Source: Blastococcus sp. HT6-4
GTDB lineage: Bacteria; Actinomycetota; Actinomycetes; Mycobacteriales; Geodermatophilaceae
Direction: 5' to 3'
Assembly: GCF_039679125.1 (NCBI RefSeq)
Contig: NZ_CP155551.1
Coordinates: 62,001-126,000 of the forward strand
DNA: 64,000 nucleotides
Each line of letters opens with the position of its first letter. Positions within the stretch are counted from its first letter, which is position 1. The position numbers and the translations under genes are program-made. This document shows, piece after piece, positions 1 to 64,000 of this stretch. Below the pieces are notes generated by a model. The model worked only from the letters and a program-made list of their open reading frames with translations. It had not been told where the DNA came from and made no database searches.

Positions 1-671
1 CCACCCAGCCGGGGGTGACCCGCCCACCGGCCGCACGGCGACGGGGACGGCTCGCGATGGTGCTGCTGCCGCTGATGGGCCTCCTGGCCGGTGCGGGCAT
101 CACCGCGGCGCTGCTGCAGTCGCTCACCCAGGAACCGCCCGCCCCGACGGTGGTCGCGGCCGACCAGCGCACGAGCGGCAGCATCGTGCTCACCGAGGCC
201 GACCACGTGGGCCTCCCGGTGGCCGAGGTCGCGGAGCGGCTGGCGGCGCTGGGCCTCACGGTGACCGTCCGGGCGGAGGTGCGCGACGACGTCGTCCCCG
301 ACCGGGTCACCGGGATCGACCCCGCGGGCCGGCCGCTGCGGGCCGGTGACCAGGTGGTCGTCCGCTACGCCGTCGCCGCGCAGAGCCGGATCGTGCGGGC
401 TCCGGCCGTCACGGGCGCGGCCGTCGACCGCCCGGCCCCCGCTCCGGAACCGGCCGCGGTCGACGATCCTCCCGCCCCGGTCGTCACCTCCGAGGCGCCG
501 CCCACCACGCTCCCGGCGACGCCGATCTCCGGATCGCCGGACGCGACGCCCACGGAGACCGGGACGGAGCCCTCGCCGTCCGAACCGGCCCCGACGCCCA
601 CCGGCACCCCCGGACCGACCACCTCGGCCGCGCCCACCACGACCGGGACGACGACCTCCCCGACCCGCTGA
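1..671 (+). CDS. C-terminal part of a probable PASTA-domain Ser/Thr protein kinase (5' end outside window)
   Basis: The reading frame is open at the left edge, so the GTG at 15 is probably internal. What is visible is a basic segment (RRRGR), one membrane segment of about 22 residues (LLPLMGLLAGAGITAALL), an extracytoplasmic domain of about 70 residues resembling one PASTA repeat (VGLPVAEVAERLAALGLTV, then a D-rich stretch and a final beta-strand), and a Pro/Thr/Ser-rich tail to the stop. In PknB-type kinases this arrangement follows a cytoplasmic kinase domain and senses peptidoglycan fragments. The kinase domain itself is not in the window, so a PASTA-containing membrane protein without kinase activity remains possible. 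Confidence 0.6.
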   Translation, partial: TQPGVTRPPAARRRGRLAMVLLPLMGLLAGAGITAALLQSLTQEPPAPTVVAADQRTSGSIVLTEADHVGLPVAEVAERLAALGLTVTVRAEVRDDVVPDRVTGIDPAGRPLRAGDQVVVRYAVAAQSRIVRAPAVTGAAVDRPAPAPEPAAVDDPPAPVVTSEAPPTTLPATPISGSPDATPTETGTEPSPSEPAPTPTGTPGPTTSAAPTTTGTTTSPTR

Positions 672-689
672 CCGGGGCCGCCGGAACGG

Positions 690-1421
690 TCAGCCGTCCC
701 GGTCGGTGGTCAGCCGGAGCGCGCCCCCCAGGGCGCCGAGCGCGGCGGTGAGGAGGAAGCCCCGGTCGGTGGCGGCGCCGGGCAGCACGACGAGTACCCA
801 GAAGACCGCCAGACCGGTCAGCCCGCCGACGGCGACCCGCCGGCCGGTCCGCGCCGCCGGCCGCCGGCCGCCGGGCAGCAGGCGGGCGACGGCGCCCAGA
901 CCCAGGGCGACGCAGAGCGTGGCGAACGACGACCACAGCGGGACGGCCGACCAGGCCGACTCGCCCCCGAAGGGCGGCACCAGACCCAGTTGCAGCAGGA
1001 CCAGGGACAGCAGCACCAGGCCGGCGCCGGCGAGCGCGGTCCGGTCCCGCGGGGCCCGGGGTTCCGGCTCGGCGGTGTTCCCGGGTGCCGTGGCGCCGGT
1101 CCCGGGGCTCTCCGGCCAGGTCGCCGTCGGGCCCGGTGCGGTCGCGGGGGCCGGCGGAGGGGAGCCGGCACCGGGCGGGCCCGGCACGAAGCCGACCGGT
1201 CCGGTCGCCTGCGGGGCCGGCGGCGGGTCCGCCGGCGCGGGGGCCGGGGTCCCGGCCGGGGCCGCCGTGGCAGCCGGCCGGTGCGCGGGGGCGGACGGCG
1301 GCGGGAGCTGCTGCACGGTCGTCCTCGTGGCGGCCGGGGCGACCACCGGGATCTCCTGCGTCGACGACTGCGCCGGGCCGGTGCTCCCGGCGGGCGGGTG
1401 GTCCTCGGACGGCGTGCTCAC
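690..1421 (-). CDS. Pro/Ala-rich protein with four C-terminal membrane segments, unknown function
   Basis: The 243-residue protein has a disordered N-terminal half of about 125 residues dominated by Pro, Ala and Thr. Four hydrophobic segments follow (about 130-152, 160-182, 196-216 and 222-240). A good ribosome binding site (GGAGG) lies 7 bases before the GTG start. Its end nearly meets the end of the upstream kinase-like gene, so the two are convergent. I do not recognise a family. Similar proline-rich membrane proteins are common in actinobacteria and are often annotated only as hypothetical. Confidence 0.6.
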   Translation of the reverse strand: MSTPSEDHPPAGSTGPAQSSTQEIPVVAPAATRTTVQQLPPPSAPAHRPAATAAPAGTPAPAPADPPPAPQATGPVGFVPGPPGAGSPPPAPATAPGPTATWPESPGTGATAPGNTAEPEPRAPRDRTALAGAGLVLLSLVLLQLGLVPPFGGESAWSAVPLWSSFATLCVALGLGAVARLLPGGRRPAARTGRRVAVGGLTGLAVFWVLVVLPGAATDRGFLLTAALGALGGALRLTTDRDG

Positions 1422-1556
1422 GGTGCCTCCTGACGGGTCCGGCGGGTCGCCGGTCGGTGCAGTGGTTCGGCCCGCACGCTAGCGGCGCGGGCGGGCGGGG
1501 CCGGGGAAGGCACCCGGAGGGGCGCACCCTCGACTGCCGGGTGCGGCTCGCCCGCC

Positions 1557-1562
1557 TAGGGT
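1557..1562 (+). promoter_or_regulatory. -10 element for leaderless cinA
   Basis: TAGGGT ends 7 bases before the GTG of cinA. This places the expected transcription start at the start codon itself, so no ribosome binding site is needed. Seen in sequence; leaderless use is inferred. Confidence 0.5.
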
Positions 1563-1569
1563 CGGTGCC

Positions 1570-2853
1570 GTGGTCACGCGCGCCGGCATCGTCGTCACCG
1601 GTACCGAGGTCCTCACCGGGCGGGTCGCCGATCGCAACGGCCCCTGGCTGGCCGAGCAGCTGCGGCAGCTCGGCGCCGACGTCGGGCACGTGGTGGTGGT
1701 CGGCGACCGCCCCGACGACCTGCGGGCCGCCCTGTCCTTCCTGGCCGGGACCGGCACCGACCTGCTGATCACCACCGGCGGGCTCGGGCCCACCGCCGAC
1801 GACCTCACCGCCCAGGTGGTCGCGGATTTCCAGGGGCGTGTCACCAGGGTGGACGAGGCGCTCGAACAGCGGGTCGCGGCGATCGTCGAGCGGCTGATGG
1901 CCCGCCGCGGCTGGCGGGCCGACCGGGAGTCGACGGCGGCCGGCGTCCGGAAGCAGGCCACGGTGCCCGACGGCGCCACCGTGCTGGAACCGATCGGCAC
2001 CGCCCCCGGGCTGGTGGTGCCGCCGGCGGACGGGCGCAGCGGCCCTCCGGTGGTCGTGCTGCCCGGGCCACCGGGGGAGCTGCGCGGCATGTGGCCGGCC
2101 GCGACGGCCGCGGCGCCGGTGCGGGCGGTGCTGGCCGGTGCGGTGGAGCTGCGGCAGGAGACGCTGCGGTTGTGGGGCACCCTCGAGGCCCAGCTGGCCG
2201 CGACGCTCCGGGAACTCGAGCCCGGCCTCGGCGACCTGGAGATCACCACCTGCCTGCGGGAGGGGGAGCTGGAGATCGTCACCCGGTTCCCCGGGAGCGC
2301 GCAGCCGGCGTACGACCGCCTCGTCGCGGCGCTCGGGCAGCGCTACGCCGACACGCTCTTCTCCGCCGGTCCCACCCTCGACGAGCTCGTCGCCGCCGCC
2401 CTCGTCGAGCGGGGGCTGACCGTCGCCACCGCGGAGTCCTGCACCGCGGGGCTGCTGGCGGCGCGGCTCACCGAGCGGCCCGGCTCGTCGGCCGCGGTGC
2501 TGGGCGGGGTGGTGGCGTACGCGAACAGCGCGAAGGAGGAGCTGGTCGGCGTCCCGCCCGAGCTGCTCGCCGCGCACGGCGCGGTGAGCCCCGAGGTGGC
2601 CCGCGCGCTGGCCGATGGCGCCCGGGGCCGGTTCGGCGCCGACGTCGGCGTCGGGATCACCGGGATCGCCGGGCCCGGCGGCGGGACGGCGGACAAGCCC
2701 GTGGGCACCGTGCACGTGTGCGTGGTCGGCCCCGACGGCGCGCTGGCGCGGGCGCTGGCGCTGCCGGGCTCGCGGGCGGCTGTGCGGAACCGGTCCGTCA
2801 CGGTGGCGATGCACCTGCTCCGCGAACTGCTGCTCGGCGGCCCGCCGGCCTGA
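1570..2853 (+). CDS. cinA: CinA family protein (molybdopterin-binding-like domain plus nicotinamide mononucleotide deamidase domain)
   Basis: The 427-residue protein has the usual two-domain CinA layout. Residues about 3-170 form a MoaB/MogA-like domain with the TTGGLGPTADD motif. Residues about 270-425 form the CinA C-terminal domain with TAESCTAGLLAARLT, GVVAYANSAKEELVGV and GITGIAGPGGG. In characterised members the C-terminal domain deamidates NMN (PncC activity) and the N-terminal domain can act as an ADP-ribose pyrophosphatase. Length and motifs are complete. The GTG start has no Shine-Dalgarno sequence but a -10 element directly upstream, so the mRNA is likely leaderless. Confidence 0.93.
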   Translation: MVTRAGIVVTGTEVLTGRVADRNGPWLAEQLRQLGADVGHVVVVGDRPDDLRAALSFLAGTGTDLLITTGGLGPTADDLTAQVVADFQGRVTRVDEALEQRVAAIVERLMARRGWRADRESTAAGVRKQATVPDGATVLEPIGTAPGLVVPPADGRSGPPVVVLPGPPGELRGMWPAATAAAPVRAVLAGAVELRQETLRLWGTLEAQLAATLRELEPGLGDLEITTCLREGELEIVTRFPGSAQPAYDRLVAALGQRYADTLFSAGPTLDELVAAALVERGLTVATAESCTAGLLAARLTERPGSSAAVLGGVVAYANSAKEELVGVPPELLAAHGAVSPEVARALADGARGRFGADVGVGITGIAGPGGGTADKPVGTVHVCVVGPDGALARALALPGSRAAVRNRSVTVAMHLLRELLLGGPPA

Positions 2854-2886
2854 CGGGTGGGTTCGTCGGCGGCCGGGAACGGCAGC

Positions 2887-2923
2887 CGATCACACCGTCG
2901 TCCGGAGGGCGACGGTGTGATCG
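2887..2923. promoter_or_regulatory. Perfect 14-bp inverted repeat between cinA and the acyl-CoA dehydrogenase gene
   Basis: The arms (CGATCACACCGTCG and its exact complement) lie at 2887-2900 and 2910-2923, with a 9-base loop. The repeat is 34 bp after the cinA stop and 21 bp before the downstream ATG. It could terminate cinA or act as an operator or 5'-UTR hairpin for the next gene. No T-run follows, so a classical intrinsic terminator is not clear. Confidence 0.55.
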
Positions 2924-2943
2924 CGACCACGTACGGTGCGGTC

Positions 2944-4563
2944 ATGACCGTCACCCACGAGGTCACCAACCAGGTCCCGCCGCTGGCCGGGCACGACCCG
3001 ATCGCCGGCGACGCCGTGCTCGCCGAGGCCTGCCTGCGGCACGCCGACGCGGCGACGCTGGACTCGCTCCGGGAACTCGGCCGGCTCGCGGGCAGCGAGC
3101 AGGCGCAGGAGTGGGGCCGGCTGGCCAACGAGAACCCGCCGAGACTGCGCACGCACGACCGCTACGGCCACCGGATCGACGAGGTCGAGTTCCACCCCGC
3201 CTGGCACGAGCTGATGCGGACGGCGATGGAGCACGGGCTCGGGGGCGCTCCCTGGGCCTCCACCGGGGCGCACCCGCACGTGCGGCGCGCGGTCGGCTAC
3301 CTCGGCTGGACGCAGGTGGAGATGGGCCACGGCTGCCCGGTCACCATGACCTACGCCGTCGTCCCGGCGCTGCGTCGTGCCCCGGAGCTCGCCGCCCGGT
3401 ACGAGCCCGGGCTCACCGCCCGCGCGTACCAGTTCGGCCTCGCCGAACCCACGGGCAAGCGCGGCCTGGTGGCCGGCATGGGCATGACCGAGAAGCAGGG
3501 CGGCTCGGACGTGCGGGCCAACGCCACCCGGGCCGTGCCGCAGCCGGACGGCTCCTACCGGCTCACCGGGCACAAGTGGTTCACCTCGGCGCCGATGAGC
3601 GACCTGTTCCTCGTGCTGGCGCGCCTCGACGAGGGCGTCTCCTGCTTCGCCGTGCCCCGGGTCCTGCCCGACGGCACCCGGAACGTCGTCGCCCTGCAGC
3701 GGCTCAAGGACAAGCTGGGTGACCGTTCGAACGCGTCCAGCGAGGTGGAGTTCGACGGGACGACCGGCTGGCTGGTGGGGGAGCCCGGCCGCGGCGTCCC
3801 GGCCATCATCGAGATGGTCAACATGACCCGCCTGGACTGCGTGCTGGGCTCGGCGGCCACGGTGCGCGCGGCCACGACCCAGGCGCTGCACCACGCGCGG
3901 CACCGGCAGGCCTTCGGCGCCCGGCTCGCCGACCAGCCGCTCATGCGCAACGTGCTGGCCGACCTGGCCGTCGAGAGCGAGGCGGCCACCGCCCTCGGGG
4001 TCCGGCTCGCCGCGGCCGTCGACGCCGGGGAGGAGGCGTTCCTCCGTCTCGCGGGGGCCGCCGCCAAGTACTGGGTCTGCAAGCGCGCCCCGGGGATCGT
4101 GGCCGAGGCGATGGAGGTGCTGGGTGGCAACGGCTACGTCGAGGACTCCGGCCTGCCCCGGCTCTACCGGCAGGCTCCGCTGAACTCCATCTGGGAGGGC
4201 TCGGGCAACGTGATCGCCCTCGACGTCCTGCGGGCCCTGGACCGCTCCGCGGAGTCGCTGGCCGCCGTCACCGCCGAGCTCGAGCTGGCGCGGGGCGTGG
4301 ACCGGCGGTACGACGACGCGGTGAAACAGCTGTCCGCCGAGCTCGGCGACCGCGACGGGCTGCCGTTCCGCGCCCGGCGCGTCGCCGGGCTGCTCGCCCT
4401 CTGCCTGCAGGGCTCGCTGCTGCTGCGGCACGCCCCGGCGCCGGTGGCCGACGCCTTCTGCGCCTCCCGCCTGGGCGGGGACGGTGGCGGCGTCCTCGGG
4501 ACGCTGCCGGCGGGCACCCCGGCCGCCGAGATCGTCGCGCGGTCCTGCATCGCGGTCCCCTGA
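2944..4563 (+). CDS. Acyl-CoA dehydrogenase family protein, AidB-like
   Basis: This 539-residue flavoprotein follows the AidB pattern rather than the ~380-residue short-chain acyl-CoA dehydrogenases. It has an N-terminal extension of about 170 residues, then FGLAEPTGKRG, MGMTEKQGGSDVRAN, TGHKWFTSAPMSD for the middle domain, and EAMEVLGGNGYVEDSGLPR with NSIWEGSGNV near the C-terminal FAD-binding helix bundle. E. coli AidB is induced in the adaptive response to alkylation, but its true substrate is unsettled. The ATG at 2944 is preferred over an in-frame upstream start at 2857, because the latter would translate through the inverted repeat. Confidence 0.9.
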   Translation: MTVTHEVTNQVPPLAGHDPIAGDAVLAEACLRHADAATLDSLRELGRLAGSEQAQEWGRLANENPPRLRTHDRYGHRIDEVEFHPAWHELMRTAMEHGLGGAPWASTGAHPHVRRAVGYLGWTQVEMGHGCPVTMTYAVVPALRRAPELAARYEPGLTARAYQFGLAEPTGKRGLVAGMGMTEKQGGSDVRANATRAVPQPDGSYRLTGHKWFTSAPMSDLFLVLARLDEGVSCFAVPRVLPDGTRNVVALQRLKDKLGDRSNASSEVEFDGTTGWLVGEPGRGVPAIIEMVNMTRLDCVLGSAATVRAATTQALHHARHRQAFGARLADQPLMRNVLADLAVESEAATALGVRLAAAVDAGEEAFLRLAGAAAKYWVCKRAPGIVAEAMEVLGGNGYVEDSGLPRLYRQAPLNSIWEGSGNVIALDVLRALDRSAESLAAVTAELELARGVDRRYDDAVKQLSAELGDRDGLPFRARRVAGLLALCLQGSLLLRHAPAPVADAFCASRLGGDGGGVLGTLPAGTPAAEIVARSCIAVP

Positions 4564-4683
4564 GGACGGCTCCGGGCTATTACTCTCGGGGACGGCCCAC
4601 GTGCTCCCCGTCGAACGCGGGGTCCGTGCCCCAGGGAGTCCGCGGAAGCGGACCGGACGAACCAGTGGACGAGAGCGGGCAGC

Positions 4684-6795
4684 GTGCAACCAGGTGAGGA
4701 CCAGCCCTCGCAGGGCGGGCCCGACCCGTTGAGCGGCGTGCCCGACGCGGTCTACCGGCTGGACCGCCACGGATGCTTCACCTATCTCAACGCGGCGGCC
4801 GAGCGGCTGCTCGGGCACCCTGCCGACGAGCTGCTCGGCCTCGACGCGCGCGACGCGTTCCCGGGCCTGCGCGGATCGGTGGCCGAGAAGGAGTACCGCC
4901 GGGTGCTCGACGACGGCCGGCCACGGGAGTTCCGGTTCTTCTACGAGCCCCTGGCCCGCTGGTACGAGGTGCGGGTCTTCCCCGATCCGGCCGGCGCGGC
5001 GGTGCTCCTCCGCGACATCGACCTGCGCCACCGCAGCGACGAGCATCGTGACGCCGCGCTCCGCGGGTTCACCGCGGTGCTGGAGGCGCTGCCCTCCCCC
5101 ACCGTCCTGGTCGGCCCCGACGGGCGGATCGTGTCGATGAACGCGGCCTGGGCCCGCGCCGCCGAGTCGCTGCCCGACGTCGCGTGGCCGGGCCGGGCCG
5201 GCGAGGACTACCTGATGGTCATGGCGCGAGGGCTGGCACCGCAGGCGCACGCCACGCTGGCCACCGGGCTGCGGGCGCTCCTCGCGGGGACGGAGCCCTC
5301 CGGCGACGGCACCCTCCGGCTGGAGTACTCCTGCCCGACCCGCCAGGGCACGGGCTGGTTCCACCTTCAGGCCTCCCGGGTCGACGGCGAGGGCCGGGTC
5401 GTCATCACGCACACCGACGTCACCGACCAGGTCCGGGCCCGGGAGGAGCTGGTCTGGAAGGTCCGGCACGACGACCTCACCGGCCTGCCCAACCGGTCGC
5501 GGCTGCTCGACCTCACGGGGCAGGCGCTCGCCGACGACGGGATCACCGGCGTCGCCCTGCTGGTGCTCGATCTGGACGGCTTCAAGACGGTGAACGACTC
5601 GCTGGGGCACCAGGTCGGTGACGAGCTGCTGCGGCTGGTCGCCGGCCGGCTGTCCGAGCAGATCCGACCCGGCGACGCGGTGGCCCGGCTGGGCGGCGAC
5701 CAGTTCGTCGTCCTCGCCCACGGGTGCGACTCGTCCGAGGCCGCCGCGCTGGCGTTCCGCCTGCAGACGGCGTTCACCCGGCCCTTCACGACCGGCGACA
5801 TCTCCGTGCCGCTGAGCGCCAGCATCGGGGTGGCGGTGGCCCGGCCCGAGGTGCGGGACGCCCACCACCTGCTCAGCGACGCCGATGCGGCGATGTTCGC
5901 GGCGAAGAGCTCGGGCCGGGACCGGGTGCACCTGTTCTCCCCCGCGTTGCGGGAGGCGGCCCGCTGGCGGCTGGAGGTCGCCACGCGCCTGCGCGGTGAC
6001 GCCATCGACCAACTGGTCGTCCACTACCAGCCGATCATCCGCCTGGACACCGGGGCGGTCGACGGGGTGGAGGCGCTGGTGCGCTGGCAGCACCCCGAGC
6101 GGGGGCTGCTGTCACCCGACACCTTCCTCTCGGTGGCGGAGGAGACCGGCCAGATCATCCCCATCACCCGCTGGCTGCTGCGGGAGACCACCCGCAAGGC
6201 CGCGGAGTGGGCGGCGCAGGGCCTGAACCTGCGCATGTCGGTGAACATCAGCGCCCGGCACTTCTCCACCGAGACCCTGGTGCGCGACGTGCGCGTCGCC
6301 CTTCAGCACTCGGGGCTGCCGCCTGACCAGCTCGTGCTGGAGCTCACCGAGACCAGCGTGGCCGAGGACCCGACCCGCGCCGAGGACCAGCTCTCGGTGC
6401 TGCGCAGCTTCGGCGTCCGGGTCGCGATCGACGACTTCGGCACCGGCTGGTCGTCGCTGGCCCAGCTGTTCGCGCTCCCCATCAGCACCCTCAAGATCGA
6501 TCGCTCGCTGCTCGCCGCGGCGGAGCGGGCCGCGCCCGGCGATACCGGGGCGGTGCTCGCCGCGATCGTCGGCCTCACCCGGACACTGGACATCCGGTCG
6601 GTCGCGGAGGGGGTCGAGACCCCCGAACACCTGCGGATGGTGCGCGAGGCCGGGTGTGACCTGGTGCAGGGCTGGCTGCTCGGCCACCCGATGCCGGCCG
6701 AGCGGCTGCCCGGGTGGGTCCGCGAGGTGCAGGCCGCCGGCGGCGACGTCTGCGCGCTCGCCGCCGCCGGCCGCACCGTGCCCGTGCACGGTTGA
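4684..6795 (+). CDS. PAS-PAS-GGDEF-EAL protein, probable c-di-GMP phosphodiesterase with degenerate cyclase site
   Basis: The 703-residue soluble protein has two PAS-like domains (about 15-115 and 125-245), a GGDEF domain (about 255-420) and an EAL domain (about 440-685). The cyclase signature reads GGDQF at about 337-341, with Gln replacing the catalytic/metal-binding Glu. An inhibitory-site RxxD (RPGD) is retained five residues upstream. The EAL domain looks intact: VEALVRWQHP, NISARHF, ELTET, DDFGTGWSSL, KIDRS, EGVET and VQGWLLG. I infer net c-di-GMP hydrolysis with the GGDEF domain acting as a GTP or c-di-GMP sensor. The GTG start at 4684 follows a GAGCGGGCAGC stretch of only modest Shine-Dalgarno character. 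Confidence 0.92.
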   Translation: MQPGEDQPSQGGPDPLSGVPDAVYRLDRHGCFTYLNAAAERLLGHPADELLGLDARDAFPGLRGSVAEKEYRRVLDDGRPREFRFFYEPLARWYEVRVFPDPAGAAVLLRDIDLRHRSDEHRDAALRGFTAVLEALPSPTVLVGPDGRIVSMNAAWARAAESLPDVAWPGRAGEDYLMVMARGLAPQAHATLATGLRALLAGTEPSGDGTLRLEYSCPTRQGTGWFHLQASRVDGEGRVVITHTDVTDQVRAREELVWKVRHDDLTGLPNRSRLLDLTGQALADDGITGVALLVLDLDGFKTVNDSLGHQVGDELLRLVAGRLSEQIRPGDAVARLGGDQFVVLAHGCDSSEAAALAFRLQTAFTRPFTTGDISVPLSASIGVAVARPEVRDAHHLLSDADAAMFAAKSSGRDRVHLFSPALREAARWRLEVATRLRGDAIDQLVVHYQPIIRLDTGAVDGVEALVRWQHPERGLLSPDTFLSVAEETGQIIPITRWLLRETTRKAAEWAAQGLNLRMSVNISARHFSTETLVRDVRVALQHSGLPPDQLVLELTETSVAEDPTRAEDQLSVLRSFGVRVAIDDFGTGWSSLAQLFALPISTLKIDRSLLAAAERAAPGDTGAVLAAIVGLTRTLDIRSVAEGVETPEHLRMVREAGCDLVQGWLLGHPMPAERLPGWVREVQAAGGDVCALAAAGRTVPVHG

Positions 6796-6908
6796 CCGGC
6801 CGCCGTCGCATCGGGCGGCGGGCGACGTCGCCCGCGGGCCCGCCCCGCCCCGCCCCCGTCCCCGCGCCGCCGGCGCCGCCCGCGGGGACAGCGCAGGCCG
6901 CCGCCCGG

Positions 6909-6914
6909 CAGACT
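6909..6914 (+). promoter_or_regulatory. -10-like element for leaderless NYN-domain gene
   Basis: CAGACT lies 6 bases before the GTG at 6921. The same GGCAGACT string precedes the GAF-ANTAR gene at 13808 at nearly the same distance. Confidence 0.4.
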
Positions 6915-6920
6915 GTCCCC

Positions 6921-7622
6921 GTGCTGGACACCACCGAGCCCCCTGCCGAGCCCAGCGGCGAGCCGGTGCGCGCCGCCGGCGACGGCCGGCCGCGTCCTCC
7001 GCTGGACCTGCTCATCTGGGACGCCCCGAACATCGACATGACCCTGTCGACGGTCATCGGTGCCCGCCCGACGGCGGCGTCGCGCCCCCGGTTCGACGCG
7101 ATCGCGGCCTGGTTCGTCGAGGGGGCCGGTGATCCGGGAGCCCCGGAGGCGCCGGAGGTGGAGGCCTGCGTCTTCGCCAACATCCCGCCGCAGCCCGGAA
7201 CCCTGCAGCGCTGGGTGGAGGCGCTGCGCGGCTTCGGGTACGCCGTCTTCGCCCGGCCGAAGAGCCAGCCGGACGACGACATCGACCAGGACATGCTCGA
7301 CCACATCGCCGTGCGGCAGCACAGCCACCGGCTCCGGCGCCTGGTCGTCTTCTCCGGTGACGGCCGGAACTTCGCCGAGCCGCTGGAGGACCTGGTCCGC
7401 GGCGGCACCGAGGTCGTCGTCGTCGCCTTCAGCGAGGTGGCCGGGTACGCGATCGGCTCGGACCTGCTCGAGTTCATCGACATCGAGGACGTGCCGGGCG
7501 CGTTCACCGAGCCGCTGGACCGCGTCCGTCTCGACGCGCTGCCCCCGGACGGCGCCTGGCTGCGGCCCACCCGCAGCCTGCGCGACTTCGTCGCCGGCTT
7601 CACCGCCCGCCGCAGCGGCTGA
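6921..7622 (+). CDS. NYN (LabA/DUF88-like) domain protein, putative PIN-like nuclease
   Basis: The 233-residue protein begins with a short Pro-rich region. A NYN-type Rossmann-like fold follows: LLIWDAPNIDMTL near residues 32-45 (first acidic residue), a central block around KSQPDDDIDQDM with clustered acidic residues, and LVVFSGDGRN followed by GTEVVVVAFS. NYN/PIN domains use such acidic residues for metal-dependent RNA cleavage in known members. The reading frame is open upstream, but the GTG at 6921 is chosen because the upstream translation is arginine-rich shadow and a -10-like element sits just before it. The RNA target is unknown. Confidence 0.8.
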   Translation: MLDTTEPPAEPSGEPVRAAGDGRPRPPLDLLIWDAPNIDMTLSTVIGARPTAASRPRFDAIAAWFVEGAGDPGAPEAPEVEACVFANIPPQPGTLQRWVEALRGFGYAVFARPKSQPDDDIDQDMLDHIAVRQHSHRLRRLVVFSGDGRNFAEPLEDLVRGGTEVVVVAFSEVAGYAIGSDLLEFIDIEDVPGAFTEPLDRVRLDALPPDGAWLRPTRSLRDFVAGFTARRSG

Positions 7623-7729
7623 CCGTCGCCGCACCGGCGCTGACCTGCGCCGACGCGGTCGACGTCACCCACACGGGTGGCATCGGTGGCCGGCGCTCAG
7701 GGAACCCCGGGGGCTGCCGATCAGGAACC

Positions 7730-7993
7730 GTGCGGTTCCCCCTGCTCGAGCGCCTGGTGGCGGTCCTCCGCCGCGGTGACGTGCTGCCGGCCCCGGCACC
7801 GGCACCGTTCCCGGGTGTGCCCGGGGAGCCGCGCGGAGGATTCCGGCCCGGGGCGTCGACCTCGGTCGCCCAGCTGGCGCAGGCCATCCCGGGCCTGGCC
7901 GAGGAGCTGACCGAGCGGGCCCGGACGGCGGGGCTGCTGGTCGGGTGGGTGACGCTGCTCGCCGTCCCGCTGTGGGCGCTGGTCGACCAGTGA
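7730..7993 (+). CDS. Short protein with one C-terminal membrane segment; possibly the severed N-terminus of the following GGDEF protein
   Basis: The 87 residues comprise an N-terminal cytoplasmic part (FPLLERLVAVLRRGD, then Pro-rich, then an amphipathic stretch VAQLAQAIPGLAEELTERAR) and one membrane segment ending in PLWALVDQ. Its TGA overlaps the GTG of the downstream gene (GTGA). That fits either translational coupling or a one-base frameshift in a single gene. Joined, the two would give six membrane segments and place both the N-terminus and the GGDEF domain in the cytoplasm, so I lean towards a split gene. Confidence 0.55.
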   Translation: MRFPLLERLVAVLRRGDVLPAPAPAPFPGVPGEPRGGFRPGASTSVAQLAQAIPGLAEELTERARTAGLLVGWVTLLAVPLWALVDQ

Positions 7994-8991
7994 CCGACAC
8001 GGGCAACGCGCAGGCGTTCCTGACCCTCCGCTTGCTGTGCGAGATCCCCATGGCCCTGGGTCTCGTCGCGCTCTGGCGCCTGCCGCTGGGCCGCCGGAGG
8101 CCGGAGCTGCTGACCTTCCTGATCCTCGCGGTCGTGCAGGCCGAGGTGGCCTGGATGGTGACCCGCTCGGCCGACCCGAAGTACCACCTGCTGGGCTTCA
8201 CGCTGGCCATCTACGGCAGCGGCTGCGTCCTCGTGGCCCGCCCCCGCTGGACGGTCGCGCTCGTCGCCGTCTCCTGGGCCGCCCTCGGGCTGGCCTCGCT
8301 CACCACCGACGCGGGGCTGTCGCCGGCCGATCTGCTCGCCGTGAGCGTCTACCTCGCCACCGCCTCCCTCATCGCCGTGCTGGCGCACCTGCGCCGCTAC
8401 GCCCTCACCACCCGCGAGCTGCTGACCCGGGTGCGGCTGGAGCGGGAGCAGCAGCGCACCGGGGTGCTCCTCGCCCAGTTGGAGCGGCTGAGCCACGAGG
8501 ACCCGCTCACCGGCCTGGCCAACCGCCGCCGGTGGGACGCCGAGCTCGCCGGGACGTGCGTCGAGGCCCGGCGGCGCGGCGAGGTGCTCAGCGTGGTGCT
8601 GGTCGACCTCGACCACTTCAAGGACGTCAACGACCGGCACGGGCACGCGGGGGGCGACGCCGCGCTGCGGGCGGTCGCCGGCCTGCTGTCCACCCGCGTG
8701 CGCGGCGGTGACCTGGTGGCGCGGCTGGGGGGCGACGAGCTCGCCGTCCTCATGCCGGGTGCCGACGCCGTACGGGCGACCGAGGTGGCCGAGCGGCTGC
8801 GCCTGGAGGCGCGCGTCCTGCGGCCGCCCGGCTTCGGCCCCGGTGAGCTCAGCCTCTCCCTGGGCGTCGCGGCGGCCACCGGCGCCGACGCCTACCCGCT
8901 CGAGCTCATGTCCCGCGCCGACGAGCAGCTCTACCGGGCGAAGACCACCCGCAACGCCGTGGGGTCGGCACCGCCGCAGCCGGCCCGCTGA
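7990..8991 (+). CDS. Membrane GGDEF protein, probable diguanylate cyclase
   Basis: The 333-residue protein has five predicted membrane segments in its first 140 residues, a helical linker (VRLEREQQRTGVLLAQLERLS) and a GGDEF domain. Domain motifs are HEDPLTGLANRRRW, VDLDHFKDVNDRHGHAGGD, the inhibitory-site RGGD, and a signature reading GGDEL at about 247-251. The catalytic Asp and Glu are kept and only the final Phe is changed, so cyclase activity is plausible. Its start overlaps the stop of the preceding short ORF. A 5-segment topology would be odd for a cytoplasmic output domain with a cytoplasmic N-terminus, which supports the split-gene idea. Confidence 0.85.
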   Translation: MTDTGNAQAFLTLRLLCEIPMALGLVALWRLPLGRRRPELLTFLILAVVQAEVAWMVTRSADPKYHLLGFTLAIYGSGCVLVARPRWTVALVAVSWAALGLASLTTDAGLSPADLLAVSVYLATASLIAVLAHLRRYALTTRELLTRVRLEREQQRTGVLLAQLERLSHEDPLTGLANRRRWDAELAGTCVEARRRGEVLSVVLVDLDHFKDVNDRHGHAGGDAALRAVAGLLSTRVRGGDLVARLGGDELAVLMPGADAVRATEVAERLRLEARVLRPPGFGPGELSLSLGVAAATGADAYPLELMSRADEQLYRAKTTRNAVGSAPPQPAR

Positions 8992-9154
8992 CCCGGCGGT
9001 GCCCGGCCCCGCCACCGTTCGCGGCGGCGCGCCGGCCCCCGCGCGTCACCGGCCCGGGGGACGGGCTCCCGGGGGCCGGCGGTTACGGTTCCCACCGCGG
9101 GCCCGGCGGGGCGAGCGGAGCCGCCTGCACGGAGAACGGATCGGAAGAGGACCC

Positions 9155-9793
9155 ATGACCAGCGTTCCCGGCGTCGACCACCCGGTGGAGCAGACCGAGG
9201 CCGAGATCCGGCTGGTCGGCAGCGACGTCGCCGTCACGGCACGGGTGGAGGTCGTGCACGCCGGCGTCATCTCCGTGCGCCCCTCGGCCGGGGAGTACGT
9301 CGAGAACTCCGTCGTGCGGGTCGGCGACGTCGTGGAGGTCTTCTGGACCACCGACGCCGGCCACCGCGCCCTGCCGGCCGAGGTTCTCGACGTCCAGCAG
9401 GGTGCGGTCGTGCGCTGGCGGCTCCGCGTCACGGGCCCGGCGGAGCACGGCCAGCGCCGGGCGGCGGTCCGCAGCCGGCTGGTGCTGCCCGTCGAGGCGA
9501 GGTTCGGGGTCGTCGAGCTCTCGGGGCAGACGGTGGACGTCAGCGAGGCCGGGCTGCGGGCCCAGTTCGAGGGGTTCGGCATCGCCCCGGACGCGGGCAC
9601 CACGTGCGGCCTGTCGATCGCGTTCGAGGACGGGCCGCTGGTCACCCGGGGCGAGATCATCCGCATCCAGACCCGGGTCACCCGCTGGGTGATGAGCATC
9701 CGCTTCGTCGACATCGCCGAGAAGGACCAGGACCGCATCCGGCGGCGGGTCTTCCAGGCGCTGCGGGAGGAACGCGCCCGCCTCGCCGAGTGA
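9155..9793 (+). CDS. PilZ-domain c-di-GMP receptor
   Basis: The 212-residue protein has an N-terminal YcgR-like beta domain (about 10-95) and a C-terminal PilZ domain. The two c-di-GMP binding motifs are visible: RAAVR (RxxxR) at about 100 and DVSEAGL (D/NxSxxG) about 30 residues later. A GGAAGAGG ribosome binding site precedes the ATG at 9155, which is preferred over the longer open frame upstream. It lies 160 bp after a probable diguanylate cyclase gene on the same strand and is a natural local reader of its product. The final effect (motility, exopolysaccharide) cannot be told from sequence. Confidence 0.9.
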   Translation: MTSVPGVDHPVEQTEAEIRLVGSDVAVTARVEVVHAGVISVRPSAGEYVENSVVRVGDVVEVFWTTDAGHRALPAEVLDVQQGAVVRWRLRVTGPAEHGQRRAAVRSRLVLPVEARFGVVELSGQTVDVSEAGLRAQFEGFGIAPDAGTTCGLSIAFEDGPLVTRGEIIRIQTRVTRWVMSIRFVDIAEKDQDRIRRRVFQALREERARLAE

Positions 9794-9845
9794 CCGGCCG
9801 GCTCCCGGCGGGTAGCGCGCCGTCGTACGGGGCAGAGCAGCACCC

Positions 9846-11549
9846 GTGACGACCTCGCCTCCCCGCCTGCCCGAGGCGCTCGCGGTGCTCCGCGACCGGC
9901 TGGCCGCCGCGCCCCTGGGCCTGGCCACGCCGGGCCGGGAGGCCGCCGTGCGCGCCGCCCGCGGCGTCACCGACCAGATCGACGACTACCTGCTGCCGCG
10001 GCTGCGCGACCTCGACGCCCCGCTGCTCACCGTGATCGGCGGCTCCACCGGCGCCGGCAAGTCGACGCTCGTCAACAGCCTGGTCGGCGCACCGGTCACC
10101 ACCGCCGGCGTGCTCCGGCCCACCACCCGCGCGCCCGTCCTGGTCTGCTCGGGCGTCGACGCCGCGAGCTTCTCCGGGGACCGGGTGCTGCCCGGCCTGG
10201 CGCGGGTCACCGGCGGGGACGGCGGTCCCGGCACGGTCCGGCTCGTCGTCCGGGACGACGTCCCGCCCGGACTGGCCCTGCTCGACGCCCCCGACGTCGA
10301 CTCGGTCGTCGAGACCAACCGCGACCTGGCCGCCCAGTTGCTCGCCGCGGCCGACCTGTGGGTCTTCGTGACGACGGCGGCGCGCTACGCCGACGCCGTG
10401 CCCTGGGACATGCTGCGGACGGCGCAGGAGCGCGGTACGGCCCTGGCCGTCGTCCTGGACCGGGTTCCCCCCGAGGCCGCCGCCGAGGTGGCCGCCGACC
10501 TCGCGGGCATGCTGCAGCGGGCGGGGCTGGCCGCCGCCCGGCTGTTCGTGGTCGAGGAGCGCCCGCTGGCCGACGGCCGGCTCCCCGAGGAGCAGGTGGC
10601 CGCGCTGCGCGGCTGGCTCCACGGGCTGGCCGCCGACCAGGAGCAGCGCGCCGCCGTCGTCCGGCAGACGCTCGAGGGGGCGCTGGACAGCCTGGAGCAG
10701 CGCACCGGCACGGTGGTCGCGGCGGTGGGGGAGCAGCTCACCACCGCCGGCGCCCTGCGCGACGCAGCGGCCGCGGCCTACGACGCGGCCCGGGACGGCG
10801 TGGACCAGGGGATCCGCAGCGGCAGCCTGCTGCGCGGCGAGGTGCTGGCCCGCTGGCAGGAGTTCGTCGGCACCGGCGAGTGGATGCGCACCCTGCAGAA
10901 CCGGATCGGCCGGGCGCGCGACCGGCTGGCGGCGGCCCTGACCGGCCGGCCGGCGCCGGCCGAGAGCCTGCAGGGGGCCCTGGAGAGCAGCGTGGAGCAG
11001 CTGCTGCGCGCCGAGGCCGACCGCGCCGCCGAGCGGACCGTGACGGCCTGGCGGGCGCTGCCGGCCGGGCCGCCGCTGCTGGCCGGGGAGGACCGCGAGC
11101 TGGCCCGGGCGTCGGCGGACTTCCCCGAGGCCGCGGAGGCGCAGGTCCGGGACTGGCAGGGCACCGTGCTGGACCTGGTGCGCGAGGAGGGGGCCGACAA
11201 GCGTTCGCGGGCCCGGCTGCTGTCCTGGGGCGTGAGCGGCGCCGGCGCCGTCGTCATGGTCGCGGTGTTCGCGCAGACCGGGGGGCTCCTGGGGGGCGAG
11301 GTGGCGGTGGCCGGCGGCACGACCGCGGTCGGGCAGCGGGTGCTGGAGGCGGTGTTCGGCGACGCCGCGGTGCGGTCGCTGGCCGAGCGCGCGCGGACAG
11401 ACCTCCAGGAGCGGTCCGACGGCCTGCTGGACCACGAGCGGGCCCGCTTCGACGCGCGCGTGGACGAGGTGGCGCCCGGGCCGGCCGCCGCCGACGAGCT
11501 GCGCGCGGCCGTCGGTGCCCTCGCCGCGGCCCGGCGGGCGGGCGCATGA
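9846..11549 (+). CDS. Dynamin-like large GTPase, first of a pair
   Basis: The 567-residue protein carries a P-loop GTPase domain: GGSTGAGKSTLVNSL at about 64-78, switch residues RPTTRAP, and DAPDVDSV as the G3 region. The usual NKxD G4 motif is weak (VVLDRVP). A long helical region follows (about 240-450) with a glycine-rich hydrophobic stretch at about 460-490 that could insert in or lie on the membrane. The next gene is a second GTPase overlapping by ATGA, so the two are co-translated. Paired GTPases of this kind resemble actinobacterial dynamin-like pairs (DynA/DynB, IniA/IniC), though I cannot assign a named orthologue. Confidence 0.8.
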   Translation: MTTSPPRLPEALAVLRDRLAAAPLGLATPGREAAVRAARGVTDQIDDYLLPRLRDLDAPLLTVIGGSTGAGKSTLVNSLVGAPVTTAGVLRPTTRAPVLVCSGVDAASFSGDRVLPGLARVTGGDGGPGTVRLVVRDDVPPGLALLDAPDVDSVVETNRDLAAQLLAAADLWVFVTTAARYADAVPWDMLRTAQERGTALAVVLDRVPPEAAAEVAADLAGMLQRAGLAAARLFVVEERPLADGRLPEEQVAALRGWLHGLAADQEQRAAVVRQTLEGALDSLEQRTGTVVAAVGEQLTTAGALRDAAAAAYDAARDGVDQGIRSGSLLRGEVLARWQEFVGTGEWMRTLQNRIGRARDRLAAALTGRPAPAESLQGALESSVEQLLRAEADRAAERTVTAWRALPAGPPLLAGEDRELARASADFPEAAEAQVRDWQGTVLDLVREEGADKRSRARLLSWGVSGAGAVVMVAVFAQTGGLLGGEVAVAGGTTAVGQRVLEAVFGDAAVRSLAERARTDLQERSDGLLDHERARFDARVDEVAPGPAAADELRAAVGALAAARRAGA

Positions 11550-13162
11550 GGAACGCGGAGCGGTCCCTGTCCGACCGGCTGGCCGCGCTCCGGGAGGCGG
11601 TCGAGGTCGCCGACGGCCGGCTGGAGGTCCCGGAGGTGGGGCAGGCGCGCGCCGTCCTCGCCAAGGCCGGCGCCCGCGAGGCCCTCGGCGACGCCACCGT
11701 GGTCGCCCTGGCCGGCGCCACCGGCAGCGGGAAGTCGACCCTGTTCAACGCGCTGTCGGGCAGCGAGGTGAGCACCCCGGGGGTGCGCCGGCCCACCACC
11801 GGGGTCGCGCACGCCACTGTGTGGGGCGCGGCCGGCGACGGCGCCGACCGGCTGCTCGACTGGCTGGAGGTCCCGCGGCGGCACCGGCACGAGCCCGAGC
11901 CGGCGCTGGACGGGCTGGTCCTCCTCGACCTGCCCGACCACGACAGCGTGCGGCTGGAGCACCGGCTCGAGGTCGACCGGCTGGTCGGGCTGGTCGACGT
12001 CCTGGTCTGGGTGCTCGACCCGCAGAAGTACGCCGACGCCGCCGTGCACGAGCGCTACCTGGCGCCGATGGCCGGCCACGCCGGGGTGCTGCTGGTCGTG
12101 CTCAACCAGATCGACCGGCTCGACGAGGTCGCCGCGCGCGCCTGCCTGGACGACCTGCGCGGGCTGCTGGACCGGGAGGGCCTGGCCGCGACGCCGCTGC
12201 TGGCGGTCTCCGCGCGCACCGGCGCGGGCGTGGCCGAGCTGCGCGGCGAGCTGGCCCGCCGGGTGCGGGCCCGGCGGGCGGCGACCGAACGGCTGGTCGC
12301 CGACGTCCGGAGCGCCGCCGGCGCCCTCGCCGTGCACTGCCCCGACGACGCCGGTGCCCGCCCCCGCCGGTGGGCGCGGGGGAGTGCGGCCGTCGCGCCG
12401 GCCGACGACCTGACCGAGGAGCTGACCGGGGCCCTGGCCGACGCGGCCGGGGTGCCGACGGTGGTCGCCGCGGTCGAGCGGTCCACCCGCCGGGCCGGGA
12501 CCGGGCGCACGGGCTGGCCGCTGCTGCGCTGGACCCGGAAGCTGCGGGCCGACCCGGTCGGCCGGCTGCACCTGGGCGACGAACGGGCCCGGACGTCGCT
12601 GCCGGCGGCAGGAGTCGTGGAGGCGGCGCGGGTGAGCACCGCCGTGCGCGGGGCGCGGGAGGCCGTGGGCGACGGCCTGGCGCCGGCGTGGCGGGACGAG
12701 CTGCGGCGCACGGCGGAGGTGTCGGAGGAGCGGCTGGCCGACTCCCTCGACCGGGCGGTGGGCGGTACCGACCTCGGGCCGGACCGGGTGCCGCTGTGGC
12801 AGCGCGCCGTCGGCGGGCTGCAGTGGCTGCTGCTCGCCGCCGCTGTCGTGGGTGCGCTGTGGCTGCTGGCCCTGGTCGCCCTCGGCTTCTTCCGGCTGGA
12901 CGACGTCGTGCCGCTGCCCCGGGTGGAGGGGATCCCCGTGCCCACGCTGCTGCTCGTCGGCGGCCTGCTGGTGGGGGCGCTGCTGGCGTTGCTCTGCCGG
13001 CCGCTGGTCGCGTTGCGCGCCCGCCGGCGGGCGCGGACGGCCGAGCGGCGGCTGCACGCCGCCGTGCGGGAGGTGGCCGAGGTGGAGATGCTGGCGCCGC
13101 TGGCGGACGTCCGGGACGACGCCACCCGGTTCTGCGCGGCGGTGGCCACCGCCGCGCGGTGA
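11546..13162 (+). CDS. Large GTPase with C-terminal transmembrane hairpin, second of a pair
   Basis: The 538-residue protein has all canonical GTPase motifs near its N-terminus: G1 GATGSGKSTLFNAL, G2 RRPTTG, G3 DLPDHDSV, G4 NQID and G5 SARTG. A helical middle region and two membrane segments near residues 420-485 follow. The ATG overlaps the stop of the preceding GTPase gene (ATGA), so expression is coupled. By analogy with bacterial dynamin-like proteins it may act in membrane remodelling, division or stress repair; that is inference. The membrane anchor is on this partner and is not clear on the first. Confidence 0.8.
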   Translation: MRNAERSLSDRLAALREAVEVADGRLEVPEVGQARAVLAKAGAREALGDATVVALAGATGSGKSTLFNALSGSEVSTPGVRRPTTGVAHATVWGAAGDGADRLLDWLEVPRRHRHEPEPALDGLVLLDLPDHDSVRLEHRLEVDRLVGLVDVLVWVLDPQKYADAAVHERYLAPMAGHAGVLLVVLNQIDRLDEVAARACLDDLRGLLDREGLAATPLLAVSARTGAGVAELRGELARRVRARRAATERLVADVRSAAGALAVHCPDDAGARPRRWARGSAAVAPADDLTEELTGALADAAGVPTVVAAVERSTRRAGTGRTGWPLLRWTRKLRADPVGRLHLGDERARTSLPAAGVVEAARVSTAVRGAREAVGDGLAPAWRDELRRTAEVSEERLADSLDRAVGGTDLGPDRVPLWQRAVGGLQWLLLAAAVVGALWLLALVALGFFRLDDVVPLPRVEGIPVPTLLLVGGLLVGALLALLCRPLVALRARRRARTAERRLHAAVREVAEVEMLAPLADVRDDATRFCAAVATAAR

Positions 13163-13169
13163 CCGGGCC

Positions 13170-13679
13170 CTAGTCCCGGGGGATGCCGGGCGACCGCTGC
13201 TCGGGCAGCCGGCCGCGCAGCGGCTCGACGGCCTCCCGGCCCGAGGGCAGCAGCGCCCAGACGTGCTTGCGGCCGGGGCGCTGCTCCCAGCCGTAACCGG
13301 TGGAGAGCTGGGCGACGAGGTGCAGGCCCATGCCGCCGAACGCGGGATCGCGGTCGACCGCCGGCACCGGCGGCCGGTCGGGTGCCTCGTCGCTCAGGTC
13401 GAGCAGCCAGCCGGCGGGGCCGGCCACGACCAGGGCGCGGACGTCGCCGCCGCCGTGGCGCAGCGCGTTGGAGGCCAGCTCCTCGAACACCAGCAGCAGC
13501 CCGTCGCGCGCGTCCTCGGTCGACGCCGCCGACACCGACGGGTGGGCCAGCCGCGCGCGCAGGTCGGTGCGCACCCGGGAGACGACGTGCATGGAGTCCA
13601 GCTGCCAGTGCCAGACGTCACCGGGGACGGAGGGGACGGGCGCGCTCGGCCACGCGTCGTGGGCCAGCTCGTCGGCCAT
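13170..13679 (-). CDS. RsbW-like ATP-binding anti-sigma regulator (HATPase_c_2)
   Basis: The 169-residue protein is a single histidine-kinase-like ATPase domain. The N-box reads EELASNALRHGGG and the G-box region reads DPAFGGMGLHLVAQL, ending in HVWALLP. Such stand-alone ATPases (RsbW, SpoIIAB) bind sigma factors and phosphorylate anti-sigma-factor antagonists. The gene is divergent from the GAF-ANTAR gene, and a paralogue sits at 20150-20575. A GAGAGGAAG ribosome binding site precedes the ATG. No sigma factor or STAS antagonist lies next to it, so the partner is unknown. Confidence 0.85.
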   Translation of the reverse strand: MADELAHDAWPSAPVPSVPGDVWHWQLDSMHVVSRVRTDLRARLAHPSVSAASTEDARDGLLLVFEELASNALRHGGGDVRALVVAGPAGWLLDLSDEAPDRPPVPAVDRDPAFGGMGLHLVAQLSTGYGWEQRPGRKHVWALLPSGREAVEPLRGRLPEQRSPGIPRD

Positions 13680-13794
13680 CGCTTCCTCTCGCGTCTGCGT
13701 CGCAGCGGGGCACCGGGACGCCGTCCCGCCGCACCATCCTGACCGATGAGCCGTCGCCGCGCGAAGGGGGGCGACCGGCGCGCCGCCGGCCGGG

Positions 13795-13800
13795 CAGACT
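13795..13800 (+). promoter_or_regulatory. -10-like element for leaderless GAF-ANTAR gene
   Basis: CAGACT is followed by 7 bases and then the GTG at 13808, the geometry expected of a leaderless transcript. Confidence 0.4.
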
Positions 13801-13807
13801 GGGCCGG

Positions 13808-14500
13808 GTGGACGCCGTACTGCGTGAACTCAGCCGGGTGACCCTCGAGGGCCGCCAGCTCGCCGACGTCCTCGGCGAGATCACCGCCATCGCGGCCCGC
13901 GCCGTCCCCGGCGCGGAGGCCGTGTCGACGACGCTCGTCCGCGCGGACAAGGCCTTCACCGCCGCCTACTCGGGCGAGCTGGCGCTGCAGGCCGACGAGT
14001 TGCAGTACGAGGAGGACAGCGGCCCCTGCATCGATGCCGGCCGTGGCGGGGTGGTCCTCCGGATCGACGACGTGCGCACCGAGGTGCGCTGGCCGGCCTA
14101 CATGGCCCGGGTCCGCGCCACCACGGCCGTCCGCAGCTCGCTGTCGGTACCCCTGCCGTACCAGGGGTCGAGCATCGGGGCGCTGAACATGTACTCGACC
14201 GAGCCGGCGGCGTTCGCGACGGGGAGCTCGCTGGCCGCCGGCCTCGGTGTGGCGGAGGCGATCGCGGTCGCGGTCGCGAACGCCGACGCGCACGCCCAGC
14301 TCGCCGACCAGGCCCGCAACATGCGCCTCGCCATGGAGTCGCGCGCGGTCATCGAGCAGGCCAAGGGCGTGCTCATGGCGCAGCGGCACGTCGACGCCGA
14401 GCAGGCCTTCGAGGTGCTCCGCGAGGCCTCCCAGCGCTACAACCGCAAGCTGCGGGACATCGCCGCCGGCATCGTCGAGAGCACGCAGACGCCCCGCTAG
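13808..14500 (+). CDS. GAF-ANTAR transcription antitermination regulator
   Basis: The 230-residue protein has a GAF sensor domain (about 15-160, with SGPCIDAGRGG and SSLSVPLPYQG) and a C-terminal ANTAR domain (about 170-225, ESRAVIEQAKGVLMAQR, then AFEVLREASQRYNRKLRDIA). ANTAR domains bind paired RNA hairpins and prevent termination in known systems. The ligand of the GAF domain is unknown. The GTG at 13808 is chosen because the reading frame upstream runs through the divergent promoter region. The stop codon overlaps the stop of the nucleoside hydrolase gene on the other strand (CTAG). Confidence 0.88.
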   Translation: MDAVLRELSRVTLEGRQLADVLGEITAIAARAVPGAEAVSTTLVRADKAFTAAYSGELALQADELQYEEDSGPCIDAGRGGVVLRIDDVRTEVRWPAYMARVRATTAVRSSLSVPLPYQGSSIGALNMYSTEPAAFATGSSLAAGLGVAEAIAVAVANADAHAQLADQARNMRLAMESRAVIEQAKGVLMAQRHVDAEQAFEVLREASQRYNRKLRDIAAGIVESTQTPR

Positions 14501-15444
14501 CGGCGGTCCAGCCCGGCCAGCCGGGCGATCAGGAACTCCAGCGCGGCCCCGCTGTCGACCGTCTCGGCCACCTCCACCGCGGCGGGCGCCGCCGAGACCG
14601 TCCGCCGGTCGACCAGCGTCTGCCCCCGCCCGGCGCCGTGCGTGGTGTCGACGACGACGTCGCGGCGCACGGTGCCGAGCGTCCCGGGCGCGATCGCCTC
14701 CGTCAGCGCGAGCGCGTCGTGCACCACCACGCCCGCCGTGCCGTACGCGTCGCGGGCGTGGTCGACGTACTGCTGCAGGATCGCGGCGGCGCTGCGGCCG
14801 ATCGGCCCCGCTGCGGCGAAGCGGGCGATCCCCTCCTCGGGGAGCACCGTGGGCAGCGTGACGTCGAGGCCCACCATCACCGTGGGCAGGCCCGAGGCGA
14901 ACACCGCCTGCGCGGCCTCCGGGTCGGACCAGATGTTGAACTCCGCCGCGGCGGTCACGTTGCCGCCCCGCGCCGCCGAGCCGCCCATGACCACCAGGCG
15001 TCCGATGCGGGCCGCCGCGTCCGGGAACACCGCCAGCAGCAGCGCGATGTTGGTGAGCGGGCCGATGGCGGCGACGGTCACCGGCACGGGGGAGGCCAGC
15101 AGCACGTCCGCGAGGGCGATCACGGCCGGCCGCGGATCCACCTCCGCCGGTGACGGCGGCAGCTCCACGCCGCCGAGGCCGGTCTCCCCGTGCACGTGCC
15201 CCGCCCGTTCCGGCTGGGGGTGGACCAGCGAGGCGACGGCGCCGGCGGCGACCGGCACGTCCGAGCGGCCGGCCAGGTGCAGCACGCGCAACGCGTTCTC
15301 GGTGACCTGCGCCAGCTCCACGTTCCCGTGCACGGTGGTGACCAGCTGCAGGTCCACCTCCGGGCTGCCCAGGGCCAGCAGGATCGCGAGGGCGTCGTCG
15401 ATGCCCGGGTCGGTGTCGATCACGAGGGGGGTGCGGTCGCTCAC
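14497..15444 (-). CDS. Inosine/uridine-preferring nucleoside hydrolase
   Basis: The 315-residue protein starts with the calcium-binding cluster IDTDPGIDDALAILLAL typical of IU-type nucleoside hydrolases. It also shows VAAIGPLTNIALLL, VVMGGSAARGGNVT, EFNIWSDPEAAQAVF and VVHDALAL near the C-terminus, which supply further metal and ribose contacts. The enzyme hydrolyses N-glycosidic bonds of nucleosides for salvage; exact base preference cannot be told. The GTG at 15444 gives the standard start just before the DTD motif. An in-frame extension to 15612 would add about 56 arginine-rich residues and is unlikely. Confidence 0.9.
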   Translation of the reverse strand: MSDRTPLVIDTDPGIDDALAILLALGSPEVDLQLVTTVHGNVELAQVTENALRVLHLAGRSDVPVAAGAVASLVHPQPERAGHVHGETGLGGVELPPSPAEVDPRPAVIALADVLLASPVPVTVAAIGPLTNIALLLAVFPDAAARIGRLVVMGGSAARGGNVTAAAEFNIWSDPEAAQAVFASGLPTVMVGLDVTLPTVLPEEGIARFAAAGPIGRSAAAILQQYVDHARDAYGTAGVVVHDALALTEAIAPGTLGTVRRDVVVDTTHGAGRGQTLVDRRTVSAAPAAVEVAETVDSGAALEFLIARLAGLDRR

Positions 15445-15758
15445 CGCGGCATCCTCCCAGCCGCCCGGTCGCGGCCGGTCCACAGGCCGCGGGAGCCCCG
15501 ACACGCCGCGGGTGCCGGCGGCGTCCCGGGACGACCGACGGGCCCGGTCGGCATTTCCACGCTCGTGGACCGGTCCCTTGTCGACAAGGGCACGGCCCGG
15601 ACGAGCGGTCACCGGACGTCCCGGAACGGCTCCGCAACGGTTCGGTCACGCGGTCCGGCGGAGGTGTCGGAGGAGCGGGCTCCCGGGGCCCGGAATCCCT
15701 AGTTTTCTCCTTGTCCGCGGCGCCTTCCCCAGTCGCGGACACGACTTCAGGAGGCGAC
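15445..15758. other. Divergent intergenic region with two adjacent perfect palindromes
   Basis: No gene is seen in these 314 bases. They hold TCCACG-CT-CGTGGA at 15556-15569 and the 16-base palindrome CCCTTGTCGACAAGGG at 15575-15590, only 5 bp apart. Both lie between the divergent nucleoside hydrolase gene and the 15759 gene. They could be operators, but no regulator gene adjoins them. Confidence 0.45.
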
Positions 15759-16769
15759 ATGAGCAGCAGCCACCGGGCCGCCCGGCCCGCAGTGCCGCCC
15801 GTGCCCGCCGACTCCTCCGGACGCGAGCCGGCCGGCACGCTGGCGGGGCTCATCGACGTCCTCGACCGGGCCGACGGCGGCCCGGCGCGCCAGCGCTCCC
15901 GCCCGGCCACCCACCGCACCGCCCGCCCGGCTCCGCTGCGCTCGGTGCAGCCGGCGCCGCCGGCCCGCGTGGTCCGGGCGCCGGCCGCGCCGGTCCCCCG
16001 CGTGACCGTCGTTCCCGAGCGGGTGCGCGAGCCCCTGGGCGGGCTCCGCGGCTTCACCCGTCGGATGGCGCTGTGGGGCGCCGGCGAGCAGGGCGAGAAC
16101 CTGGCCTGGCGGAGCCCCGCCCACCCGCTCCCCGAGCCCGGCCGGCGCCGCGCCGCGCTGCGCGCGTTCACCCGGCGGATGGCGCAGTGGGGCGCCGGCG
16201 ACCAGGGGCAGCACCTCGCCTGGGGTGGCCCCGCCCGCTCCGGCGCGGCGCCGCGGCCGGCCCGCCCCGAGCTCGACCCGCCCGTGGTGCTGCGCGAACT
16301 GCCCAGCACCCCCTCGATCCGGCCCGTGGCGTCTTCCCCCGCCGCGGCGCTCTTTTCCGCGGGACCGGCCTCGTCGCCGGGGTCGCGAACCGGTACGGCC
16401 GCATCTGACGCGACCGCCCGTCCCTCCCCCCTCCCGAGTTCCACGGAACCCGCGGGTCGGGCCCAGCCACGCGTCGGCTGGCGTCCACCGCAGGACTGGC
16501 CGTCCTCGGGTCGGTACGGGGCGCGGTCCACGCCGCCGTCCCTCCCGGTTCGCTCCTCCGGCACGAGCCGCGCCTCCCGGGTGCCGGCACCGAGATCCCC
16601 CGGGGGATCCGGCGGTGCCGGGGCACGGGGTGACCCGGCCGGGTACCCGGTCCGGGGCTCGCCCGCCCCTCCGCGACGAACCGGGCCCGCGAACGGCGCC
16701 TTCCCCTCGCCGTTCACCGTGCGGGCACCCTCGTCGCATCCCCGCCCGGCGCCTCCGGCGCCCGGCTGA
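15759..16769 (+). CDS. Unknown protein with a duplicated 22-residue motif; 3' end uncertain
   Basis: An AGGAGG ribosome binding site precedes the ATG. The first part is Pro/Ala/Arg-rich. Two copies of a motif with pattern FTRRMAxWGAGxQGxxLAW then lie at about residues 96-116 and 135-155, separated by a Pro/Arg linker. I do not recognise it. Up to about base 16400 almost every codon ends in G or C, as in neighbouring genes. Beyond that the third-position bias fades and the translation becomes low-complexity. The true product may therefore be only about 210 residues long, with a frameshift or an unrecognised end near 16350-16410. Confidence 0.5.
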   Translation: MSSSHRAARPAVPPVPADSSGREPAGTLAGLIDVLDRADGGPARQRSRPATHRTARPAPLRSVQPAPPARVVRAPAAPVPRVTVVPERVREPLGGLRGFTRRMALWGAGEQGENLAWRSPAHPLPEPGRRRAALRAFTRRMAQWGAGDQGQHLAWGGPARSGAAPRPARPELDPPVVLRELPSTPSIRPVASSPAAALFSAGPASSPGSRTGTAASDATARPSPLPSSTEPAGRAQPRVGWRPPQDWPSSGRYGARSTPPSLPVRSSGTSRASRVPAPRSPGGSGGAGARGDPAGYPVRGSPAPPRRTGPANGAFPSPFTVRAPSSHPRPAPPAPG

Positions 16770-17563
16770 CCACGCAGCGCGACCACGGCAGCCAGTCGTC
16801 GGCCGCCGTCCACCGCGCTCCTGTCGAGACCGCCGGAACGGCCCGCCCCCTTCCCCGGGCGGGACCCGATCGTCGACTCGGTCCCTGAGCACGTCCCACC
16901 CCGGCCGACCTCGGCCGCACCCGGCCCACCTCCGACGCCGCCCTCCGGGCGCCCGCAGACCTCTCCGCACGACGAATCCGGCCTCGACCTCCCGCACGGC
17001 TCCTGCTCCGCAGGCAGCGCGCGGACCCTCCAGGGAGGCACGGATCGCCGGCGGCGGTCGCCCGGGCCCCCGGATGCGTCCTGCGAGGTGGACGACAGGC
17101 ACCTGTCGGTACCCGGCGGCGCGACTCCTCCCGCGGCCGCCCGGTCTCTGACCGCAGGAACCTGGCCGGCCGTGCGGCGCGGTACGCCACCGGTCCGTGA
17201 CCGGCAGTGTGGGCAGTGACCGGGGACCGGTGTCCGACGGACGGCCGGTGCTCCGGGACGGCGATCCGGACGGCACCGGCGCCCGGGCCGTGGACCCGTG
17301 CCGGTGGACGGGCCTCCCGTCCGCTCGAACCCGCCGAGGGCGGGCGCCCGCCGGAGCGCGGGGCCGGGACCGCGTCCCGGTCCCGGCCCGGGGCCGGGCG
17401 CCCGCCACGGCTCCCGCGACCTGCCGCCATCCGCTCCGCGCCGTCGCGCGCCGGGCCGCACGGCTCCCGCTCCCCGGGTGTGGAAACCTCTGTACCGAGC
17501 GCCGCGTACCGGAGCAACCGTGCCGCCGGCCCACCTGCGGAGCGTCTCGGGAGGAACCCCCTC
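16770..17563. other. GC-rich stretch without a convincing gene
   Basis: About 800 bases lie between the duplicated-motif gene and the phosphatase gene. Open frames exist on both strands, but all translate to Arg/Pro/Gly-rich sequence without domain-like features or third-position bias. It may be decayed coding sequence or a long untranslated leader. A GGAGGA ribosome binding site for the next gene ends the region. Confidence 0.5.
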
Positions 17564-20113
17564 GTGACCGCCGCCGACCTCCCCGACGGGCCGGCCCCCC
17601 GGGGCCGCCCGGACGGTGCGGCCTCCGGGCCCGGAGATCGCGCCGAGCTGGTGCGGCAACTGGCCGCCGAGGCCCTGGGTTCCCGCAGCCTGCAGCGGCT
17701 CACCGACCTGGCCACCCGGCTGCTCGACTGCGACGTCGCCGAGGTCTCCCTCGTCGGCGAGATGCACACCGCGGTGGCCGGCACCGGGCTGCCACCGGGC
17801 GGCATCGGGGCACAGCTGCCGCTCCGCGACTCGCTGTGTGCCCTCGCCGTCGCCGCGAACGAGCCCCTGGTCGTGCCGGACACCACACGGGACGAGCGGG
17901 TCTCCGAGCGCGGTCCGGTCCGCTCCGGGGGCATCGGCAGCTACCTCGGGATCCCGGTCCGGGTCATGGGCGGGCAGCCGGTCGGCGCCCTGTGCGTGCA
18001 CGGGGCCGAGGCCCGTCGCTGGACCGAGCGGGACGTCGCCCTGCTCCGCCAGCTCGCCGACTCCGTCGGCACGGAGCTGCAGCTGATGGCGCTCACGGCC
18101 GAGTACGAGGCCCACCGGCTGCGCTTCGAGCTGGCCATCGACGCCGCCGGCATCGGCAGCTTCGACTGGAACCTGGTGACCGGGCGGCTGCTGTGGGACG
18201 ACCGGATGCTGGCCCTGTTCGGGTACGAGCGGGCCGACTTCGACGAGGCCATCGAGTCGTTCGTGGCCCGCGTGTACCCCGACGACCGCGAGCGGACGAC
18301 GGAGGCCCTGCAGGCGGCGATCGACGGGCTCGCCGACTACGACGCGGAGTTCCGGGTCGTGCTCCCGTCGGGCGAGATCCGCTGGGTGCGCGGCAGCGGC
18401 CGCGCGGTCGCCGACGACAGCGGGACGGCGGTGCGCCTGCTCGGCGCCGCTCACGACACCACGCCCCAGCGGCGGGAGGACGTCCGGATCGCCCGTCTCC
18501 TCGATGCGATGAAGGCCTCTTTCTTCTCCCTCGACCGGGAATGGCGCTTCTCCTACGTCAACGCCGAGGCCGAACGGGTCCTGGGCGTACGGCGGGAGGA
18601 CCTGCTCGGCGCCCTGGTCTGGGAGTCGTTCCCGGCAGCCGTCGGCAGCGAGTTCGAACGGCGCTACCGGGCCGCGGTGTCCAGCGGCCAGGAGGAGTTC
18701 TTCGAGGCCTACTACCCGCCGCCGCTGGACGCCTGGTTCGAGGTGCGTGCCTGGCCCACGCCCGACGGGCTGTCGGTCTCCTTCCTCGACGTCACCGAGC
18801 GGCGGACGGCCGAGGAGCAGGCCCGCCGCAGCGCCTCCCGCCTCGCCCTGGTGGCCCACGCCACCACCGCCATGTCGTCCTCGCTCGACACCCGCGCCGA
18901 CGAGGAGGCGGCGCTGCGGCGGGTCGCCGAGCTGCTCGTGCCGGACCTCGGCGACTGGGTGATCCTCAGCCTGGCCGACACGGACGGCCGGATGCGCGAC
19001 GTCGCCAGCTGGCACCGGGACCCGGACCGCCGGGAGCTGGTGGCGCGGTACGCGGCCTCCCGTCTGGCGGCCCTGCAGCCCGACGCCCCCATCCTGCGTG
19101 CGCTCGCCTCCGGCCAGGTCTTCGTCGTCCCCGACGTGGGGGCGGCGGTGGGCCGGACCCTGCCGGCCGGGGAGGTGAGCGACGCCTTCTGGCAGCTGGC
19201 GCCGCAGTCGGCGGTGACGCTGGCGATGGCCGCCCGCGGCCGCACGCTCGGTGCGCTCAGCGTCTACCGGGCCGCTGACCGCCCGCTGCCGGACCAGGAG
19301 GACGTCGCGACGGTGCGGGACGTCGCCGGCCGGATGGCCCTGGCGCTGGACAACGCGCGGCTCTACCAGCAGCAGCGGCGGCTGGCCGAGGGCCTGCAAC
19401 GCAGCCTGCTGACCGCGCCCCCCCAGCCCGACCGCTCCGAGATCGTCGTCCGGTACCACCCCGCGATGGCGGTGGCCGAGGTCGGTGGGGACTGGTACGA
19501 CGCCTTCCTGCAGCCCTCGGGCGCGACGATGCTCGTCATCGGTGACGTGGTGGGGCACGACACCGAGGCCGCGGCGGCGATGGGCCAGTTGCGGGGCATG
19601 CTGCGCGGCATCGGCTACCGGGACGGCACCGGCCCCGCCGAGGTGCTCACCGAGCTCGACGCGGCGATCCAGGGGCTGGGCATGGGCACGCTGGCCACTG
19701 CGGCGATCATCCGGATCGAGCAGACGGCCGAGGAACGCGCCGCCGGGCTGACGCAGCTGCGCTGGTCCAACGCCGGCCACCCGCCGCCGCTGGTGCTGCG
19801 GCCGGACGGCCGGATCGAGGAGCTGGCCGGGGAGCGGGCCGAGCTCATGCTGGGCGTCGACCCGGGCGCCCGGCGGTCGGACACGGTGACGACGGTGCCG
19901 CGCGGCACCACCGTGCTGCTCTACACCGACGGCCTGGTCGAGGGACGCGACCTCTCCCTCGACGAGGGCACGGCGCGGCTCCGGGCGGCCCTCGGAGAGC
20001 TGGGCGACCGGCCGCTGCCGGTGCTCTGCGACGCGGTGATCGAGCGGTTGCGTCCCCAGGGGCTCCAGGACGACGTCGCCCTGGTGGCGATCCGGCTGCA
20101 CCCGCAGGACTGA
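17564..20113 (+). CDS. GAF-PAS-PAS-GAF-PP2C (SpoIIE/RsbU-type) serine phosphatase
   Basis: The 849-residue protein is a multi-sensor phosphatase. It has a first GAF domain (about 30-180), two PAS domains (about 185-300 and 310-425), a second GAF domain (about 430-600) and a SpoIIE-type PP2C domain (about 620-845). The catalytic domain shows VGGDWYDAF, VIGDVVGHDTEAAAAMGQL, WSNAGHPPPLVL and LLYTDGLVEGRD, including the metal-binding aspartates. Such enzymes dephosphorylate STAS anti-sigma antagonists. An RsbW-like ATPase gene lies immediately downstream on the other strand. The GTG at 17564 has a GGAGGA ribosome binding site; the open frame upstream is arginine-rich and unlikely to be translated. 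Confidence 0.92.
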   Translation: MTAADLPDGPAPRGRPDGAASGPGDRAELVRQLAAEALGSRSLQRLTDLATRLLDCDVAEVSLVGEMHTAVAGTGLPPGGIGAQLPLRDSLCALAVAANEPLVVPDTTRDERVSERGPVRSGGIGSYLGIPVRVMGGQPVGALCVHGAEARRWTERDVALLRQLADSVGTELQLMALTAEYEAHRLRFELAIDAAGIGSFDWNLVTGRLLWDDRMLALFGYERADFDEAIESFVARVYPDDRERTTEALQAAIDGLADYDAEFRVVLPSGEIRWVRGSGRAVADDSGTAVRLLGAAHDTTPQRREDVRIARLLDAMKASFFSLDREWRFSYVNAEAERVLGVRREDLLGALVWESFPAAVGSEFERRYRAAVSSGQEEFFEAYYPPPLDAWFEVRAWPTPDGLSVSFLDVTERRTAEEQARRSASRLALVAHATTAMSSSLDTRADEEAALRRVAELLVPDLGDWVILSLADTDGRMRDVASWHRDPDRRELVARYAASRLAALQPDAPILRALASGQVFVVPDVGAAVGRTLPAGEVSDAFWQLAPQSAVTLAMAARGRTLGALSVYRAADRPLPDQEDVATVRDVAGRMALALDNARLYQQQRRLAEGLQRSLLTAPPQPDRSEIVVRYHPAMAVAEVGGDWYDAFLQPSGATMLVIGDVVGHDTEAAAAMGQLRGMLRGIGYRDGTGPAEVLTELDAAIQGLGMGTLATAAIIRIEQTAEERAAGLTQLRWSNAGHPPPLVLRPDGRIEELAGERAELMLGVDPGARRSDTVTTVPRGTTVLLYTDGLVEGRDLSLDEGTARLRAALGELGDRPLPVLCDAVIERLRPQGLQDDVALVAIRLHPQD

Positions 20114-20149
20114 GCGCGGCGGCCGGTCCCGGGGCGGGCGCGCGGGGGG

Positions 20150-20575
20150 TCAGTGCGGGAGCAGGGCCCAGACGTGCTTGTGCCGGCCGTCGACGTACCA
20201 GCCGTGCTGCGCGGCGAGCTCGGCGATCAGGTACAGCCCCAGCCCGCCGAGGCTGGGGTCGCGGCCGACCGCGGGTGTCGGGGGCGTGCGGACCGCCTGG
20301 TCGGAGACCTCGATGAGGTAGGCGGACCCCGTGCTCCCCACGGTGGCCTGCACCTCCCCGCCGCCGTGGCGCAGGGCGTTGGAGGCCATCTCGTCGAGGG
20401 CGAGGACCAGCCGGTCCAGCAGGTCGGGACCGGCGCTGCTGCCGGCCAGCTGCGCGCGCACCTCGGCGCGCACCCCCGGCAGCTGGGCGACACCACTCAG
20501 CCGCCAGGAGAGCACCCGGTGGGCCGGCGGCGGGGACGCCGACGGCCAGAGGGTGCCGGCCGCCTGCCCTGTCAC
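20150..20575 (-). CDS. RsbW-like ATP-binding anti-sigma regulator, paralogue of the 13170-13679 gene
   Basis: The 141-residue HATPase_c_2 protein has N-box DEMASNALRHGGG and G-box DPSLGGLGLYLIAEL, and ends HKHVWALLPH. The closing HVWALLP and spacing match the paralogue 7 kb upstream, which suggests duplication. The GTG at 20575 has an excellent ribosome binding site (GAGGAGAG, 7 bases upstream) and is preferred over an ATG at 20626. It is convergent with the PP2C phosphatase gene; kinase and phosphatase of this type usually act on the same STAS protein, which is not in the window. Confidence 0.86.
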   Translation of the reverse strand: MTGQAAGTLWPSASPPPAHRVLSWRLSGVAQLPGVRAEVRAQLAGSSAGPDLLDRLVLALDEMASNALRHGGGEVQATVGSTGSAYLIEVSDQAVRTPPTPAVGRDPSLGGLGLYLIAELAAQHGWYVDGRHKHVWALLPH

Positions 20576-20673
20576 GTGCGTGCTCTCCTCGGGTCCTGGC
20601 CGCTGGGAATCCGTGTGGCCGAACAATCACGTATCGGCCGCTACGCCCGACGATAAACATCTTGTAACGCAGA

Positions 20674-21278
20674 TCACGCCTGGGGGCCATCGTCCGGCGG
20701 TGGAACGCCACCCAGCGCGTCGAGGTACTCGGCCGTCCGTGCCGGGTCCCGCATCACCGCTCCCATGACGGCGACCCCGTGCGCCCCCGCGGCCAGGACC
20801 GCGGGCACGTGCCGGGGGAGCACGCCGCCCAGGGCGAGGACCGGCGGCGGCCCGGTGGTCGAGATCATCGCGCGCAGGCCCTCGGGGCCGAGTGCGGGGC
20901 CGTAGCCGGGCTTGGAGGGCGTGGGGAACACCGGTGAGACGGTGACGTAGTCGCATCCCTCGGCCCGGGCGGCGGTCAGCTCGGCCGCGGAGTGGCACGA
21001 CCGGCCGACGAGCGGCGGGCGGGGTGCGGGGAACGGCTCGCTCGCCGAGAGGTGGACCCCTCCGGTGGTGCCGGGGGCGCCGGCGCGCAGCAGCAGCCCT
21101 CCCACCCGGCCGAGCAGGCGCGCCAGCTCCGCGGCCAGGTGGTCCCGCTCGTGGGCGGGCAGGTCCTTCTCGCGGAGCACGACCGCCCGCGCCCCGGCCT
21201 CGACCGCTGCCGCCACCGCGTCCACCAGCGGCCGGCCGCACTGCGTCCGGTCGGTCAGCACGAGCAGCCGCGGCGGCA

Positions 21279-21279
<1 letters not shown>
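20674..21279 (-). CDS. tenI: TenI-like thiazole tautomerase (ThiE homologue)
   Basis: The 201-residue protein belongs to the ThiE/TenI TIM-barrel family, with VVLREKDLPAHERDHLA, YVTVSPVFPTPSKPGYGP and ALGGVLPRHV. Unlike the true ThiE encoded at 23417-24043, it lacks the Asn-Asp pair and the Gly-x-Asp that bind Mg-pyrophosphate (LLRAGA and HLSASE occupy those places). It has a His after a short strand (GRSCHSAAEL) where B. subtilis TenI has its catalytic His. TenI aromatises the thiazole product of ThiG. The ATG overlaps the thiG stop (TGATG), so they are co-translated. A second, divergent ThiE is the alternative reading. Confidence 0.8.
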
Positions 21280-22296
<1,017 letters not shown>

Positions 22297-22301
22297 GCGG
22301 A

Positions 22302-23420
22302 TCACCTTCCGAACCTGTCTGCGGTGAAGGGGGCGGCGAGCTCGGGCAGCTCACCGGTCGCGAGGTGCTCGGCGACCACCTCGCCGGTCACCGGCGCCAG
22401 GAGGACGCCGTTGCGGTAGTGGCCGGTCGCCAGGGCCACGCCCGGCACCTCCGATGGTCCCAGCAGCGGCCCGTTGTCCGCCGTGGCGGGCCGCCACCGG
22501 GCGATGGTCTCGACCAGCTCCAGCTCGGAGACGCCGGGGACCACCTCGATCGCGTCGTGCAGCAGGTCGTGCACGCCCCCGGCGGTGACCGCGGCGTCGA
22601 AGCCCCGGTCCTCGACGGTGGCACCGACGATCAGCCCGTCCCCGGTCACGCCGTCGTCGTACGGCACCAGGTACACCTGCCGCCCGCGCACCAGCGCCCG
22701 GACGGTCCCCTCCAGCAGGCCGGCGGCCCCCCGCATGCGGAGGATCTGCCCCTTGACCGGCCGGACGGGCAGCGGAGGAACCCCGGGGAGCGCGCCGCTG
22801 CGCGCGCCCAGGGCCACCACGACGGCGTCGGCGACCAGGTCCGTGCCGTCGGCCAGCCGCACCCCGGCGGCCCGGCCGTCCACGACCCGCACCTCCGCGA
22901 CCCGGGAGGACACCAGCCGGACGCCGGCTGCCCCGGCGGCGGCCAGCAGCCCGGCGTGCAGGGCCCGGCCGTCCACCGAGTGGTCGCCCGGGACGTGCAG
23001 GGCGCCCCGTACCCGCGGCGACAGGGAGGGCTCGCGGCGCCGGGCGGCCCGCGCGGTCAGCCGCTCGACGGCCAGCCCGAGCTCGCGCTGGAACTCCAGC
23101 AGGGCGTCCAGCGCGCGCATGTCGTCCTCGTCGAAACCGACGACGACGGTGCCCTGCGTGCGCAGCCCCACCGGCACGCCACCGGCCCGCTCCACCTCCG
23201 CGACGAACGCGGGATAGCGCCCCAGCGACGCGAGGCACAGCCGGAGCAGCGCCTCCTCGCCGTAGGCGGCCTCGGTGACCGGCGCGAGCATGCCGGCGGC
23301 GGCTTGCGACGCACCACCTCCTGGCGCGTCGTCCACCACGGTGACCGGCAGGCCCCGCTGGGCCGCCCGCCACGCCACCGACAGCCCGATCAGGCCACCG
23401 CCGAGGACGACGACGGTCAC
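22302..23420 (-). CDS. thiO: Glycine oxidase ThiO
   Basis: The 372-residue FAD-dependent oxidase of the DadA/DAO family has an N-terminal dinucleotide-binding motif VVVLGGGLIGLSVAWRAA, AAAGMLAP after the FAD ADP-binding region, RPVKGQILRM, and TGHYRNGVLLAPVTG near the C-terminus. It oxidises glycine to the imine used by ThiG in aerobic thiazole synthesis. The GTG start overlaps the thiE stop by 4 bases. Gene order thiE-thiO-thiS-thiG is conserved in many actinobacteria. Confidence 0.94.
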   Translation of the reverse strand: MTVVVLGGGLIGLSVAWRAAQRGLPVTVVDDAPGGGASQAAAGMLAPVTEAAYGEEALLRLCLASLGRYPAFVAEVERAGGVPVGLRTQGTVVVGFDEDDMRALDALLEFQRELGLAVERLTARAARRREPSLSPRVRGALHVPGDHSVDGRALHAGLLAAAGAAGVRLVSSRVAEVRVVDGRAAGVRLADGTDLVADAVVVALGARSGALPGVPPLPVRPVKGQILRMRGAAGLLEGTVRALVRGRQVYLVPYDDGVTGDGLIVGATVEDRGFDAAVTAGGVHDLLHDAIEVVPGVSELELVETIARWRPATADNGPLLGPSEVPGVALATGHYRNGVLLAPVTGEVVAEHLATGELPELAAPFTADRFGR

Positions 23421-24043
23421 GGTCCGCCGCCCAGGGCCCGGAGCAGCTCACGGGTGGCTCCGGCCGGGTCGGGCGCTCCGGTCACCGCCCCGACGACGGC
23501 CACCCCGGCGGCGCCGGCGGCGAGCAGGTCCGGGATCCGCCCGGCGGTCACCCCGCCGATGGCGATGACCGGCACGGCGACGGCGTCGGCCACCGCCCGC
23601 ACGCCCGCCGGGCCGAGCGCGTCGGGCAGCCCGGTCTTGGTCGTCGTCGCGTAGGCGGGCCCGACGCCGAGGTAGTCGGCGCCCTGGGCGACCAGGAGGC
23701 GGGCGCGTTCCGGGTCGCGGGCCGTGCCGCCGAGCAGGTGCCCCGGGCCGGCCAGCCGGCGGACGACGTCGAGCGGCAGGTCGTCGGCGCCCAGGTGCGT
23801 GCCGTGGGCGCCGACGGCCAGCGCGAGGTCGACGCGGTCGTTGACCAGGCAGGTCGCCCCCGCGCCCGCGCAGACCTCCACCACCCGGCGGGCGAAGTCG
23901 TAGCGCTCCCGGTCGGTCGCGTCCTTGGACCGCACCTGGACCACCGGGGCGCCGGCGGCGACGGCGGCGGTCACCGCGTCGAGCGCCGCCCGGCCGACCC
24001 GGGCGTCGGTGAGGACGTGCAGGCCCCCGAGGGACGCGGTCAC
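23417..24043 (-). CDS. thiE: Thiamine-phosphate synthase ThiE
   Basis: The 208-residue TIM-barrel enzyme couples HMP pyrophosphate with thiazole phosphate. Diagnostic motifs are present: VVQVRSKDATD (pyrophosphate-binding Arg and Lys), CLVNDRVDLALAVGAHGTHLG with the Mg-binding Asp, LGGTARDPE, GVGPAYATTTKTG and VIAIGGVTAGRI. It starts with GTG overlapping the stop of the permease gene (GTGA). It is likely translated from the TPP-riboswitch-controlled mRNA that begins upstream of that permease. Confidence 0.95.
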   Translation of the reverse strand: MTASLGGLHVLTDARVGRAALDAVTAAVAAGAPVVQVRSKDATDRERYDFARRVVEVCAGAGATCLVNDRVDLALAVGAHGTHLGADDLPLDVVRRLAGPGHLLGGTARDPERARLLVAQGADYLGVGPAYATTTKTGLPDALGPAGVRAVADAVAVPVIAIGGVTAGRIPDLLAAGAAGVAVVGAVTGAPDPAGATRELLRALGGGP

Positions 24044-25386
24044 GCTGCCGCCCGGCGGTGCCGCAGGGCGCCCGGCAGGGCCACGGCCACGGTCAGCAAC
24101 GCGGCCACGGCAAGGCTCACCAGCGAGGCCGACCAGCCGTTGGCCGGGTCGATGCCCAGGTCGAGCTGGCGCTCGGTCCACCACGCCGTCCAGGCGGCGC
24201 CCGGACCGGCGAAGAAGGTCGGCAGCGTCAGCTGGTAGGCCACGAAGCCGGCCACCCAGGGGAGCAGGAGCGCTGGGCGGGCGCGCGCGGTGTCGGAGGT
24301 GTCCCACGCCCCGCGCGGCAGCAGGAAGTAGGCGACGACGAAGACCCCGATGAGCGGGACGAACACCGCGCCGATCAGGAAGAGGAACGGCTCGTAGGCG
24401 GCGAGGTCGAAGGCCAGGGCGAGGGTGGTCGCCACCACGCCGACCGCCACGGCGAGGACCCGGCGGTCGAGGCGGGCGACCACGTTCTGCGCCGACACCG
24501 CCGTCGAGTACACGTTGGCGAACGCCTCGTCGACCTCCACCACGAGCAGCACCAGCACGGCGACCAGGCCCAGCGGCACGGCGAGCATGGCGTCGATGAC
24601 GTCGAGCCCGCCGCGGCCGTAGGCGGCCAGGGCGATCACCCCGAGGCTGAACATGGCCACGGTCGCCAGGCCGTAGCCGGACGCCGTCCCGACGAAGGCG
24701 GTCCGCCCGCTGCGGACGTGCCGGGTGTAGTCGGCCGCCAGCGGGAACCACGAGATCGGCAGGGCGATGACGATGTCGGTCGCCGTCCAGAAGGACGTCG
24801 CCCCGCCCTCGGTGACCGGCGGCAGCGGCTCGGACAGGACCTGGACGAAGAGGTACACGATCGCGGCGATCGCTGCCCAGACGGCGTAGCGCGCGAGCAC
24901 CCGCACCACACCGAGCGGGCGCAGCGCCATCAGCGTGGCGAAGGTGCCCGCGGCGAGCGCGAACGGCCAGCGCGGCGCGTCGAGGGCCCGCGCGGCGGCC
25001 TCGGAGATGATCAGGATCTCGAAGGCGGCCCAGCCGACGCACTGCACCAGGTTGAAGCCGGTGGGCAGGAACGAGGTCCGCCGCCCCAGCAGGCCGCGGA
25101 GCAGCACCATCGCCGGCACGCCCTCGCGGGCGCCGGCGGCGGCGCCCAGCCCCAGCAGCACCGAGCCGATGACCGCGCCGACGACGACGGCCCCGATCGT
25201 GTGCCACAGCGGCCGGTCGGCGAGGACCACGAAGGTGGCCGCCACGGGCAGCAGCAGGCTGATGCCCAGGCTGGCCCAGAGCCCGGCGGTCTCCCGCAGG
25301 CCGAGGGTCCGGGGCGGCGGCTCGGACAGGGTGAGCGGCGCGTCCTCCCCGCGGGTGGCTGCGCCGACGGCTCCGGAACTGCTCAT
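24040..25386 (-). CDS. cytX: CytX-like NCS1 permease, probable hydroxymethylpyrimidine transporter
   Basis: This 448-residue protein has about 12 hydrophobic segments and the cytosine/purine permease (NCS1) pattern, including GFNLVQCVGWAAFEILI in the third segment and PISWFPLAADYTRH in the sixth. CytX members are found with thiamine genes and are thought to import HMP. A TPP riboswitch directly upstream and the overlapping thiE gene support that. The ATG at 25386 uses the AGGGAG at the 3' end of the riboswitch as its ribosome binding site. Substrate is inferred from context. Confidence 0.88.
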   Translation of the reverse strand: MSSSGAVGAATRGEDAPLTLSEPPPRTLGLRETAGLWASLGISLLLPVAATFVVLADRPLWHTIGAVVVGAVIGSVLLGLGAAAGAREGVPAMVLLRGLLGRRTSFLPTGFNLVQCVGWAAFEILIISEAAARALDAPRWPFALAAGTFATLMALRPLGVVRVLARYAVWAAIAAIVYLFVQVLSEPLPPVTEGGATSFWTATDIVIALPISWFPLAADYTRHVRSGRTAFVGTASGYGLATVAMFSLGVIALAAYGRGGLDVIDAMLAVPLGLVAVLVLLVVEVDEAFANVYSTAVSAQNVVARLDRRVLAVAVGVVATTLALAFDLAAYEPFLFLIGAVFVPLIGVFVVAYFLLPRGAWDTSDTARARPALLLPWVAGFVAYQLTLPTFFAGPGAAWTAWWTERQLDLGIDPANGWSASLVSLAVAALLTVAVALPGALRHRRAAA

Positions 25387-25387
25387 G

Positions 25388-25485
25388 ATCACTCCCTACG
25401 CCGGCATTACCCGGTCAGGTTCCAGCGGTCGGCGGCGCGGCAGCCGCCCTCTCAGCCCGGTCGATCCGAGCTCCCGCACCACGGC
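25388..25485 (-). promoter_or_regulatory. TPP riboswitch (THI element) controlling cytX-thiE-thiO-thiS-thiG-tenI
   Basis: On the minus strand the conserved THI-box parts occur in order: CGGGAGCTCGG, GGGCTGAGAGGG, then GGAACCTGACCGGGTAATG and CCGGCGTAGGGAG. The last stretch includes the Shine-Dalgarno sequence of the permease gene, only 5 bases from its ATG. Binding of TPP would therefore directly hide the ribosome binding site. Six overlapping or near-touching genes follow, so the whole biosynthetic operon is likely repressed by thiamine. Confidence 0.95.
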
Positions 25486-25519
25486 CTCGGCCGTGACACC
25501 GCCACCCTAGGGGGTCTCG

Positions 25520-25525
25520 TACAGT
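25520..25525 (+). promoter_or_regulatory. -10 element for leaderless tenA-family gene
   Basis: TACAGT lies 8 bases before the GTG at 25534. There is no ribosome binding site, so a leaderless mRNA is likely. Confidence 0.4.
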
Positions 25526-25533
25526 CGGCGCTC

Positions 25534-26127
25534 GTGCCGGTCGACGAGCTGCCCGTCCGCCATGCCGACGCGTTCGCGGACGCCACCCGACATCCCTTCC
25601 TCACCGCCGTGCGGGACGGCACGATCGCGCCGTCGGCCTTCCACACCTGGCTGGTGCAGGACGCGCGGTTCGTCGCCGACCTCCTCCGCTTCCAGGCCCG
25701 GCTGCTGGCCCGTGCACCGCGGGCGGCCCAGGAGGTGCTCGCCCGCGGAGCCCTGGCCCTGGTCCAGGAGCTGGACTGGTTCGAGGAGCGGGCGGCGGCC
25801 CGGGGGCTGGACCTGTCCGCGCCAGCGCTGCCGGCCACGACCGCCTACGCGAACCTGCTCGAGCGGCTCGACGGCGCCGACGTCCCGGCCGCGCTGACCG
25901 CGCTGTGGACCATCGAGCGCACCTACCTCGACGCCTGGTCGGCCGCGCTCCCGGGCGCGCCCGCCTACCGGGAGTTCGTCGAGCACTGGACGGCGCCGGG
26001 CTTCGGCGGCTACGTGGCGGGCCTCGCGGCGGCGGCGGACGCCGTCGGCGGAGGTGACGAGCGCGTCTTCCTCGAGGTCGTCGCGGCGGAGATCGCGTTC
26101 TGGGACATGGCGGTGGCGACGCGATGA
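25534..26127 (+). CDS. TenA-family protein lacking the catalytic Cys (TenA_E-like)
   Basis: The 197-residue all-helical protein of the TenA/THI-4 family has AFHTWLVQDARFVADLLRFQA, TTAYANLLERL, and WTIERTYLDAW followed by a C-terminal FWDMAVATR. In the position where classical TenA carries its catalytic Cys, the helix reads ALTALWTIERTY, with Glu but no Cys. Cys-less members (TenA_E) take part in salvage of degraded thiamine pyrimidines, acting on formylaminopyrimidine or aminopyrimidine. The GTG at 25534 is chosen over the long upstream open frame, which runs antisense through cytX. The next gene, a Cys-type TenA, overlaps by ATGA. Confidence 0.88.
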   Translation: MPVDELPVRHADAFADATRHPFLTAVRDGTIAPSAFHTWLVQDARFVADLLRFQARLLARAPRAAQEVLARGALALVQELDWFEERAAARGLDLSAPALPATTAYANLLERLDGADVPAALTALWTIERTYLDAWSAALPGAPAYREFVEHWTAPGFGGYVAGLAAAADAVGGGDERVFLEVVAAEIAFWDMAVATR

Positions 26128-26741
26128 GCCTGTCCCGCGAGCTCTGGACCGCCGAGGCCGACCGCGCCGCCGCGGCGCTGGCGCACCCCTTCGTGCAGGG
26201 GATCGCCGACGGCACGCTGCCGCGGGACCGGTTCGCCGGGTACGTGGCCCAGGACGCGTTCTTCCTGGAGGCGTTCGCCCGGGCCTACGCCCTGGGCGTC
26301 GCGCACAGCCCCGACCGCGCCTGCCTCGACGTCTTCGCCGACCTGCTGGCCGGGGTGCGCGAGGAGCTGCGCCTGCACGCCTCCTACGCGCGGCGCTGGG
26401 ACATCGACCTGACCGCCGTCCGGCCGGTGCCGGCGACGTCGGCCTACACCGACTTCCTGCTGGCCACGGCCTCGCTGGGCGGCGTCGCGCTGACCTGCGC
26501 GGCGATGACCCCCTGCATGCGCCTGTACGCCCACCTCGGGCAGTCGCTGGCCGGCCGGGCGTCCGGCCCGTACGAGGAGTGGGTGCGCACCTACGCCGAC
26601 CCCGGCTTCGAGGAGCTCGCCGCCACCCTCGAGCGGCTGCTGGACACCGTCGCCGTCGACACCCCGGCGCTGCGGGCGGCCTACTCCCGGGCGATGCAGC
26701 TGGAGGTCGGCTTCTTCGACGCCGCCTGGCGCGGCGCCTGA
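26124..26741 (+). CDS. tenA: Aminopyrimidine aminohydrolase TenA (Cys-type)
   Basis: The 205-residue TenA has the catalytic-site helix TPCMRLYAHLGQSLA with Cys, plus FAGYVAQDAFFLEAFARAYA and PYEEWVRTYADPGFEEL. Cys-type TenA hydrolyses aminopyrimidine to HMP or cleaves thiamine. Its ATG overlaps the stop of the Cys-less paralogue, so the two are co-translated and may act in sequence on thiamine breakdown products. The pair lies between two TPP-riboswitch operons but has no riboswitch of its own that I can see. Confidence 0.92.
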   Translation: MSLSRELWTAEADRAAAALAHPFVQGIADGTLPRDRFAGYVAQDAFFLEAFARAYALGVAHSPDRACLDVFADLLAGVREELRLHASYARRWDIDLTAVRPVPATSAYTDFLLATASLGGVALTCAAMTPCMRLYAHLGQSLAGRASGPYEEWVRTYADPGFEELAATLERLLDTVAVDTPALRAAYSRAMQLEVGFFDAAWRGA

Positions 26742-26766
26742 CACCGGGGCCCCGCCCGGCCCGGTG
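26742..26766. terminator. Putative bidirectional terminator between tenA and the EcfT gene
   Basis: CACCGGG at 26742-26748 pairs with CCCGGTG at 26760-26766 across an 11-base GC-rich loop. It lies between two convergent genes. No T-run is present, so it is a weak call. Confidence 0.4.
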
Positions 26767-26774
26767 GGCGCCGG

Positions 26775-27539
26775 TCAGCCGCCCACGAAGACCGGTGACC
26801 AGTTCCCGGTGACCACGCTGAGCGTGACGGCGACCGCGCAGACCGCCGCCGTGGCGAGGACGAACCAGGTGTCGCGGGGGTGCAGCCGCGATCCGCGGGC
26901 GTTGGTGCGCACGATGCCGGAGTCGAAACCGCGAGCGTCCATCGCGGTCGCCAGCCGGGAGCCGCGGCGCACCGCACCGACGAGCAGGGTGAACCCCACG
27001 CCGGCGAGCAGCCGGACCCGCGCGACGGGGCTCCGGCCGGCCTCCACCCCGCGGGTCCGCCGCGCCAGGCGGACCGACTCGAACTCGGCGACCAGCAGCG
27101 GCGCCAGGCGCAGGGCGGCGAGCGCGCCGTAGGCGAACCGGGTGGACACCCGCCAGTGGATGGTGAGCGCGTCGGCGAGCCGGACCGGATCGGTGGACGC
27201 GACGAGCAGCACGCCGGGCAGGGCCAGGCCGACCACCCGCAGCGCGAGCCCCACCCCGGTCACCGGATCGGCGTCCCCGGAGAGCAGCACGTTGACCACG
27301 CCGACGGAGGTGGCGCCCAGGATCAGCGGCCAGGTGCGGCGCCACAGGTCACGCGGGTCGGTGAGCCCGGCGGCGGGCAGCAGGCACAGCTCGGCGGTGA
27401 GCACGACCGCCGGGGTCACGACGTCGAGGCTCGTGAGCAGCACCAGCGTGACGATGCCGATCGCGGTCAGCTGCGCGACCGGGTTGATCCGGGACAGCGG
27501 CACGTCCCGCGCGGGGCCGAGGGCCAGCGGCGTCGTCAC
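26775..27539 (-). CDS. ykoC: ECF transporter transmembrane subunit EcfT (YkoC-like)
   Basis: The 254-residue membrane protein of the CbiQ/EcfT family has SRINPVAQL near the N-terminus, several hydrophobic segments, and the two coupling motifs with Ala-Arg-Gly type helices (TAMDARGFDSG near residue 215). EcfT couples ATPase movement to the substrate-binding S component. The GTG start overlaps the ATPase gene stop by GTGA. The order YkoE, YkoD, YkoC behind a TPP riboswitch marks it as part of a thiamine-precursor (HMP or thiamine) importer. Confidence 0.9.
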   Translation of the reverse strand: MTTPLALGPARDVPLSRINPVAQLTAIGIVTLVLLTSLDVVTPAVVLTAELCLLPAAGLTDPRDLWRRTWPLILGATSVGVVNVLLSGDADPVTGVGLALRVVGLALPGVLLVASTDPVRLADALTIHWRVSTRFAYGALAALRLAPLLVAEFESVRLARRTRGVEAGRSPVARVRLLAGVGFTLLVGAVRRGSRLATAMDARGFDSGIVRTNARGSRLHPRDTWFVLATAAVCAVAVTLSVVTGNWSPVFVGG

Positions 27540-28999
27540 AGCTCGAGCACCTCGTCGGCCAGCACCTCGACGAGGTCGGCGTCGTGGGTGACGGCGGCGA
27601 CCGCGCACCCGCGGGCGCGCTGCTCGGCCAGCAGGGTGACGACCTCCCGCCAGGTGGCGGCGTCCTGCCCGAAGGTCGGCTCGTCGAGCACGAGCACCCG
27701 GGGCGAGGTGGCCAGCACGGTCGCCACCGACAGCCGGCGCTGCTGGCCGCCGGAGAGGGTGTAGGGGTTGGCGTCGGCGAAGGGGGTCAGCCCCAGCCGC
27801 TCCAGCAGCTCCTCCGCCGTCGCCCGGGCGGCGGCCGCGCCGGTGCCCGAGCGCAGCGGCCCGAGGGCCAGCTCGTCGCGCAGCCGGCCGGTGAGGAACT
27901 GCTGCTCGGGGTGCTGGAACACCGTGCCGATGCGGGTGACCAGCTCGCCGGCGCGCCAGCGGGCCGGGGCCCGGCTCCCGCCGCGCACGCCCGCGGCGAG
28001 CTCCGCCCCGGCCTCGACCCGGCCGGTGCCCGGTTCCCGCAACCCGGCGAGGAGCAGGGCCAGCGTGGACTTCCCCCGCCCGTTGGCCCCGGTGACGGCC
28101 AGTGCGGTGCCGCCGCGGAGGGTGGCGTCGGTGGGGCGCAGCGCCGGGTGCGCCGCCCCGCGGTAGGTGAACCCGGCGGCCTCCGCGGTGAGGAGGACCG
28201 GTCCGTCCGTCGCGGCGGGCAGGCGCAGCCCCTCGGCGCGCCGCGGCGGGCGCCACGTGGGTGGGTGCTCGACGAGCCCGCCCGGCACCACCTCCATCAC
28301 GCGGTCGACCAGCGGCAGCCAGGGGCCGGCGTCGTGGTCGACGACGACGACGGTGGCCCGGCGGTCGGCGGTGGCCCGCGCCACGGCGGTGCGGACCAGC
28401 TCGGCGCCCGGCGGGTCGAGCTGGGCGGTCGGCTCGTCGAGCAGCAGGAGCCCGGGGCGGCGGGCCAGCGCACCGGCGAGGACGAGCCGCTGCTTCTCCC
28501 CGCCGGAGAGCGCATGGGTGGGCCGGTCCCGGCCGTGGCCGAACCCCACCGCCGCCAGCACCTCGTCGACCCGTGGCCAGATCCGGTCGGCGGGCAGGCC
28601 GGCGTTCTCCAGCCCGAACGCGACGTCGTCACCGGCCCGGGTCATGACGAGCTGGCTGTCGGGGTCCTGCGCGAGCATCCCCAGCCGCCCGCGCGCGTCC
28701 GGCGGTGCGACGCCGGCGACGGTCAGCTCCCCGACGAGCTCGGCGGCCTCCGGGTCGAGGATGCCCGCCAGCGCCCACAGCAGCGTGGACTTCCCCGCCC
28801 CGGAGGCGCCGGTGAGCAGCACCCGCTCACCGGGCTCGATGGTCAGGTCGACGCCGGTCAGCGCCCAGGCCCGCCGCGAGGCGTGCCGGACGCCCAGGCC
28901 GCGGGCCACCACCCGGGCGGGCCGTGCCTCCTCGGACGGTCGCCCGCTGCCCACCACGGTGGGCAGCGGGCGAGCGTCCGGCGAACGTCTGCCGAGCAC
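27536..28999 (-). CDS. ykoD: ECF transporter double ATPase (YkoD-like)
   Basis: The 487-residue protein fuses two ABC ATPase domains. The first (about 18-235) has Walker A GASGAGKSTL, signature ALSGGEKQRL and Walker B LLLLDEPTAQLD. The second (about 265-485) has Walker A GANGRGKSTL, signature TLSGGQQRRLS and Walker B VLVLDEPTFGQD. A fused ATPase pair rather than separate EcfA1/EcfA2 is typical of the YkoEDC type. The start is GTG 12 bases downstream of the YkoE stop; it overlaps EcfT by 4 bases. Confidence 0.93.
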   Translation of the reverse strand: MLGRRSPDARPLPTVVGSGRPSEEARPARVVARGLGVRHASRRAWALTGVDLTIEPGERVLLTGASGAGKSTLLWALAGILDPEAAELVGELTVAGVAPPDARGRLGMLAQDPDSQLVMTRAGDDVAFGLENAGLPADRIWPRVDEVLAAVGFGHGRDRPTHALSGGEKQRLVLAGALARRPGLLLLDEPTAQLDPPGAELVRTAVARATADRRATVVVVDHDAGPWLPLVDRVMEVVPGGLVEHPPTWRPPRRAEGLRLPAATDGPVLLTAEAAGFTYRGAAHPALRPTDATLRGGTALAVTGANGRGKSTLALLLAGLREPGTGRVEAGAELAAGVRGGSRAPARWRAGELVTRIGTVFQHPEQQFLTGRLRDELALGPLRSGTGAAAARATAEELLERLGLTPFADANPYTLSGGQQRRLSVATVLATSPRVLVLDEPTFGQDAATWREVVTLLAEQRARGCAVAAVTHDADLVEVLADEVLEL

Positions 29000-29011
29000 G
29001 ACGCCCGCGCG

Positions 29012-29635
29012 TCAGACGCGCTGGCGGCCCGCGGCGAAGGAGCTCAGCGCCCCCGTCCGGGCCAGCGCGCGGACCAGCAGCAGGCCGACCACACCGGCGA
29101 GCAGCACGCTGGAGAGCACGGTGAACACGGCGTAGGCCACGTTCAGCCAGAACGCGACGTCCGGGTAGTAGAGCGTGATGTCGAGGATCGACGTCGACAG
29201 CCCGGCGGTGACGCCGGCCAGGATGGCGGTGCCCCAGCCGAAGCTGCGGTAGCGGGTGAGCAGGAAGCCGAGCTCGGCACCGAGGCCCTGCACGAAGCCG
29301 TAGACGATGATGATCATGCCGTAGGGGGACCCGAGCAGCAGGCTGACCGCGGCCGCGAGGGTGGAGGCGAACACCGCCGCGCCCGGCTTGCGGACCAGCA
29401 GCCCGGCGACGACGCCGGGCATCAGGTAGACGCCGTTGCGCAGCCCCTTGATCGGCGGGAAGAAGTCCAGCGGGGTCGAGGTGGCCTCGCCGACGAGGTT
29501 CCACGCCCAGAAGACGACGCCGAAGGCGACGCCCAGGACGGCGGCGACGACGATGTCGACGGTGCGCCAGCGGACGCCACCGGGGTTGCGCTCGGCGGTG
29601 TCGGCGGACGACGGACGGACGGCCGGTTCGGCCAT
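29012..29635 (-). CDS. ykoE: ECF transporter substrate-binding component YkoE (thiamine precursor)
   Basis: The 207-residue membrane protein has five to six hydrophobic segments and the YkoE-family pattern VLGVAFGVVFWAWN, FPPIKGLRNGVYLMPGVVAGLL, and PYGMIIIVYGFVQGLGAELGF. It is the S component that captures HMP or thiamine for the EcfT/ATPase module encoded just downstream. The ATG at 29635 has a GGAGG ribosome binding site 6 bases upstream, placed right after the riboswitch. A longer frame to 29665 would start within the riboswitch and is rejected. Confidence 0.93.
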   Translation of the reverse strand: MAEPAVRPSSADTAERNPGGVRWRTVDIVVAAVLGVAFGVVFWAWNLVGEATSTPLDFFPPIKGLRNGVYLMPGVVAGLLVRKPGAAVFASTLAAAVSLLLGSPYGMIIIVYGFVQGLGAELGFLLTRYRSFGWGTAILAGVTAGLSTSILDITLYYPDVAFWLNVAYAVFTVLSSVLLAGVVGLLLVRALARTGALSSFAAGRQRV

Positions 29636-29988
29636 GGTGTTCCTCCAGACTCCCTGCGCCGGCATGACCCGGATCAGGTTCGAGGGTCTGCGGTGTCCCG
29701 CACTCTCAGCGCCGAAGCGCTCCCCTGCTGTGAATGTGTGTTCAGTTGTGCCGCCGACCCTAGATGCAGGGCCCGGGGTAGGAGCGACCGGGCTTCGCCG
29801 GCTTCTCGATCACTCGTCCGGCAGCGCGCCGAGGCACCCGGTGGCCGCCGCCGGGAATGCGGCCGAGCTTCTGACGGGTATCGGCTGACATGGTCCTCAG
29901 ATCGCTCGCACCGCAGAGAGGGGCACCTCGTCCGCCATTCTCTCCGCAGGCGACTGGACGGCAGTCCGTTGCGTCATGGGGAGATGGC
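29636..29988. other. Intergenic region holding a TPP riboswitch; remainder without a clear gene
   Basis: The left third is the riboswitch. The remaining 250 bases have somewhat lower GC than neighbours and hold no convincing gene. They should contain the promoter of the ykoEDC-like operon (minus strand) and that of the small gene at 29989 (plus strand). Confidence 0.5.
29648..29730 (-). promoter_or_regulatory. TPP riboswitch (THI element) controlling the ykoEDC-like operon
   Basis: On the minus strand the element reads GGGGAGCGC, GGCGCTGAGAGTGCGG, then CGAACCTGATCCGGGTCATG and CCGGCGCAGGGAG, the standard TPP aptamer. The ykoE ribosome binding site lies a few bases beyond its 3' end. Thus uptake is under the same metabolite as the biosynthetic operon 4 kb away. 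Confidence 0.95.
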
Positions 29989-30276
29989 ATGTTCGGCCGA
30001 CACGAGAACGTGAGCACCCTGACGGCTGAGCTCGCGGAAGTCGATGCACAGATCTCCGCCCATCCTCTGGCATCACGCCGCATTCGCGCCGCCCAGGCGG
30101 AAGTGGCCAGTTCTGAGTCCAGGGATGCGGCTGAGATCGACGGGGAGCTCGCGGCCGACGGGCTGCCGAGCGTCGAGGAGCTCGGCAGGGCTCACGTGTC
30201 CGGCACGTGGAGCTGGTGGAAGCTCCACCGGAGGAAGAGGAGGCACGAGAAGAGGATCGAACGCGCCGCTCGGTGA
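29989..30276 (+). CDS. Small charged protein, unknown function
   Basis: The 95-residue reading frame from ATG 29989 encodes a helical, charged protein (LTAELAEVDAQISAHPLASRR, later KLHRRKRRHEKR). It has few features beyond an acidic first half and a very basic C-terminus. The GGGGAGATGGC before the ATG may act as a ribosome binding site. Third-position GC is lower than in the surrounding genes. I do not recognise a family; a longer start at 29890 is also possible. Confidence 0.4.
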   Translation: MFGRHENVSTLTAELAEVDAQISAHPLASRRIRAAQAEVASSESRDAAEIDGELAADGLPSVEELGRAHVSGTWSWWKLHRRKRRHEKRIERAAR

Positions 30277-30309
30277 GCGCACCGAGGTGTCGTGCGTGCG
30301 GGATCTGCT

Positions 30310-30352
30310 CGTCGTCGGGCCGCGGGGTCGGACAGTGAGGTGTCCGGACGAC
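30310..30352. terminator. Nested inverted repeat between convergent genes
   Basis: CGTCGTC (30310-30316) pairs with GACGACG (about 30347-30353). Inside it CGGACA pairs with TGTCCG (30329-30334 with 30341-30346). The site lies between the convergent small gene and mntH, so a terminator is plausible but there is no T-run. Confidence 0.3.
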
Positions 30353-30411
30353 GGCAGCTGGCACCGCTCCTCCACCCTCCGCGATGCCCTGGCGCACGGG
30401 GCAGGCGGCCC

Positions 30412-31701
30412 TCAGCCGAGGAGGCCGAGGAGCAGGTGGGCGTTCAGGCCGATGATCAGCGCCGCGACCACGGCGCCGGCGACCGTGGTGACCCGGCGGT
30501 TCACCCAGCCGGCCATGAGGTCGCGGCGGCTGGTCAGCCAGAGCAGCGGGACGAGCGCGAACGGGATGCCGAAGGAGAGCACCACCTGCGACCAGACCAG
30601 GGCGGTCGTCGGGTCGCCGCCGAGCACCAGGACGGCCAGCGCGGGGGCGAGCGTGATCAGCCGTCGGGTGAGCACCGGGATGTGCCGCTTGAGGAAGCCG
30701 GCCATCACGACCTGCCCGGCGTGCGTGCCCACGGACGACGACGCGAACCCCGACGCCAGCAGCGCGATGGCGAAGGCGAGCGCGGCCCCGGTGCCGAGCT
30801 GGTCGCCGAGCCCGGCGTGCACGCCCTCGAGGGTGTCGGCGCCGCTGCCGCTGGTGAACAGCTGGGCGGCGATGACCAGCATCGCGGCGTTCACCAGCCC
30901 GGCGAGCCCCATGGCCAGGACGATGTCGAGGCGCTGGGCCCGCAGCAGCCGGCCCCGGCCCTCCCGGGTGCGGCCGGCGGTGACGGAGTCCCCGTAGCGA
31001 CCGGGGGTGAGCGCCGAGTGCACGTAGATGACGTGCGGCATGACCGTGGCCCCCAGGATGCCGGTGGCCAGCACGATGCTCTCGGACCCCTCGAAGGAGG
31101 GCACCATGCCCCCCGCGAGCCCGGCCGGGTCGACCCCGGAGCCGATCAGGGTGTACCCGAACCCGATCCCGATGACCAGCAGCAGGCCGGCGATGACCCG
31201 CTCGAACGGGCGGTACCCGCGGGACTGCGCCGCCAGCAGGATGAAGGCGACGACGGCGGTGATGACGCCGCCGATCGGCAGCGGCACCCCGAACAGCAGG
31301 TAGAGCGCCACCGCGCCACCGACGATCTCGGCCAGGTCGGTGGCGATGGCCACCGCCTCGGCCTGCAGCCACAGCCCCCGGGTGACCGGCCGGGGCAGGT
31401 TCTCGCGGCACAGCGTGGCCAGGTCGCGGCCGGTGGCCAGCCCGAGCTTCGCCGTCAGCGCCTGGATGAGCATCGCCATGAGGTTGGCCGCGACGATCAC
31501 CCACAGCAGCGTGTAGCCGAAGGCGGCGCCACCGGAGAAGTTCGTGGCGAAGTTCCCGGGGTCCACGTACGCGACGGCGGCGACGAAGGCCGGGCCCAGC
31601 ATCGACCACAGCCGACGGCGGCCCGGGGCGGGCGGTGCCGGGCGGGTGGCCGGGCCCAGCGTCGTCGGCAGGACGGCGGCCTCGGTCTTCGACAGGTACA
31701 C
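30412..31701 (-). CDS. mntH: Nramp family Mn(II)/divalent metal transporter MntH
   Basis: The 429-residue membrane protein has about 11 hydrophobic segments and the Nramp metal-site motifs: AYVDPGNFATN in the first segment (Asp and Asn ligands) and TVMPHVIYVHS in the sixth (Met ligand). These residues select Mn(II)/Fe(II) and import is proton-driven. The GTG start is preceded by a leader of about 110 bases that begins at a DtxR-type palindrome (31814-31832), so control by an MntR/IdeR-like repressor is likely. The gene follows a Mut7-C gene on the same strand. Confidence 0.94.
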   Translation of the reverse strand: MYLSKTEAAVLPTTLGPATRPAPPAPGRRRLWSMLGPAFVAAVAYVDPGNFATNFSGGAAFGYTLLWVIVAANLMAMLIQALTAKLGLATGRDLATLCRENLPRPVTRGLWLQAEAVAIATDLAEIVGGAVALYLLFGVPLPIGGVITAVVAFILLAAQSRGYRPFERVIAGLLLVIGIGFGYTLIGSGVDPAGLAGGMVPSFEGSESIVLATGILGATVMPHVIYVHSALTPGRYGDSVTAGRTREGRGRLLRAQRLDIVLAMGLAGLVNAAMLVIAAQLFTSGSGADTLEGVHAGLGDQLGTGAALAFAIALLASGFASSSVGTHAGQVVMAGFLKRHIPVLTRRLITLAPALAVLVLGGDPTTALVWSQVVLSFGIPFALVPLLWLTSRRDLMAGWVNRRVTTVAGAVVAALIIGLNAHLLLGLLG

Positions 31702-31813
31702 GGCGGCCTCGCAAGGAGTGGGTCGGGCAGGTGGCGTCGCCCGGGGTGGGCGGTCGCTGCTGTCCTGCCCGGCGGTGGTGTCACGCCGGGGCCGACCCGT
31801 GGCCCCCGGGGGC

Positions 31814-31832
31814 CAAGGTCAGCCTGACCTTC
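31814..31832. promoter_or_regulatory. DtxR/MntR-type operator upstream of mntH
   Basis: The 17-base core at 31815-31831 is a perfect palindrome, AAGGTCAG-C-CTGACCTT. It matches the iron-box core AGGTnAGnCTnACCT of DtxR/IdeR-family repressors. It lies about 113 bp upstream of the mntH start and overlaps the stop codon of the upstream Mut7-C gene. Confidence 0.75.
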
Positions 31833-32544
31833 CCCGCGCGGTCCGGACCAGCTCGTCGATGCGTCCGGCGTGCGCGCCCCGCCAGTACACGTGCCCGCAG
31901 GCCGTGCACCGCGCGAACTCGTCGTAGCTGCGGCGGGTCCCCGGCTCCAGCAGGGCGGCGACCTCGGCCTTGGGCACCGGCTCGACGACACCGCCGCAGG
32001 CGGTGCAGCGGGTCAGCGGGGCGAGCGGCGGCGCGAACCGGTCGAGGACGTCGGAGAGCTGGGCAGCGGCTCCCGCCCCGCGGACCAGCGCCCCGTGCGT
32101 CACGGCCGCGCGCATGAGCAGCCCGCGGTCCTGGGTGAGCAGCACCCGCTCCTCCGCGCCGGCCCGGGCGACGAGGTCGGCGTCGTCGGCCCGGTTCGAC
32201 CAGGTCGCGTCGAGCCCCAGCAGCCGGAGCCGGCGGGCCAGCGTGCCGAGGCCGACGTCCAGCAGGTACCCGCCGGGTGGGGTGACCTGCGGCCGGGGGG
32301 GCTCGCCGATCACGACCGAGCTCCCCGGGCCGGCACGTGCGCTCGGGGGCGCCGGCTCCCCGTCCAGCCACAGGGTGCCGACCTCCGTCGGCGGCACGCC
32401 CGCCGCCCGCACGAGGTGACCCAGGGTCGCGTCGGGGTCGAACCGCAGCCGCCGGGCACCGCCGGCCCGGTCCCGCGCCGGCAGCAGGAAACGCAGCGCC
32501 GGCGGGACGACGACGGTGACGTCCCCGGCGGTGTGCCCGGTCAT
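31819..32544 (-). CDS. Mut7-C RNase-domain protein with N-terminal ubiquitin-like (Mut7-C ub) domain
   Basis: The 241-residue protein has an N-terminal beta-grasp-like domain (about 8-85). The Mut7-C domain follows: YLLDVGLGTLARRLRLLGLD with an acidic residue, LLTQDRGLL, and two Cys pairs (CTACGG and CTACGH, each CxxC) forming a zinc ribbon. The Mut7-C domain is a PIN-like fold predicted to be an RNase. It overlaps the DtxR-type site of mntH at its 3' end. The RNA target is unknown. Confidence 0.88.
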   Translation of the reverse strand: MTGHTAGDVTVVVPPALRFLLPARDRAGGARRLRFDPDATLGHLVRAAGVPPTEVGTLWLDGEPAPPSARAGPGSSVVIGEPPRPQVTPPGGYLLDVGLGTLARRLRLLGLDATWSNRADDADLVARAGAEERVLLTQDRGLLMRAAVTHGALVRGAGAAAQLSDVLDRFAPPLAPLTRCTACGGVVEPVPKAEVAALLEPGTRRSYDEFARCTACGHVYWRGAHAGRIDELVRTARGRSG

Positions 32545-32661
32545 CCCAGGGCCCTACCCGACGGGTCCGCGGGGCGACACGTGCGCGTCCCGGCAGGAGT
32601 GGGCGGCGCCCGTCCTGGGCACGGATGCACCACCCGCCGTCCCCCGTTCCGTGGAGGTCCC

Positions 32662-33465
32662 GTGTCCGAGACGACCGTCCGTCCCCTCGCGCTCGTCACC
32701 GGTGCCTCGAGCGGCATCGGCCTCGAGCTCGCCGTGCAGTTCGCCGAGCACGGCTTCGACCTGATCGTCGCCGCGGAGGACGCGGAGCTGGAGGGCGCGG
32801 CCCGGCGGCTGCGCGAGCTGGGCGCCGCCGTCTCGCCGGTGCGGGCCGACCTGACCCGTCGCGAGGACGTCGAGAAGCTGGTCGCGGCCGTCCGCGGCGC
32901 GGGCCGGCCGCTGGACGCCGCGGCGCTGAACGCCGGGGTCGGGGTCGGGGGGCGCTTCGTCGAGACCGACCTGGAGGCGGAGCTGGGCCTGGTGACGCTC
33001 AACTGCGCCGCGACGGTGCACCTGGCCAAGCGGATCGCCCAGGACATGGTGGCCCGCGACGAGGGCCGCATCCTGTTCACCTCGTCGGTCGCGAGCCAGG
33101 CCCCGCAGCCCTTCCAGGCGGTCTACGGCGCCTCCAAGGCGTTCGTCCAATCGTTCGCCCTGGCGCTGCGCGAGGAACTCGCCGGCACGGCGGTCACGAT
33201 CACGACCCTGCTCCCCGGCCCCACCGACACGGAGTTCTTCGACCGCGCCGACCTCACCGACACCCGGCTGGGTGCCAGCGACAAGAAGGACGACCCGGCG
33301 CAGGTCGCCGAGCAGGGCTTCGCAGGGCTGATGAAGGGCGAGGCGACGGTCTTCGCCGGCTCGCTGACCAGCAAGGCGATGGGCCGGATGTCCGCGCTGA
33401 CCCCGGACACCGCCGCCGCGAAGACCATGAAGCCGGTGGCCGCCCCGGGGTCGGCCGACACCTGA
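32662..33465 (+). CDS. Short-chain dehydrogenase/reductase (SDR)
   Basis: The 267-residue classical SDR has the NAD(P)-binding TGASSGIGLELA, a NAG motif (LNAGVGVGG), catalytic Ser in FTSSVAS and YxxxK as YGASK. A GGAGG ribosome binding site lies 5 bases before the GTG. Substrate cannot be told. It is divergent from the Mut7-C gene. Confidence 0.9.
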   Translation: MSETTVRPLALVTGASSGIGLELAVQFAEHGFDLIVAAEDAELEGAARRLRELGAAVSPVRADLTRREDVEKLVAAVRGAGRPLDAAALNAGVGVGGRFVETDLEAELGLVTLNCAATVHLAKRIAQDMVARDEGRILFTSSVASQAPQPFQAVYGASKAFVQSFALALREELAGTAVTITTLLPGPTDTEFFDRADLTDTRLGASDKKDDPAQVAEQGFAGLMKGEATVFAGSLTSKAMGRMSALTPDTAAAKTMKPVAAPGSADT

Positions 33466-33527
33466 CCCCTCGGGCACGACCGGCCGGGTGAGCCCGGGGG
33501 CGGCCGGCCGACGGCGCGGTGCCCTCC

Positions 33528-34214
33528 TCAGAGCGGGACGGCGAGCCCCTCGGGGGCCGGTCGCTCCAGCGCCTCGGCCAGCGCGGGCGGCATCGGCGCG
33601 AGGCCCCCGCCGGCGAGGACGACGTCGCGCGCGAAGGCGTGCCAGCGGTACGCACGGCGCACCATGCTGTGCCCGCCGGCGACGGTGAACCGCGCCACCC
33701 GCGCGCCGGCACGCTGGGCCCGGACCGCGTAGTCGGCCGACAGCTGCGCCGGCACCCAGCGGTCACCACGGCCGTGCAGGATCGCGACGGTGCGGCCCCG
33801 CAGGTGGCCGACCGGTTCCCCCGGTGGGGTCCAGGGCGCCAGGGCGCAGACGGCGGCCACCCCGTCGTGCCCGCCCGCGCGCAGCACCGCCCGGCCGCCC
33901 ATCGAGTGCCCGACGAGCACGACCGGCAGGCCGCCGTGCTCGGCGCGGATCCGGTCCAGCGCCCAGCGGACGTCGGCGTAGGCGTCGGCGGCCGCGCCGT
34001 TCCAGCCGGCCACGCGGTAGCGCAGCAGGCAGGTGGTCAGCCCCTGCGGCGCGCCGGCGGCGGACACGGCCTGCTCGATGGCGCGCATCCGCACCAGTGA
34101 CAGCGCCCGCTCCTTGGGCGGCTCCACGCTGGCCACGGTCCCGCCGTGGCAGAACAGCGCCACCGCCCGCGGGGTGACGCGAGCCGGCCGGCTCTCCAGG
34201 ACCGGCTCCGTCAC
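33528..34214 (-). CDS. Alpha/beta hydrolase
   Basis: The 228-residue protein has the nucleophile elbow GHSMGG, an oxyanion-type HGGTV near the N-terminus, a late Asp in HGRGDRWVP and a His in AGGHSMV, giving a complete catalytic triad. It resembles dienelactone-hydrolase-like or acyl esterase families; substrate unknown. The GTG start overlaps the stop of the 69-residue gene upstream (GTGA), so they are co-translated. Confidence 0.88.
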   Translation of the reverse strand: MTEPVLESRPARVTPRAVALFCHGGTVASVEPPKERALSLVRMRAIEQAVSAAGAPQGLTTCLLRYRVAGWNGAAADAYADVRWALDRIRAEHGGLPVVLVGHSMGGRAVLRAGGHDGVAAVCALAPWTPPGEPVGHLRGRTVAILHGRGDRWVPAQLSADYAVRAQRAGARVARFTVAGGHSMVRRAYRWHAFARDVVLAGGGLAPMPPALAEALERPAPEGLAVPL

Positions 34215-34420
34215 GCCCGGCGCCCCCGGCGGCCACCCCGCAGGCTCGTCCGCGCCCGGTCCCCGAGATCGCCGGCCTTGAGCAGGGCGTTGCTGACCGT
34301 CGACGGGCCGCGGCGCCGCTCCAGCGCGCGCCCGACGCGGCGCAGGACGCCGGTGCCGAGGGGGACCACGACGGTCAGGAGCAGCCACATGCGCAGCCGG
34401 CGGGTGAGGAAGAGCCACAT
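34211..34420 (-). CDS. Small basic membrane-associated protein, conserved hypothetical
   Basis: The 69-residue protein has one N-terminal membrane segment (RMWLLLTVVVPLGTGVL) after FLTRR, then a basic, Arg-rich tail. Small proteins of this kind are common in actinobacteria without known function. The start codon is immediately preceded by a 19-base perfect palindrome rather than a ribosome binding site. The stop overlaps the hydrolase start, which supports it being translated. Confidence 0.65.
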   Translation of the reverse strand: MWLFLTRRLRMWLLLTVVVPLGTGVLRRVGRALERRRGPSTVSNALLKAGDLGDRARTSLRGGRRGRRA

Positions 34421-34439
34421 GACGGGGCACTGCCCCGTC
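34421..34439. promoter_or_regulatory. Perfect 19-base palindrome abutting the start codon of the 69-residue gene
   Basis: GACGGGGCA-C-TGCCCCGTC occupies the 19 bases directly before the ATG of the minus-strand gene. It lies in the divergent region shared with the FUSC-like gene. It could be an operator or a translation-blocking hairpin. Confidence 0.5.
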
Positions 34440-34534
34440 TGCGCCCGCGGGAACCGCCGGGGGCGGCCGGTGTCGTGTCCGGGCGCTCGCACGGGGTGGG
34501 CCGGCGGAGCGGGCGTGGGGATCGGGCAGGGGTC

Positions 34535-35481
34535 GTGCGGAGCATCAGGACGACGCTGACCCGTGGGCTCGCCGGCGTCCGCGGGTCCGTCGAGGCGCAC
34601 GGCCTGTCCGCGGTCGGCCTGGGACTGGCGCTGGGGTACGTGGTCACGGCCACCGCCGGCCTGCACGTGTGGTCCCTCGGGCTGGTCCTCGTGGTGGCCG
34701 TGGTGCTGTCGAAGTGGCAGCGGCTCGGGGAGGAGGGCGTGCAGGTCCCGGTCGTGGCGCTGCTGGTCCTGCTGCTCGCCGAGGAGCCGCGGCTCTACGC
34801 GGGACAGCTGCTCGCGGAGGGCGTGATCGGCGGGCTGGTCGCCGCCGCGGTGAACATCGTGGTGATCCCGCCGCTGCAGGTGAGGGCCGCCGAGCGGGCG
34901 CTGGTCACCCTCCGGCACCGCCTGGGCGACCTGGTCGACGACATGTCGTCGGAGGTCGGTGGGGACTGGCCGCCGGAGGAGCAGCGGTGGATCGACCGGG
35001 CCCGGGAGCTCGACGGTCCGCTGCAGGACGCCCGGGAGGCGGTGCGCACCGGCGACGAGAGCACCCGCTTCAACCCGCGGGGGCGCCGGTTCGGGCACGT
35101 CCCGCCGAGCCAGCGGCAGACCTTCGAGAGCTGGAGAACATCACCCTCGCCGTCCGGGACCTCGCCACCTCGCTGTCGGAGGCCGCCGACCCCGGTGATC
35201 CCGTGCTGCACCTCAACGAGCTGTTCCGGCCCGCGCTGGCCCGGGCGCTCCGGTCGGTGGCCGAGGCCCTGACCTCCTACGGCACCCCGGAGACCTCGCG
35301 GGACACCGCCGCCGCCCGGCGCCCGGTCGAGGCGGCGGCCCGCGAGGTCGAGGAGCTGCGCCGGCTGCTGGCCGACTCGGAGGCGCCCGAGGTCCCCTCG
35401 CTGCTGGCCGAGGGCGCGGTCGTCACCGAGCTCGGCCGGCTGGTCGCCCACCTGCAGCGTGCTCCGCTGCACCACCACTAG
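34535..35481 (+). pseudogene. FUSC/aromatic-acid-exporter-like membrane protein, frameshifted
   Basis: The first frame encodes an N-terminal membrane domain of four hydrophobic segments (GLGLALGYVVTA to AAAVNIVVIPPL) and a helical cytoplasmic start typical of FUSC-like proteins, up to PPSQRQTFES near base 35131. The sensible protein then continues in another frame (LENITLAVRDLATSLSEAAD) to the stop at 35481. One missing base near 35131 explains the break. Without it the protein would be about 315 residues. It may be a true mutation or a sequencing error; the GTG at 35535 minus one kilobase, that is 34535, is the most likely start. Confidence 0.7.
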
Positions 35482-35500
35482 CTCATTCGTGCACCAGGGC

Positions 35501-36517
35501 TCATTCGTGCGCGAGGCGGACGACCATCTTCCCGGTGTTCCCGCCGCGCAGCAGGTCCAGGAACGTGTCGACGGCGTCGTCCAGCCCCTCCCGCACGGTC
35601 TCCCGGACGACGAGCTGCCCGGACGTCAGCAGGTCGCCGACCTTCGCGGTGAACTCGTCGCGCAGGTCCGCGTGGTCGCCGACGATGAACCCGCGCAGGC
35701 TCAGCTTCTTCGTCACGAGCATGAACATGTTGCGCGGACCCGGCTGCGGCTCGACGGCGTTGTAGCCCGAGATCGCGCCGCACAGGGCGGCCCGGCCGAA
35801 CTCGTTGAACGCGCCGATGGCCGCCTCGAGGTGCTCGCCGCCGACGTTGTCGAAGAAGACGTCGATGCCACCGGGCGCCGCCGCCGCGAGCTGCTTCGCG
35901 ACGGGCCCGTCGTGGTAGTCGAAGGCGGCGGTGAACCCGAGCTCCCCGGTCAGCCAGCTCACCTTCTCCGGCGTGCCCGCGCTGCCGATGACCGCGGAGG
36001 CGCCGCTCAGCCTGGCGAACTGGCCGACGAGGCTGCCGACCGCGCCGGCCGCGCCGGAGACGAAGACGGCGTCGCCCTCGCGGAAGGCGGCCAGCCGGAA
36101 CAGCCCGGCGTAGGCGGTCAGCCCCGGCATGCCGAGGACGCCGAGGTGGTAGCTGGGCGGGATGCCCGGCAGCTCCGGGAGGACCCGGACGTGCGCGGCG
36201 TCGAGCACGGCGACGTCCCGCCACGCCGCGTCGGCGAGCACGAGCGCACCCTCGGGCACGTCGGGGGAGCGCGACTCGACCACCCGGCCGACCGCGCCGC
36301 CCTTCATCGTCTCGCCGATCTCCCAGCTGGCGGCGTAGGACTTCCCGGCGTTCATCCGGCCCCGCATGTACGGGTCGACGCTCATCACGAGCATCCGGAC
36401 GACCACCTGCCCCTCGGCCGGGTCGGGCCGCTCCAACTCGACCAGGCGGAAGTCGTCGGAGGTCGGCTCGCCGTGCGGCCGCGCCGCCAGCTGCCATTCA
36501 CGCGTCGTCACGGGCAC
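35501..36517 (-). CDS. Zinc-independent MDR-family NADP-dependent oxidoreductase (CurA/leukotriene reductase-like)
   Basis: The 338-residue medium-chain reductase lacks the zinc-binding Cys residues and has the signature SVDPYMRGRM, LGMPGLTAYAGLF, cofactor loop VSGAAGAVGSLVGQ, and FFDNVGGEHLEAAIGA. Members reduce alpha,beta-unsaturated ketones or aldehydes using NADPH. CAGGAT lies 7 bases before the GTG start, suggesting a leaderless transcript; a second GTG two codons on is possible. Confidence 0.92.
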   Translation of the reverse strand: MPVTTREWQLAARPHGEPTSDDFRLVELERPDPAEGQVVVRMLVMSVDPYMRGRMNAGKSYAASWEIGETMKGGAVGRVVESRSPDVPEGALVLADAAWRDVAVLDAAHVRVLPELPGIPPSYHLGVLGMPGLTAYAGLFRLAAFREGDAVFVSGAAGAVGSLVGQFARLSGASAVIGSAGTPEKVSWLTGELGFTAAFDYHDGPVAKQLAAAAPGGIDVFFDNVGGEHLEAAIGAFNEFGRAALCGAISGYNAVEPQPGPRNMFMLVTKKLSLRGFIVGDHADLRDEFTAKVGDLLTSGQLVVRETVREGLDDAVDTFLDLLRGGNTGKMVVRLAHE

Positions 36518-36594
36518 GCCCGCGATCCTGCCCCGTGCTGGTCAGGGCCGCAGCGGACGGTCCGGTCGTGCGCCGCCGGGTTGCGGGCCGGGCC

Positions 36595-36600
36595 TAGGCT
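36595..36600 (+). promoter_or_regulatory. -10 element for leaderless msrA
   Basis: TAGGCT lies 6 bases before the msrA ATG, placing the transcription start on the start codon. Confidence 0.5.
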
Positions 36601-36606
36601 CGGGGC

Positions 36607-37260
36607 ATGTTGTTCTCCCGGTTGAAGACGCAGCCCGTCCCGGCCCAGGACGCGCTGCCCGGCCGTCCCGACCCGTTGCCGCACGTGCCCGAGGTGCACG
36701 CGATCAACGGCAACCGCATCCAGCCGCCGTTCCCCGACGGCATGCAGACCGCCGTGTTCGGCGCGGGCTGCTTCTGGGGCGTGGAGAAGGTGTTCTGGGA
36801 GCTCCCGGGCGTCTACTCGACCGCGGTGGGCTACGCCGGCGGCCACACGCCGAACCCCACCTACGACGAGGTCTGCTCGGCGCGCACCGGCCACACCGAG
36901 GTCGTCCTCGTCGTCTTCGACCCGGCGCTGACCTCCTACGAGCAGCTGCTGAAGGCGTTCTGGGAGGACCACGACCCGACCCAGGGCATGCGCCAGGGCA
37001 ACGACATCGGCACCCAGTACCGCTCGGCGATTTACTACGCCTCGCCGGAGCAGGAGGCCGCCGCACGGGCCACCCGCGACGCGTACCAGGAGCGCCTGAA
37101 GGCGGCCGGCTACGGCGAGATCACCACCGAGATCGCGCCGCTGGGCGAGTTCTTCTACGCCGAGGACTACCACCAGCAGTACCTCTACAAGGTGCCGAAC
37201 GGCTACTGCCCGGTGCACTCGACCGGGGTCTCGTGCCCGGTCGGCCTGCCCGGCGTCTGA
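36607..37260 (+). CDS. msrA: Peptide methionine-S-sulfoxide reductase MsrA
   Basis: The 217-residue enzyme has the catalytic GAGCFWGVE motif near residue 54, [20 protein letters not shown] and C-terminal resolving cysteines in [13 protein letters not shown]. It reduces methionine S-sulfoxide in proteins using thioredoxin. The N-terminal extension of about 45 residues is usual for actinobacterial MsrA. A strong 25-bp hairpin follows 13 bases after the stop. Confidence 0.97.
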
Positions 37261-37273
37261 CCCGCTCCGCCCT

Positions 37274-37333
37274 GGCATAGGAGGCTATGCCTACGGTTCA
37301 GGCCCAGAAACCGTAGGCATAGCCTCCTATGCC
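37274..37333. repeat. Perfect 25-bp inverted repeat with nested palindromes between msrA and the dehalogenase gene
   Basis: The arms at 37274-37298 and 37309-37333 are exactly complementary, with a 10-base loop. Each arm itself contains GGCATAG-n4-CTATGCC, so a four-way folded form is also possible. Its base composition is more AT-rich than its surroundings. It ends 20 bases before the dehalogenase ATG. It may terminate msrA transcription, or be a mobile palindromic repeat unit. Confidence 0.85.
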
Positions 37334-37353
37334 TGGAACGTGGAGGCCGGTTC

Positions 37354-38271
37354 ATGGAGACCCTCAGGACGCCCGACGACCGCTTCGCCGACCTGCCCGA
37401 CTTCCCGTACGAGCCGAACTACGTCGAGGTCGGCGACGGCGACGGCGGCCGGCTCCGGATGGCCTACGTCGACGAGGGGCCCCGGCACGCCGAGACGGTG
37501 CTGCTGCTCCACGGCGAGCCGTCGTGGTCGTTCCTGTACCGCCACATGATCCCGGTGCTGCTCCGGGCCGAGCTGCGCGTCGTCGCGCCCGACCTGGTCG
37601 GCTTCGGCCGGTCGGACAAGCCTGTCGCGCGCGAGGACTACAGCTACGCCCGCCACGTCGGGTGGCTGCGCGAGGCGCTGTTCGACCAGCTGGACCTCTC
37701 CGCCGTCACGCTGGTCTGCCAGGACTGGGGCGGCCTGCTCGGGCTGCGCCTGGTCGGCGAGCACCCCGACCGGTTCGCCCGGGTGGTGGTCGCCAACACC
37801 GGCCTGCCGACCGGCGACCAGCGGATGAGCGAGGCGTTCCTCAACTGGCAGCGCTTCTCCCAGGAGAGCCCGGAGTTCGAGATCGGGCGGATCGTGTCGA
37901 ACGGGACGGCCGGTGAGCTGAGCCCCGAGGTCGTCGCCGCCTACGACGCGCCCTTCCCCGACGACCGGTACAAGGCCGGCGCGCGGGTGTTCCCCAGCCT
38001 GGTCCCGACCCGCCCCGACGACCCCGCGGCCGAGGCCAACCGGGCCGCCTGGGCGGTGCTCCGCGGCTTCGACCGGCCCTTCCTCACGGCCTTCTCCGAC
38101 AGCGACCCGATCACCGGCGGCGGGGAGCGCGTCTTCCAGAAGCTGGTCCCCGGCGCGCAGGGGATGCCGCACACGACGCTGGCCGGTGGCGGCCACTTCC
38201 TGCAGGAGGACGTCGGCCCGGAGCTCGCCCGCGTCGTCGCCGGCCTGATCACCGCCACGCCCCGCCCCTGA
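37354..38271 (+). CDS. Haloalkane dehalogenase (subfamily I)
   Basis: The 305-residue alpha/beta hydrolase has LLLHGEPSWSFLYRHM (oxyanion and halide-binding region), nucleophile elbow CQDWGG with Asp followed by a halide-binding Trp, a late acid in FSDSDPITGG and the catalytic His in GGGHFLQED. These match subfamily-I enzymes, which hydrolyse haloalkanes to alcohols. The ATG at 37354 has a GGAGG ribosome binding site right after the hairpin. Natural substrate is unknown. The methyltransferase gene begins 8 bases downstream. Confidence 0.93.
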   Translation: METLRTPDDRFADLPDFPYEPNYVEVGDGDGGRLRMAYVDEGPRHAETVLLLHGEPSWSFLYRHMIPVLLRAELRVVAPDLVGFGRSDKPVAREDYSYARHVGWLREALFDQLDLSAVTLVCQDWGGLLGLRLVGEHPDRFARVVVANTGLPTGDQRMSEAFLNWQRFSQESPEFEIGRIVSNGTAGELSPEVVAAYDAPFPDDRYKAGARVFPSLVPTRPDDPAAEANRAAWAVLRGFDRPFLTAFSDSDPITGGGERVFQKLVPGAQGMPHTTLAGGGHFLQEDVGPELARVVAGLITATPRP

Positions 38272-38279
38272 GTGCAGGC

Positions 38280-39410
38280 ATGGACATCCCTGCCCATGAG
38301 CTGTTCGCCGCCCTGCGGCGGGTGCCCGACGTCGAGGCGCCCGACCTGGTCGCGGTCGACGCCACCGACCGCCTGCTGCTCGACACCGCCGCCGACCTCG
38401 TCGCCGGGTGCGCCCCCGGCGAGGTCGCCGTCGTCGACGACTCCTACGGCGCCCTGACCCTCGGCCTGGTCGCCGCCCACGGCGCCACGGGGGTGCGGGT
38501 GGCCCAGGACCTGCTGGTGGGCGAGCTGGCGCTGGCCGCCAACGCCGAGCGGGTCGGCCTGGCCGGCAGCTACCGCTCGTTGCCGCTGGGTCCGGAGCTG
38601 GCCGAGGGCGCCCGGGTCGTGCTGGTCAAGGCGCCCCGGGCGCTGGACGCGCTGCGGGAGATCGCGGAGGTGTTCGCCGCGTCGGCCGCCCCCGACGTCA
38701 CCGTCCTCGTGGGCGGCCGGGTCAAGCACATGACCCACGCGATGAACGACGTCCTGGGGTCCTCGTTCGGCGAGGTGTCGGCGACGCTGGCGAGGCAGAA
38801 GTCGCGGGTCCTCGTCGCCCGGGCACCCGAGCCGGCGCCGTCGTCCTTCCCGCGGTGCCAGGTGCACCCGGACCTCGACCTCACCGTGTGCGCCCACGGG
38901 GCGGCGTTCGCCGGCACGAAGATCGACATCGGCACCCGGGCGCTGCTGCGGTCGCTGCCGGAGATGGACGGCACCGCGCGCACCGCCGTCGACCTCGGCT
39001 GCGGCACCGGGGTGCTGGCCACCCTGCTGGTCCGGAGCCGGCCGGAGCTGCGGGTGCTGGCGGTCGACCAGTCGGCGGCGGCCGTGGCCTCGGCCGCGGC
39101 GACCGCGGCCGCCAACGGCGTCGCCGACCGGGTGGACGTCGTCCGGGACGACGCGGCGGCGACGGTGGCCGACGGCAGCATCGACCTGGTGGTGTGCAAC
39201 CCGCCGTTCCACGTCGGCGCCGCCGTGGTGACGACGGCGGCCGACCGGCTCTTCGCGGCCGCGGCCCGGGTGCTGCGACCGGGCGGTGAGCTCTGGGCGG
39301 TCTACAACTCCGCGCTGCGCTACCGCCCGGTGCTCAACCGGGTGGTCGGCCCCACCCGCGTCGCCGGGCAGGACCGGAAGTTCACCGTCACGGTGTCCAA
39401 CCGTCGCTGA
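38280..39410 (+). CDS. RlmG/RsmC-like rRNA guanine-N2 methyltransferase
   Basis: The 376-residue protein has two SAM-fold domains. The N-terminal one (about 1-185) is degenerate but keeps VLVGGRVKHMTHAM, characteristic of RlmG/RsmC. The C-terminal one has VDLGCGTGVLA, the DxSxxA motif, and the base-binding NPPFHVG. RsmC and RlmG methylate a guanine in 16S or 23S rRNA; which one cannot be decided. It follows the dehalogenase gene by 8 bases and is likely cotranscribed. Confidence 0.9.
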   Translation: MDIPAHELFAALRRVPDVEAPDLVAVDATDRLLLDTAADLVAGCAPGEVAVVDDSYGALTLGLVAAHGATGVRVAQDLLVGELALAANAERVGLAGSYRSLPLGPELAEGARVVLVKAPRALDALREIAEVFAASAAPDVTVLVGGRVKHMTHAMNDVLGSSFGEVSATLARQKSRVLVARAPEPAPSSFPRCQVHPDLDLTVCAHGAAFAGTKIDIGTRALLRSLPEMDGTARTAVDLGCGTGVLATLLVRSRPELRVLAVDQSAAAVASAAATAAANGVADRVDVVRDDAAATVADGSIDLVVCNPPFHVGAAVVTTAADRLFAAAARVLRPGGELWAVYNSALRYRPVLNRVVGPTRVAGQDRKFTVTVSNRR

Positions 39411-39528
39411 ACCGTCACGGCACGGCCCCTCGCCCTGCGGCCGGATGTGAACTGCGCTTGATTCCGACGGTCGCCCGCCGAAAAGGAGAGGGACGGCGAC
39501 CGGGCCGTGCGACGGAGGAGCAGGGCAC

Positions 39529-41112
39529 ATGGGGCGATGGTTCGGTTCGACGAGGATCAGCACGCGCCTGATCGCGATCGCGCTCGCGGCGGTGATCGGG
39601 ATGGCGACGATCGCCGTCATCGGTGCACTGCACGTGCGCAGCACGATCGAGGCCGAGCAGCGGAACAAGGCCCGCTCGGCGGTCGAGACGGTGCTCGGCG
39701 TCGTGGCGTACTACGGGGCCCAGGAGGAGTCCGGCGCGCTGACCCGCCAGCAGGCGCAGACCGCCGCGATGGACGCCCTGCGCGGGCTGCGCTACTCCGG
39801 TGAGGAGTACTTCTGGGTCAACGACATGAGCCCGGCGATGGTCATGCACCCCATCAAGCCGGAGCTGGACGGCACGGACCTGTCCGCGAACGAGGACCCC
39901 ACCGGCAAGAAGCTCTTCGTCGAGATGGTCGACGTGGTCGAGCGGGACGGCTCCGGCTTCGTCGACTACATGTGGCCCAAGCCCGGTGAGGAGGAGCCCC
40001 AGGCGAAGGTGTCCTACGTCGCGGGCTACGAGCCGTGGGGCTGGGTCGTCGGCTCCGGCATCTACCTGGCCGACCTCAACGGGGCCTTCCGGGCCGAGCT
40101 GCTGACCATGGCCCTGTGGGCGGCACCGTTGATCGCCGTCATCGTCGCGCTGACCCTCGTCATCGGCCGCAGCGTCACCCGGCCGATCCGGACGATGACC
40201 GACGTCCTCACCACCGGTGACCTGACCCGACGGCTGGACGAGGGGGCCGGGCGCAACGAGCTCGACCAGCTCGCCACCGCGGTGAACACCACGCTGGACC
40301 GGGTGACCGACGTCGTGAACGAGGTCGGTCAGGCCTCGGAGCTCCTCCAGGACGCCGCGCGCACGCTGTCGTCCACCGGTGCGGCCATCTCGCAGACCGC
40401 CGAGCGGTCGCAGGGGCAGGCGGAGAGCGTCACCACGGCGGCGACCGAGGTGAGCGGCGGCATCGAGGCGGTGGCCGCCGGCGCCGAGGAGATGGGGGCC
40501 TCGATCCGCGAGATCGCCCACAACGCGGCCGAGGCCGCGCGGGTCGCGGGCAGTGCCGTCTCGGCGGCGGAGTCGACGACGGCGACGATCGCCAAGCTGG
40601 GGGAGTCCTCGGCCGAGATCGGCAACGTCGTCAAGGTGATCACGAGCATCGCGGAGCAGACCAACCTGCTGGCGCTCAACGCCACCATCGAGGCCGCCCG
40701 GGCCGGCGAGGCGGGCAAGGGCTTCGCCGTCGTGGCCAACGAGGTGAAGGAGCTGGCGCAGGAGACCGCGAAGGCCACCGAGGACATCGCCCGCCGCGTC
40801 GAGGCCATCCAGACCGACACCGGCAGCGCGGTCCACGCCATCGGCAGCGTCACCACGATCATCGCCGAGATCAACGACTACCAGACGACGATCGCCTCGG
40901 CGGTGGAGGAGCAGACGGCCACCACCAACGAGATGACGCGGGCGATCAACGACGCCGCCCGCAGCGGCCGCGGCATCGCCGACACGGTCGCCGACGTGGC
41001 CAGGGGTGCGCAGGAGACCCACGCCGGGGTCGGCGACATGCAGTCGGCCGCCACGGCCCTGGTGGAGATGTCCGAGGAGCTGCGGAAGTCGGTCGACGCG
41101 TTCCGCCGTTGA
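39529..41112 (+). CDS. Methyl-accepting chemotaxis protein with sCache_2 sensor
   Basis: The 527-residue receptor has membrane segments at about 13-35 and 190-212, a periplasmic Cache-type domain between them ([34 protein letters not shown]), a HAMP domain (to about 265) and a signalling domain. The hairpin-tip motif [20 protein letters not shown] is nearly canonical. Single-Cache domains of this type bind small carboxylates in many receptors. No other chemotaxis gene lies in the window. The ATG at 39529 follows a GGAGGA stretch at suitable distance. Confidence 0.94.
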
Positions 41113-41406
41113 CCACCACCGGCCGGGGCCCGTGGGACCGGTGCGGATCCGGAACCGATCAGCCCTCCCGTCCGCGTGATTCGGCTGTAGCCGGCCCACC
41201 GACGTGACGATGACGAGGTCGGAGCCCGGTCGCGAGGGTCGGGCTCGCCACCGGTCTGCGTCGCGGCCGTGCAACGGTGGACGTGCCCGATGGGGTGACG
41301 TGGTACCGGTCCACCGCGCCCCGGTGGCACGGGGTGGCCGATGATGTCCGAGAATGGTCAACCAGTCGGCCGGGATCGCTCCGGCCCCGCACGAGCAGAG
41401 GGCCGG
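41113..41406. other. Intergenic region, nothing recognised
   Basis: These 294 bases between the chemoreceptor and the MEDS-ATPase gene hold no convincing gene, repeat or riboswitch. An alternative start of the next gene at 41341 lies within it. Confidence 0.4.
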
Positions 41407-42414
41407 ATGCACCAGGCGGCGGACGTGGACGCGGCGGTGGCCGTCCGGTCCGCTCGCGTCCGTGCCGCCGCCGCGTGGGCCCCGCCGCCGCACACCGCCG
41501 CACTGGTCGGCTCCGACGACGAGCTGCTCGCCGGCACGCTCCCGTACGTCGAGGAGGGGTTGCACGCCGGTGACCTCGTCGTCCTGGCCTGCCCGCCCCA
41601 CACGGCCGCGCTGATCAGCGGCGCCCTGGGGGTGCGTGCCGGCGCGGTGGAGACCGATGCCCGCCTCTGCCTGCTCGACGCGTCGGTCCCCGATGCGGTG
41701 ACGGCCCTCGGCGAACTGGTGCGACGGGCGACGGGGACCGGCTCCGGCCGGCTGCGCCTCGCCGGACAGGTGCAGTTCGGGCCCGCGCCACGGAACTGGC
41801 GGGAGGGGCTGCGGTACGAGGCGGCCATGAACGAGCTGCTGTCCCGCATGCCGGTGTCGGCCCTGTGCCTGTACGACCGCCGGGTGCTGCCGGCCGACGT
41901 GATCGCCGCCGCCGGCGCCACGCACGCCTCGGTCCTCGCCGACGGGCGTTCCCGCCGCAGCGCCGGGTTCCGGGATCCCGCCGACTTCGTGCGCGAGCTG
42001 CCGCTGCCCCGCGAGGCGGTCGAGGACGCCCCGCCGGTGCTCGCGATCGAGGACGCCCCGTCGCTGGCCGGTCTGCGCCGGCACCTCCGCGTGGCCATCG
42101 GCGCGCAGGTGCGCGATGGCGACCAGGCCGCCGACCTGCACCTCGCCGCCAGCGAGATCGCGGCCAACGCCTTCCGCCACGGGGCCCGGCCGGTCTCGGC
42201 CCGGGTGTGGGCCGATGCCGAGCGGATCGTGTGCACCGTCACCGACCGGGGGCGCGGGCTCGACGTGCCGTTCGCCGGCATCCGCCCGGCCCACGGCCCC
42301 GACCTCACGCGGGGCGGCATGGGGCTGTGGCTGGCCCGCAAGCTGTGGGACCACGTCGACCTCCTCCCGGCGGCGCCCGGGCTCACCGTCCGGCTCAGCA
42401 GCCGGCTCCGCTGA
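41407..42414 (+). CDS. MEDS-domain anti-sigma-type ATPase
   Basis: The 335-residue protein has an N-terminal MEDS domain (about 25-175; HTAALVGSDDELLAGTLPYVEEGLHAGDLVVLAC) and a C-terminal HATPase_c_2 domain with N-box ASEIAANAFRHG and G-box TRGGMGLWLARKLWDHV. MEDS (methanogen/methylotroph DcmR sensory) domains occur fused to such ATPases in actinobacterial stress regulators. The ATG at 41407 has an AGAGG upstream; a longer start at 41341 is possible. The gene is followed 44 bases on by a MarR gene. Confidence 0.87.
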   Translation: MHQAADVDAAVAVRSARVRAAAAWAPPPHTAALVGSDDELLAGTLPYVEEGLHAGDLVVLACPPHTAALISGALGVRAGAVETDARLCLLDASVPDAVTALGELVRRATGTGSGRLRLAGQVQFGPAPRNWREGLRYEAAMNELLSRMPVSALCLYDRRVLPADVIAAAGATHASVLADGRSRRSAGFRDPADFVRELPLPREAVEDAPPVLAIEDAPSLAGLRRHLRVAIGAQVRDGDQAADLHLAASEIAANAFRHGARPVSARVWADAERIVCTVTDRGRGLDVPFAGIRPAHGPDLTRGGMGLWLARKLWDHVDLLPAAPGLTVRLSSRLR

Positions 42415-42445
42415 CGCACCGCGACTCCCCACCGCACCGGGCCAC

Positions 42446-42451
42446 TACGGT
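42446..42451 (+). promoter_or_regulatory. -10 element for leaderless marR-family gene
   Basis: TACGGT lies 7 bases before the GTG at 42459, favouring that start over the GTG at 42450 that overlaps the hexamer. Confidence 0.45.
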
Positions 42452-42458
42452 GAGCGAC

Positions 42459-42962
42459 GTGGAGGACGCGGTCGACCTGATCCTGGAGCAGTGGGCCCGG
42501 GAACGGCCGGATCTCGACTGCTCGCCGATGGGGATCATCGGCCGGATCACCCAGCTGCAGCGGGAGGTCCACCTCGCCCAGCGCTCCACCTTCGCCCGGC
42601 ACGGGCTCGACGCGCCGTCGTTCGACGTCCTGGCGGCCCTGCGGCGGGCGGGGGCGCCCTACCAGCTCACCCCGACCGCCCTCATGCGCACCGCGCTGGT
42701 CACCTCCGGCGCGATCACCCAGCGGCTCGACCGCCTGGAGGAGAAGGGCCTGATCACGCGCGAGCGCAGCGAGGCCGACGGGCGGGCCGTGGTGGTCACC
42801 CTGACGGCGGCCGGACGCGCGGCGCTGGATGCGGCGCTGCCCGATCACCTGGAGACCGAGCGGGAGCTGCTGAACGGGTTGTCCGACCGCGACCGGGAGC
42901 AGCTGGCCGACCTACTGCGCCGGCTGCTGGTCGCCCGGGGCCGGGTGCCGCAGCAGCCGTAG
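42459..42962 (+). CDS. MarR family transcriptional regulator
   Basis: The 167-residue winged-helix protein has the MarR pattern FDVLAALRRAGAPYQLTPTALM, a recognition helix TSGAITQRLDRLEEKGLI, and a wing RERSEADGRAVVVTLTAAG. Helices flanking it form the dimer. It lies next to no obvious transporter, so the target genes are unknown. The start is chosen from the -10 element 7 bases upstream. Confidence 0.92.
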   Translation: MEDAVDLILEQWARERPDLDCSPMGIIGRITQLQREVHLAQRSTFARHGLDAPSFDVLAALRRAGAPYQLTPTALMRTALVTSGAITQRLDRLEEKGLITRERSEADGRAVVVTLTAAGRAALDAALPDHLETERELLNGLSDRDREQLADLLRRLLVARGRVPQQP

Positions 42963-42971
42963 CGGCGCCGC

Positions 42972-44831
42972 TCACTGCAGCGCGGTCTCGGGCTCCCCGG
43001 TGCCGAGCAGGGTGCAGGAGTCCTTGCCCGCGCGCTTGGCGGTGTACATCGCCGTGTCGGCGCGGTGCAGCAGCTCCTCGGCGGTGCAGCCGGGGCCGGC
43101 GAGGGCGCCGCCGATGCTCGCCGTCACGGTGATCGCCCGGCCGGGGAGCTCCACCGGGGTCCGCAGGGCGGCGAGCAGCCGGTCGGCGACGTCCTGGAGG
43201 CGCACGCCGCCGGCGTCGGACAGCAGCAGCGCGAACTCGTCACCGCCCAGCCGGGCCACGACGTCGTCGCCGCGCACGTCGGCCGACAGCCGGCCGGCGA
43301 CGGCCAGCAGCAGCTCGTCACCGGCGGCGTGCCCCAGGGAGTCGTTCACGCTCTTGAAGTCGTCCACGTCGACGAAGAGCACCGCCGGCGGTGCGGCCGG
43401 GTCCACGGCGGCGGTGGCCTCGGCCAGCCGCTCGTTGAAGGCGGTGCGGTTGAGCAGCCCGGTCAGCGGGTCGGTGGTCGCCTGCCGACGCAGTTCGTCC
43501 TCGAAGAGCTTGCGGTCGGTCACCTCCCGCAGGTTGACCACCCAGCCGTCCAGGCCGACGGCCTCGACCTTGCCGCTGATGCGGGCCTCGACCCACCGGC
43601 TGCCACCGGCGCTGTGCCGGATGCGGATGTCGGTGTCCACGACCTGGGGCACGGTGACCGGCCCCGTCGAGACCTCCCCCGCGGCCGCGAGGGCGGCGCG
43701 GAGACGGGTCTGGTCGCGCGGGTCGGCGAGCTCGATGGCGGCGCGGCCGACGTACTCGCCGGCGGGGCGGCCGAGCAGCGACTCCGCCGCCGGGCTCATG
43801 TAGCTGATGGTCCCGTCGGTGTCGATGATCGCGATGACGTCCGCGGCGTTGGCCAGGAGCAGCTGCATGCGGGTCTGGCTGGCGACCAGGGCGGCCCGGG
43901 CGCGCTCCCGTTCCCGGTCGAGCGCCGTCAGCCGCCACAGCGCCAGCCCGGTGAGCAGCGAGCTGCCGGCGCCGAGGACGTACCCGATGCCGCCGTGCCC
44001 GACGCTCCACAGCAGCAGCAGCGCCGGGCTGATCAGGAGCGCGGCGCCGAGGCCGAGGACCCGGCTGGAGGATGCGTCCTGGGCGGAGTCCGGGCGCGTG
44101 CCCATGGCGGCGACCGAGGGGTGCCGCGCCGAGAGGGTGATCGCCGCGACCGCCAGCAGCGGCAGGGGGTCCAGCAGCGGGTTCTCGCGCAGCGGCCCGA
44201 GGAGCATGCGTCCGGCGTAGCCGGCGACGACGAGGACGGCGGCCGCGAGGAGCGCCGTCGTGCTCACCGAGCGGCGGCCGCGGGCGACGGCCAGCGGGAT
44301 GCAGACGATGAGCAGGACGGCGGTGATCAGCGGGGTGCCGATGTCGACCTCGACGGCGTCGTGGGACACCGTGTGCCGGTCACCCCGGATGGCGAGGACC
44401 GCGAGCCCGGTGGCCAGCAGCAGCGTGCCGGTGTCCGCGAGGGCCGCCCAGTCGCGCCGGCGCCGTCCGCCCCGGAGGACACCGATCGCGGCGACGACCA
44501 GCCCGGTGTAGGCGGCGACGTCCAGCCCGGACTCCAGGGCGCCGAGCACGCCGGGGAGCACGCCCGCCATCGCGAGGGCCTCGACGGCGCTGCTGGCGGC
44601 GAAGCAGAGCAGGGCCGCGCCCAGTGCCCGCCAGGTCAGGACGAGCGGCGCCCGGTGGTGGCGCAGGGCGGAGCGGACACCCGCCACGCCGAGCAGGAAG
44701 ACCGGCACCTCGGCGGCCGGTCGCCACGGGCCCAGGGGCACGGCGGTCACGACGACGGCGACCACGGCCACGACCAGGGCGGCGTGCAGCCAGGCGGCGC
44801 GGGCGGACGCCCACGTGGCGGAGGTGGTCAC
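42972..44831 (-). CDS. Membrane PAS-GGDEF diguanylate cyclase
   Basis: The 619-residue protein has about nine hydrophobic segments in its first 310 residues, a PAS domain (about 325-450; ADVIAIIDTDGTISYMSPAAE) and a GGDEF domain (about 460-615). The signature RLGGDEF is intact and an inhibitory RGDD (RxxD) site precedes it by five residues, so it should be an active, product-inhibited cyclase. The GTG at 44831 is used; an in-frame start at 44882 would add 17 polar residues. Confidence 0.92.
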   Translation of the reverse strand: MTTSATWASARAAWLHAALVVAVVAVVVTAVPLGPWRPAAEVPVFLLGVAGVRSALRHHRAPLVLTWRALGAALLCFAASSAVEALAMAGVLPGVLGALESGLDVAAYTGLVVAAIGVLRGGRRRRDWAALADTGTLLLATGLAVLAIRGDRHTVSHDAVEVDIGTPLITAVLLIVCIPLAVARGRRSVSTTALLAAAVLVVAGYAGRMLLGPLRENPLLDPLPLLAVAAITLSARHPSVAAMGTRPDSAQDASSSRVLGLGAALLISPALLLLWSVGHGGIGYVLGAGSSLLTGLALWRLTALDRERERARAALVASQTRMQLLLANAADVIAIIDTDGTISYMSPAAESLLGRPAGEYVGRAAIELADPRDQTRLRAALAAAGEVSTGPVTVPQVVDTDIRIRHSAGGSRWVEARISGKVEAVGLDGWVVNLREVTDRKLFEDELRRQATTDPLTGLLNRTAFNERLAEATAAVDPAAPPAVLFVDVDDFKSVNDSLGHAAGDELLLAVAGRLSADVRGDDVVARLGGDEFALLLSDAGGVRLQDVADRLLAALRTPVELPGRAITVTASIGGALAGPGCTAEELLHRADTAMYTAKRAGKDSCTLLGTGEPETALQ

Positions 44832-44897
44832 ACTTCTGTCATCGGCCGGCTGCGGGCGGGGGGCGACCCGGTTCACCCGCACGGGGGGTACCCGGGA

Positions 44898-45907
44898 TCA
44901 GAGCGGGGCGACGTCCTCGGGGTGCAGGTCGGGGCGGGTCCGGACGAACCGCAGCGGGTGGCGGAAGACCCCGCCTGCAGGGCGGCGTCGGCGCTGACCT
45001 CGACCACGACGGTGGGGTCGACGCGGGTGAGCGGGACCGAGAGCCGGCCGCCGCCGAACCGGCCGGTGCCGATGCGCGCGGGCCACGGGTGGTCGTCCCG
45101 CGCCGGGCGGAGCGCGGCCGCCAGCTCGGCCGACTGGTGCGGGGAGAGCGGGCTGGTCCGGCCGACGACGACGAGCTCGCCGTCCCGGTACCGGCCGGCC
45201 ACCAGCTGGCTCGGGCGCTCGAGCGGGCCGATGACGCCGCCGGCGAGCACCTCGGTGGTCTCCCAGCTCTTCACCTTCAGCCAGTCGCGGCGGCCCGGGG
45301 CGTAGCGGGTGGCGGCTCCCTTGACGACCAGCCCCTCGACGCCGGCGGGGCGGAAGTCGTCGAACCACTGCTGTGCCTGCGCGGGGTCGGCGGTCACGGG
45401 GGAGAGCTGCAGCGGAGGCGCCCACCGCCCGGCGAGCTCCTCCAGGGCGGCGCGGCGCCGGGTGAAGGTGCGGCCGCGCAGGTCCTCCAAGCCCGCGGCC
45501 AGCAGGTCGAACGCGACGTAGGAGGCCGGTGCGGCGGCCACCTGCGCGGCGATCCGGCCGGGAGAGGCGACCATCCGGCGCTGCAGCAGCCCGAAGTCCA
45601 GCCGCTCGTCGTGCCAGATGACGACCTCGCCGTCGACCACGCACCCCGGGGGCAGCTGGGCCAGCGCGGCGGCGGCGACGTCGGGGAACCGGTCGGTGAG
45701 GTCGCGGCCCTGCTTGGACCACAGCCGGGTGGAGCTCCGGTCGCGCACGATCACCAGCCGGTAGCCGTCCCACTTGGGCTCGTAGCGGCAACCGCCGGCC
45801 AGCGCCGGGGGCTGCGGGATCGCGCGCACCGGCTTGGCCAGCTGCACCCCGACCGGCCCGGCCAGCTCGGGTGGCAGCGCGGGCAGGCCCGGGGCGGACG
45901 ACGGCAC
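44898..45907 (-). pseudogene. ligC: ATP-dependent DNA ligase (LigC-like) with a 3'-terminal frameshift
   Basis: The adenylation domain is complete: motif I KWDGYRL with the nucleophilic Lys, VVDGEVV, FDLLAAGLEDLRGR, EGLVVKG and motif V WLKVKSWETTEV. An OB-fold domain follows. At about base 44978 the frame is lost in a run of four G (minus strand) just after SADAALQAG. Restoring one G gives VFRHPLRFVRTRPDLHPEDV and a stop at 44898, the usual end for this family. As given, the last 23 residues are replaced. Length about 336 residues fits LigC-type enzymes that act in repair. An in-frame start at 45985 is also open. Confidence 0.8.
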
Positions 45908-46016
45908 CCGGACAGCCTGCTGGCCGGCCACTCCCCGCGCACCCCGGCCGGGGGCGTACCCACCCGATCGTGGGCCGGTCGCCACGCTCCGTGCCGCGGT
46001 CCTCCGGTGGCCGGGC

Positions 46017-46544
46017 TCAGGGGCGCGACAGGAGCAGCAGCGAGTAGGCGGCGAGCGACGGACCGTCGGTGAACCGGCCGTCGCCGATCATGACCCGGAG
46101 CTCCGTCTCGGTCACGAAGGCCGCCACCATGTCGGCCTCGGTGACCTCCCGGGCCGTCGGGCCGGAGGTCAGGTCGGTGGCCAGCCAGACGTCGAACTCC
46201 TGGGTGGACAGCCCCGGGGCGAGGTCCAGGCGGCCCAGGTGGTCCAGCGCCCCCGCCCGCAGCCCGGTCTCCTCGGCCAGCTCCGCGCGGGCGAGGTCCG
46301 CCGGCGAGCCGCCGTCGCCGTCGGCCCACGTGCCCTGCGGGAACTCCCAGGTACGGCGGCCGACGGGGTGGCGGAACTGCTGGACCACCCAGAGCCCGTC
46401 GCGCTCGGCGGCCAGCACGACGGCGAAGTGCGGCTTCTCGACGACGCCGTACACCCCCGACGAGCCGTCCGCCCGCTCCACCGTGTCCTCGCGCACCCGG
46501 ATCCACGGGTTCCGGTACACCTCCCGGCTGCCTGTCGTCCGCAC
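46017..46544 (-). CDS. Nudix hydrolase, ADP-ribose pyrophosphatase-like
   Basis: The 175-residue protein has a Nudix-box region GSPADLARAELAEETGL, in which the first Glu and the usual Arg of the REL are substituted but the core EExG is present. The upstream strand VVQQFRHPVGRRTWEFPQG is typical of ADP-ribose/NDP-sugar pyrophosphatases. The ATG at 46544 lies divergently 28 bases from the DUF1992 gene start. Substrate is inferred only from family resemblance. Confidence 0.9.
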   Translation of the reverse strand: MRTTGSREVYRNPWIRVREDTVERADGSSGVYGVVEKPHFAVVLAAERDGLWVVQQFRHPVGRRTWEFPQGTWADGDGGSPADLARAELAEETGLRAGALDHLGRLDLAPGLSTQEFDVWLATDLTSGPTAREVTEADMVAAFVTETELRVMIGDGRFTDGPSLAAYSLLLLSRP

Positions 46545-46571
46545 GTGCCGAGCGTGTCAGACGAGGCGACC

Positions 46572-47096
46572 ATGGGAGTGGTGACCGAGCGCAAGCCTCA
46601 CGGAATGTCCTTCGAGACCTGGGTGGAGTCGCAGATCGCCCGGGGGGTGGAACGCGGCGACTTCGACACCCTCTCCGGGGCGGGCCGGCCGTTGCGCCGC
46701 GAGGATCTCACCCAGGACGCCCACGACTGGGCCGTGGCCAAGGCCCGGCGTGAAGGGCTGGACACCGCGGCGATGCTCCCGCCGGGCCTGGCCCTGCGGC
46801 GCGAGCGCGACCAGCTGCCCGAGCGGGCGGTGCGGCTGGCGTCGGAGGCCGAGGTGCGGGCGCTGGCCGAGGACTACAACGCGCGGGTGGAGGCCTTCTG
46901 GCGCCGTCCCCAGGAGAGCCGCTGGGCCCCCGTGCCCGGACTCGCCGACGTCGAGGCGCTGGTGGCCGGATGGGCCGCCGCCCGACCCGATCCCGGGCCG
47001 GTCGACCCCCCACCAGTGGGCCCGGCGGCCCGCCGCCATCGTGCCGGGTTGCTGCGGTGGGTGCGGTGGGTGCGGTGGCGAGGCCACCCGGGCTAG
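46572..47096 (+). CDS. DUF1992 (DnaJ homologue subfamily C 28-like conserved domain) protein
   Basis: The 174-residue protein has the DUF1992 core FETWVESQIARGVERGDFDTLSGAGRPL at about 12-40, then a helical region and a Pro-rich basic C-terminus. The domain is conserved in bacteria and in eukaryotic DNAJC28 but its role is unknown. ATG 46572 or the GTG three codons later could be the start. Confidence 0.87.
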   Translation: MGVVTERKPHGMSFETWVESQIARGVERGDFDTLSGAGRPLRREDLTQDAHDWAVAKARREGLDTAAMLPPGLALRRERDQLPERAVRLASEAEVRALAEDYNARVEAFWRRPQESRWAPVPGLADVEALVAGWAAARPDPGPVDPPPVGPAARRHRAGLLRWVRWVRWRGHPG

Positions 47097-47468
47097 CCGT
47101 CCCGTCGTCTTGCCGGGACCGGGGGGATGGATCCCTCGGGGTCAGCCGGTCACGTCCGGCCCGGCGCTACTGATCTCCGTCGGGCAGGGCACGGAGTACC
47201 GGACGATCCACACGTTTCCGAGAGAGCTCCAGTTCTCCCCCTGGATGGGGCGAGCGGCCGGCCTTGGCGGCGGGGCGGTGCCCCATCTGCGCCCCGCCCG
47301 GCGTACCGCCGGCCCGCGGACGACGAGCCCCTCGTGCTGCGCCGACCGACGCCGGCGCAGGCTTCTTGACAGTGCGTGTTCGATCCAGCACTGTTCGTTG
47401 CAGTAATTCCGGGCTGCGTCAGCGACTCCGTCGTCTCGGCGAAGCATCGAGACGACGGGCCGACGTCC
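47097..47468. other. Upstream region of the DUF1906-like cassette, with a -35-like element
   Basis: No gene is apparent. GC is slightly lower than in neighbouring DNA. TTGACA occurs at 47366-47371, but no good -10 hexamer sits at 17-18 bases, so it is only a candidate. The reading frame of the next gene is open back to a GTG at 47376. Confidence 0.35.
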
Positions 47469-49868
47469 GTGGACCAGATGGTGTCGGAGGCGCAGCGGTG
47501 GGTGAACCGCACCTACGCCGGCCGGGCCGGCTACCAGGGGTGCGAGGAGGACGGGCGAACCGGCTGGCCGGTGATGTACTCGCTCACTCGCGCACTCCAG
47601 CTCGAGCTGGGCATCACCACGACGTCGAACACGTTCGGTCCCACGACCCTCAGCAAGCTGCAGGCCAAGGGTGACATCGGCCCCGGGGAACCGAACACGA
47701 ACATCGTCGCGATCATCCAGGCCGCCCTGTACTGCAAGGGCTATTCTCCCGGGGCCATCAGCGGGTCCTTCGGTCCGGGGACGACCGGCGTGGTCGGCCG
47801 GGTGATGTCCGACATGGGCCTGGGGTCGTTCAGCAACGGCACGGTGCAGCCGAAGGTGTTCAAGTCGCTGCTCACCATGGACGCCTACGTGGTCGTGTCA
47901 TCGGGCACGCCTGCGGTTCGGGAGATCCAGCAGTGGCTGAACAGTCGCTACTGGAAGCGCACCAACTTCTTCATCAGCCCGTGCGACGGCCTCTACACAC
48001 GGGACGTGCAGAAGGCTCTGATGATGGGCATCCAGTACGAACTGGGCATCGCGGACGCATCGGTGAACGGCAACTTCGGCCCGGCCACGCAGTCAGGGTT
48101 GCGGAGCCGCGAGCTGACGCTGAACAGCACGGGCATCTTCGTGCAGTTGCTCTCCGCGGCCTGCGTGTTCAACGGCGCCTTCTCCCTGCCCGACTCGCCG
48201 AGCGACACCTACGTCACCACCTTCCGGAGCACCTTCGACGCGAAGCTGTCGGAGTGGATCAGGGCGTTCCAGCAGTTCTCCTACCTGCCGGTCACCGGCA
48301 TCGGGGACTACACGACCTGGGCGCAGCTGCTGGTTTCCATGGGCGACGTCAACCGGAGGGTGTACGGCTGCGACACGGCCGAGACCATCACCGCATCACG
48401 CGCCGCCGCGCTGGTGAAGGCCAACGGGCCCGATCGTCCGGGGTACATGGTCGTCGGCCGATACCTCAAGAACGTCCCCGGCGGCCGGCTGGACAAGGAG
48501 ATCAAGCCCGGGGAGCTCGAGGTCATCTTCGCTGCGGGCATGCGCGTTCGGCCGATCATGCAGGTGGCGGGGAACGCCAAGACTGACTTCACGCGCCTGG
48601 CCGGGCAGGGGCAGGGGTTCGATGCCCACGACCGTGCCGTTGGCTACGGGTTCAACCCGGGTACGACGATCTACTTCGCTGTCGACTACGACGCCACGGA
48701 CGCCGACATCGACAGCTACGTCCTCGAGTACTTCCGTGGTGTACAGCAGGCGTTCCAGTACAGCGGACGGCGCTACGTGGTGGGCGTCTACGGCTCTCGG
48801 AACGTCTGCCGCCGGGTGAGCGCCGCCGGCCTCGCCTCGAAGTCCTTCGTCTCGAGCATGTCCTACGGGTTCTCCGGCAACTTGGGTTTTCCGCTGCCCG
48901 CGAACTGGGCGTTCAACCAGATCCAGGAGATCGCCTTCACCACGGGCACCGAGTCCTTCCCCCTGGACCGGGACGCCCACCGACCGGAGATCGATCCGGG
49001 CGTCGGACCGGAGAACGTCGGCAGCGAGGCACGCGAGGTCGAGGAGTACATGGCCTACGTAGACGCTCTCTACCAGTGCGCGGTCGACTACGGGGACGGG
49101 GACCCCAGCATCCGCGTGCTGCAGTATCTCCGCGGCCGAAAGTACGGGACCGAACCGGGGTGGCCGGAACTGCTTCCCACCGCACCGAGCGCCTGGCTGA
49201 CGTACGTGGCGGCCCACGCCCCGAGACACGACCCCCAGTTCGTCGAGCCAGGCTCGAACGTCGCGCTCGACATCGACCACTGGGCAGCGGCCGCGTCGAC
49301 GATCGTGCAGTACGGACACGGCAGCCCAGCGCCCGACCGGTACTCCTCGAACCGAGGCGACTTCGGCGGCTGGATGGGCGATCTGTGCAGCTTCTACGGG
49401 GACTGGCGGGCCAACGAGGAGTCCTACGCCTCGGGTTACCTCTTCTGCCAGGACCGGCTGGGTACCGTCACAGGGTTGTCTTCGTTCAGCATGAAGGACC
49501 TGCTCGAGGACGTCGACGGTTTCCACATCGGCCTCGCCGTGCGAGCGGGGCAGCCGATCAACCAGGCATTCCGCACGTACTACGCCGCCCAGGGGTGTTA
49601 CACCACGCGGTTCAGCTCGTTCTGGCGCCAGCGGTATGCCGCCGACCGGTACACCTGCATGAGCGCGGCCAAGACGACTCTCTACGGCGGGCACAACGAC
49701 CCGCAGGACGTTCTCCTCGAGGGCTTGGCGCACGCCGTGATGCTTCAGCAGGTGGGCTACGAATTGTTCGTGCCGCCGGTGCACATGCCCGACCAGAAGC
49801 TCACCCCTTTCCTCGAGGGGTATGCCGACGTCCTCCAGCGGCTGGCGGACGGGGAGTACCAGCGGTGA
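47469..49868 (+). CDS. Large DUF1906 (Rv2525c-like) glycoside-hydrolase-fold protein with unknown C-terminal domain
   Basis: The protein of about 800 residues has an N-terminal region with peptidoglycan-binding-like repeats (TRALQLELGI, SFGPGTTGVVGRV, NGNFGPATQSGL), then a DUF1906 domain (about 330-545; YMVVGRYLKNVPGG, GTTIYFAVDYDATDADI, YVVGVYGSRNVCRRV) as in Rv2525c, a TIM-barrel protein linked to cell-wall homeostasis. The last 250 residues form a separate domain (DIDHWAAAASTIVQYG, GDWRANEESYASGYLFCQD) that I do not recognise. The GTG at 47469 fits the family start; 47376 is an alternative. No classical signal peptide is seen. It is followed by a membrane and a Tat-exported protein. Confidence 0.8.
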   Translation: MDQMVSEAQRWVNRTYAGRAGYQGCEEDGRTGWPVMYSLTRALQLELGITTTSNTFGPTTLSKLQAKGDIGPGEPNTNIVAIIQAALYCKGYSPGAISGSFGPGTTGVVGRVMSDMGLGSFSNGTVQPKVFKSLLTMDAYVVVSSGTPAVREIQQWLNSRYWKRTNFFISPCDGLYTRDVQKALMMGIQYELGIADASVNGNFGPATQSGLRSRELTLNSTGIFVQLLSAACVFNGAFSLPDSPSDTYVTTFRSTFDAKLSEWIRAFQQFSYLPVTGIGDYTTWAQLLVSMGDVNRRVYGCDTAETITASRAAALVKANGPDRPGYMVVGRYLKNVPGGRLDKEIKPGELEVIFAAGMRVRPIMQVAGNAKTDFTRLAGQGQGFDAHDRAVGYGFNPGTTIYFAVDYDATDADIDSYVLEYFRGVQQAFQYSGRRYVVGVYGSRNVCRRVSAAGLASKSFVSSMSYGFSGNLGFPLPANWAFNQIQEIAFTTGTESFPLDRDAHRPEIDPGVGPENVGSEAREVEEYMAYVDALYQCAVDYGDGDPSIRVLQYLRGRKYGTEPGWPELLPTAPSAWLTYVAAHAPRHDPQFVEPGSNVALDIDHWAAAASTIVQYGHGSPAPDRYSSNRGDFGGWMGDLCSFYGDWRANEESYASGYLFCQDRLGTVTGLSSFSMKDLLEDVDGFHIGLAVRAGQPINQAFRTYYAAQGCYTTRFSSFWRQRYAADRYTCMSAAKTTLYGGHNDPQDVLLEGLAHAVMLQQVGYELFVPPVHMPDQKLTPFLEGYADVLQRLADGEYQR

Positions 49869-49899
49869 CCGGCAGGACAGTGCTCGGGCGCGGCGGCAC

Positions 49900-50298
49900 A
49901 TGACTCTGTCCCGGGCCGCCGACACCTGGGGACTGGCGGCGATCGGCTCCCTGTGCGTGCTCCTGGCCCTGTGCGGCATCGGCGCGTTCCACGTGCTGAT
50001 CATCAGTGCACCGCAGGTGTGCGTGGAGCGGAACCTCCGGTACGACGACGACCCGCTCGTACATACCGGCCCGACATCCTTCCCGTTCTCCAACCGGTGC
50101 AACTCGGACCCGGAATCCGAGCTCGTCCCGGACTACGTCAACCCCGGGATCGCGCTGGCCGGAGCCGCGACCCTGCTGTTCCTCGCGGCCGGCGCGGTGG
50201 CGCAGCTCCGCTACCGCCGACGTGTGCGGCAGCTCTCGACCGACGGCCACGACGACCGCCTCCCGCTGGGCGCCGACGAAGATTGGGACCGACCATGA
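49900..50298 (+). CDS. Small protein with two membrane segments, unknown
   Basis: The 132-residue protein has hydrophobic segments at about 10-36 and 83-103. The extracytoplasmic loop between them holds two cysteines (APQVCVERN, FSNRCNSDPE) that could form a disulfide. Its stop overlaps the ATG of the next gene (ATGA), so the two are co-translated. It follows the DUF1906-like gene by 31 bases. I know of no family. Confidence 0.65.
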   Translation: MTLSRAADTWGLAAIGSLCVLLALCGIGAFHVLIISAPQVCVERNLRYDDDPLVHTGPTSFPFSNRCNSDPESELVPDYVNPGIALAGAATLLFLAAGAVAQLRYRRRVRQLSTDGHDDRLPLGADEDWDRP

Positions 50299-50963
50299 CC
50301 TCCTCCGCGCTCTCCAGGCGACGCTTCCTGGTCGCCGGCGCCGGCGTCCTCACGGCCGCCGTCGTCGCATCTGCTCCGGGGCTCGCGGCAGCTGCGCCGC
50401 CGGCGGGACCACGCCCGTGGACCCGGGGGAGGTCGGCCAACGGGTGGCCCGTCCTCGGCACCGTCGACGCCGTCCCGATCGAAGGCAGCGACCTCACCGT
50501 CCGGGTGGCCGGCGGCGACGTCGCCCTCATCCTCACCCACGTCGCCCGCCGCTTCCACTACGACATCGACGGTCTCCGGGTGGGGGACCTCACCGGCCAC
50601 GCATCCACTCGCGAGGTCACCGAGGACTACGAGTCGAACTACCTCTCGGGTACCGCGATCGCCATCCGTGCCGGCGGATATCCGCTGGGCGCCAGCGGGA
50701 ACCTCTATCCCAATGAGCTGATCGTCGTCCGCGACATCCTCGCCGAGTGCGACGGGGTGGTCCGGTGGGGCGGGGACGAGCGGGTGCCCAAGGAGAGCCA
50801 CTTCCAGATCGACCGCGGCCCGAACGACAAGCGGGTCCGGCAGCTCGCGGACAAGATCCGGTCGTGGGAGCACAAACCCAGCCAGGGCGCCGGAACCGTC
50901 GATCCGTTCAGCGTGGGGCGCCGCGAGGCTGCGCGTGACATGGAGCGGCAGCAGACCGACTGA
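50295..50963 (+). CDS. Tat-exported protein resembling peptidase M15_4 (VanY-like) with missing zinc ligands
   Basis: The 222-residue protein starts with a twin-arginine signal (SRRRFLVAGAGVLTAA, cleavage after AAA near residue 38). The body resembles the M15_4/VanY D-Ala-D-Ala carboxypeptidase fold: YESNYLSGTAIAI aligns with the zinc motif SxxHxxGxAxD, GVVRWGGD is kept, and ESHFQID aligns with the third His. The first zinc His is Tyr and the zinc Asp is Ala, so it is probably inactive. Its position behind the DUF1906-like protein suggests a cell-wall-binding role. Confidence 0.75.
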   Translation: MTSSALSRRRFLVAGAGVLTAAVVASAPGLAAAAPPAGPRPWTRGRSANGWPVLGTVDAVPIEGSDLTVRVAGGDVALILTHVARRFHYDIDGLRVGDLTGHASTREVTEDYESNYLSGTAIAIRAGGYPLGASGNLYPNELIVVRDILAECDGVVRWGGDERVPKESHFQIDRGPNDKRVRQLADKIRSWEHKPSQGAGTVDPFSVGRREAARDMERQQTD

Positions 50964-51036
50964 GTGAGCGGTCACGGCCGTCACCACCACCTGCGCCCGA
51001 ACCCCCGGCCACCTGGTGTCGGCGCTGACGTGCCGG

Positions 51037-51162
51037 TCAGTCCTGCTCGTCGTCTCGGCGCGCGTCGTGCTCGCGGGTGGCCATGCCGCCGTGCCCGCCC
51101 TCGTCGTGCTGCCCCGGGCGCAGGTTGTTCGTCTCGTCGTCGTCCGTGCGTGGCTCGGTCAT
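51037..51162 (-). CDS. Small acidic hydrophilic protein, hypothetical
   Basis: The 41-residue frame starting MTEPRTDDDETNNLR is hydrophilic and rich in Asp, Glu, His and Gly (QHDEGGHGGMATREHD). It has only a modest ribosome binding site. Such proteins are found in related actinobacteria, but evidence here is the reading frame and codon bias only. Confidence 0.35.
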   Translation of the reverse strand: MTEPRTDDDETNNLRPGQHDEGGHGGMATREHDARRDDEQD

Positions 51163-51293
51163 GGCCGCCAGCCTGCGCTCCCAGGCCCGTCCCCGCCCGC
51201 CGAGTCGTTCGCTCGTCGCGAACCCGGGGCCGCGGTCGGATGCTCGTGGCCCGCCCGGGTACGGGTCGGCTACCAGCGACGAAGGAGACCGGC

Positions 51294-51461
51294 ATGACCG
51301 AGGTACCAGGGACCGACCGCGACGAGGCACGGGAGAACGTGCTCGAGGAGACGCCGATCACCCCGGAGGGCGTCGAGCAGGACACGTCCACCGGGGGCGA
51401 CGAGGGACAGACCGGCGACCAGGCCAAGCCTGAGGCCGGCGGCACCGAACCCATCACCTGA
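51294..51461 (+). CDS. Small acidic protein, hypothetical
   Basis: The 55-residue protein (MTEVPGTDRDEARENVLEE...) is strongly acidic and lacks hydrophobic segments, so it should be intrinsically disordered. AAGGAG lies 7 bases before the ATG, which supports translation. It is followed 8 bases on by a very strong bidirectional hairpin. Function unknown. Confidence 0.55.
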   Translation: MTEVPGTDRDEARENVLEETPITPEGVEQDTSTGGDEGQTGDQAKPEAGGTEPIT

Positions 51462-51469
51462 CCCGAGCG

Positions 51470-51510
51470 CAGTCGGTCTCTGCCCAGCCGGGCTGGGCAG
51501 AGACCGACTG
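51470..51510. terminator. Bidirectional terminator hairpin between the small acidic gene and hyuB
   Basis: Bases 51470-51489 and 51491-51510 are exact reverse complements around a single central base, so a stem of about 18-20 bp can form. It lies between convergent genes, 9 bases after one stop and 12 before the other. No T-run follows in either direction, as is common for high-GC actinobacterial terminators. Confidence 0.85.
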
Positions 51511-51522
51511 TCCGCGGAACCC

Positions 51523-53415
51523 CTACAGGACGTCGAACTCGTTGAACGCGGCGCCGCCGGAGAGGGTGGCGTAGCCCGGCCCGCGGTCGAAGAACGGCTC
51601 CTCGCCGGTGCGCGCGGCCCGCAGCGACGCACGCAGCTCCTCGGTCGCCCCGAGGTCGGCCAGGCCGTCGTCGAGGACGACGACGCCGTAGTCCTCCCGC
51701 GCGCCGGCCACCGACACCTTGCGCCAGGCGATGTCCCGCAGCACCTCGTCCACCGGCCGCTCCAGCGGGTCGCCCCAGCCGCCGCCACCCGTCGTCCGGA
51801 TCCGCACCACCGTGCCGGCCTTCAGCGGCTCGGCGTCGGCGAGCGCGTCCACCTCGTGCTCGTCGGGGCCACCCGGGTCGACGGTGATCTGGAACGGCCG
51901 GCCGGCCTTGCCGCCCTTCACCCCCCAGCAGGCGAGGATCGAGCGGTCGGCGATCGACATGAAGTGCGCGTCGCGGAGCACCCGGATGTGCTTCTCGTAG
52001 CCGCAGCCGCCGCGGTACCGGCCGGGGCCGCCGGAGTCCATCGCCAGCCCGAGCCGCTCGACGCGCAGCGGGAAACGGCCCTCGGTGAACTCGGTCGGCA
52101 GGTTCCGGGAGTCGGGGACGACGTGGATGGTGTCCTCGCCGTCGGCGTAGTACCGCCCGCCGGACCCGCCGCCGAGCACCTCGCGCATGAGGTACGGCTC
52201 GCCGTCGACGTCCGTGCCGTAGACGCCGGTGTAGCGGATCGTCTCCTGGTCGGCGGGCATCCGGCCGCCGGTGGCCTTGGCCAGCACGCCGGCGAGGACG
52301 CCGAGCAGCCGCAGGATCACGAACGTCCGGGCGTTCGTCGGCGCCGGGAAGATCGGGGTGAGCAGCGTCCCCTTCTCGGGGAACCGCATCTCGATCAGCG
52401 GCACGACGCCCTCGTTGACGTCCAGCTGCGCCATCCGCTCCGGGCTCTCGGCCAGGTTGCGCAGGATCGGCGCCAGCCACTTCTTCAGGAAGTTGCCGTC
52501 GGCGTAGTCGCCGCAGTGGTTGATCGGGCCCTTGGCCTGCGGGCCGGTGCCGGTGAAGTCGATGACCAGCGGCGTCTCCTGGGTGGAGTCCATGGTCAGC
52601 GTGATGCGCTGGCGGTGCAGCTTCGGCTCGTCCACGCCGTCGTGCTCGGCGTAGTCCTCCCAGACGTAGGTGCCGTCGGGGATCTGGCTCAGGATCTCCC
52701 GCCGGTAGACCTCGGTGGAGCTGGCGAGGATGACGTCGAACGCCGCCTCGACGGCTTCGACCCCGTACCGGTCGAACAGCTCACCGAGCCGGCGTGCCCC
52801 GGCCAGGCAGGCCGAGCACTCGGCGTCGAGGTCGGCGGCCAGCGAGTCGGGCATCCGCGAGTTGCGCGTCATGATCTTCAGCGCGCTCTCGTTGGGCACG
52901 CCGCGGTCCCACAGCTTGATCGGGGGGACCATCAGGCCCTCCTCGTACACGCTGGTGGCCGCCGACGGCATCGAGCCGGGCACCGCGCCGCCGATGTCGT
53001 CGTGGTGGCCGAACGCCTGGATGAACGCGACGACCCGCGGCTCGCCGCCGTCCGCGGACGCGAAGACCGGCACGGTCACGCAGAGGTCGGGCAGGTGGCC
53101 GATGCCGCCCTCGGAGGCGTAGACGTCGTTGTGGAAGAAGACGTCCCCCACCTGCATCGTCTCGATCGGGTAGTCGCGCACCACCGGGTGCACGAGCGCC
53201 GAGTACGACCGGCCGGTGAGCTTGCGCAGGTTCCGGTCGTGGATGCCGGCCCGGAAGTCGTGCGCGTCGCGGATCATCGGCGAGCGCGAGGTCCGGCCGA
53301 TCGAGGTCTCGACCTCCTTCTCGATCGCCGCCAGCGTGCCGGCGACGATCTCGACGAGGACCGGGTCGGCGTCGACCGTCGTGTCGTTCAGCGGCCCCGT
53401 CGGGAAGGCGCTCAT
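51523..53415 (-). CDS. hyuB: Hydantoinase/oxoprolinase B subunit (HyuB)
   Basis: The 630-residue protein matches the hydantoinase B / acetophenone-acetone carboxylase alpha family: VGDVFFHNDVYASEGGIGHLPD, AFGHHDDIGGAVPGSM, YEEGLMVPPIKL, GGSGGRYYADGED, DSGGPGRYRGGCGYEKH and TTGGGGWGDPLER. It works with the HyuA subunit whose gene overlaps its start (ATGA-type 4-base overlap). ATP-dependent opening of a cyclic imide or carboxylation of a ketone are both possible. Substrate is not evident. Confidence 0.93.
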   Translation of the reverse strand: MSAFPTGPLNDTTVDADPVLVEIVAGTLAAIEKEVETSIGRTSRSPMIRDAHDFRAGIHDRNLRKLTGRSYSALVHPVVRDYPIETMQVGDVFFHNDVYASEGGIGHLPDLCVTVPVFASADGGEPRVVAFIQAFGHHDDIGGAVPGSMPSAATSVYEEGLMVPPIKLWDRGVPNESALKIMTRNSRMPDSLAADLDAECSACLAGARRLGELFDRYGVEAVEAAFDVILASSTEVYRREILSQIPDGTYVWEDYAEHDGVDEPKLHRQRITLTMDSTQETPLVIDFTGTGPQAKGPINHCGDYADGNFLKKWLAPILRNLAESPERMAQLDVNEGVVPLIEMRFPEKGTLLTPIFPAPTNARTFVILRLLGVLAGVLAKATGGRMPADQETIRYTGVYGTDVDGEPYLMREVLGGGSGGRYYADGEDTIHVVPDSRNLPTEFTEGRFPLRVERLGLAMDSGGPGRYRGGCGYEKHIRVLRDAHFMSIADRSILACWGVKGGKAGRPFQITVDPGGPDEHEVDALADAEPLKAGTVVRIRTTGGGGWGDPLERPVDEVLRDIAWRKVSVAGAREDYGVVVLDDGLADLGATEELRASLRAARTGEEPFFDRGPGYATLSGGAAFNEFDVL

Positions 53416-55484
53416 CGGTCCGTCTCCTTCGTGAGCAGCAGGTTGCCGTAGGCGTCCACGGTGGCGGCGAAGCCGGGGTGCACCGGGACGGTGGAGCCGA
53501 ACTCCTCGATGATCGCGGGGCCGCTGACCACGTCACCGGGCGCGAGGCCGGGCCGGTCGTACGTGCGGGTGTCGACCAAGTCGTCGAAGAAGACCGGGCG
53601 GCTGCCGGTCACGGCGCGCTCGGGCCCGCCCTCGCGCGCGGGGAGCTCCACCAGGTCGGGGCGGCGGATCGGCCCGATCCCGCTGACCCGGAGGTTGACC
53701 CACTCGACGGCCTGCCGCGGGTCGTCGGCGAAGTCGTAGCCGTAGAGCCGGCGGTGGGCTGCGTGGAAGGCCTGTGCGACCTCCTCGGCCGCGGCGGCGT
53801 CCAGCTCGCCGTCGGTCACCGGGACCCGCACCTCGAACGCCTGGCCCACGTAGCGCAGGTCCGCGGTGCGCTGCATGCGCTGGGCGTCGCGCGTGAAGCC
53901 CTCGCCGTCCAGGGCGGTGCGCGCCTGGTCCTCCAGCGCTCCGTACACCGCGCGCACCGGCTCGAGGTCGAGGTCGACGTGCTTGCTGACGACGGTCTGC
54001 ACGTAGTCGTTGCGGACGTCGACGGTGAGCAGCCCGAAGGCGCTGACGTTGCCCGGGTTCGGCGGCACCAGCGTGCGCGGGAGGTTGAGGATGTCCATGA
54101 GCCGGCAGGCGAGCAGCGAACCGGAACCACCGAACGTGGTGAGGGTGAAGTCGCGGACGTCGAGGCCCTTGGCGACCGTCACCTGGCGCAGCGCGTTGGC
54201 CTGGTTCCAGGCGGAGATCTCGAGGATGCCGGTGGCGGTCCGCTCCAGCGAGAGGTCGAGCTTCCCGCCCAGCGTGGTCAGGCCCTCGCGCGCCGCGTCC
54301 ACCGACAGCGGGATCTCCCCGCCCAGCAGGTGCGGGGGGATCCGGCCGAGGACGACGTGCGCGTCGGTGACGGTGGGCTGGTCGCCCCCGTTCGGGTAGC
54401 AGATCGGGCCGGGGTCGGCGCCGGCCGACTTCGGGCCGACCTTGAGCGTGCCCTCCGGCGACAGCCAGGCGATCGAGCCGCCACCGGCGCCGACGGTGAC
54501 GACGTCGATCATCGGGATCTTGGACGGGTAGTCGCCGACCGAGCCCTCGGTGGTGAGCGCGGGCTCGCCGTCGATGACCACGGTGACGTCGGTGGAGGTG
54601 CCGCCGCCGTCGCAGGTGAGGATCCGGTCGAACCCGGCGGTGCCCGCGATCAGCGCCGCGCCCAGGGCGCCGGCGGCCGGGCCGGAGAGCATCGTGGTGA
54701 TCGGCTGGTGCACCACCTCGGCGGCCGAGAGCACACCGCCGTTGCTCTTCATGACGTAGAACGGCACGCCGGGGGCGATCTCGTCCAGGCGGGTGCGGAT
54801 GTTGGTGACGTAGGCGCCGACCTTCGGCTTCACCGCGGCGTCGACCAGCGTGGTCACCGACCGCTCGTACTCGCGGTACTCGCGCAGCACCTGGGAGCTG
54901 ATGCTCACCACCGCGCCGGGATGTTCCACGTGGAGCACGTCGAGCATCGCCTGCTCGTGCGCGTCGTTCGCGTAGGCGTGCAGGAAGCAGACGCCGATGG
55001 TGGTGATGCCGGCCTCGCGGAAGAACCGGGCGGCCGCGCGGGCGTCGTCCTCGTCGAACGGGCGCACCTCGGTGCCGGTGTGGTCCAGGCGCCCGCGCAC
55101 CGTGCGCACCAGGTCGGCCGGGACGATCCGCGGCGGCTTGACCCAGAAGTAGCTGTTGCCGTAGCCGTCGGGCACCGACTGGCGGGCGATCTCCAGCACC
55201 GACTCGTAGCCCTCGGTGGTGATGAACCCGATCCGGTCCAGCTTGCCCTCGAGCAGCTGGTTGGTCGCGACCGTGGTGCCGTGGCTGACCGCGGTGACGG
55301 CCTCGCCGGGCAGGCCCATCAGGTCGAGGACCTTGCGAACCCCGGTCAGGAAGCCCTCGGCCGGGTCGGCCGGCGTCGACGGGGTCTTGGTCGTGGTCGT
55401 CCGACCGGTCTGCTCGTCCACGGCGACGACGTCGGTGAACGTCCCGCCGGTGTCGATCCCGATCCGAACCCGGCGCTCGCTCAT
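53412..55484 (-). CDS. hyuA: Hydantoinase/oxoprolinase A subunit (HyuA)
   Basis: The 690-residue ATPase subunit has the ASKHA-type phosphate motifs: IGIDTGGTFTDVVAVD at the N-terminus, SHGTTVATNQLLEG, CFLHAYAN, LSGPAAGALGAA, TCDGGGTSTDV and GGSGSLLACRLMDIL. The family uses ATP to activate substrates for the B subunit. A small transport or regulatory gene is not present, so the operon is just hyuA-hyuB. The ATG is preceded by a short promoter-like AT-rich stretch. Confidence 0.94.
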   Translation of the reverse strand: MSERRVRIGIDTGGTFTDVVAVDEQTGRTTTTKTPSTPADPAEGFLTGVRKVLDLMGLPGEAVTAVSHGTTVATNQLLEGKLDRIGFITTEGYESVLEIARQSVPDGYGNSYFWVKPPRIVPADLVRTVRGRLDHTGTEVRPFDEDDARAAARFFREAGITTIGVCFLHAYANDAHEQAMLDVLHVEHPGAVVSISSQVLREYREYERSVTTLVDAAVKPKVGAYVTNIRTRLDEIAPGVPFYVMKSNGGVLSAAEVVHQPITTMLSGPAAGALGAALIAGTAGFDRILTCDGGGTSTDVTVVIDGEPALTTEGSVGDYPSKIPMIDVVTVGAGGGSIAWLSPEGTLKVGPKSAGADPGPICYPNGGDQPTVTDAHVVLGRIPPHLLGGEIPLSVDAAREGLTTLGGKLDLSLERTATGILEISAWNQANALRQVTVAKGLDVRDFTLTTFGGSGSLLACRLMDILNLPRTLVPPNPGNVSAFGLLTVDVRNDYVQTVVSKHVDLDLEPVRAVYGALEDQARTALDGEGFTRDAQRMQRTADLRYVGQAFEVRVPVTDGELDAAAAEEVAQAFHAAHRRLYGYDFADDPRQAVEWVNLRVSGIGPIRRPDLVELPAREGGPERAVTGSRPVFFDDLVDTRTYDRPGLAPGDVVSGPAIIEEFGSTVPVHPGFAATVDAYGNLLLTKETDR

Positions 55485-55656
55485 GGCTGGATACCTTAGC
55501 GATGAGATACCCGCCCGGGAAGTCCTGCCGCCCGAATACCGGACCCTCCCGACTCAGCCGCCGCCCGTGTACGGCAGCACCGAACTGCCGTCGCCGATCT
55601 TCTCCCGGCTGATCACCGAGAACGTGCCGTCGGTCGCGGCTGCGGGCCGATGTCCC

Positions 55657-55662
55657 TAGGGT
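55657..55662 (+). promoter_or_regulatory. -10 element for leaderless UAG-containing redox gene
   Basis: TAGGGT lies 6 bases before the ATG at 55669. The cinA gene has the same hexamer at nearly the same distance. Confidence 0.5.
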
Positions 55663-55668
55663 CGGGTG

Positions 55669-56328
55669 ATGGACACCACCGAGCTGCTCGCACTGCGGTC
55701 CGACGACCGCGCGGCCCTGCTCCTGGTCGGCCTGCGCGGCGACTGGTAGCCCTACTGCTGCGCCCAGGCGGTCCGCCTGGCCCGGTCCCTGCCCCGCCTC
55801 GCCGCCGCCGGCACCGAGGTGGTGCTCGCCTCGGTCGATCCCCCCGAGGTCCAGCTCGCGTTCGACCGCACCTGGCACGTCCCCTTCCGCTGGGTGAGCG
55901 ACCCGGACGGTGAGCGGCTGGCCCGGCCGCTGGGCGCCTGGGACGACGACGCGTCGATCTTCCGGCCGGTCGTCGTCGCGGTCGGCCCGGACGGCCGCGA
56001 GGTGTTCCGCGAGCTCTCCCGCGACTTCACCGACCGGCCCGACGACGAGCCGGTGCTGGCCGCCGTCGAGGCGCTCGGCCTCCCGGCGTTGCCGGAACCC
56101 GAGCCGTGGGCGCCCGAGGGCGTCGAGCCCCGGCCGTCGAAGCGGGCCTTCACGCCCGGCGCCTTCATCCCCTACTTCCGCGCCATCAAGTTCAACACCC
56201 TCGCGCTGAGCGAGCGGATGGTCGACGAGCGGGACCGGGAGGAGGTGCTCACCGAGCACCGGATGGCCGTCTCCTTCCTCGACACGTTCGACCGGTGGCG
56301 CGCCGAGCACCCGCCGGAGAGCCAGTAG
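55669..56328 (+). CDS. Thioredoxin-fold AhpC/TSA-like redox protein read through an in-frame UAG, probable selenoprotein
   Basis: From ATG 55669 the frame encodes ELLALRSDDRAALLLVGLR and then GDW-[UAG]-PYCCAQAVRLARSL. It continues without other stops through a peroxiredoxin-like fold (VVLASVDPPEVQLAF, FRWVSDPDGERLARPLGAWDD, VVVAVGPDGREVFRELS) to a UAG at 56326. The internal UAG (55747-55749, codon 27) falls at the first position of a CPYC-type redox site in the expected strand-loop-helix. A GGUC hairpin 20 nt later looks like a SECIS element. I infer UAG-encoded Sec giving a UPYC site. Alternatives are a nonsense mutation or re-initiation at GTG 55819. The protein would be 219 residues. Confidence 0.8.
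55747..55749 (+). other. In-frame UAG, predicted selenocysteine codon
   Basis: The TAG replaces the codon for the first Cys of x-Pro-Tyr-Cys. Reaching TAG from either Cys codon needs two base changes, so simple mutation of a Cys codon is less likely than a recoded UAG. Confidence 0.75.
55764..55780 (+). promoter_or_regulatory. SECIS-like hairpin
   Basis: CCAGGCGGUCCGCCUGG is a perfect palindrome of 17 nt: a 6-bp stem and GGUCC loop. The GGUC starts 20 nt after the UAG. In the E. coli fdhF SECIS a GGUC apical loop starts about 18 nt after the UGA. The bulged U of the E. coli element is not present. Confidence 0.7.
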
Positions 56329-56895
56329 TCAGGACGCCGTCCGGCGGGTGCCCGGCTCGTCGGACGGCGCGCAGAGGCCCTCGGCTCCCGGGACGTCGGA
56401 GAACAGCCACGGGTCCAGTGGCTCGGACTGCCGCACCACGCTCACCGCGCCGGTGCGCTCGAGCACCACGCAGCGCACCTCCCCGAGGTGCCGGATCCCG
56501 GCGATCCGCAGCTTCTGCCGCAGCTCGTCCTCGGCGACGTGGGCCTGCCGCATGTTCTCCCGCAGCGGGGTGTCCCCGGCCATCAGCAGCACCGGGGGCC
56601 GGTTCAGCAGCCGGTCGAGCCAGCGGCTGCGCCGGGCCCTGACCAGCGCGATCTGCGTCGCGAAGAGGGTGACGAGCGCGACGACCCCGGTCAGCAGCGT
56701 GGGATCGAGCAGCAGCGCCGTCCGGCCGATCACCGCGCCGAGCGCGATGGCGCAGCCGAGGTCGAAGCTCGACATCGTCGCCAGGCTGCGCTGGCCGAGC
56801 AGCCGGACGCAGAGGACCAGCACCAGGTACATGGCCACGGTGGTCAGGACGACCAGGCCGGCCGTCCCCCAGTCGATCCCCAGCTGGTCCCTCAT
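56329..56895 (-). CDS. DUF421 (YetF/YcaP-like) membrane protein
   Basis: The 188-residue protein has three N-terminal membrane segments (GLVVLTTVAMYLVLVLCVRL, then LGCAIALGAVIGRTALLL, then LLTGVVALVTLFATQIAL) with the family motifs LGQRSLATMSSFDL and NRPPVLLMAGDTPLRENMRQ, followed by a cytoplasmic domain. Members help spore germination in Bacillus (YetF) but the general role is unknown. Its stop directly abuts the stop of the convergent redox gene. Confidence 0.9.
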   Translation of the reverse strand: MRDQLGIDWGTAGLVVLTTVAMYLVLVLCVRLLGQRSLATMSSFDLGCAIALGAVIGRTALLLDPTLLTGVVALVTLFATQIALVRARRSRWLDRLLNRPPVLLMAGDTPLRENMRQAHVAEDELRQKLRIAGIRHLGEVRCVVLERTGAVSVVRQSEPLDPWLFSDVPGAEGLCAPSDEPGTRRTAS

Positions 56896-56949
56896 CGGGC
56901 CTCCCCGGACGGCGGTCGAGTCGGCGACATTGTCGCCGGGGCGCGGCGG

Positions 56950-57366
56950 TCAGTCGGTCAGCGTGCGCAGGATCCGGGCCAGCGTCGCCCGGTCCTCGGG
57001 GTCCAGGCGGGCGAACAGCTCGGCGGAGTCCGCGGCCCGTGCCCGCCCGACCTCGCCCCGGATCCGGCGGCCCTCGTCGGTGGGCCGCAGCAGCACCGCC
57101 CGCCGGTCGCGCGGGTCGGGGGCGCGCTCGACCAGCCCCCGCTCCTGCAGCCCGTCGGCCACCTCGGTCGCCGAGCGCGGGGCGATGTGCAGCGACTCGG
57201 CGAGGTCGGAGAGCCGGACGCCGTCCCGCTGGCAGATGACCCGCAGCGCCCGGGCCTGGTGCGGCGAGAGGTCCCACGGGGCGAGGGCATCGCGCCACCG
57301 GCGCCGCTGGGTGCGCGCCACCCGCATCAGCAGGTCGCCCAGCTCGCCGGTCCCGTCGTCCGCCAC
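56950..57366 (-). CDS. MarR family repressor, divergent from an ABC exporter
   Basis: The 138-residue protein has MarR features: ALAPWDLSPHQARALRVI, recognition helix APRSATEVADGLQERGLV, and wing RAPDPRDRRAVLLRPTDEG. TACCAT lies 6 bases before the GTG at 57366, a leaderless start. Two 13-bp palindromes in the divergent region toward the ABC exporter gene suggest that it represses itself and the exporter, as with many MarR-exporter pairs. The inducing ligand is unknown. Confidence 0.9.
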   Translation of the reverse strand: MADDGTGELGDLLMRVARTQRRRWRDALAPWDLSPHQARALRVICQRDGVRLSDLAESLHIAPRSATEVADGLQERGLVERAPDPRDRRAVLLRPTDEGRRIRGEVGRARAADSAELFARLDPEDRATLARILRTLTD

Positions 57367-57372
57367 GGGGGA

Positions 57373-57378
57373 ATGGTA
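57373..57378 (-). promoter_or_regulatory. -10 element for leaderless marR
   Basis: On the minus strand TACCAT lies 6 bases before the GTG. The palindrome at 57384-57396 lies just upstream in the -35/-10 spacer, where a bound repressor would block. Confidence 0.5.
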
Positions 57379-57383
57379 GCGAA

Positions 57384-57396
57384 GAACCGGCGGTTC
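57384..57396. promoter_or_regulatory. 13-bp palindrome, probable MarR operator proximal to marR
   Basis: GAACCG-G-CGGTTC is a perfect palindrome with 6-bp arms. Its centre (57390) is 21 bp, two helical turns, from the centre of the second palindrome. Confidence 0.6.
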
Positions 57397-57404
57397 CCAC
57401 ACGA

Positions 57405-57417
57405 TGAGGTAACCTCA
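57405..57417. promoter_or_regulatory. 13-bp palindrome containing the exporter -10, probable MarR operator
   Basis: TGAGGT-A-ACCTCA is a perfect palindrome with 6-bp arms, centre 57411. It contains TAACCT (57410-57415), a fitting -10 element for the ABC exporter gene. Confidence 0.65.
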
Positions 57418-57453
57418 GCAACCGATCCGGGAGGTGACGACATCAGCGAACTG

Positions 57454-59316
57454 ATGATGGGCGGCGGCCGCGGTGGTGGCGGCGACCGTGGCGGTGGCGG
57501 TGGTGGCGGCATGAACGCCGGCCGCAGGCCCGATCCGGCCGACCGCGCGCAACTGGCGCGCTCCCCCGTCCGCTGGAATCGGGTGGCCGCGCTCTTCCAC
57601 CCCTACCGCTGGCAGCTCGTCGTCGTGGTCGGGCTGATCGTGGCGTCGTCCGCCGTCGCCCTGGTGACCCCGTTCCTCATCCGCCTGGTCATCGACGAGG
57701 CGATCCCCGAGCAGGACGTGGAGCTGCTGCTCTGGGCGGTCGGCGGGATGCTGGCCGTCACCGTGGTGACCTCGGTCTTCGGCGTCGTCCAGACGTGGCT
57801 GTCGACGACGGTGGGGCAGCGGGTCATGCACGGCCTGCGGACGGCGGTCTTCACCCACCTGCAGCGCCAGTCGCTGGGCTTCTTCACCCGCACCAAGGGC
57901 GGGGAGGTGCAGTCGCGGCTGATGAACGACATCGGCGGCATGCAGTCGGTGGTCACCTCGACGGCGACGTCCTTCGCCGCCAACGCCACCACGGTCATCG
58001 GGACGGTCGTGGCGATGGCCGTGCTGAGCTGGCGGCTGTCCCTGCTGTCGCTGATCGTGCTGCCCCCGGCGGTGTGGCTGACCCGCCGGGTAGCCCGCAT
58101 GCGGCGCACCATCACCGCCGAGCGGCAGCGGCACCTGGCCGACCTGCACTCCCAGGTCGAGGAGGGATTGAGCGTCAGCGGCGTCCTGCTCGGCAAGACG
58201 CTGGGCGCCGGGCCCGCGCAGTCGCAGCGGTTCACCGGCACGTCGGAGCACCTGGTCGACCTCGAGGTGCGCTCGCAGCTGGCGGGCCGCTGGCGGATGG
58301 CGACCATGAGCGTCGTCTTCGCCGGCATCCCGGCCCTGATCTACCTCGCCGCCGGTCTGCCCGCGACCTCCGGCGGGATGACGATCGGCACCCTGGTCGC
58401 CTTCACGACGCTGCAGGCCGCGCTCTTCCGTCCGCTGATGCAGCTGCTGGACATCGGTGTCTCGCTCACCGCCTCGATGGCCCTGTTCAGCCGCGTCTTC
58501 GAGTACCTCGACCTGCCGGTCGACATCGACGACCCCGACTCCCCCGTGCACGTCGACCCCGCCGCCGTGCGCGGCGAGGTGCGCTTCGAGACGGTGGGCT
58601 TCCGCTACCCCGACGGCGTGCGTCCCGCGCTCGTCGAGGTCGACGTCACCGTGCCCGCCGGCTCCACCCTGGCGCTGGTCGGCGAGACCGGCTCCGGCAA
58701 GAGCACGCTGGCCTCGCTCGTCGCCCGGCTCAACGACCCCACCACCGGCCGCGTGCTCATCGACGGGATCGACGTCCGCGACCTGGCGCTGGCAGACCTG
58801 GCCCGCATCGTCGGCGTCGTCGCCCAGGAGACCTACCTGCTGCACGGCACGGTGCGCGAGAACCTCCGGCACGCCAAGCCCGACGCCACCGACGCCGAGA
58901 TGGTCGACGCCGCCCGCCGGGCCCAGGTGCACGAGGTCATCGCCGCCCTTCCCGACGGCTACGACACCGTGGTCGGCGCCCGCGGGCACCGGTTCTCCGG
59001 CGGGGAGAAGCAGCGGCTGGCGATCGCCCGCACGCTGCTGCGCGACCCACGCGTGCTGGTGCTCGACGAGGCGACCAGCGCCCTGGACAACGAGACCGAG
59101 CGGGCCGTGCAGGCGGCGCTGGACGAGGCGGCCCGGGGCCGCACGACCATCACCATCGCCCACCGGCTGTCCACGGTGCGCGACGCCGACCGCATCGTCG
59201 TCCTCGACGGGGGCCGGGTCGCCGAGCAGGGCACGCACGCGGAGCTCATGGTGCTCGGGGGCCGCTACGCCCGGCTGGCCGGCATCGCCCAGCGGGACGC
59301 CGTCCTCGCCGGCTGA
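57454..59316 (+). CDS. ABC exporter half-transporter (permease fused to ATPase), multidrug-type
   Basis: The protein of about 620 residues has a glycine-rich start, six membrane segments (about 45-340) and an ATPase domain with Walker A GETGSGKSTL, Q-loop VVAQETYLLHG, signature FSGGEKQRLAIA, Walker B VLVLDEATSALD and a switch His in IAHRLST. A divergent MarR gene and paired palindromes suggest substrate-induced export. The ATG at 57454 is 19 bases past an excellent ribosome binding site (GGGAGG, 57429-57434). An in-frame ATC at 57442 has ideal spacing instead and would give the common start MSELMMGGG if used as initiator. Confidence 0.93.
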   Translation: MMGGGRGGGGDRGGGGGGGMNAGRRPDPADRAQLARSPVRWNRVAALFHPYRWQLVVVVGLIVASSAVALVTPFLIRLVIDEAIPEQDVELLLWAVGGMLAVTVVTSVFGVVQTWLSTTVGQRVMHGLRTAVFTHLQRQSLGFFTRTKGGEVQSRLMNDIGGMQSVVTSTATSFAANATTVIGTVVAMAVLSWRLSLLSLIVLPPAVWLTRRVARMRRTITAERQRHLADLHSQVEEGLSVSGVLLGKTLGAGPAQSQRFTGTSEHLVDLEVRSQLAGRWRMATMSVVFAGIPALIYLAAGLPATSGGMTIGTLVAFTTLQAALFRPLMQLLDIGVSLTASMALFSRVFEYLDLPVDIDDPDSPVHVDPAAVRGEVRFETVGFRYPDGVRPALVEVDVTVPAGSTLALVGETGSGKSTLASLVARLNDPTTGRVLIDGIDVRDLALADLARIVGVVAQETYLLHGTVRENLRHAKPDATDAEMVDAARRAQVHEVIAALPDGYDTVVGARGHRFSGGEKQRLAIARTLLRDPRVLVLDEATSALDNETERAVQAALDEAARGRTTITIAHRLSTVRDADRIVVLDGGRVAEQGTHAELMVLGGRYARLAGIAQRDAVLAG

Positions 59317-59393
59317 TCCCGCGCGGGAGCCGGTGCGCGCGTGATGAACGCCTCGTGCGGAATCCGGCCGCCACGGGTCCGGTTGCGCGCGAC

Positions 59394-60473
59394 ATGGACC
59401 TGTTCTCCCCCGTGCGGCTCGGCGACCTCCAGCTGGCCAACCGCGTCGTCATGGCACCGCTGACCCGCATGCGCTCCGGCCGCGCCGGCATCCCGCGCGA
59501 CATCGTCGTCGAGCACTACGAGCAGCGCGCCGGCGTCGGCCTGATCATCACCGAGGGGACATTCCCGAACGACGAGTCGCGGGCGTTCGCCGGGCAGCCC
59601 GGGATCGTCACCGACGAGCAGGCCGCCGGCTGGCGCCGGGTGGCCGACGCGGTCCACGCGCGCGGCGGCCGCATCGTCATGCAGCTCATGCACGGCGGGC
59701 GGGTCTCGCATCCAGAGCTCACCGGCACGCGGGTCGTGGCCCCCAGCGCGATCGCCATCGACGGGGAGGTGCACGTCGGTGGCGGGGTGAAGAAGCCGCT
59801 CCCCGTGCCGCACGCCCTGACGACCGAGGAGGCCCGCGCCACGCTGGCCGACTTCGTGGCCGCCTCGGAGCGCGCCGTCGACGCCGGGCTGGACGGCGTG
59901 GAGCTGCACGGGGCCAACGGCTACCTGCTGCACGAGTTCCTGTCCCCGGCGTCCAACCGGCGGGACGACGTCTACGGCGGCAGCCCGGAGAACCGCGCCC
60001 GCTTCGTGATCGAGGTGGCCACCGCCGTCGCCGAGGCGGTCGGGGCCGGCCGGGTGGGCCTGCGCATCTCCCCGGAGCACAACATCCAGGACGCCCTGGA
60101 GACCGACCGCGCCGACGTCCTGGCCACCTACGGTGCCCTCATGGACGGGCTGCGCCCCCTCGGTCTGGCTTACCTGAGCGTGTTGCACGTGGAACCCGCG
60201 GGGGACCTGGTGCAGGAGCTGCGCCGCCGGTTCGGTGGCCCGCTGATCGCCAACAGCGGCTTCGGCACGGTCACCACCCGTGCGGAGGCCGTCCAGCTGA
60301 TCGAGGCCGCCCACGCCGAGGCGGTCGCCGTCGGCCGGCCGGTGCTGGCCAACCCCGACCTCGTCGAGCGCTGGGCGGGCGAGCACCCCGAGAACCCGGC
60401 CGACCCGGCGACCTTCTACGCGTCGGGGCCGGAGGGTTACACCGACTACCCGTTCCTCGCCGCAGCCCGCTGA
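59394..60473 (+). CDS. Old yellow enzyme family NADH:flavin oxidoreductase
   Basis: The 359-residue FMN enzyme shows LFSPVRLGDLQLANRVVMAPLTR, MQLMHGGRVSH, AIDAGLDGVELHGANGYLLHEFLSP-type signature (His and Asn for substrate), DDVYGGSPENRARF, RISPEHN and a final ANPDLVERW. It matches the NemA/xenobiotic reductase group, which reduces alkenes or nitro groups using NAD(P)H. It follows the exporter gene by 77 bases, so co-induction is possible but not shown. Confidence 0.93.
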   Translation: MDLFSPVRLGDLQLANRVVMAPLTRMRSGRAGIPRDIVVEHYEQRAGVGLIITEGTFPNDESRAFAGQPGIVTDEQAAGWRRVADAVHARGGRIVMQLMHGGRVSHPELTGTRVVAPSAIAIDGEVHVGGGVKKPLPVPHALTTEEARATLADFVAASERAVDAGLDGVELHGANGYLLHEFLSPASNRRDDVYGGSPENRARFVIEVATAVAEAVGAGRVGLRISPEHNIQDALETDRADVLATYGALMDGLRPLGLAYLSVLHVEPAGDLVQELRRRFGGPLIANSGFGTVTTRAEAVQLIEAAHAEAVAVGRPVLANPDLVERWAGEHPENPADPATFYASGPEGYTDYPFLAAAR

Positions 60474-60647
60474 TCTCCGGCAGCGGATCGGAACTCCCTG
60501 GTCACAGCCCGTACGGGTGCCTCGATTCAGGTTGAAAGCGCCCGTTTCCGGGGCAGCCCTATCCAGGGCCCCGGAACGCGCGCTTCCCACGTATCTTCTC
60601 GGCTCCGTACGGAACTGTCCGTCTGTTGACCGCGGGAGTGTGGCCAG

Positions 60648-61577
60648 GTGTCTGCGCAGGGAGGTCCATCCCCGCAGCCCGGTGCGGCCTCGGACCGGCA
60701 GCGGGCCGAGCTCGCGCACGCGTTCGTGCAGGCGGTGGACGCGCTGCTGTGCATCGTCGACGCGGACGGGCGGATCCTGCTGACCAACCCGGCCCTGCAG
60801 CGGTTCACCGGCCGCGCCGACGACGAGCTCCTCGGCCGCCGGTTCTGGGAGGTCTGGGTGGTCCCGGACGACGTGCCCAAGGCGCAGGAGGCCACGCGGT
60901 TGGCCATCGCCCGCGGCGAGGCCGGTCCGCTCGAGGCCAACTGGGTCGACGGCCGGGGGAACCTGTGCCGCATCACCATGCGCAACACCGTGCTGCACGA
61001 CGACGAGCGGCGGCCCTATGCCATCGCCTGCGTCGGCATCGACGTCACCGACGACCGGGCGCGGGAGGCGCGGCTGCACCAGCAGATCCGCACCGACCTG
61101 CTGACCGGGATCGCCAACCGCGGCGCCCTGTTCGACGCCCTGCGCGGGCGCCTCGAGACGCCGGACGCCCCGGGCTGCGGCGTGCTGTTCTGCGACCTGG
61201 ACGACTTCAAGCGCGTGAACGACCAGTACGGCCACGGCGTGGGCGACCAGCTGCTCGCCGAGGCGGCCGCGCGGCTGGTCGAGGTGGCCGGTGACGAGCA
61301 CCTGGTGGCGCGGTTCGGCGGCGACGAGTTCGTCATCCTCTGCCCGCTCGGGAGCGAGGACGAGCTGGCGAGGCTGGCACGGGGTGTCGTCGCCCGGCTG
61401 GGCGCGCCGTTCCCCGGCCCCGACGGGCCGCTGTTGATCGGGGTCAGCGTGGGGGCGGCGGTCGGCCACCCGGGGGAGCCGCCCGACGACGTCATCGCCC
61501 GGGCCGACCGCGCGATGTACGGCGCCAAGAGCCAGCTGCGGCGCCGCGCCCCGCGGCCGCGGGGCCCCGCGTCCTGA
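60648..61577 (+). CDS. PAS-GGDEF diguanylate cyclase
   Basis: The 309-residue soluble protein has a PAS domain (about 22-145; AVDALLCIVDADGRILLTNPALQRF) and a GGDEF domain (about 150-300) with intact RFGGDEF. The RxxD inhibitory site is missing (the position reads AGDE), so it may lack product inhibition, unlike the cyclase encoded at 42972-44831. The start is GTG at 60648. It is the fourth GGDEF-containing gene of the window. Confidence 0.92.
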   Translation: MSAQGGPSPQPGAASDRQRAELAHAFVQAVDALLCIVDADGRILLTNPALQRFTGRADDELLGRRFWEVWVVPDDVPKAQEATRLAIARGEAGPLEANWVDGRGNLCRITMRNTVLHDDERRPYAIACVGIDVTDDRAREARLHQQIRTDLLTGIANRGALFDALRGRLETPDAPGCGVLFCDLDDFKRVNDQYGHGVGDQLLAEAAARLVEVAGDEHLVARFGGDEFVILCPLGSEDELARLARGVVARLGAPFPGPDGPLLIGVSVGAAVGHPGEPPDDVIARADRAMYGAKSQLRRRAPRPRGPAS

Positions 61578-61672
61578 CGGCCCGGCCTGCGGCGCGGGTG
61601 CCGGACCCGCTGTGGCCGTGATCTCATCGGACCGGGCGGCCACGACGGGTGCGCCGGTGACGAGGAGGGTTC

Positions 61673-62806
61673 ATGGCCGAGGTCCACGGCAGGTGCGACG
61701 AGCGGTTCGCGGGGGTGCGCGAGGCGCTGGCCGAGCACCTGGACGGTGAGGAGCTCGGCGCGTCGATCGCCGTCGACCTCGACGGCGAGACCGTCGTCGA
61801 CCTCTGGGGCGGGTACCGGGACGAGGCGCGCACCCAGCCGTGGTCGGAGCACACGATCGTCAACGTCTGGTCGACGACGAAGTGCGTGCTGGCGCTCTCG
61901 GCGCTGATGCTGGTCGAGCGCGGCGAGCTCGACCTGTACGCGCCGGTGGGGGACTACTGGCCGGAGTTCACGGCCAAGGGCAAGAAGGACGTGCAGGTGC
62001 GGCACCTGCTGTCGCACACCTCCGGCGTCTCGGGCTGGGAACAGCCGTTCTCGATCCGCGACATGTACGACTGGGACACGGCCACCGAGCGGCTGGCCCA
62101 GCAGCGGCCGTGGTGGGAGCCAGGGACGGCGTCGGGCTACCACGCGAACAACCAGGGGCACCTGGTCGGCGAGATCGTCCGGCGGATCACCAACACGACG
62201 TTCAAGAAGTTCGTGGCCGACCAGATCGCCGACCGGCTGGGTGCGGACTTCCAGATCGGCGCCCGCGAGTCGGAGGTGTCCCGCATCGCCCCGGTGGTGC
62301 CGCCACCGCCGCCGGACGTCGACCCGCGCGCGCTGGACCCGGAGTCGGTGGCCGTGAAGACCTTCACCGGCCCGCTCGCCTCGGCGAAGGCGGCCAACTC
62401 GCCCGAGTGGCGGGCCGCGGACATGGGCGCGCTGAACGGCCACTCCAACGCGCGCGGCGTGATGAAGGTGCTGCGGACGCTGTCACTCGGCGGCGAGGCC
62501 GGCGGGGTCCGGCTGCTGTCGCCCTCGACGGTGGACCTGGTGTTCGACCAGCAGGCCGACGGCGTCGACCTGGTGCTCGGCGCCCCGTTCCGGTGGGGCA
62601 TGGGCTTCTGCCTGGGCTCGCCGACGGTGCCCTACGTGCCTGAGGGGCGCACGCTGTTCTGGGGTGGCTGGGGCGGCTCGCTCGCGGTGATGGACCTCGA
62701 CCGGCGGCTGACGATCACCTACATGATGAACCGGATGGGCGGCGGGCTGATCGGCTCGCCGCGCAGCGAGGCCTACGTCCGCGCCGTCTACGACGCCCTG
62801 GGCTGA
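61673..62806 (+). CDS. Serine hydrolase of the beta-lactamase/EstB family
   Basis: The 377-residue protein has the catalytic SxxK motif as STTK (VNVWSTTKCVLAL), a YHANNQG element in the YxN position, and a C-terminal WGGWGGS segment that resembles the HxG/KTG strand. Such class-C-like proteins are usually esterases or D-Ala-D-Ala peptidases rather than true beta-lactamases. There is no signal peptide, so it is likely cytoplasmic and esterase-like. A GAGGAGG ribosome binding site precedes the ATG. Confidence 0.92.
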   Translation: MAEVHGRCDERFAGVREALAEHLDGEELGASIAVDLDGETVVDLWGGYRDEARTQPWSEHTIVNVWSTTKCVLALSALMLVERGELDLYAPVGDYWPEFTAKGKKDVQVRHLLSHTSGVSGWEQPFSIRDMYDWDTATERLAQQRPWWEPGTASGYHANNQGHLVGEIVRRITNTTFKKFVADQIADRLGADFQIGARESEVSRIAPVVPPPPPDVDPRALDPESVAVKTFTGPLASAKAANSPEWRAADMGALNGHSNARGVMKVLRTLSLGGEAGGVRLLSPSTVDLVFDQQADGVDLVLGAPFRWGMGFCLGSPTVPYVPEGRTLFWGGWGGSLAVMDLDRRLTITYMMNRMGGGLIGSPRSEAYVRAVYDALG

Positions 62807-62837
62807 CCGGCCCGTCGCGGCCCGAGGAGGAACGCCC

Positions 62838-63494
62838 GTGTCAGGTACCGATGCGCCCGGGCGGGCGGCTCCGGGCGAGGGCGCGGCGCCCCTCGTCGAG
62901 GCGCTGGTCCGCCCTGCCGTGCCGGCCGGTGGCAGGCCGGTGGGTCTCGACGACGTGCTCCCGCGGCCCGAGCACGTCACCCGGCAGGCGCGCTGGATCC
63001 CCGCCCCGCCGGCGGTGGTGTGGGAGGCCCTGCACGAGACGCGGCTGAGCATGCTGCCGGTGACGCTGGCGCTGGGCGCCGCCCGGTTCCTCCCGGTCGT
63101 CCTGGCCGGCCGTGGGTTCGGCCTGCTGCACGACCGGCCGTTCCTCGACGCGCTGCCGGTGCCGCTGCTGGTCTCGGACCCGCCGTCGTCGCTGCTGTTC
63201 GGTGGCGCGCTGCAGGCCTGGCGGCCCTCCGGTGGCGACCGCGGCCCGCGGCTGGACGCCGAGGGGCTGCGCTCCTTCACCCAGCGCGGCTGGGTGAAGG
63301 CCGCGATGGACTTCCGGTTGACGCCGCGGGGCAGCGGGACGGAGCTGAGCTCGGAGACGCGCGTGGCCTCGACCGACGCCGAGACCCGGCGGCGGTTCGA
63401 CCGCTACTGGCGGCTGGTGCGGCCGGGCAGCTCGGCGATCCGCTGGGAGGTGCTGACGGCGGTCGAGCTGAAGGCCACCGGCCGGCTGTACTGA
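62838..63494 (+). CDS. SRPBCC/polyketide-cyclase-like protein
   Basis: The 218-residue protein has an N-terminal Pro/Ala region, then RQARWIPAPPAVVWEALHE, a central hydrophobic stretch, AMDFRLTPRGSGTELSSETRV and DRYWRLVRPGSSAIRW, the usual pattern of an SRPBCC lipid- or ligand-binding fold. Ligand is unknown. It lies 31 bases after the serine hydrolase gene on the same strand and may be cotranscribed. Confidence 0.8.
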   Translation: MSGTDAPGRAAPGEGAAPLVEALVRPAVPAGGRPVGLDDVLPRPEHVTRQARWIPAPPAVVWEALHETRLSMLPVTLALGAARFLPVVLAGRGFGLLHDRPFLDALPVPLLVSDPPSSLLFGGALQAWRPSGGDRGPRLDAEGLRSFTQRGWVKAAMDFRLTPRGSGTELSSETRVASTDAETRRRFDRYWRLVRPGSSAIRWEVLTAVELKATGRLY

Positions 63495-63553
63495 CCGGTC
63501 GTCGTGCGCGGCGCCGGGTCGATGGCGTCCGCCCGCTCGTGGAGGATCCGCCC

Positions 63554-64000
63554 ATGGCCTGGACCGAGAAGGACATCCCCGACCTCAGCGGGCGGACGGC
63601 CGTGGTGACCGGCGGCAACGGCGGGCTCGGCTTCCAGACGGCGCTGGCACTGGCCGGAGCGGGCGCGCACGTGGTGGTGGCTGCCCGGGACCGCGCCAAG
63701 ACCACGGCCGCGGTGACGCGGATCGGGCGGCGGTACCCGGCGGCGTCGCTGGAGGTGGTGCCGCTGGACCTGGGCGACCTCGCGAGGGTGTCGGCCGCCG
63801 CGGGCACGATCCTGGCCGGGCACGGGCGCGTCGACGTCCTGGTGAACAACGCCGGGGTGATGGCGATGCCGCAGCGCACCACCGCCGACGGGTTCGAGCT
63901 GCAGCTCGGCGTCAACCATCTCGGGCACTGGGCCTTCACCGCGCGCCTGCTCCCGGCCCTGCTCGCGGCGCCGGCCGCGCGCGTGGTCACGGTGACGAGC
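63554..64000 (+). CDS. SDR-family oxidoreductase, 3' end beyond window (retinol dehydrogenase/WW-domain oxidoreductase-like)
   Basis: The visible 149 residues contain the NADP-binding loop VVTGGNGGLGFQTALALAGAG, LVNNAGVMAMPQR and GVNHLGHWAFTARLLPALL, characteristic of extended SDRs annotated as retinol dehydrogenase-like. The catalytic YxxxK lies beyond the right edge. GAGGATCC just before the ATG gives a plausible ribosome binding site. Confidence 0.9.
   Translation, partial: MAWTEKDIPDLSGRTAVVTGGNGGLGFQTALALAGAGAHVVVAARDRAKTTAAVTRIGRRYPAASLEVVPLDLGDLARVSAAAGTILAGHGRVDVLVNNAGVMAMPQRTTADGFELQLGVNHLGHWAFTARLLPALLAAPAARVVTVTS

Follow-up and report, generated by a model that had tools for sequence, protein, structure and literature searches.

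A gene of the AhpC type with UAG as its selenocysteine (Sec) codon has been on record in Blastococcus since 2017. According to Santesmasses et al. (2017; PMC5330540), Blastococcus saxobsidens DD2 carries an AhpC with a Sec-TAG, and a figure legend there places a bSECIS after the UAG and shows a tRNA-Sec with the anticodon CUA in the same strain. An AhpC with Sec encoded by UAG is therefore a kind of protein already known in this genus. The same source quotes Mukai et al. (2016) as having reported UAG-Sec in FDH and in UGSC-motif proteins of Geodermatophilaceae. Prx-like selenoproteins with a UxxC centre, and likewise OsmC-like selenoproteins, are known in forms that use UGA (PMC1088965 and PMC13188914).

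The window analysed here, a stretch of 64,000 nucleotides from Blastococcus sp. HT6-4, contains a gene that belongs beside these systems. We read positions 55669-56328 as encoding a peroxiredoxin-fold redox protein in which codon 27, a UAG, is likely translated as Sec by the organism's own tRNA-Sec(CUA), and we put the probability of this reading at roughly 93%. Support for it is established at the level of sequence, in the genes, the anticodon, the conservation, the codon-anticodon switch and the hairpin pairing. The relevant features are as follows.

55669..56328, forward strand: gene for an AhpC/TSA-type UxxC redox protein; PF00578 match across the TAG, 30 orthologues in 112 family genomes
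55747..55749, forward strand: in-frame UAG that is predicted to encode Sec at residue 27; TAG in 30/30 family orthologues
55756..55758, forward strand: codon for Cys30, expected to act with Sec27 in the UxxC centre; invariant in 36/36 aligned proteins
55764..55780, forward strand: predicted SECIS hairpin; pairing, covariation score, fixed four-fold codons
55657..55662, forward strand: TANNNT (TAGGGT), perhaps the -10 element for a leaderless transcript; 12 nt upstream of the ATG
55819..56328, forward strand: post-TAG piece from GTG 55819 (169 aa); a length listed in databases for many relatives
56155..56307, forward strand: pair of C-terminal helices (residues 163-213); structure model
56326..56328, forward strand: terminal UAG, taken as a real stop; ends 14/28 full-length orthologues

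As stated in the initial annotation, the frame from ATG 55669 to 56328 has a single internal stop, the TAG at 55747-55749, flanked as GDW-TAG-PYCC. If codon 27 is taken to be Sec, the product comprises 219 residues, followed by the stop.

The DD2 genome holds 13 AhpC-TSA matches, one of which bears a TAG, and that one is the orthologue of the window gene, 88% identical to it. From this lone TAG-bearing match among 13 we deduced that the AhpC named in PMC5330540 is the orthologue of the window gene. The question of whether the selenoprotein had been described before, left undecided by the initial annotation, can thus be answered: it had, as the AhpC with Sec-TAG of DD2 (PMC5330540). The two agree in genus grouping, in the position of the TAG codon, in the tRNA-Sec(CUA) and, by the legend, in the bSECIS; they differ in species and in breadth, one genome there as opposed to 30 TAG genomes and TGA forms outside the family here. 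The recoded FDH and UGSC proteins of Mukai et al. (2016), as quoted in PMC5330540, share the tRNA-Sec(CUA) and the UAG at Sec sites, whereas the protein families are others. With the Prx-like UxxC selenoproteins of PMC1088965 and PMC13188914, the window gene has PF00578 and the UxxC centre in common, the codon being UGA there and UAG here.

Homology and coding signal continue across the TAG. The AhpC-TSA model (PF00578) matches residues 16-109 of the read-through product with an E-value of 3.4e-12, so the domain spans the TAG at codon 27, and the peroxiredoxin-like sequence that had been noticed on both sides of this codon is borne out. We scanned the window for in-frame stops preceded by 20 open codons and followed by 50 (n = 434, including 91 TAG); by a two-sided codon-usage score, TAG 55747 ranked second among the 434 stops and first among the 91 TAGs. 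The sole stop ranked above it, TGA 56952, proved to be the end of an ORF read as MarR-type. When the 28 full-length sequences were compared with the window gene, the part ahead of the TAG had a median dN/dS of 0.34, residues 28-144 one of 0.24 and the C-terminal stretch one of 0.53. Of the 30 orthologues, 25 have a TANNNT 12-13 nt ahead of the start codon, against a background of 24 in 9000; its conservation speaks for ATG 55669 as the predicted start and suggests that the transcript is leaderless. The terminal stop of the 28 full-length orthologues is TAG in 14 and TGA in 14.

All 36 aligned proteins contain the AhpC-TSA domain, and the peroxiredoxin fold was matched. U27 and C30 form the UxxC, in which Cys30 is invariant throughout the 36 aligned proteins and aligns with the Cys of the P-x-x-x-T/S-x-x-C motif of 2cx3 and 6q5v; R23 and U27 occupy the places held in those two structures by Pro and Ser/Thr. 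The motif of true peroxiredoxins, P-x-x-x-T/S-x-x-C, is accordingly absent from the protein, which has R-x-x-x-U-x-x-C in its place. Because UxxC stands where true peroxiredoxins have TxxC, the enzyme is best called peroxiredoxin-like. The earlier description of a redox enzyme with a UPYC Sec site holds as a prediction, refined in that the motif of a true peroxiredoxin is missing. The same motif difference separates the protein from AhpE/Bcp-type peroxiredoxins, relative to which its C-terminal helices are extra; these helices (163-213) fall outside the matched solved structures, and the fold search hardly covered residues 140-219. The model for SelL-related redox proteins (NF040769) gave 18.1-18.2 bits, below its curated cut-off of 120.

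The machinery for Sec is encoded elsewhere in the genome, a single contig of 4,297,415 bases. A sel cluster at genome positions 1,308,217-1,312,878 comprises selD on the reverse strand and tRNA-Sec, selA and selB on the forward strand. The presence of selA, selB and selD, on which the initial annotation had made its proposal depend, was confirmed by TIGR00474, TIGR00475 and TIGR00476, all above cut-off, with NCBIfam model scores of 388 bits for selD, 423 for selA and 288 for selB. The tRNA-Sec scored 65.7 bits on the tRNA-Sec model (cut-off 47) and has the anticodon CUA, again as had been expected. ARAGORN labels this CUA tRNA-Sec (L031:9687-9782) as tRNA-Pyl, a trap for automatic annotation. 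We found no PylS match above the cut-off of 178, the values being 22.7 bits in the own genome and 20 bits in that of DD2 (G008); pyrrolysine at UAG 55747 was rejected, PylS matches in both genomes lying far under the cut-off.

Orthologues of the AhpC-like gene were found in 30 of the 112 family genomes searched, at 74-100% identity, and codon 27 is TAG in every one of them; the remaining 82 genomes yielded no match, or weak matches to other AhpC/TSA genes. The frame is open to the end in 28 of the 30. With the same codon TAG in 30/30 orthologues, sequencing error or chance was rejected as the source of TAG 55747. A plasmid search returned no match. Anticodons of tRNA-Sec were determined in 36 family genomes, 33 of which have CUA and three UCA (G027, G030, G032), and in 15 additional orthologue carriers of the family, all with CUA. 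Together, the 33 CUA genomes and the 15 further carriers imply that all 30 TAG carriers possess tRNA-Sec(CUA). Two weak matches were considered as possible UGA-Sec copies inside CUA genomes, G132 C113 and G096 C1, with one TGA each, and were dismissed: both have Cys at the site, the TGA of the former lies beyond the domain, and the latter has no stop within the aligned part.

Outside the family the same column changes its codon. An order-wide search of 397 genomes gave one match at 1e-10 beyond the family (G057, 54% identity), and a phylum sample of 396 genomes gave 39 genomes with such a match besides the own one. We read 30 of these outside loci, G057 and 29 of the 39, and found TGA in 24 and TGC in 6. 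The tRNA-Sec search covered 21 of the 24 TGA genomes (all except G506, G673 and G792) and found UCA in 20, with no match in G548; among the six Cys genomes, five were searched, of which four have UCA and G612 gave no match. A scan of named genomes, in which one of two peptide patterns fixes Cys at the column and which was not designed for TGA forms, showed TGC or TGT in 61 and TAG in 19 of the best 80 of 102 loci; these 19 TAG loci belong to Blastococcus, Modestobacter and Geodermatophilus. The 61 Cys codons bear out the view that the TAG stands where a CPYC-type site has its first Cys, and the alignment of homologues that had been called for shows UAG, UGA or Cys at the column depending on lineage. 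From the codon and anticodon counts, the catalytic column is UAG where the tRNA-Sec is CUA, UGA in UCA genomes and Cys elsewhere. The predicted Sec codon is, as judged by these counts, switched jointly with the tRNA-Sec anticodon. Natural amber Sec of this kind indicates that what makes a codon a Sec codon is the tRNA anticodon acting with a nearby hairpin, rather than UGA itself. In the AhpC-like family one catalytic site occurs with UAG, UGA or Cys, so that the forms can be compared directly.

The predicted SECIS stem pairs 55764-55769 with 55775-55780 around the loop GGUCC (55770-55774), which begins 20 nt past the TAG. Across 18 distinct sequences (14 TAG, 4 TGA) all 108 cells of the six-pair stem are paired, and one of its pairs occurs as G-C, G-U, C-G and U-A, that is, with compensatory changes. 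None of 500 shuffles reached the covariation score and 12 reached the number of pair types; double-sided changes are confined to one of the six stem pairs, a number reached by 168 of the 500 shuffles. When the strands were slid against each other as a control, at most 49% of the stem paired. Within the 15 codons after the TAG, five of seven four-fold codons of invariant residues are fixed, as against one of 53 elsewhere (28 sequences), and when all degenerate codons of invariant residues are taken together, mean diversity is 0.077 after the TAG versus 0.244 elsewhere (permutation p 0.005). When the 57 nt that follow the TAG are folded to minimum energy, the stem is absent in four of 30 orthologues, the window gene included. 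The distant TGA group has its hairpin in another register, with three inner pairs formed in 45/45 cells and variation too low for a covariation test. Pairing and conservation point to a SECIS hairpin just after the UAG, to which SelB is predicted to bind. In the two FDH-type genes of the genome, GGUCU begins 18 nt past the TAG, and in one of them the minimum-energy fold has it as its loop; the SECIS loop of E. coli fdhF is GGUCU too.

We propose that SelA would form Sec on tRNA-Sec(CUA), with selenophosphate supplied by SelD, and that SelB, carrying the Sec-tRNA, would bind the hairpin at 55764-55780 so that UAG 55747 is decoded as Sec, while the terminal UAG of the same gene would still terminate translation. 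Sec27 and Cys30 would then constitute the redox pair: Sec27 would attack the oxidised substrate, and Cys30 would close a selenenylsulfide to be reduced by cellular thiols. The Sec in the protein, the binding of SelB, the chemistry and the substrate are the parts of this scheme that we infer.

Two other explanations deserve to be weighed against translation of the UAG as Sec. Were the TAG an ordinary stop, in a decayed gene or ahead of an independent protein beginning at GTG 55819, in line with the databases, one would not expect a codon that is TAG in 30/30 orthologues, never another stop or a sense codon, with both sides open in 28. The database entries do fit such a stop, for relatives of the gene are listed as pieces of 153-193 aa, with 168-169 aa among them, and all 14 related database proteins examined, that of DD2 included, start at or beyond the TAG codon; yet median dN/dS is 0.34 ahead of the TAG and 0.24 past it, and the TANNNT is conserved ahead of ATG 55669. 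Two orthologues with a one-base length change directly past the TAG also speak for decay. In both of them (G132, L079; G064, L080) the frame is broken by a base missing from the same CCC run, either a sequencing artefact or a genuine change, and identity in the frame downstream still amounts to 75-80%. Since the column is moreover TGA or Cys in other lineages, we consider an ordinary stop very unlikely. The examined database proteins lack the active-site start, and the selenoproteins of these bacteria are therefore probably under-counted.

Even less probable, in our judgement, is read-through of the UAG as a residue other than Sec, be it pyrrolysine, serine, glutamine or a near-cognate. The tRNA-Pyl label from ARAGORN favours this, whereas PylS stays under the cut-off in the own genome and in G008, and the CUA tRNA, with its 65.7 bits on the tRNA-Sec model, is located among selA, selB and selD. 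Ser-tRNA-Sec is a normal intermediate, and serine at the UAG under selenium shortage is conceivable on that account; the alternation of the column with TGA and Cys, however, argues against any non-Sec residue.

Translation of UAG as Sec probably extends to other genes of this genome. A codon scan with loose limits, covering 2.08 of 4.30 Mb, found 63 stops with a two-sided coding signal, 14 of them TAG; stricter limits (1.68 Mb) left five TAGs. Five of the 14 lie in the AhpC-like, two FDH-type, UGSC and OsmC-like genes. The UGSC gene (genome 2,233,196; L234) has one TAG, at ALAD-TAG-GSC, and the two FDH-type genes (genome 311,375 and 3,505,956; L242 and L240) have one each, at NQARI-TAG-HS; these TAGs, too, stand at sites of the Sec type and favour the reading of UAG 55747 as Sec. 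Among ten genomes searched for FDH-type genes, the matches, by a count of stops, contain a single TAG in six more CUA genomes and a single TGA in three with UCA.

The OsmC-like ORF lies outside the window, at genome 2,331,605-2,332,060 (L310:6605-7060), and has its TAG at AAAG-TAG-LTGTF, crossed by a match to PF02566 (E 4.9e-11). The gene is present in 17 of 112 family genomes, DD2 included, with TAG at the codon in all 17. A phylum sample of 392 genomes gave 44 genomes with a match at 1e-15 besides the own one; outside the family the codon is TGA in 29/29 loci read, and some lower-scoring matches are without an internal stop. Evidence for a hairpin is weaker here, with four-fold codons fixed in 4/11 versus 9/56. 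We regard the OsmC-like gene as a probable UAG-coded selenoprotein. A search of the open-licence literature gave no report of the UAG form, and it is absent from the list in PMC5330540; this gene suggests that the count of UAG selenoproteins is still incomplete. It is quite probable that one clade moved its AhpC-like, OsmC-like, FDH-type and UGSC Sec codons from UGA to UAG with a single tRNA-Sec anticodon, UAG remaining a terminator, and that the OsmC-like form has gone unreported. Its UAG-Sec pair also makes such a genome a natural store of components for laboratory selenoprotein production.

Elsewhere in the genome and likewise outside the window, at 621,563 on the reverse strand, a frame read as an FAD-dependent oxidoreductase contains an in-frame TAG that is not at a Cys site and may be a nonsense change or an error. 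Within the window, a gene pair at 51523-55484 on the reverse strand resembles caprolactamase subunits alpha and beta, both under the model cut-offs. Two TPP riboswitches, at 29633-29736 and 25376-25487 of the window, both on the reverse strand, scored above the gathering score.
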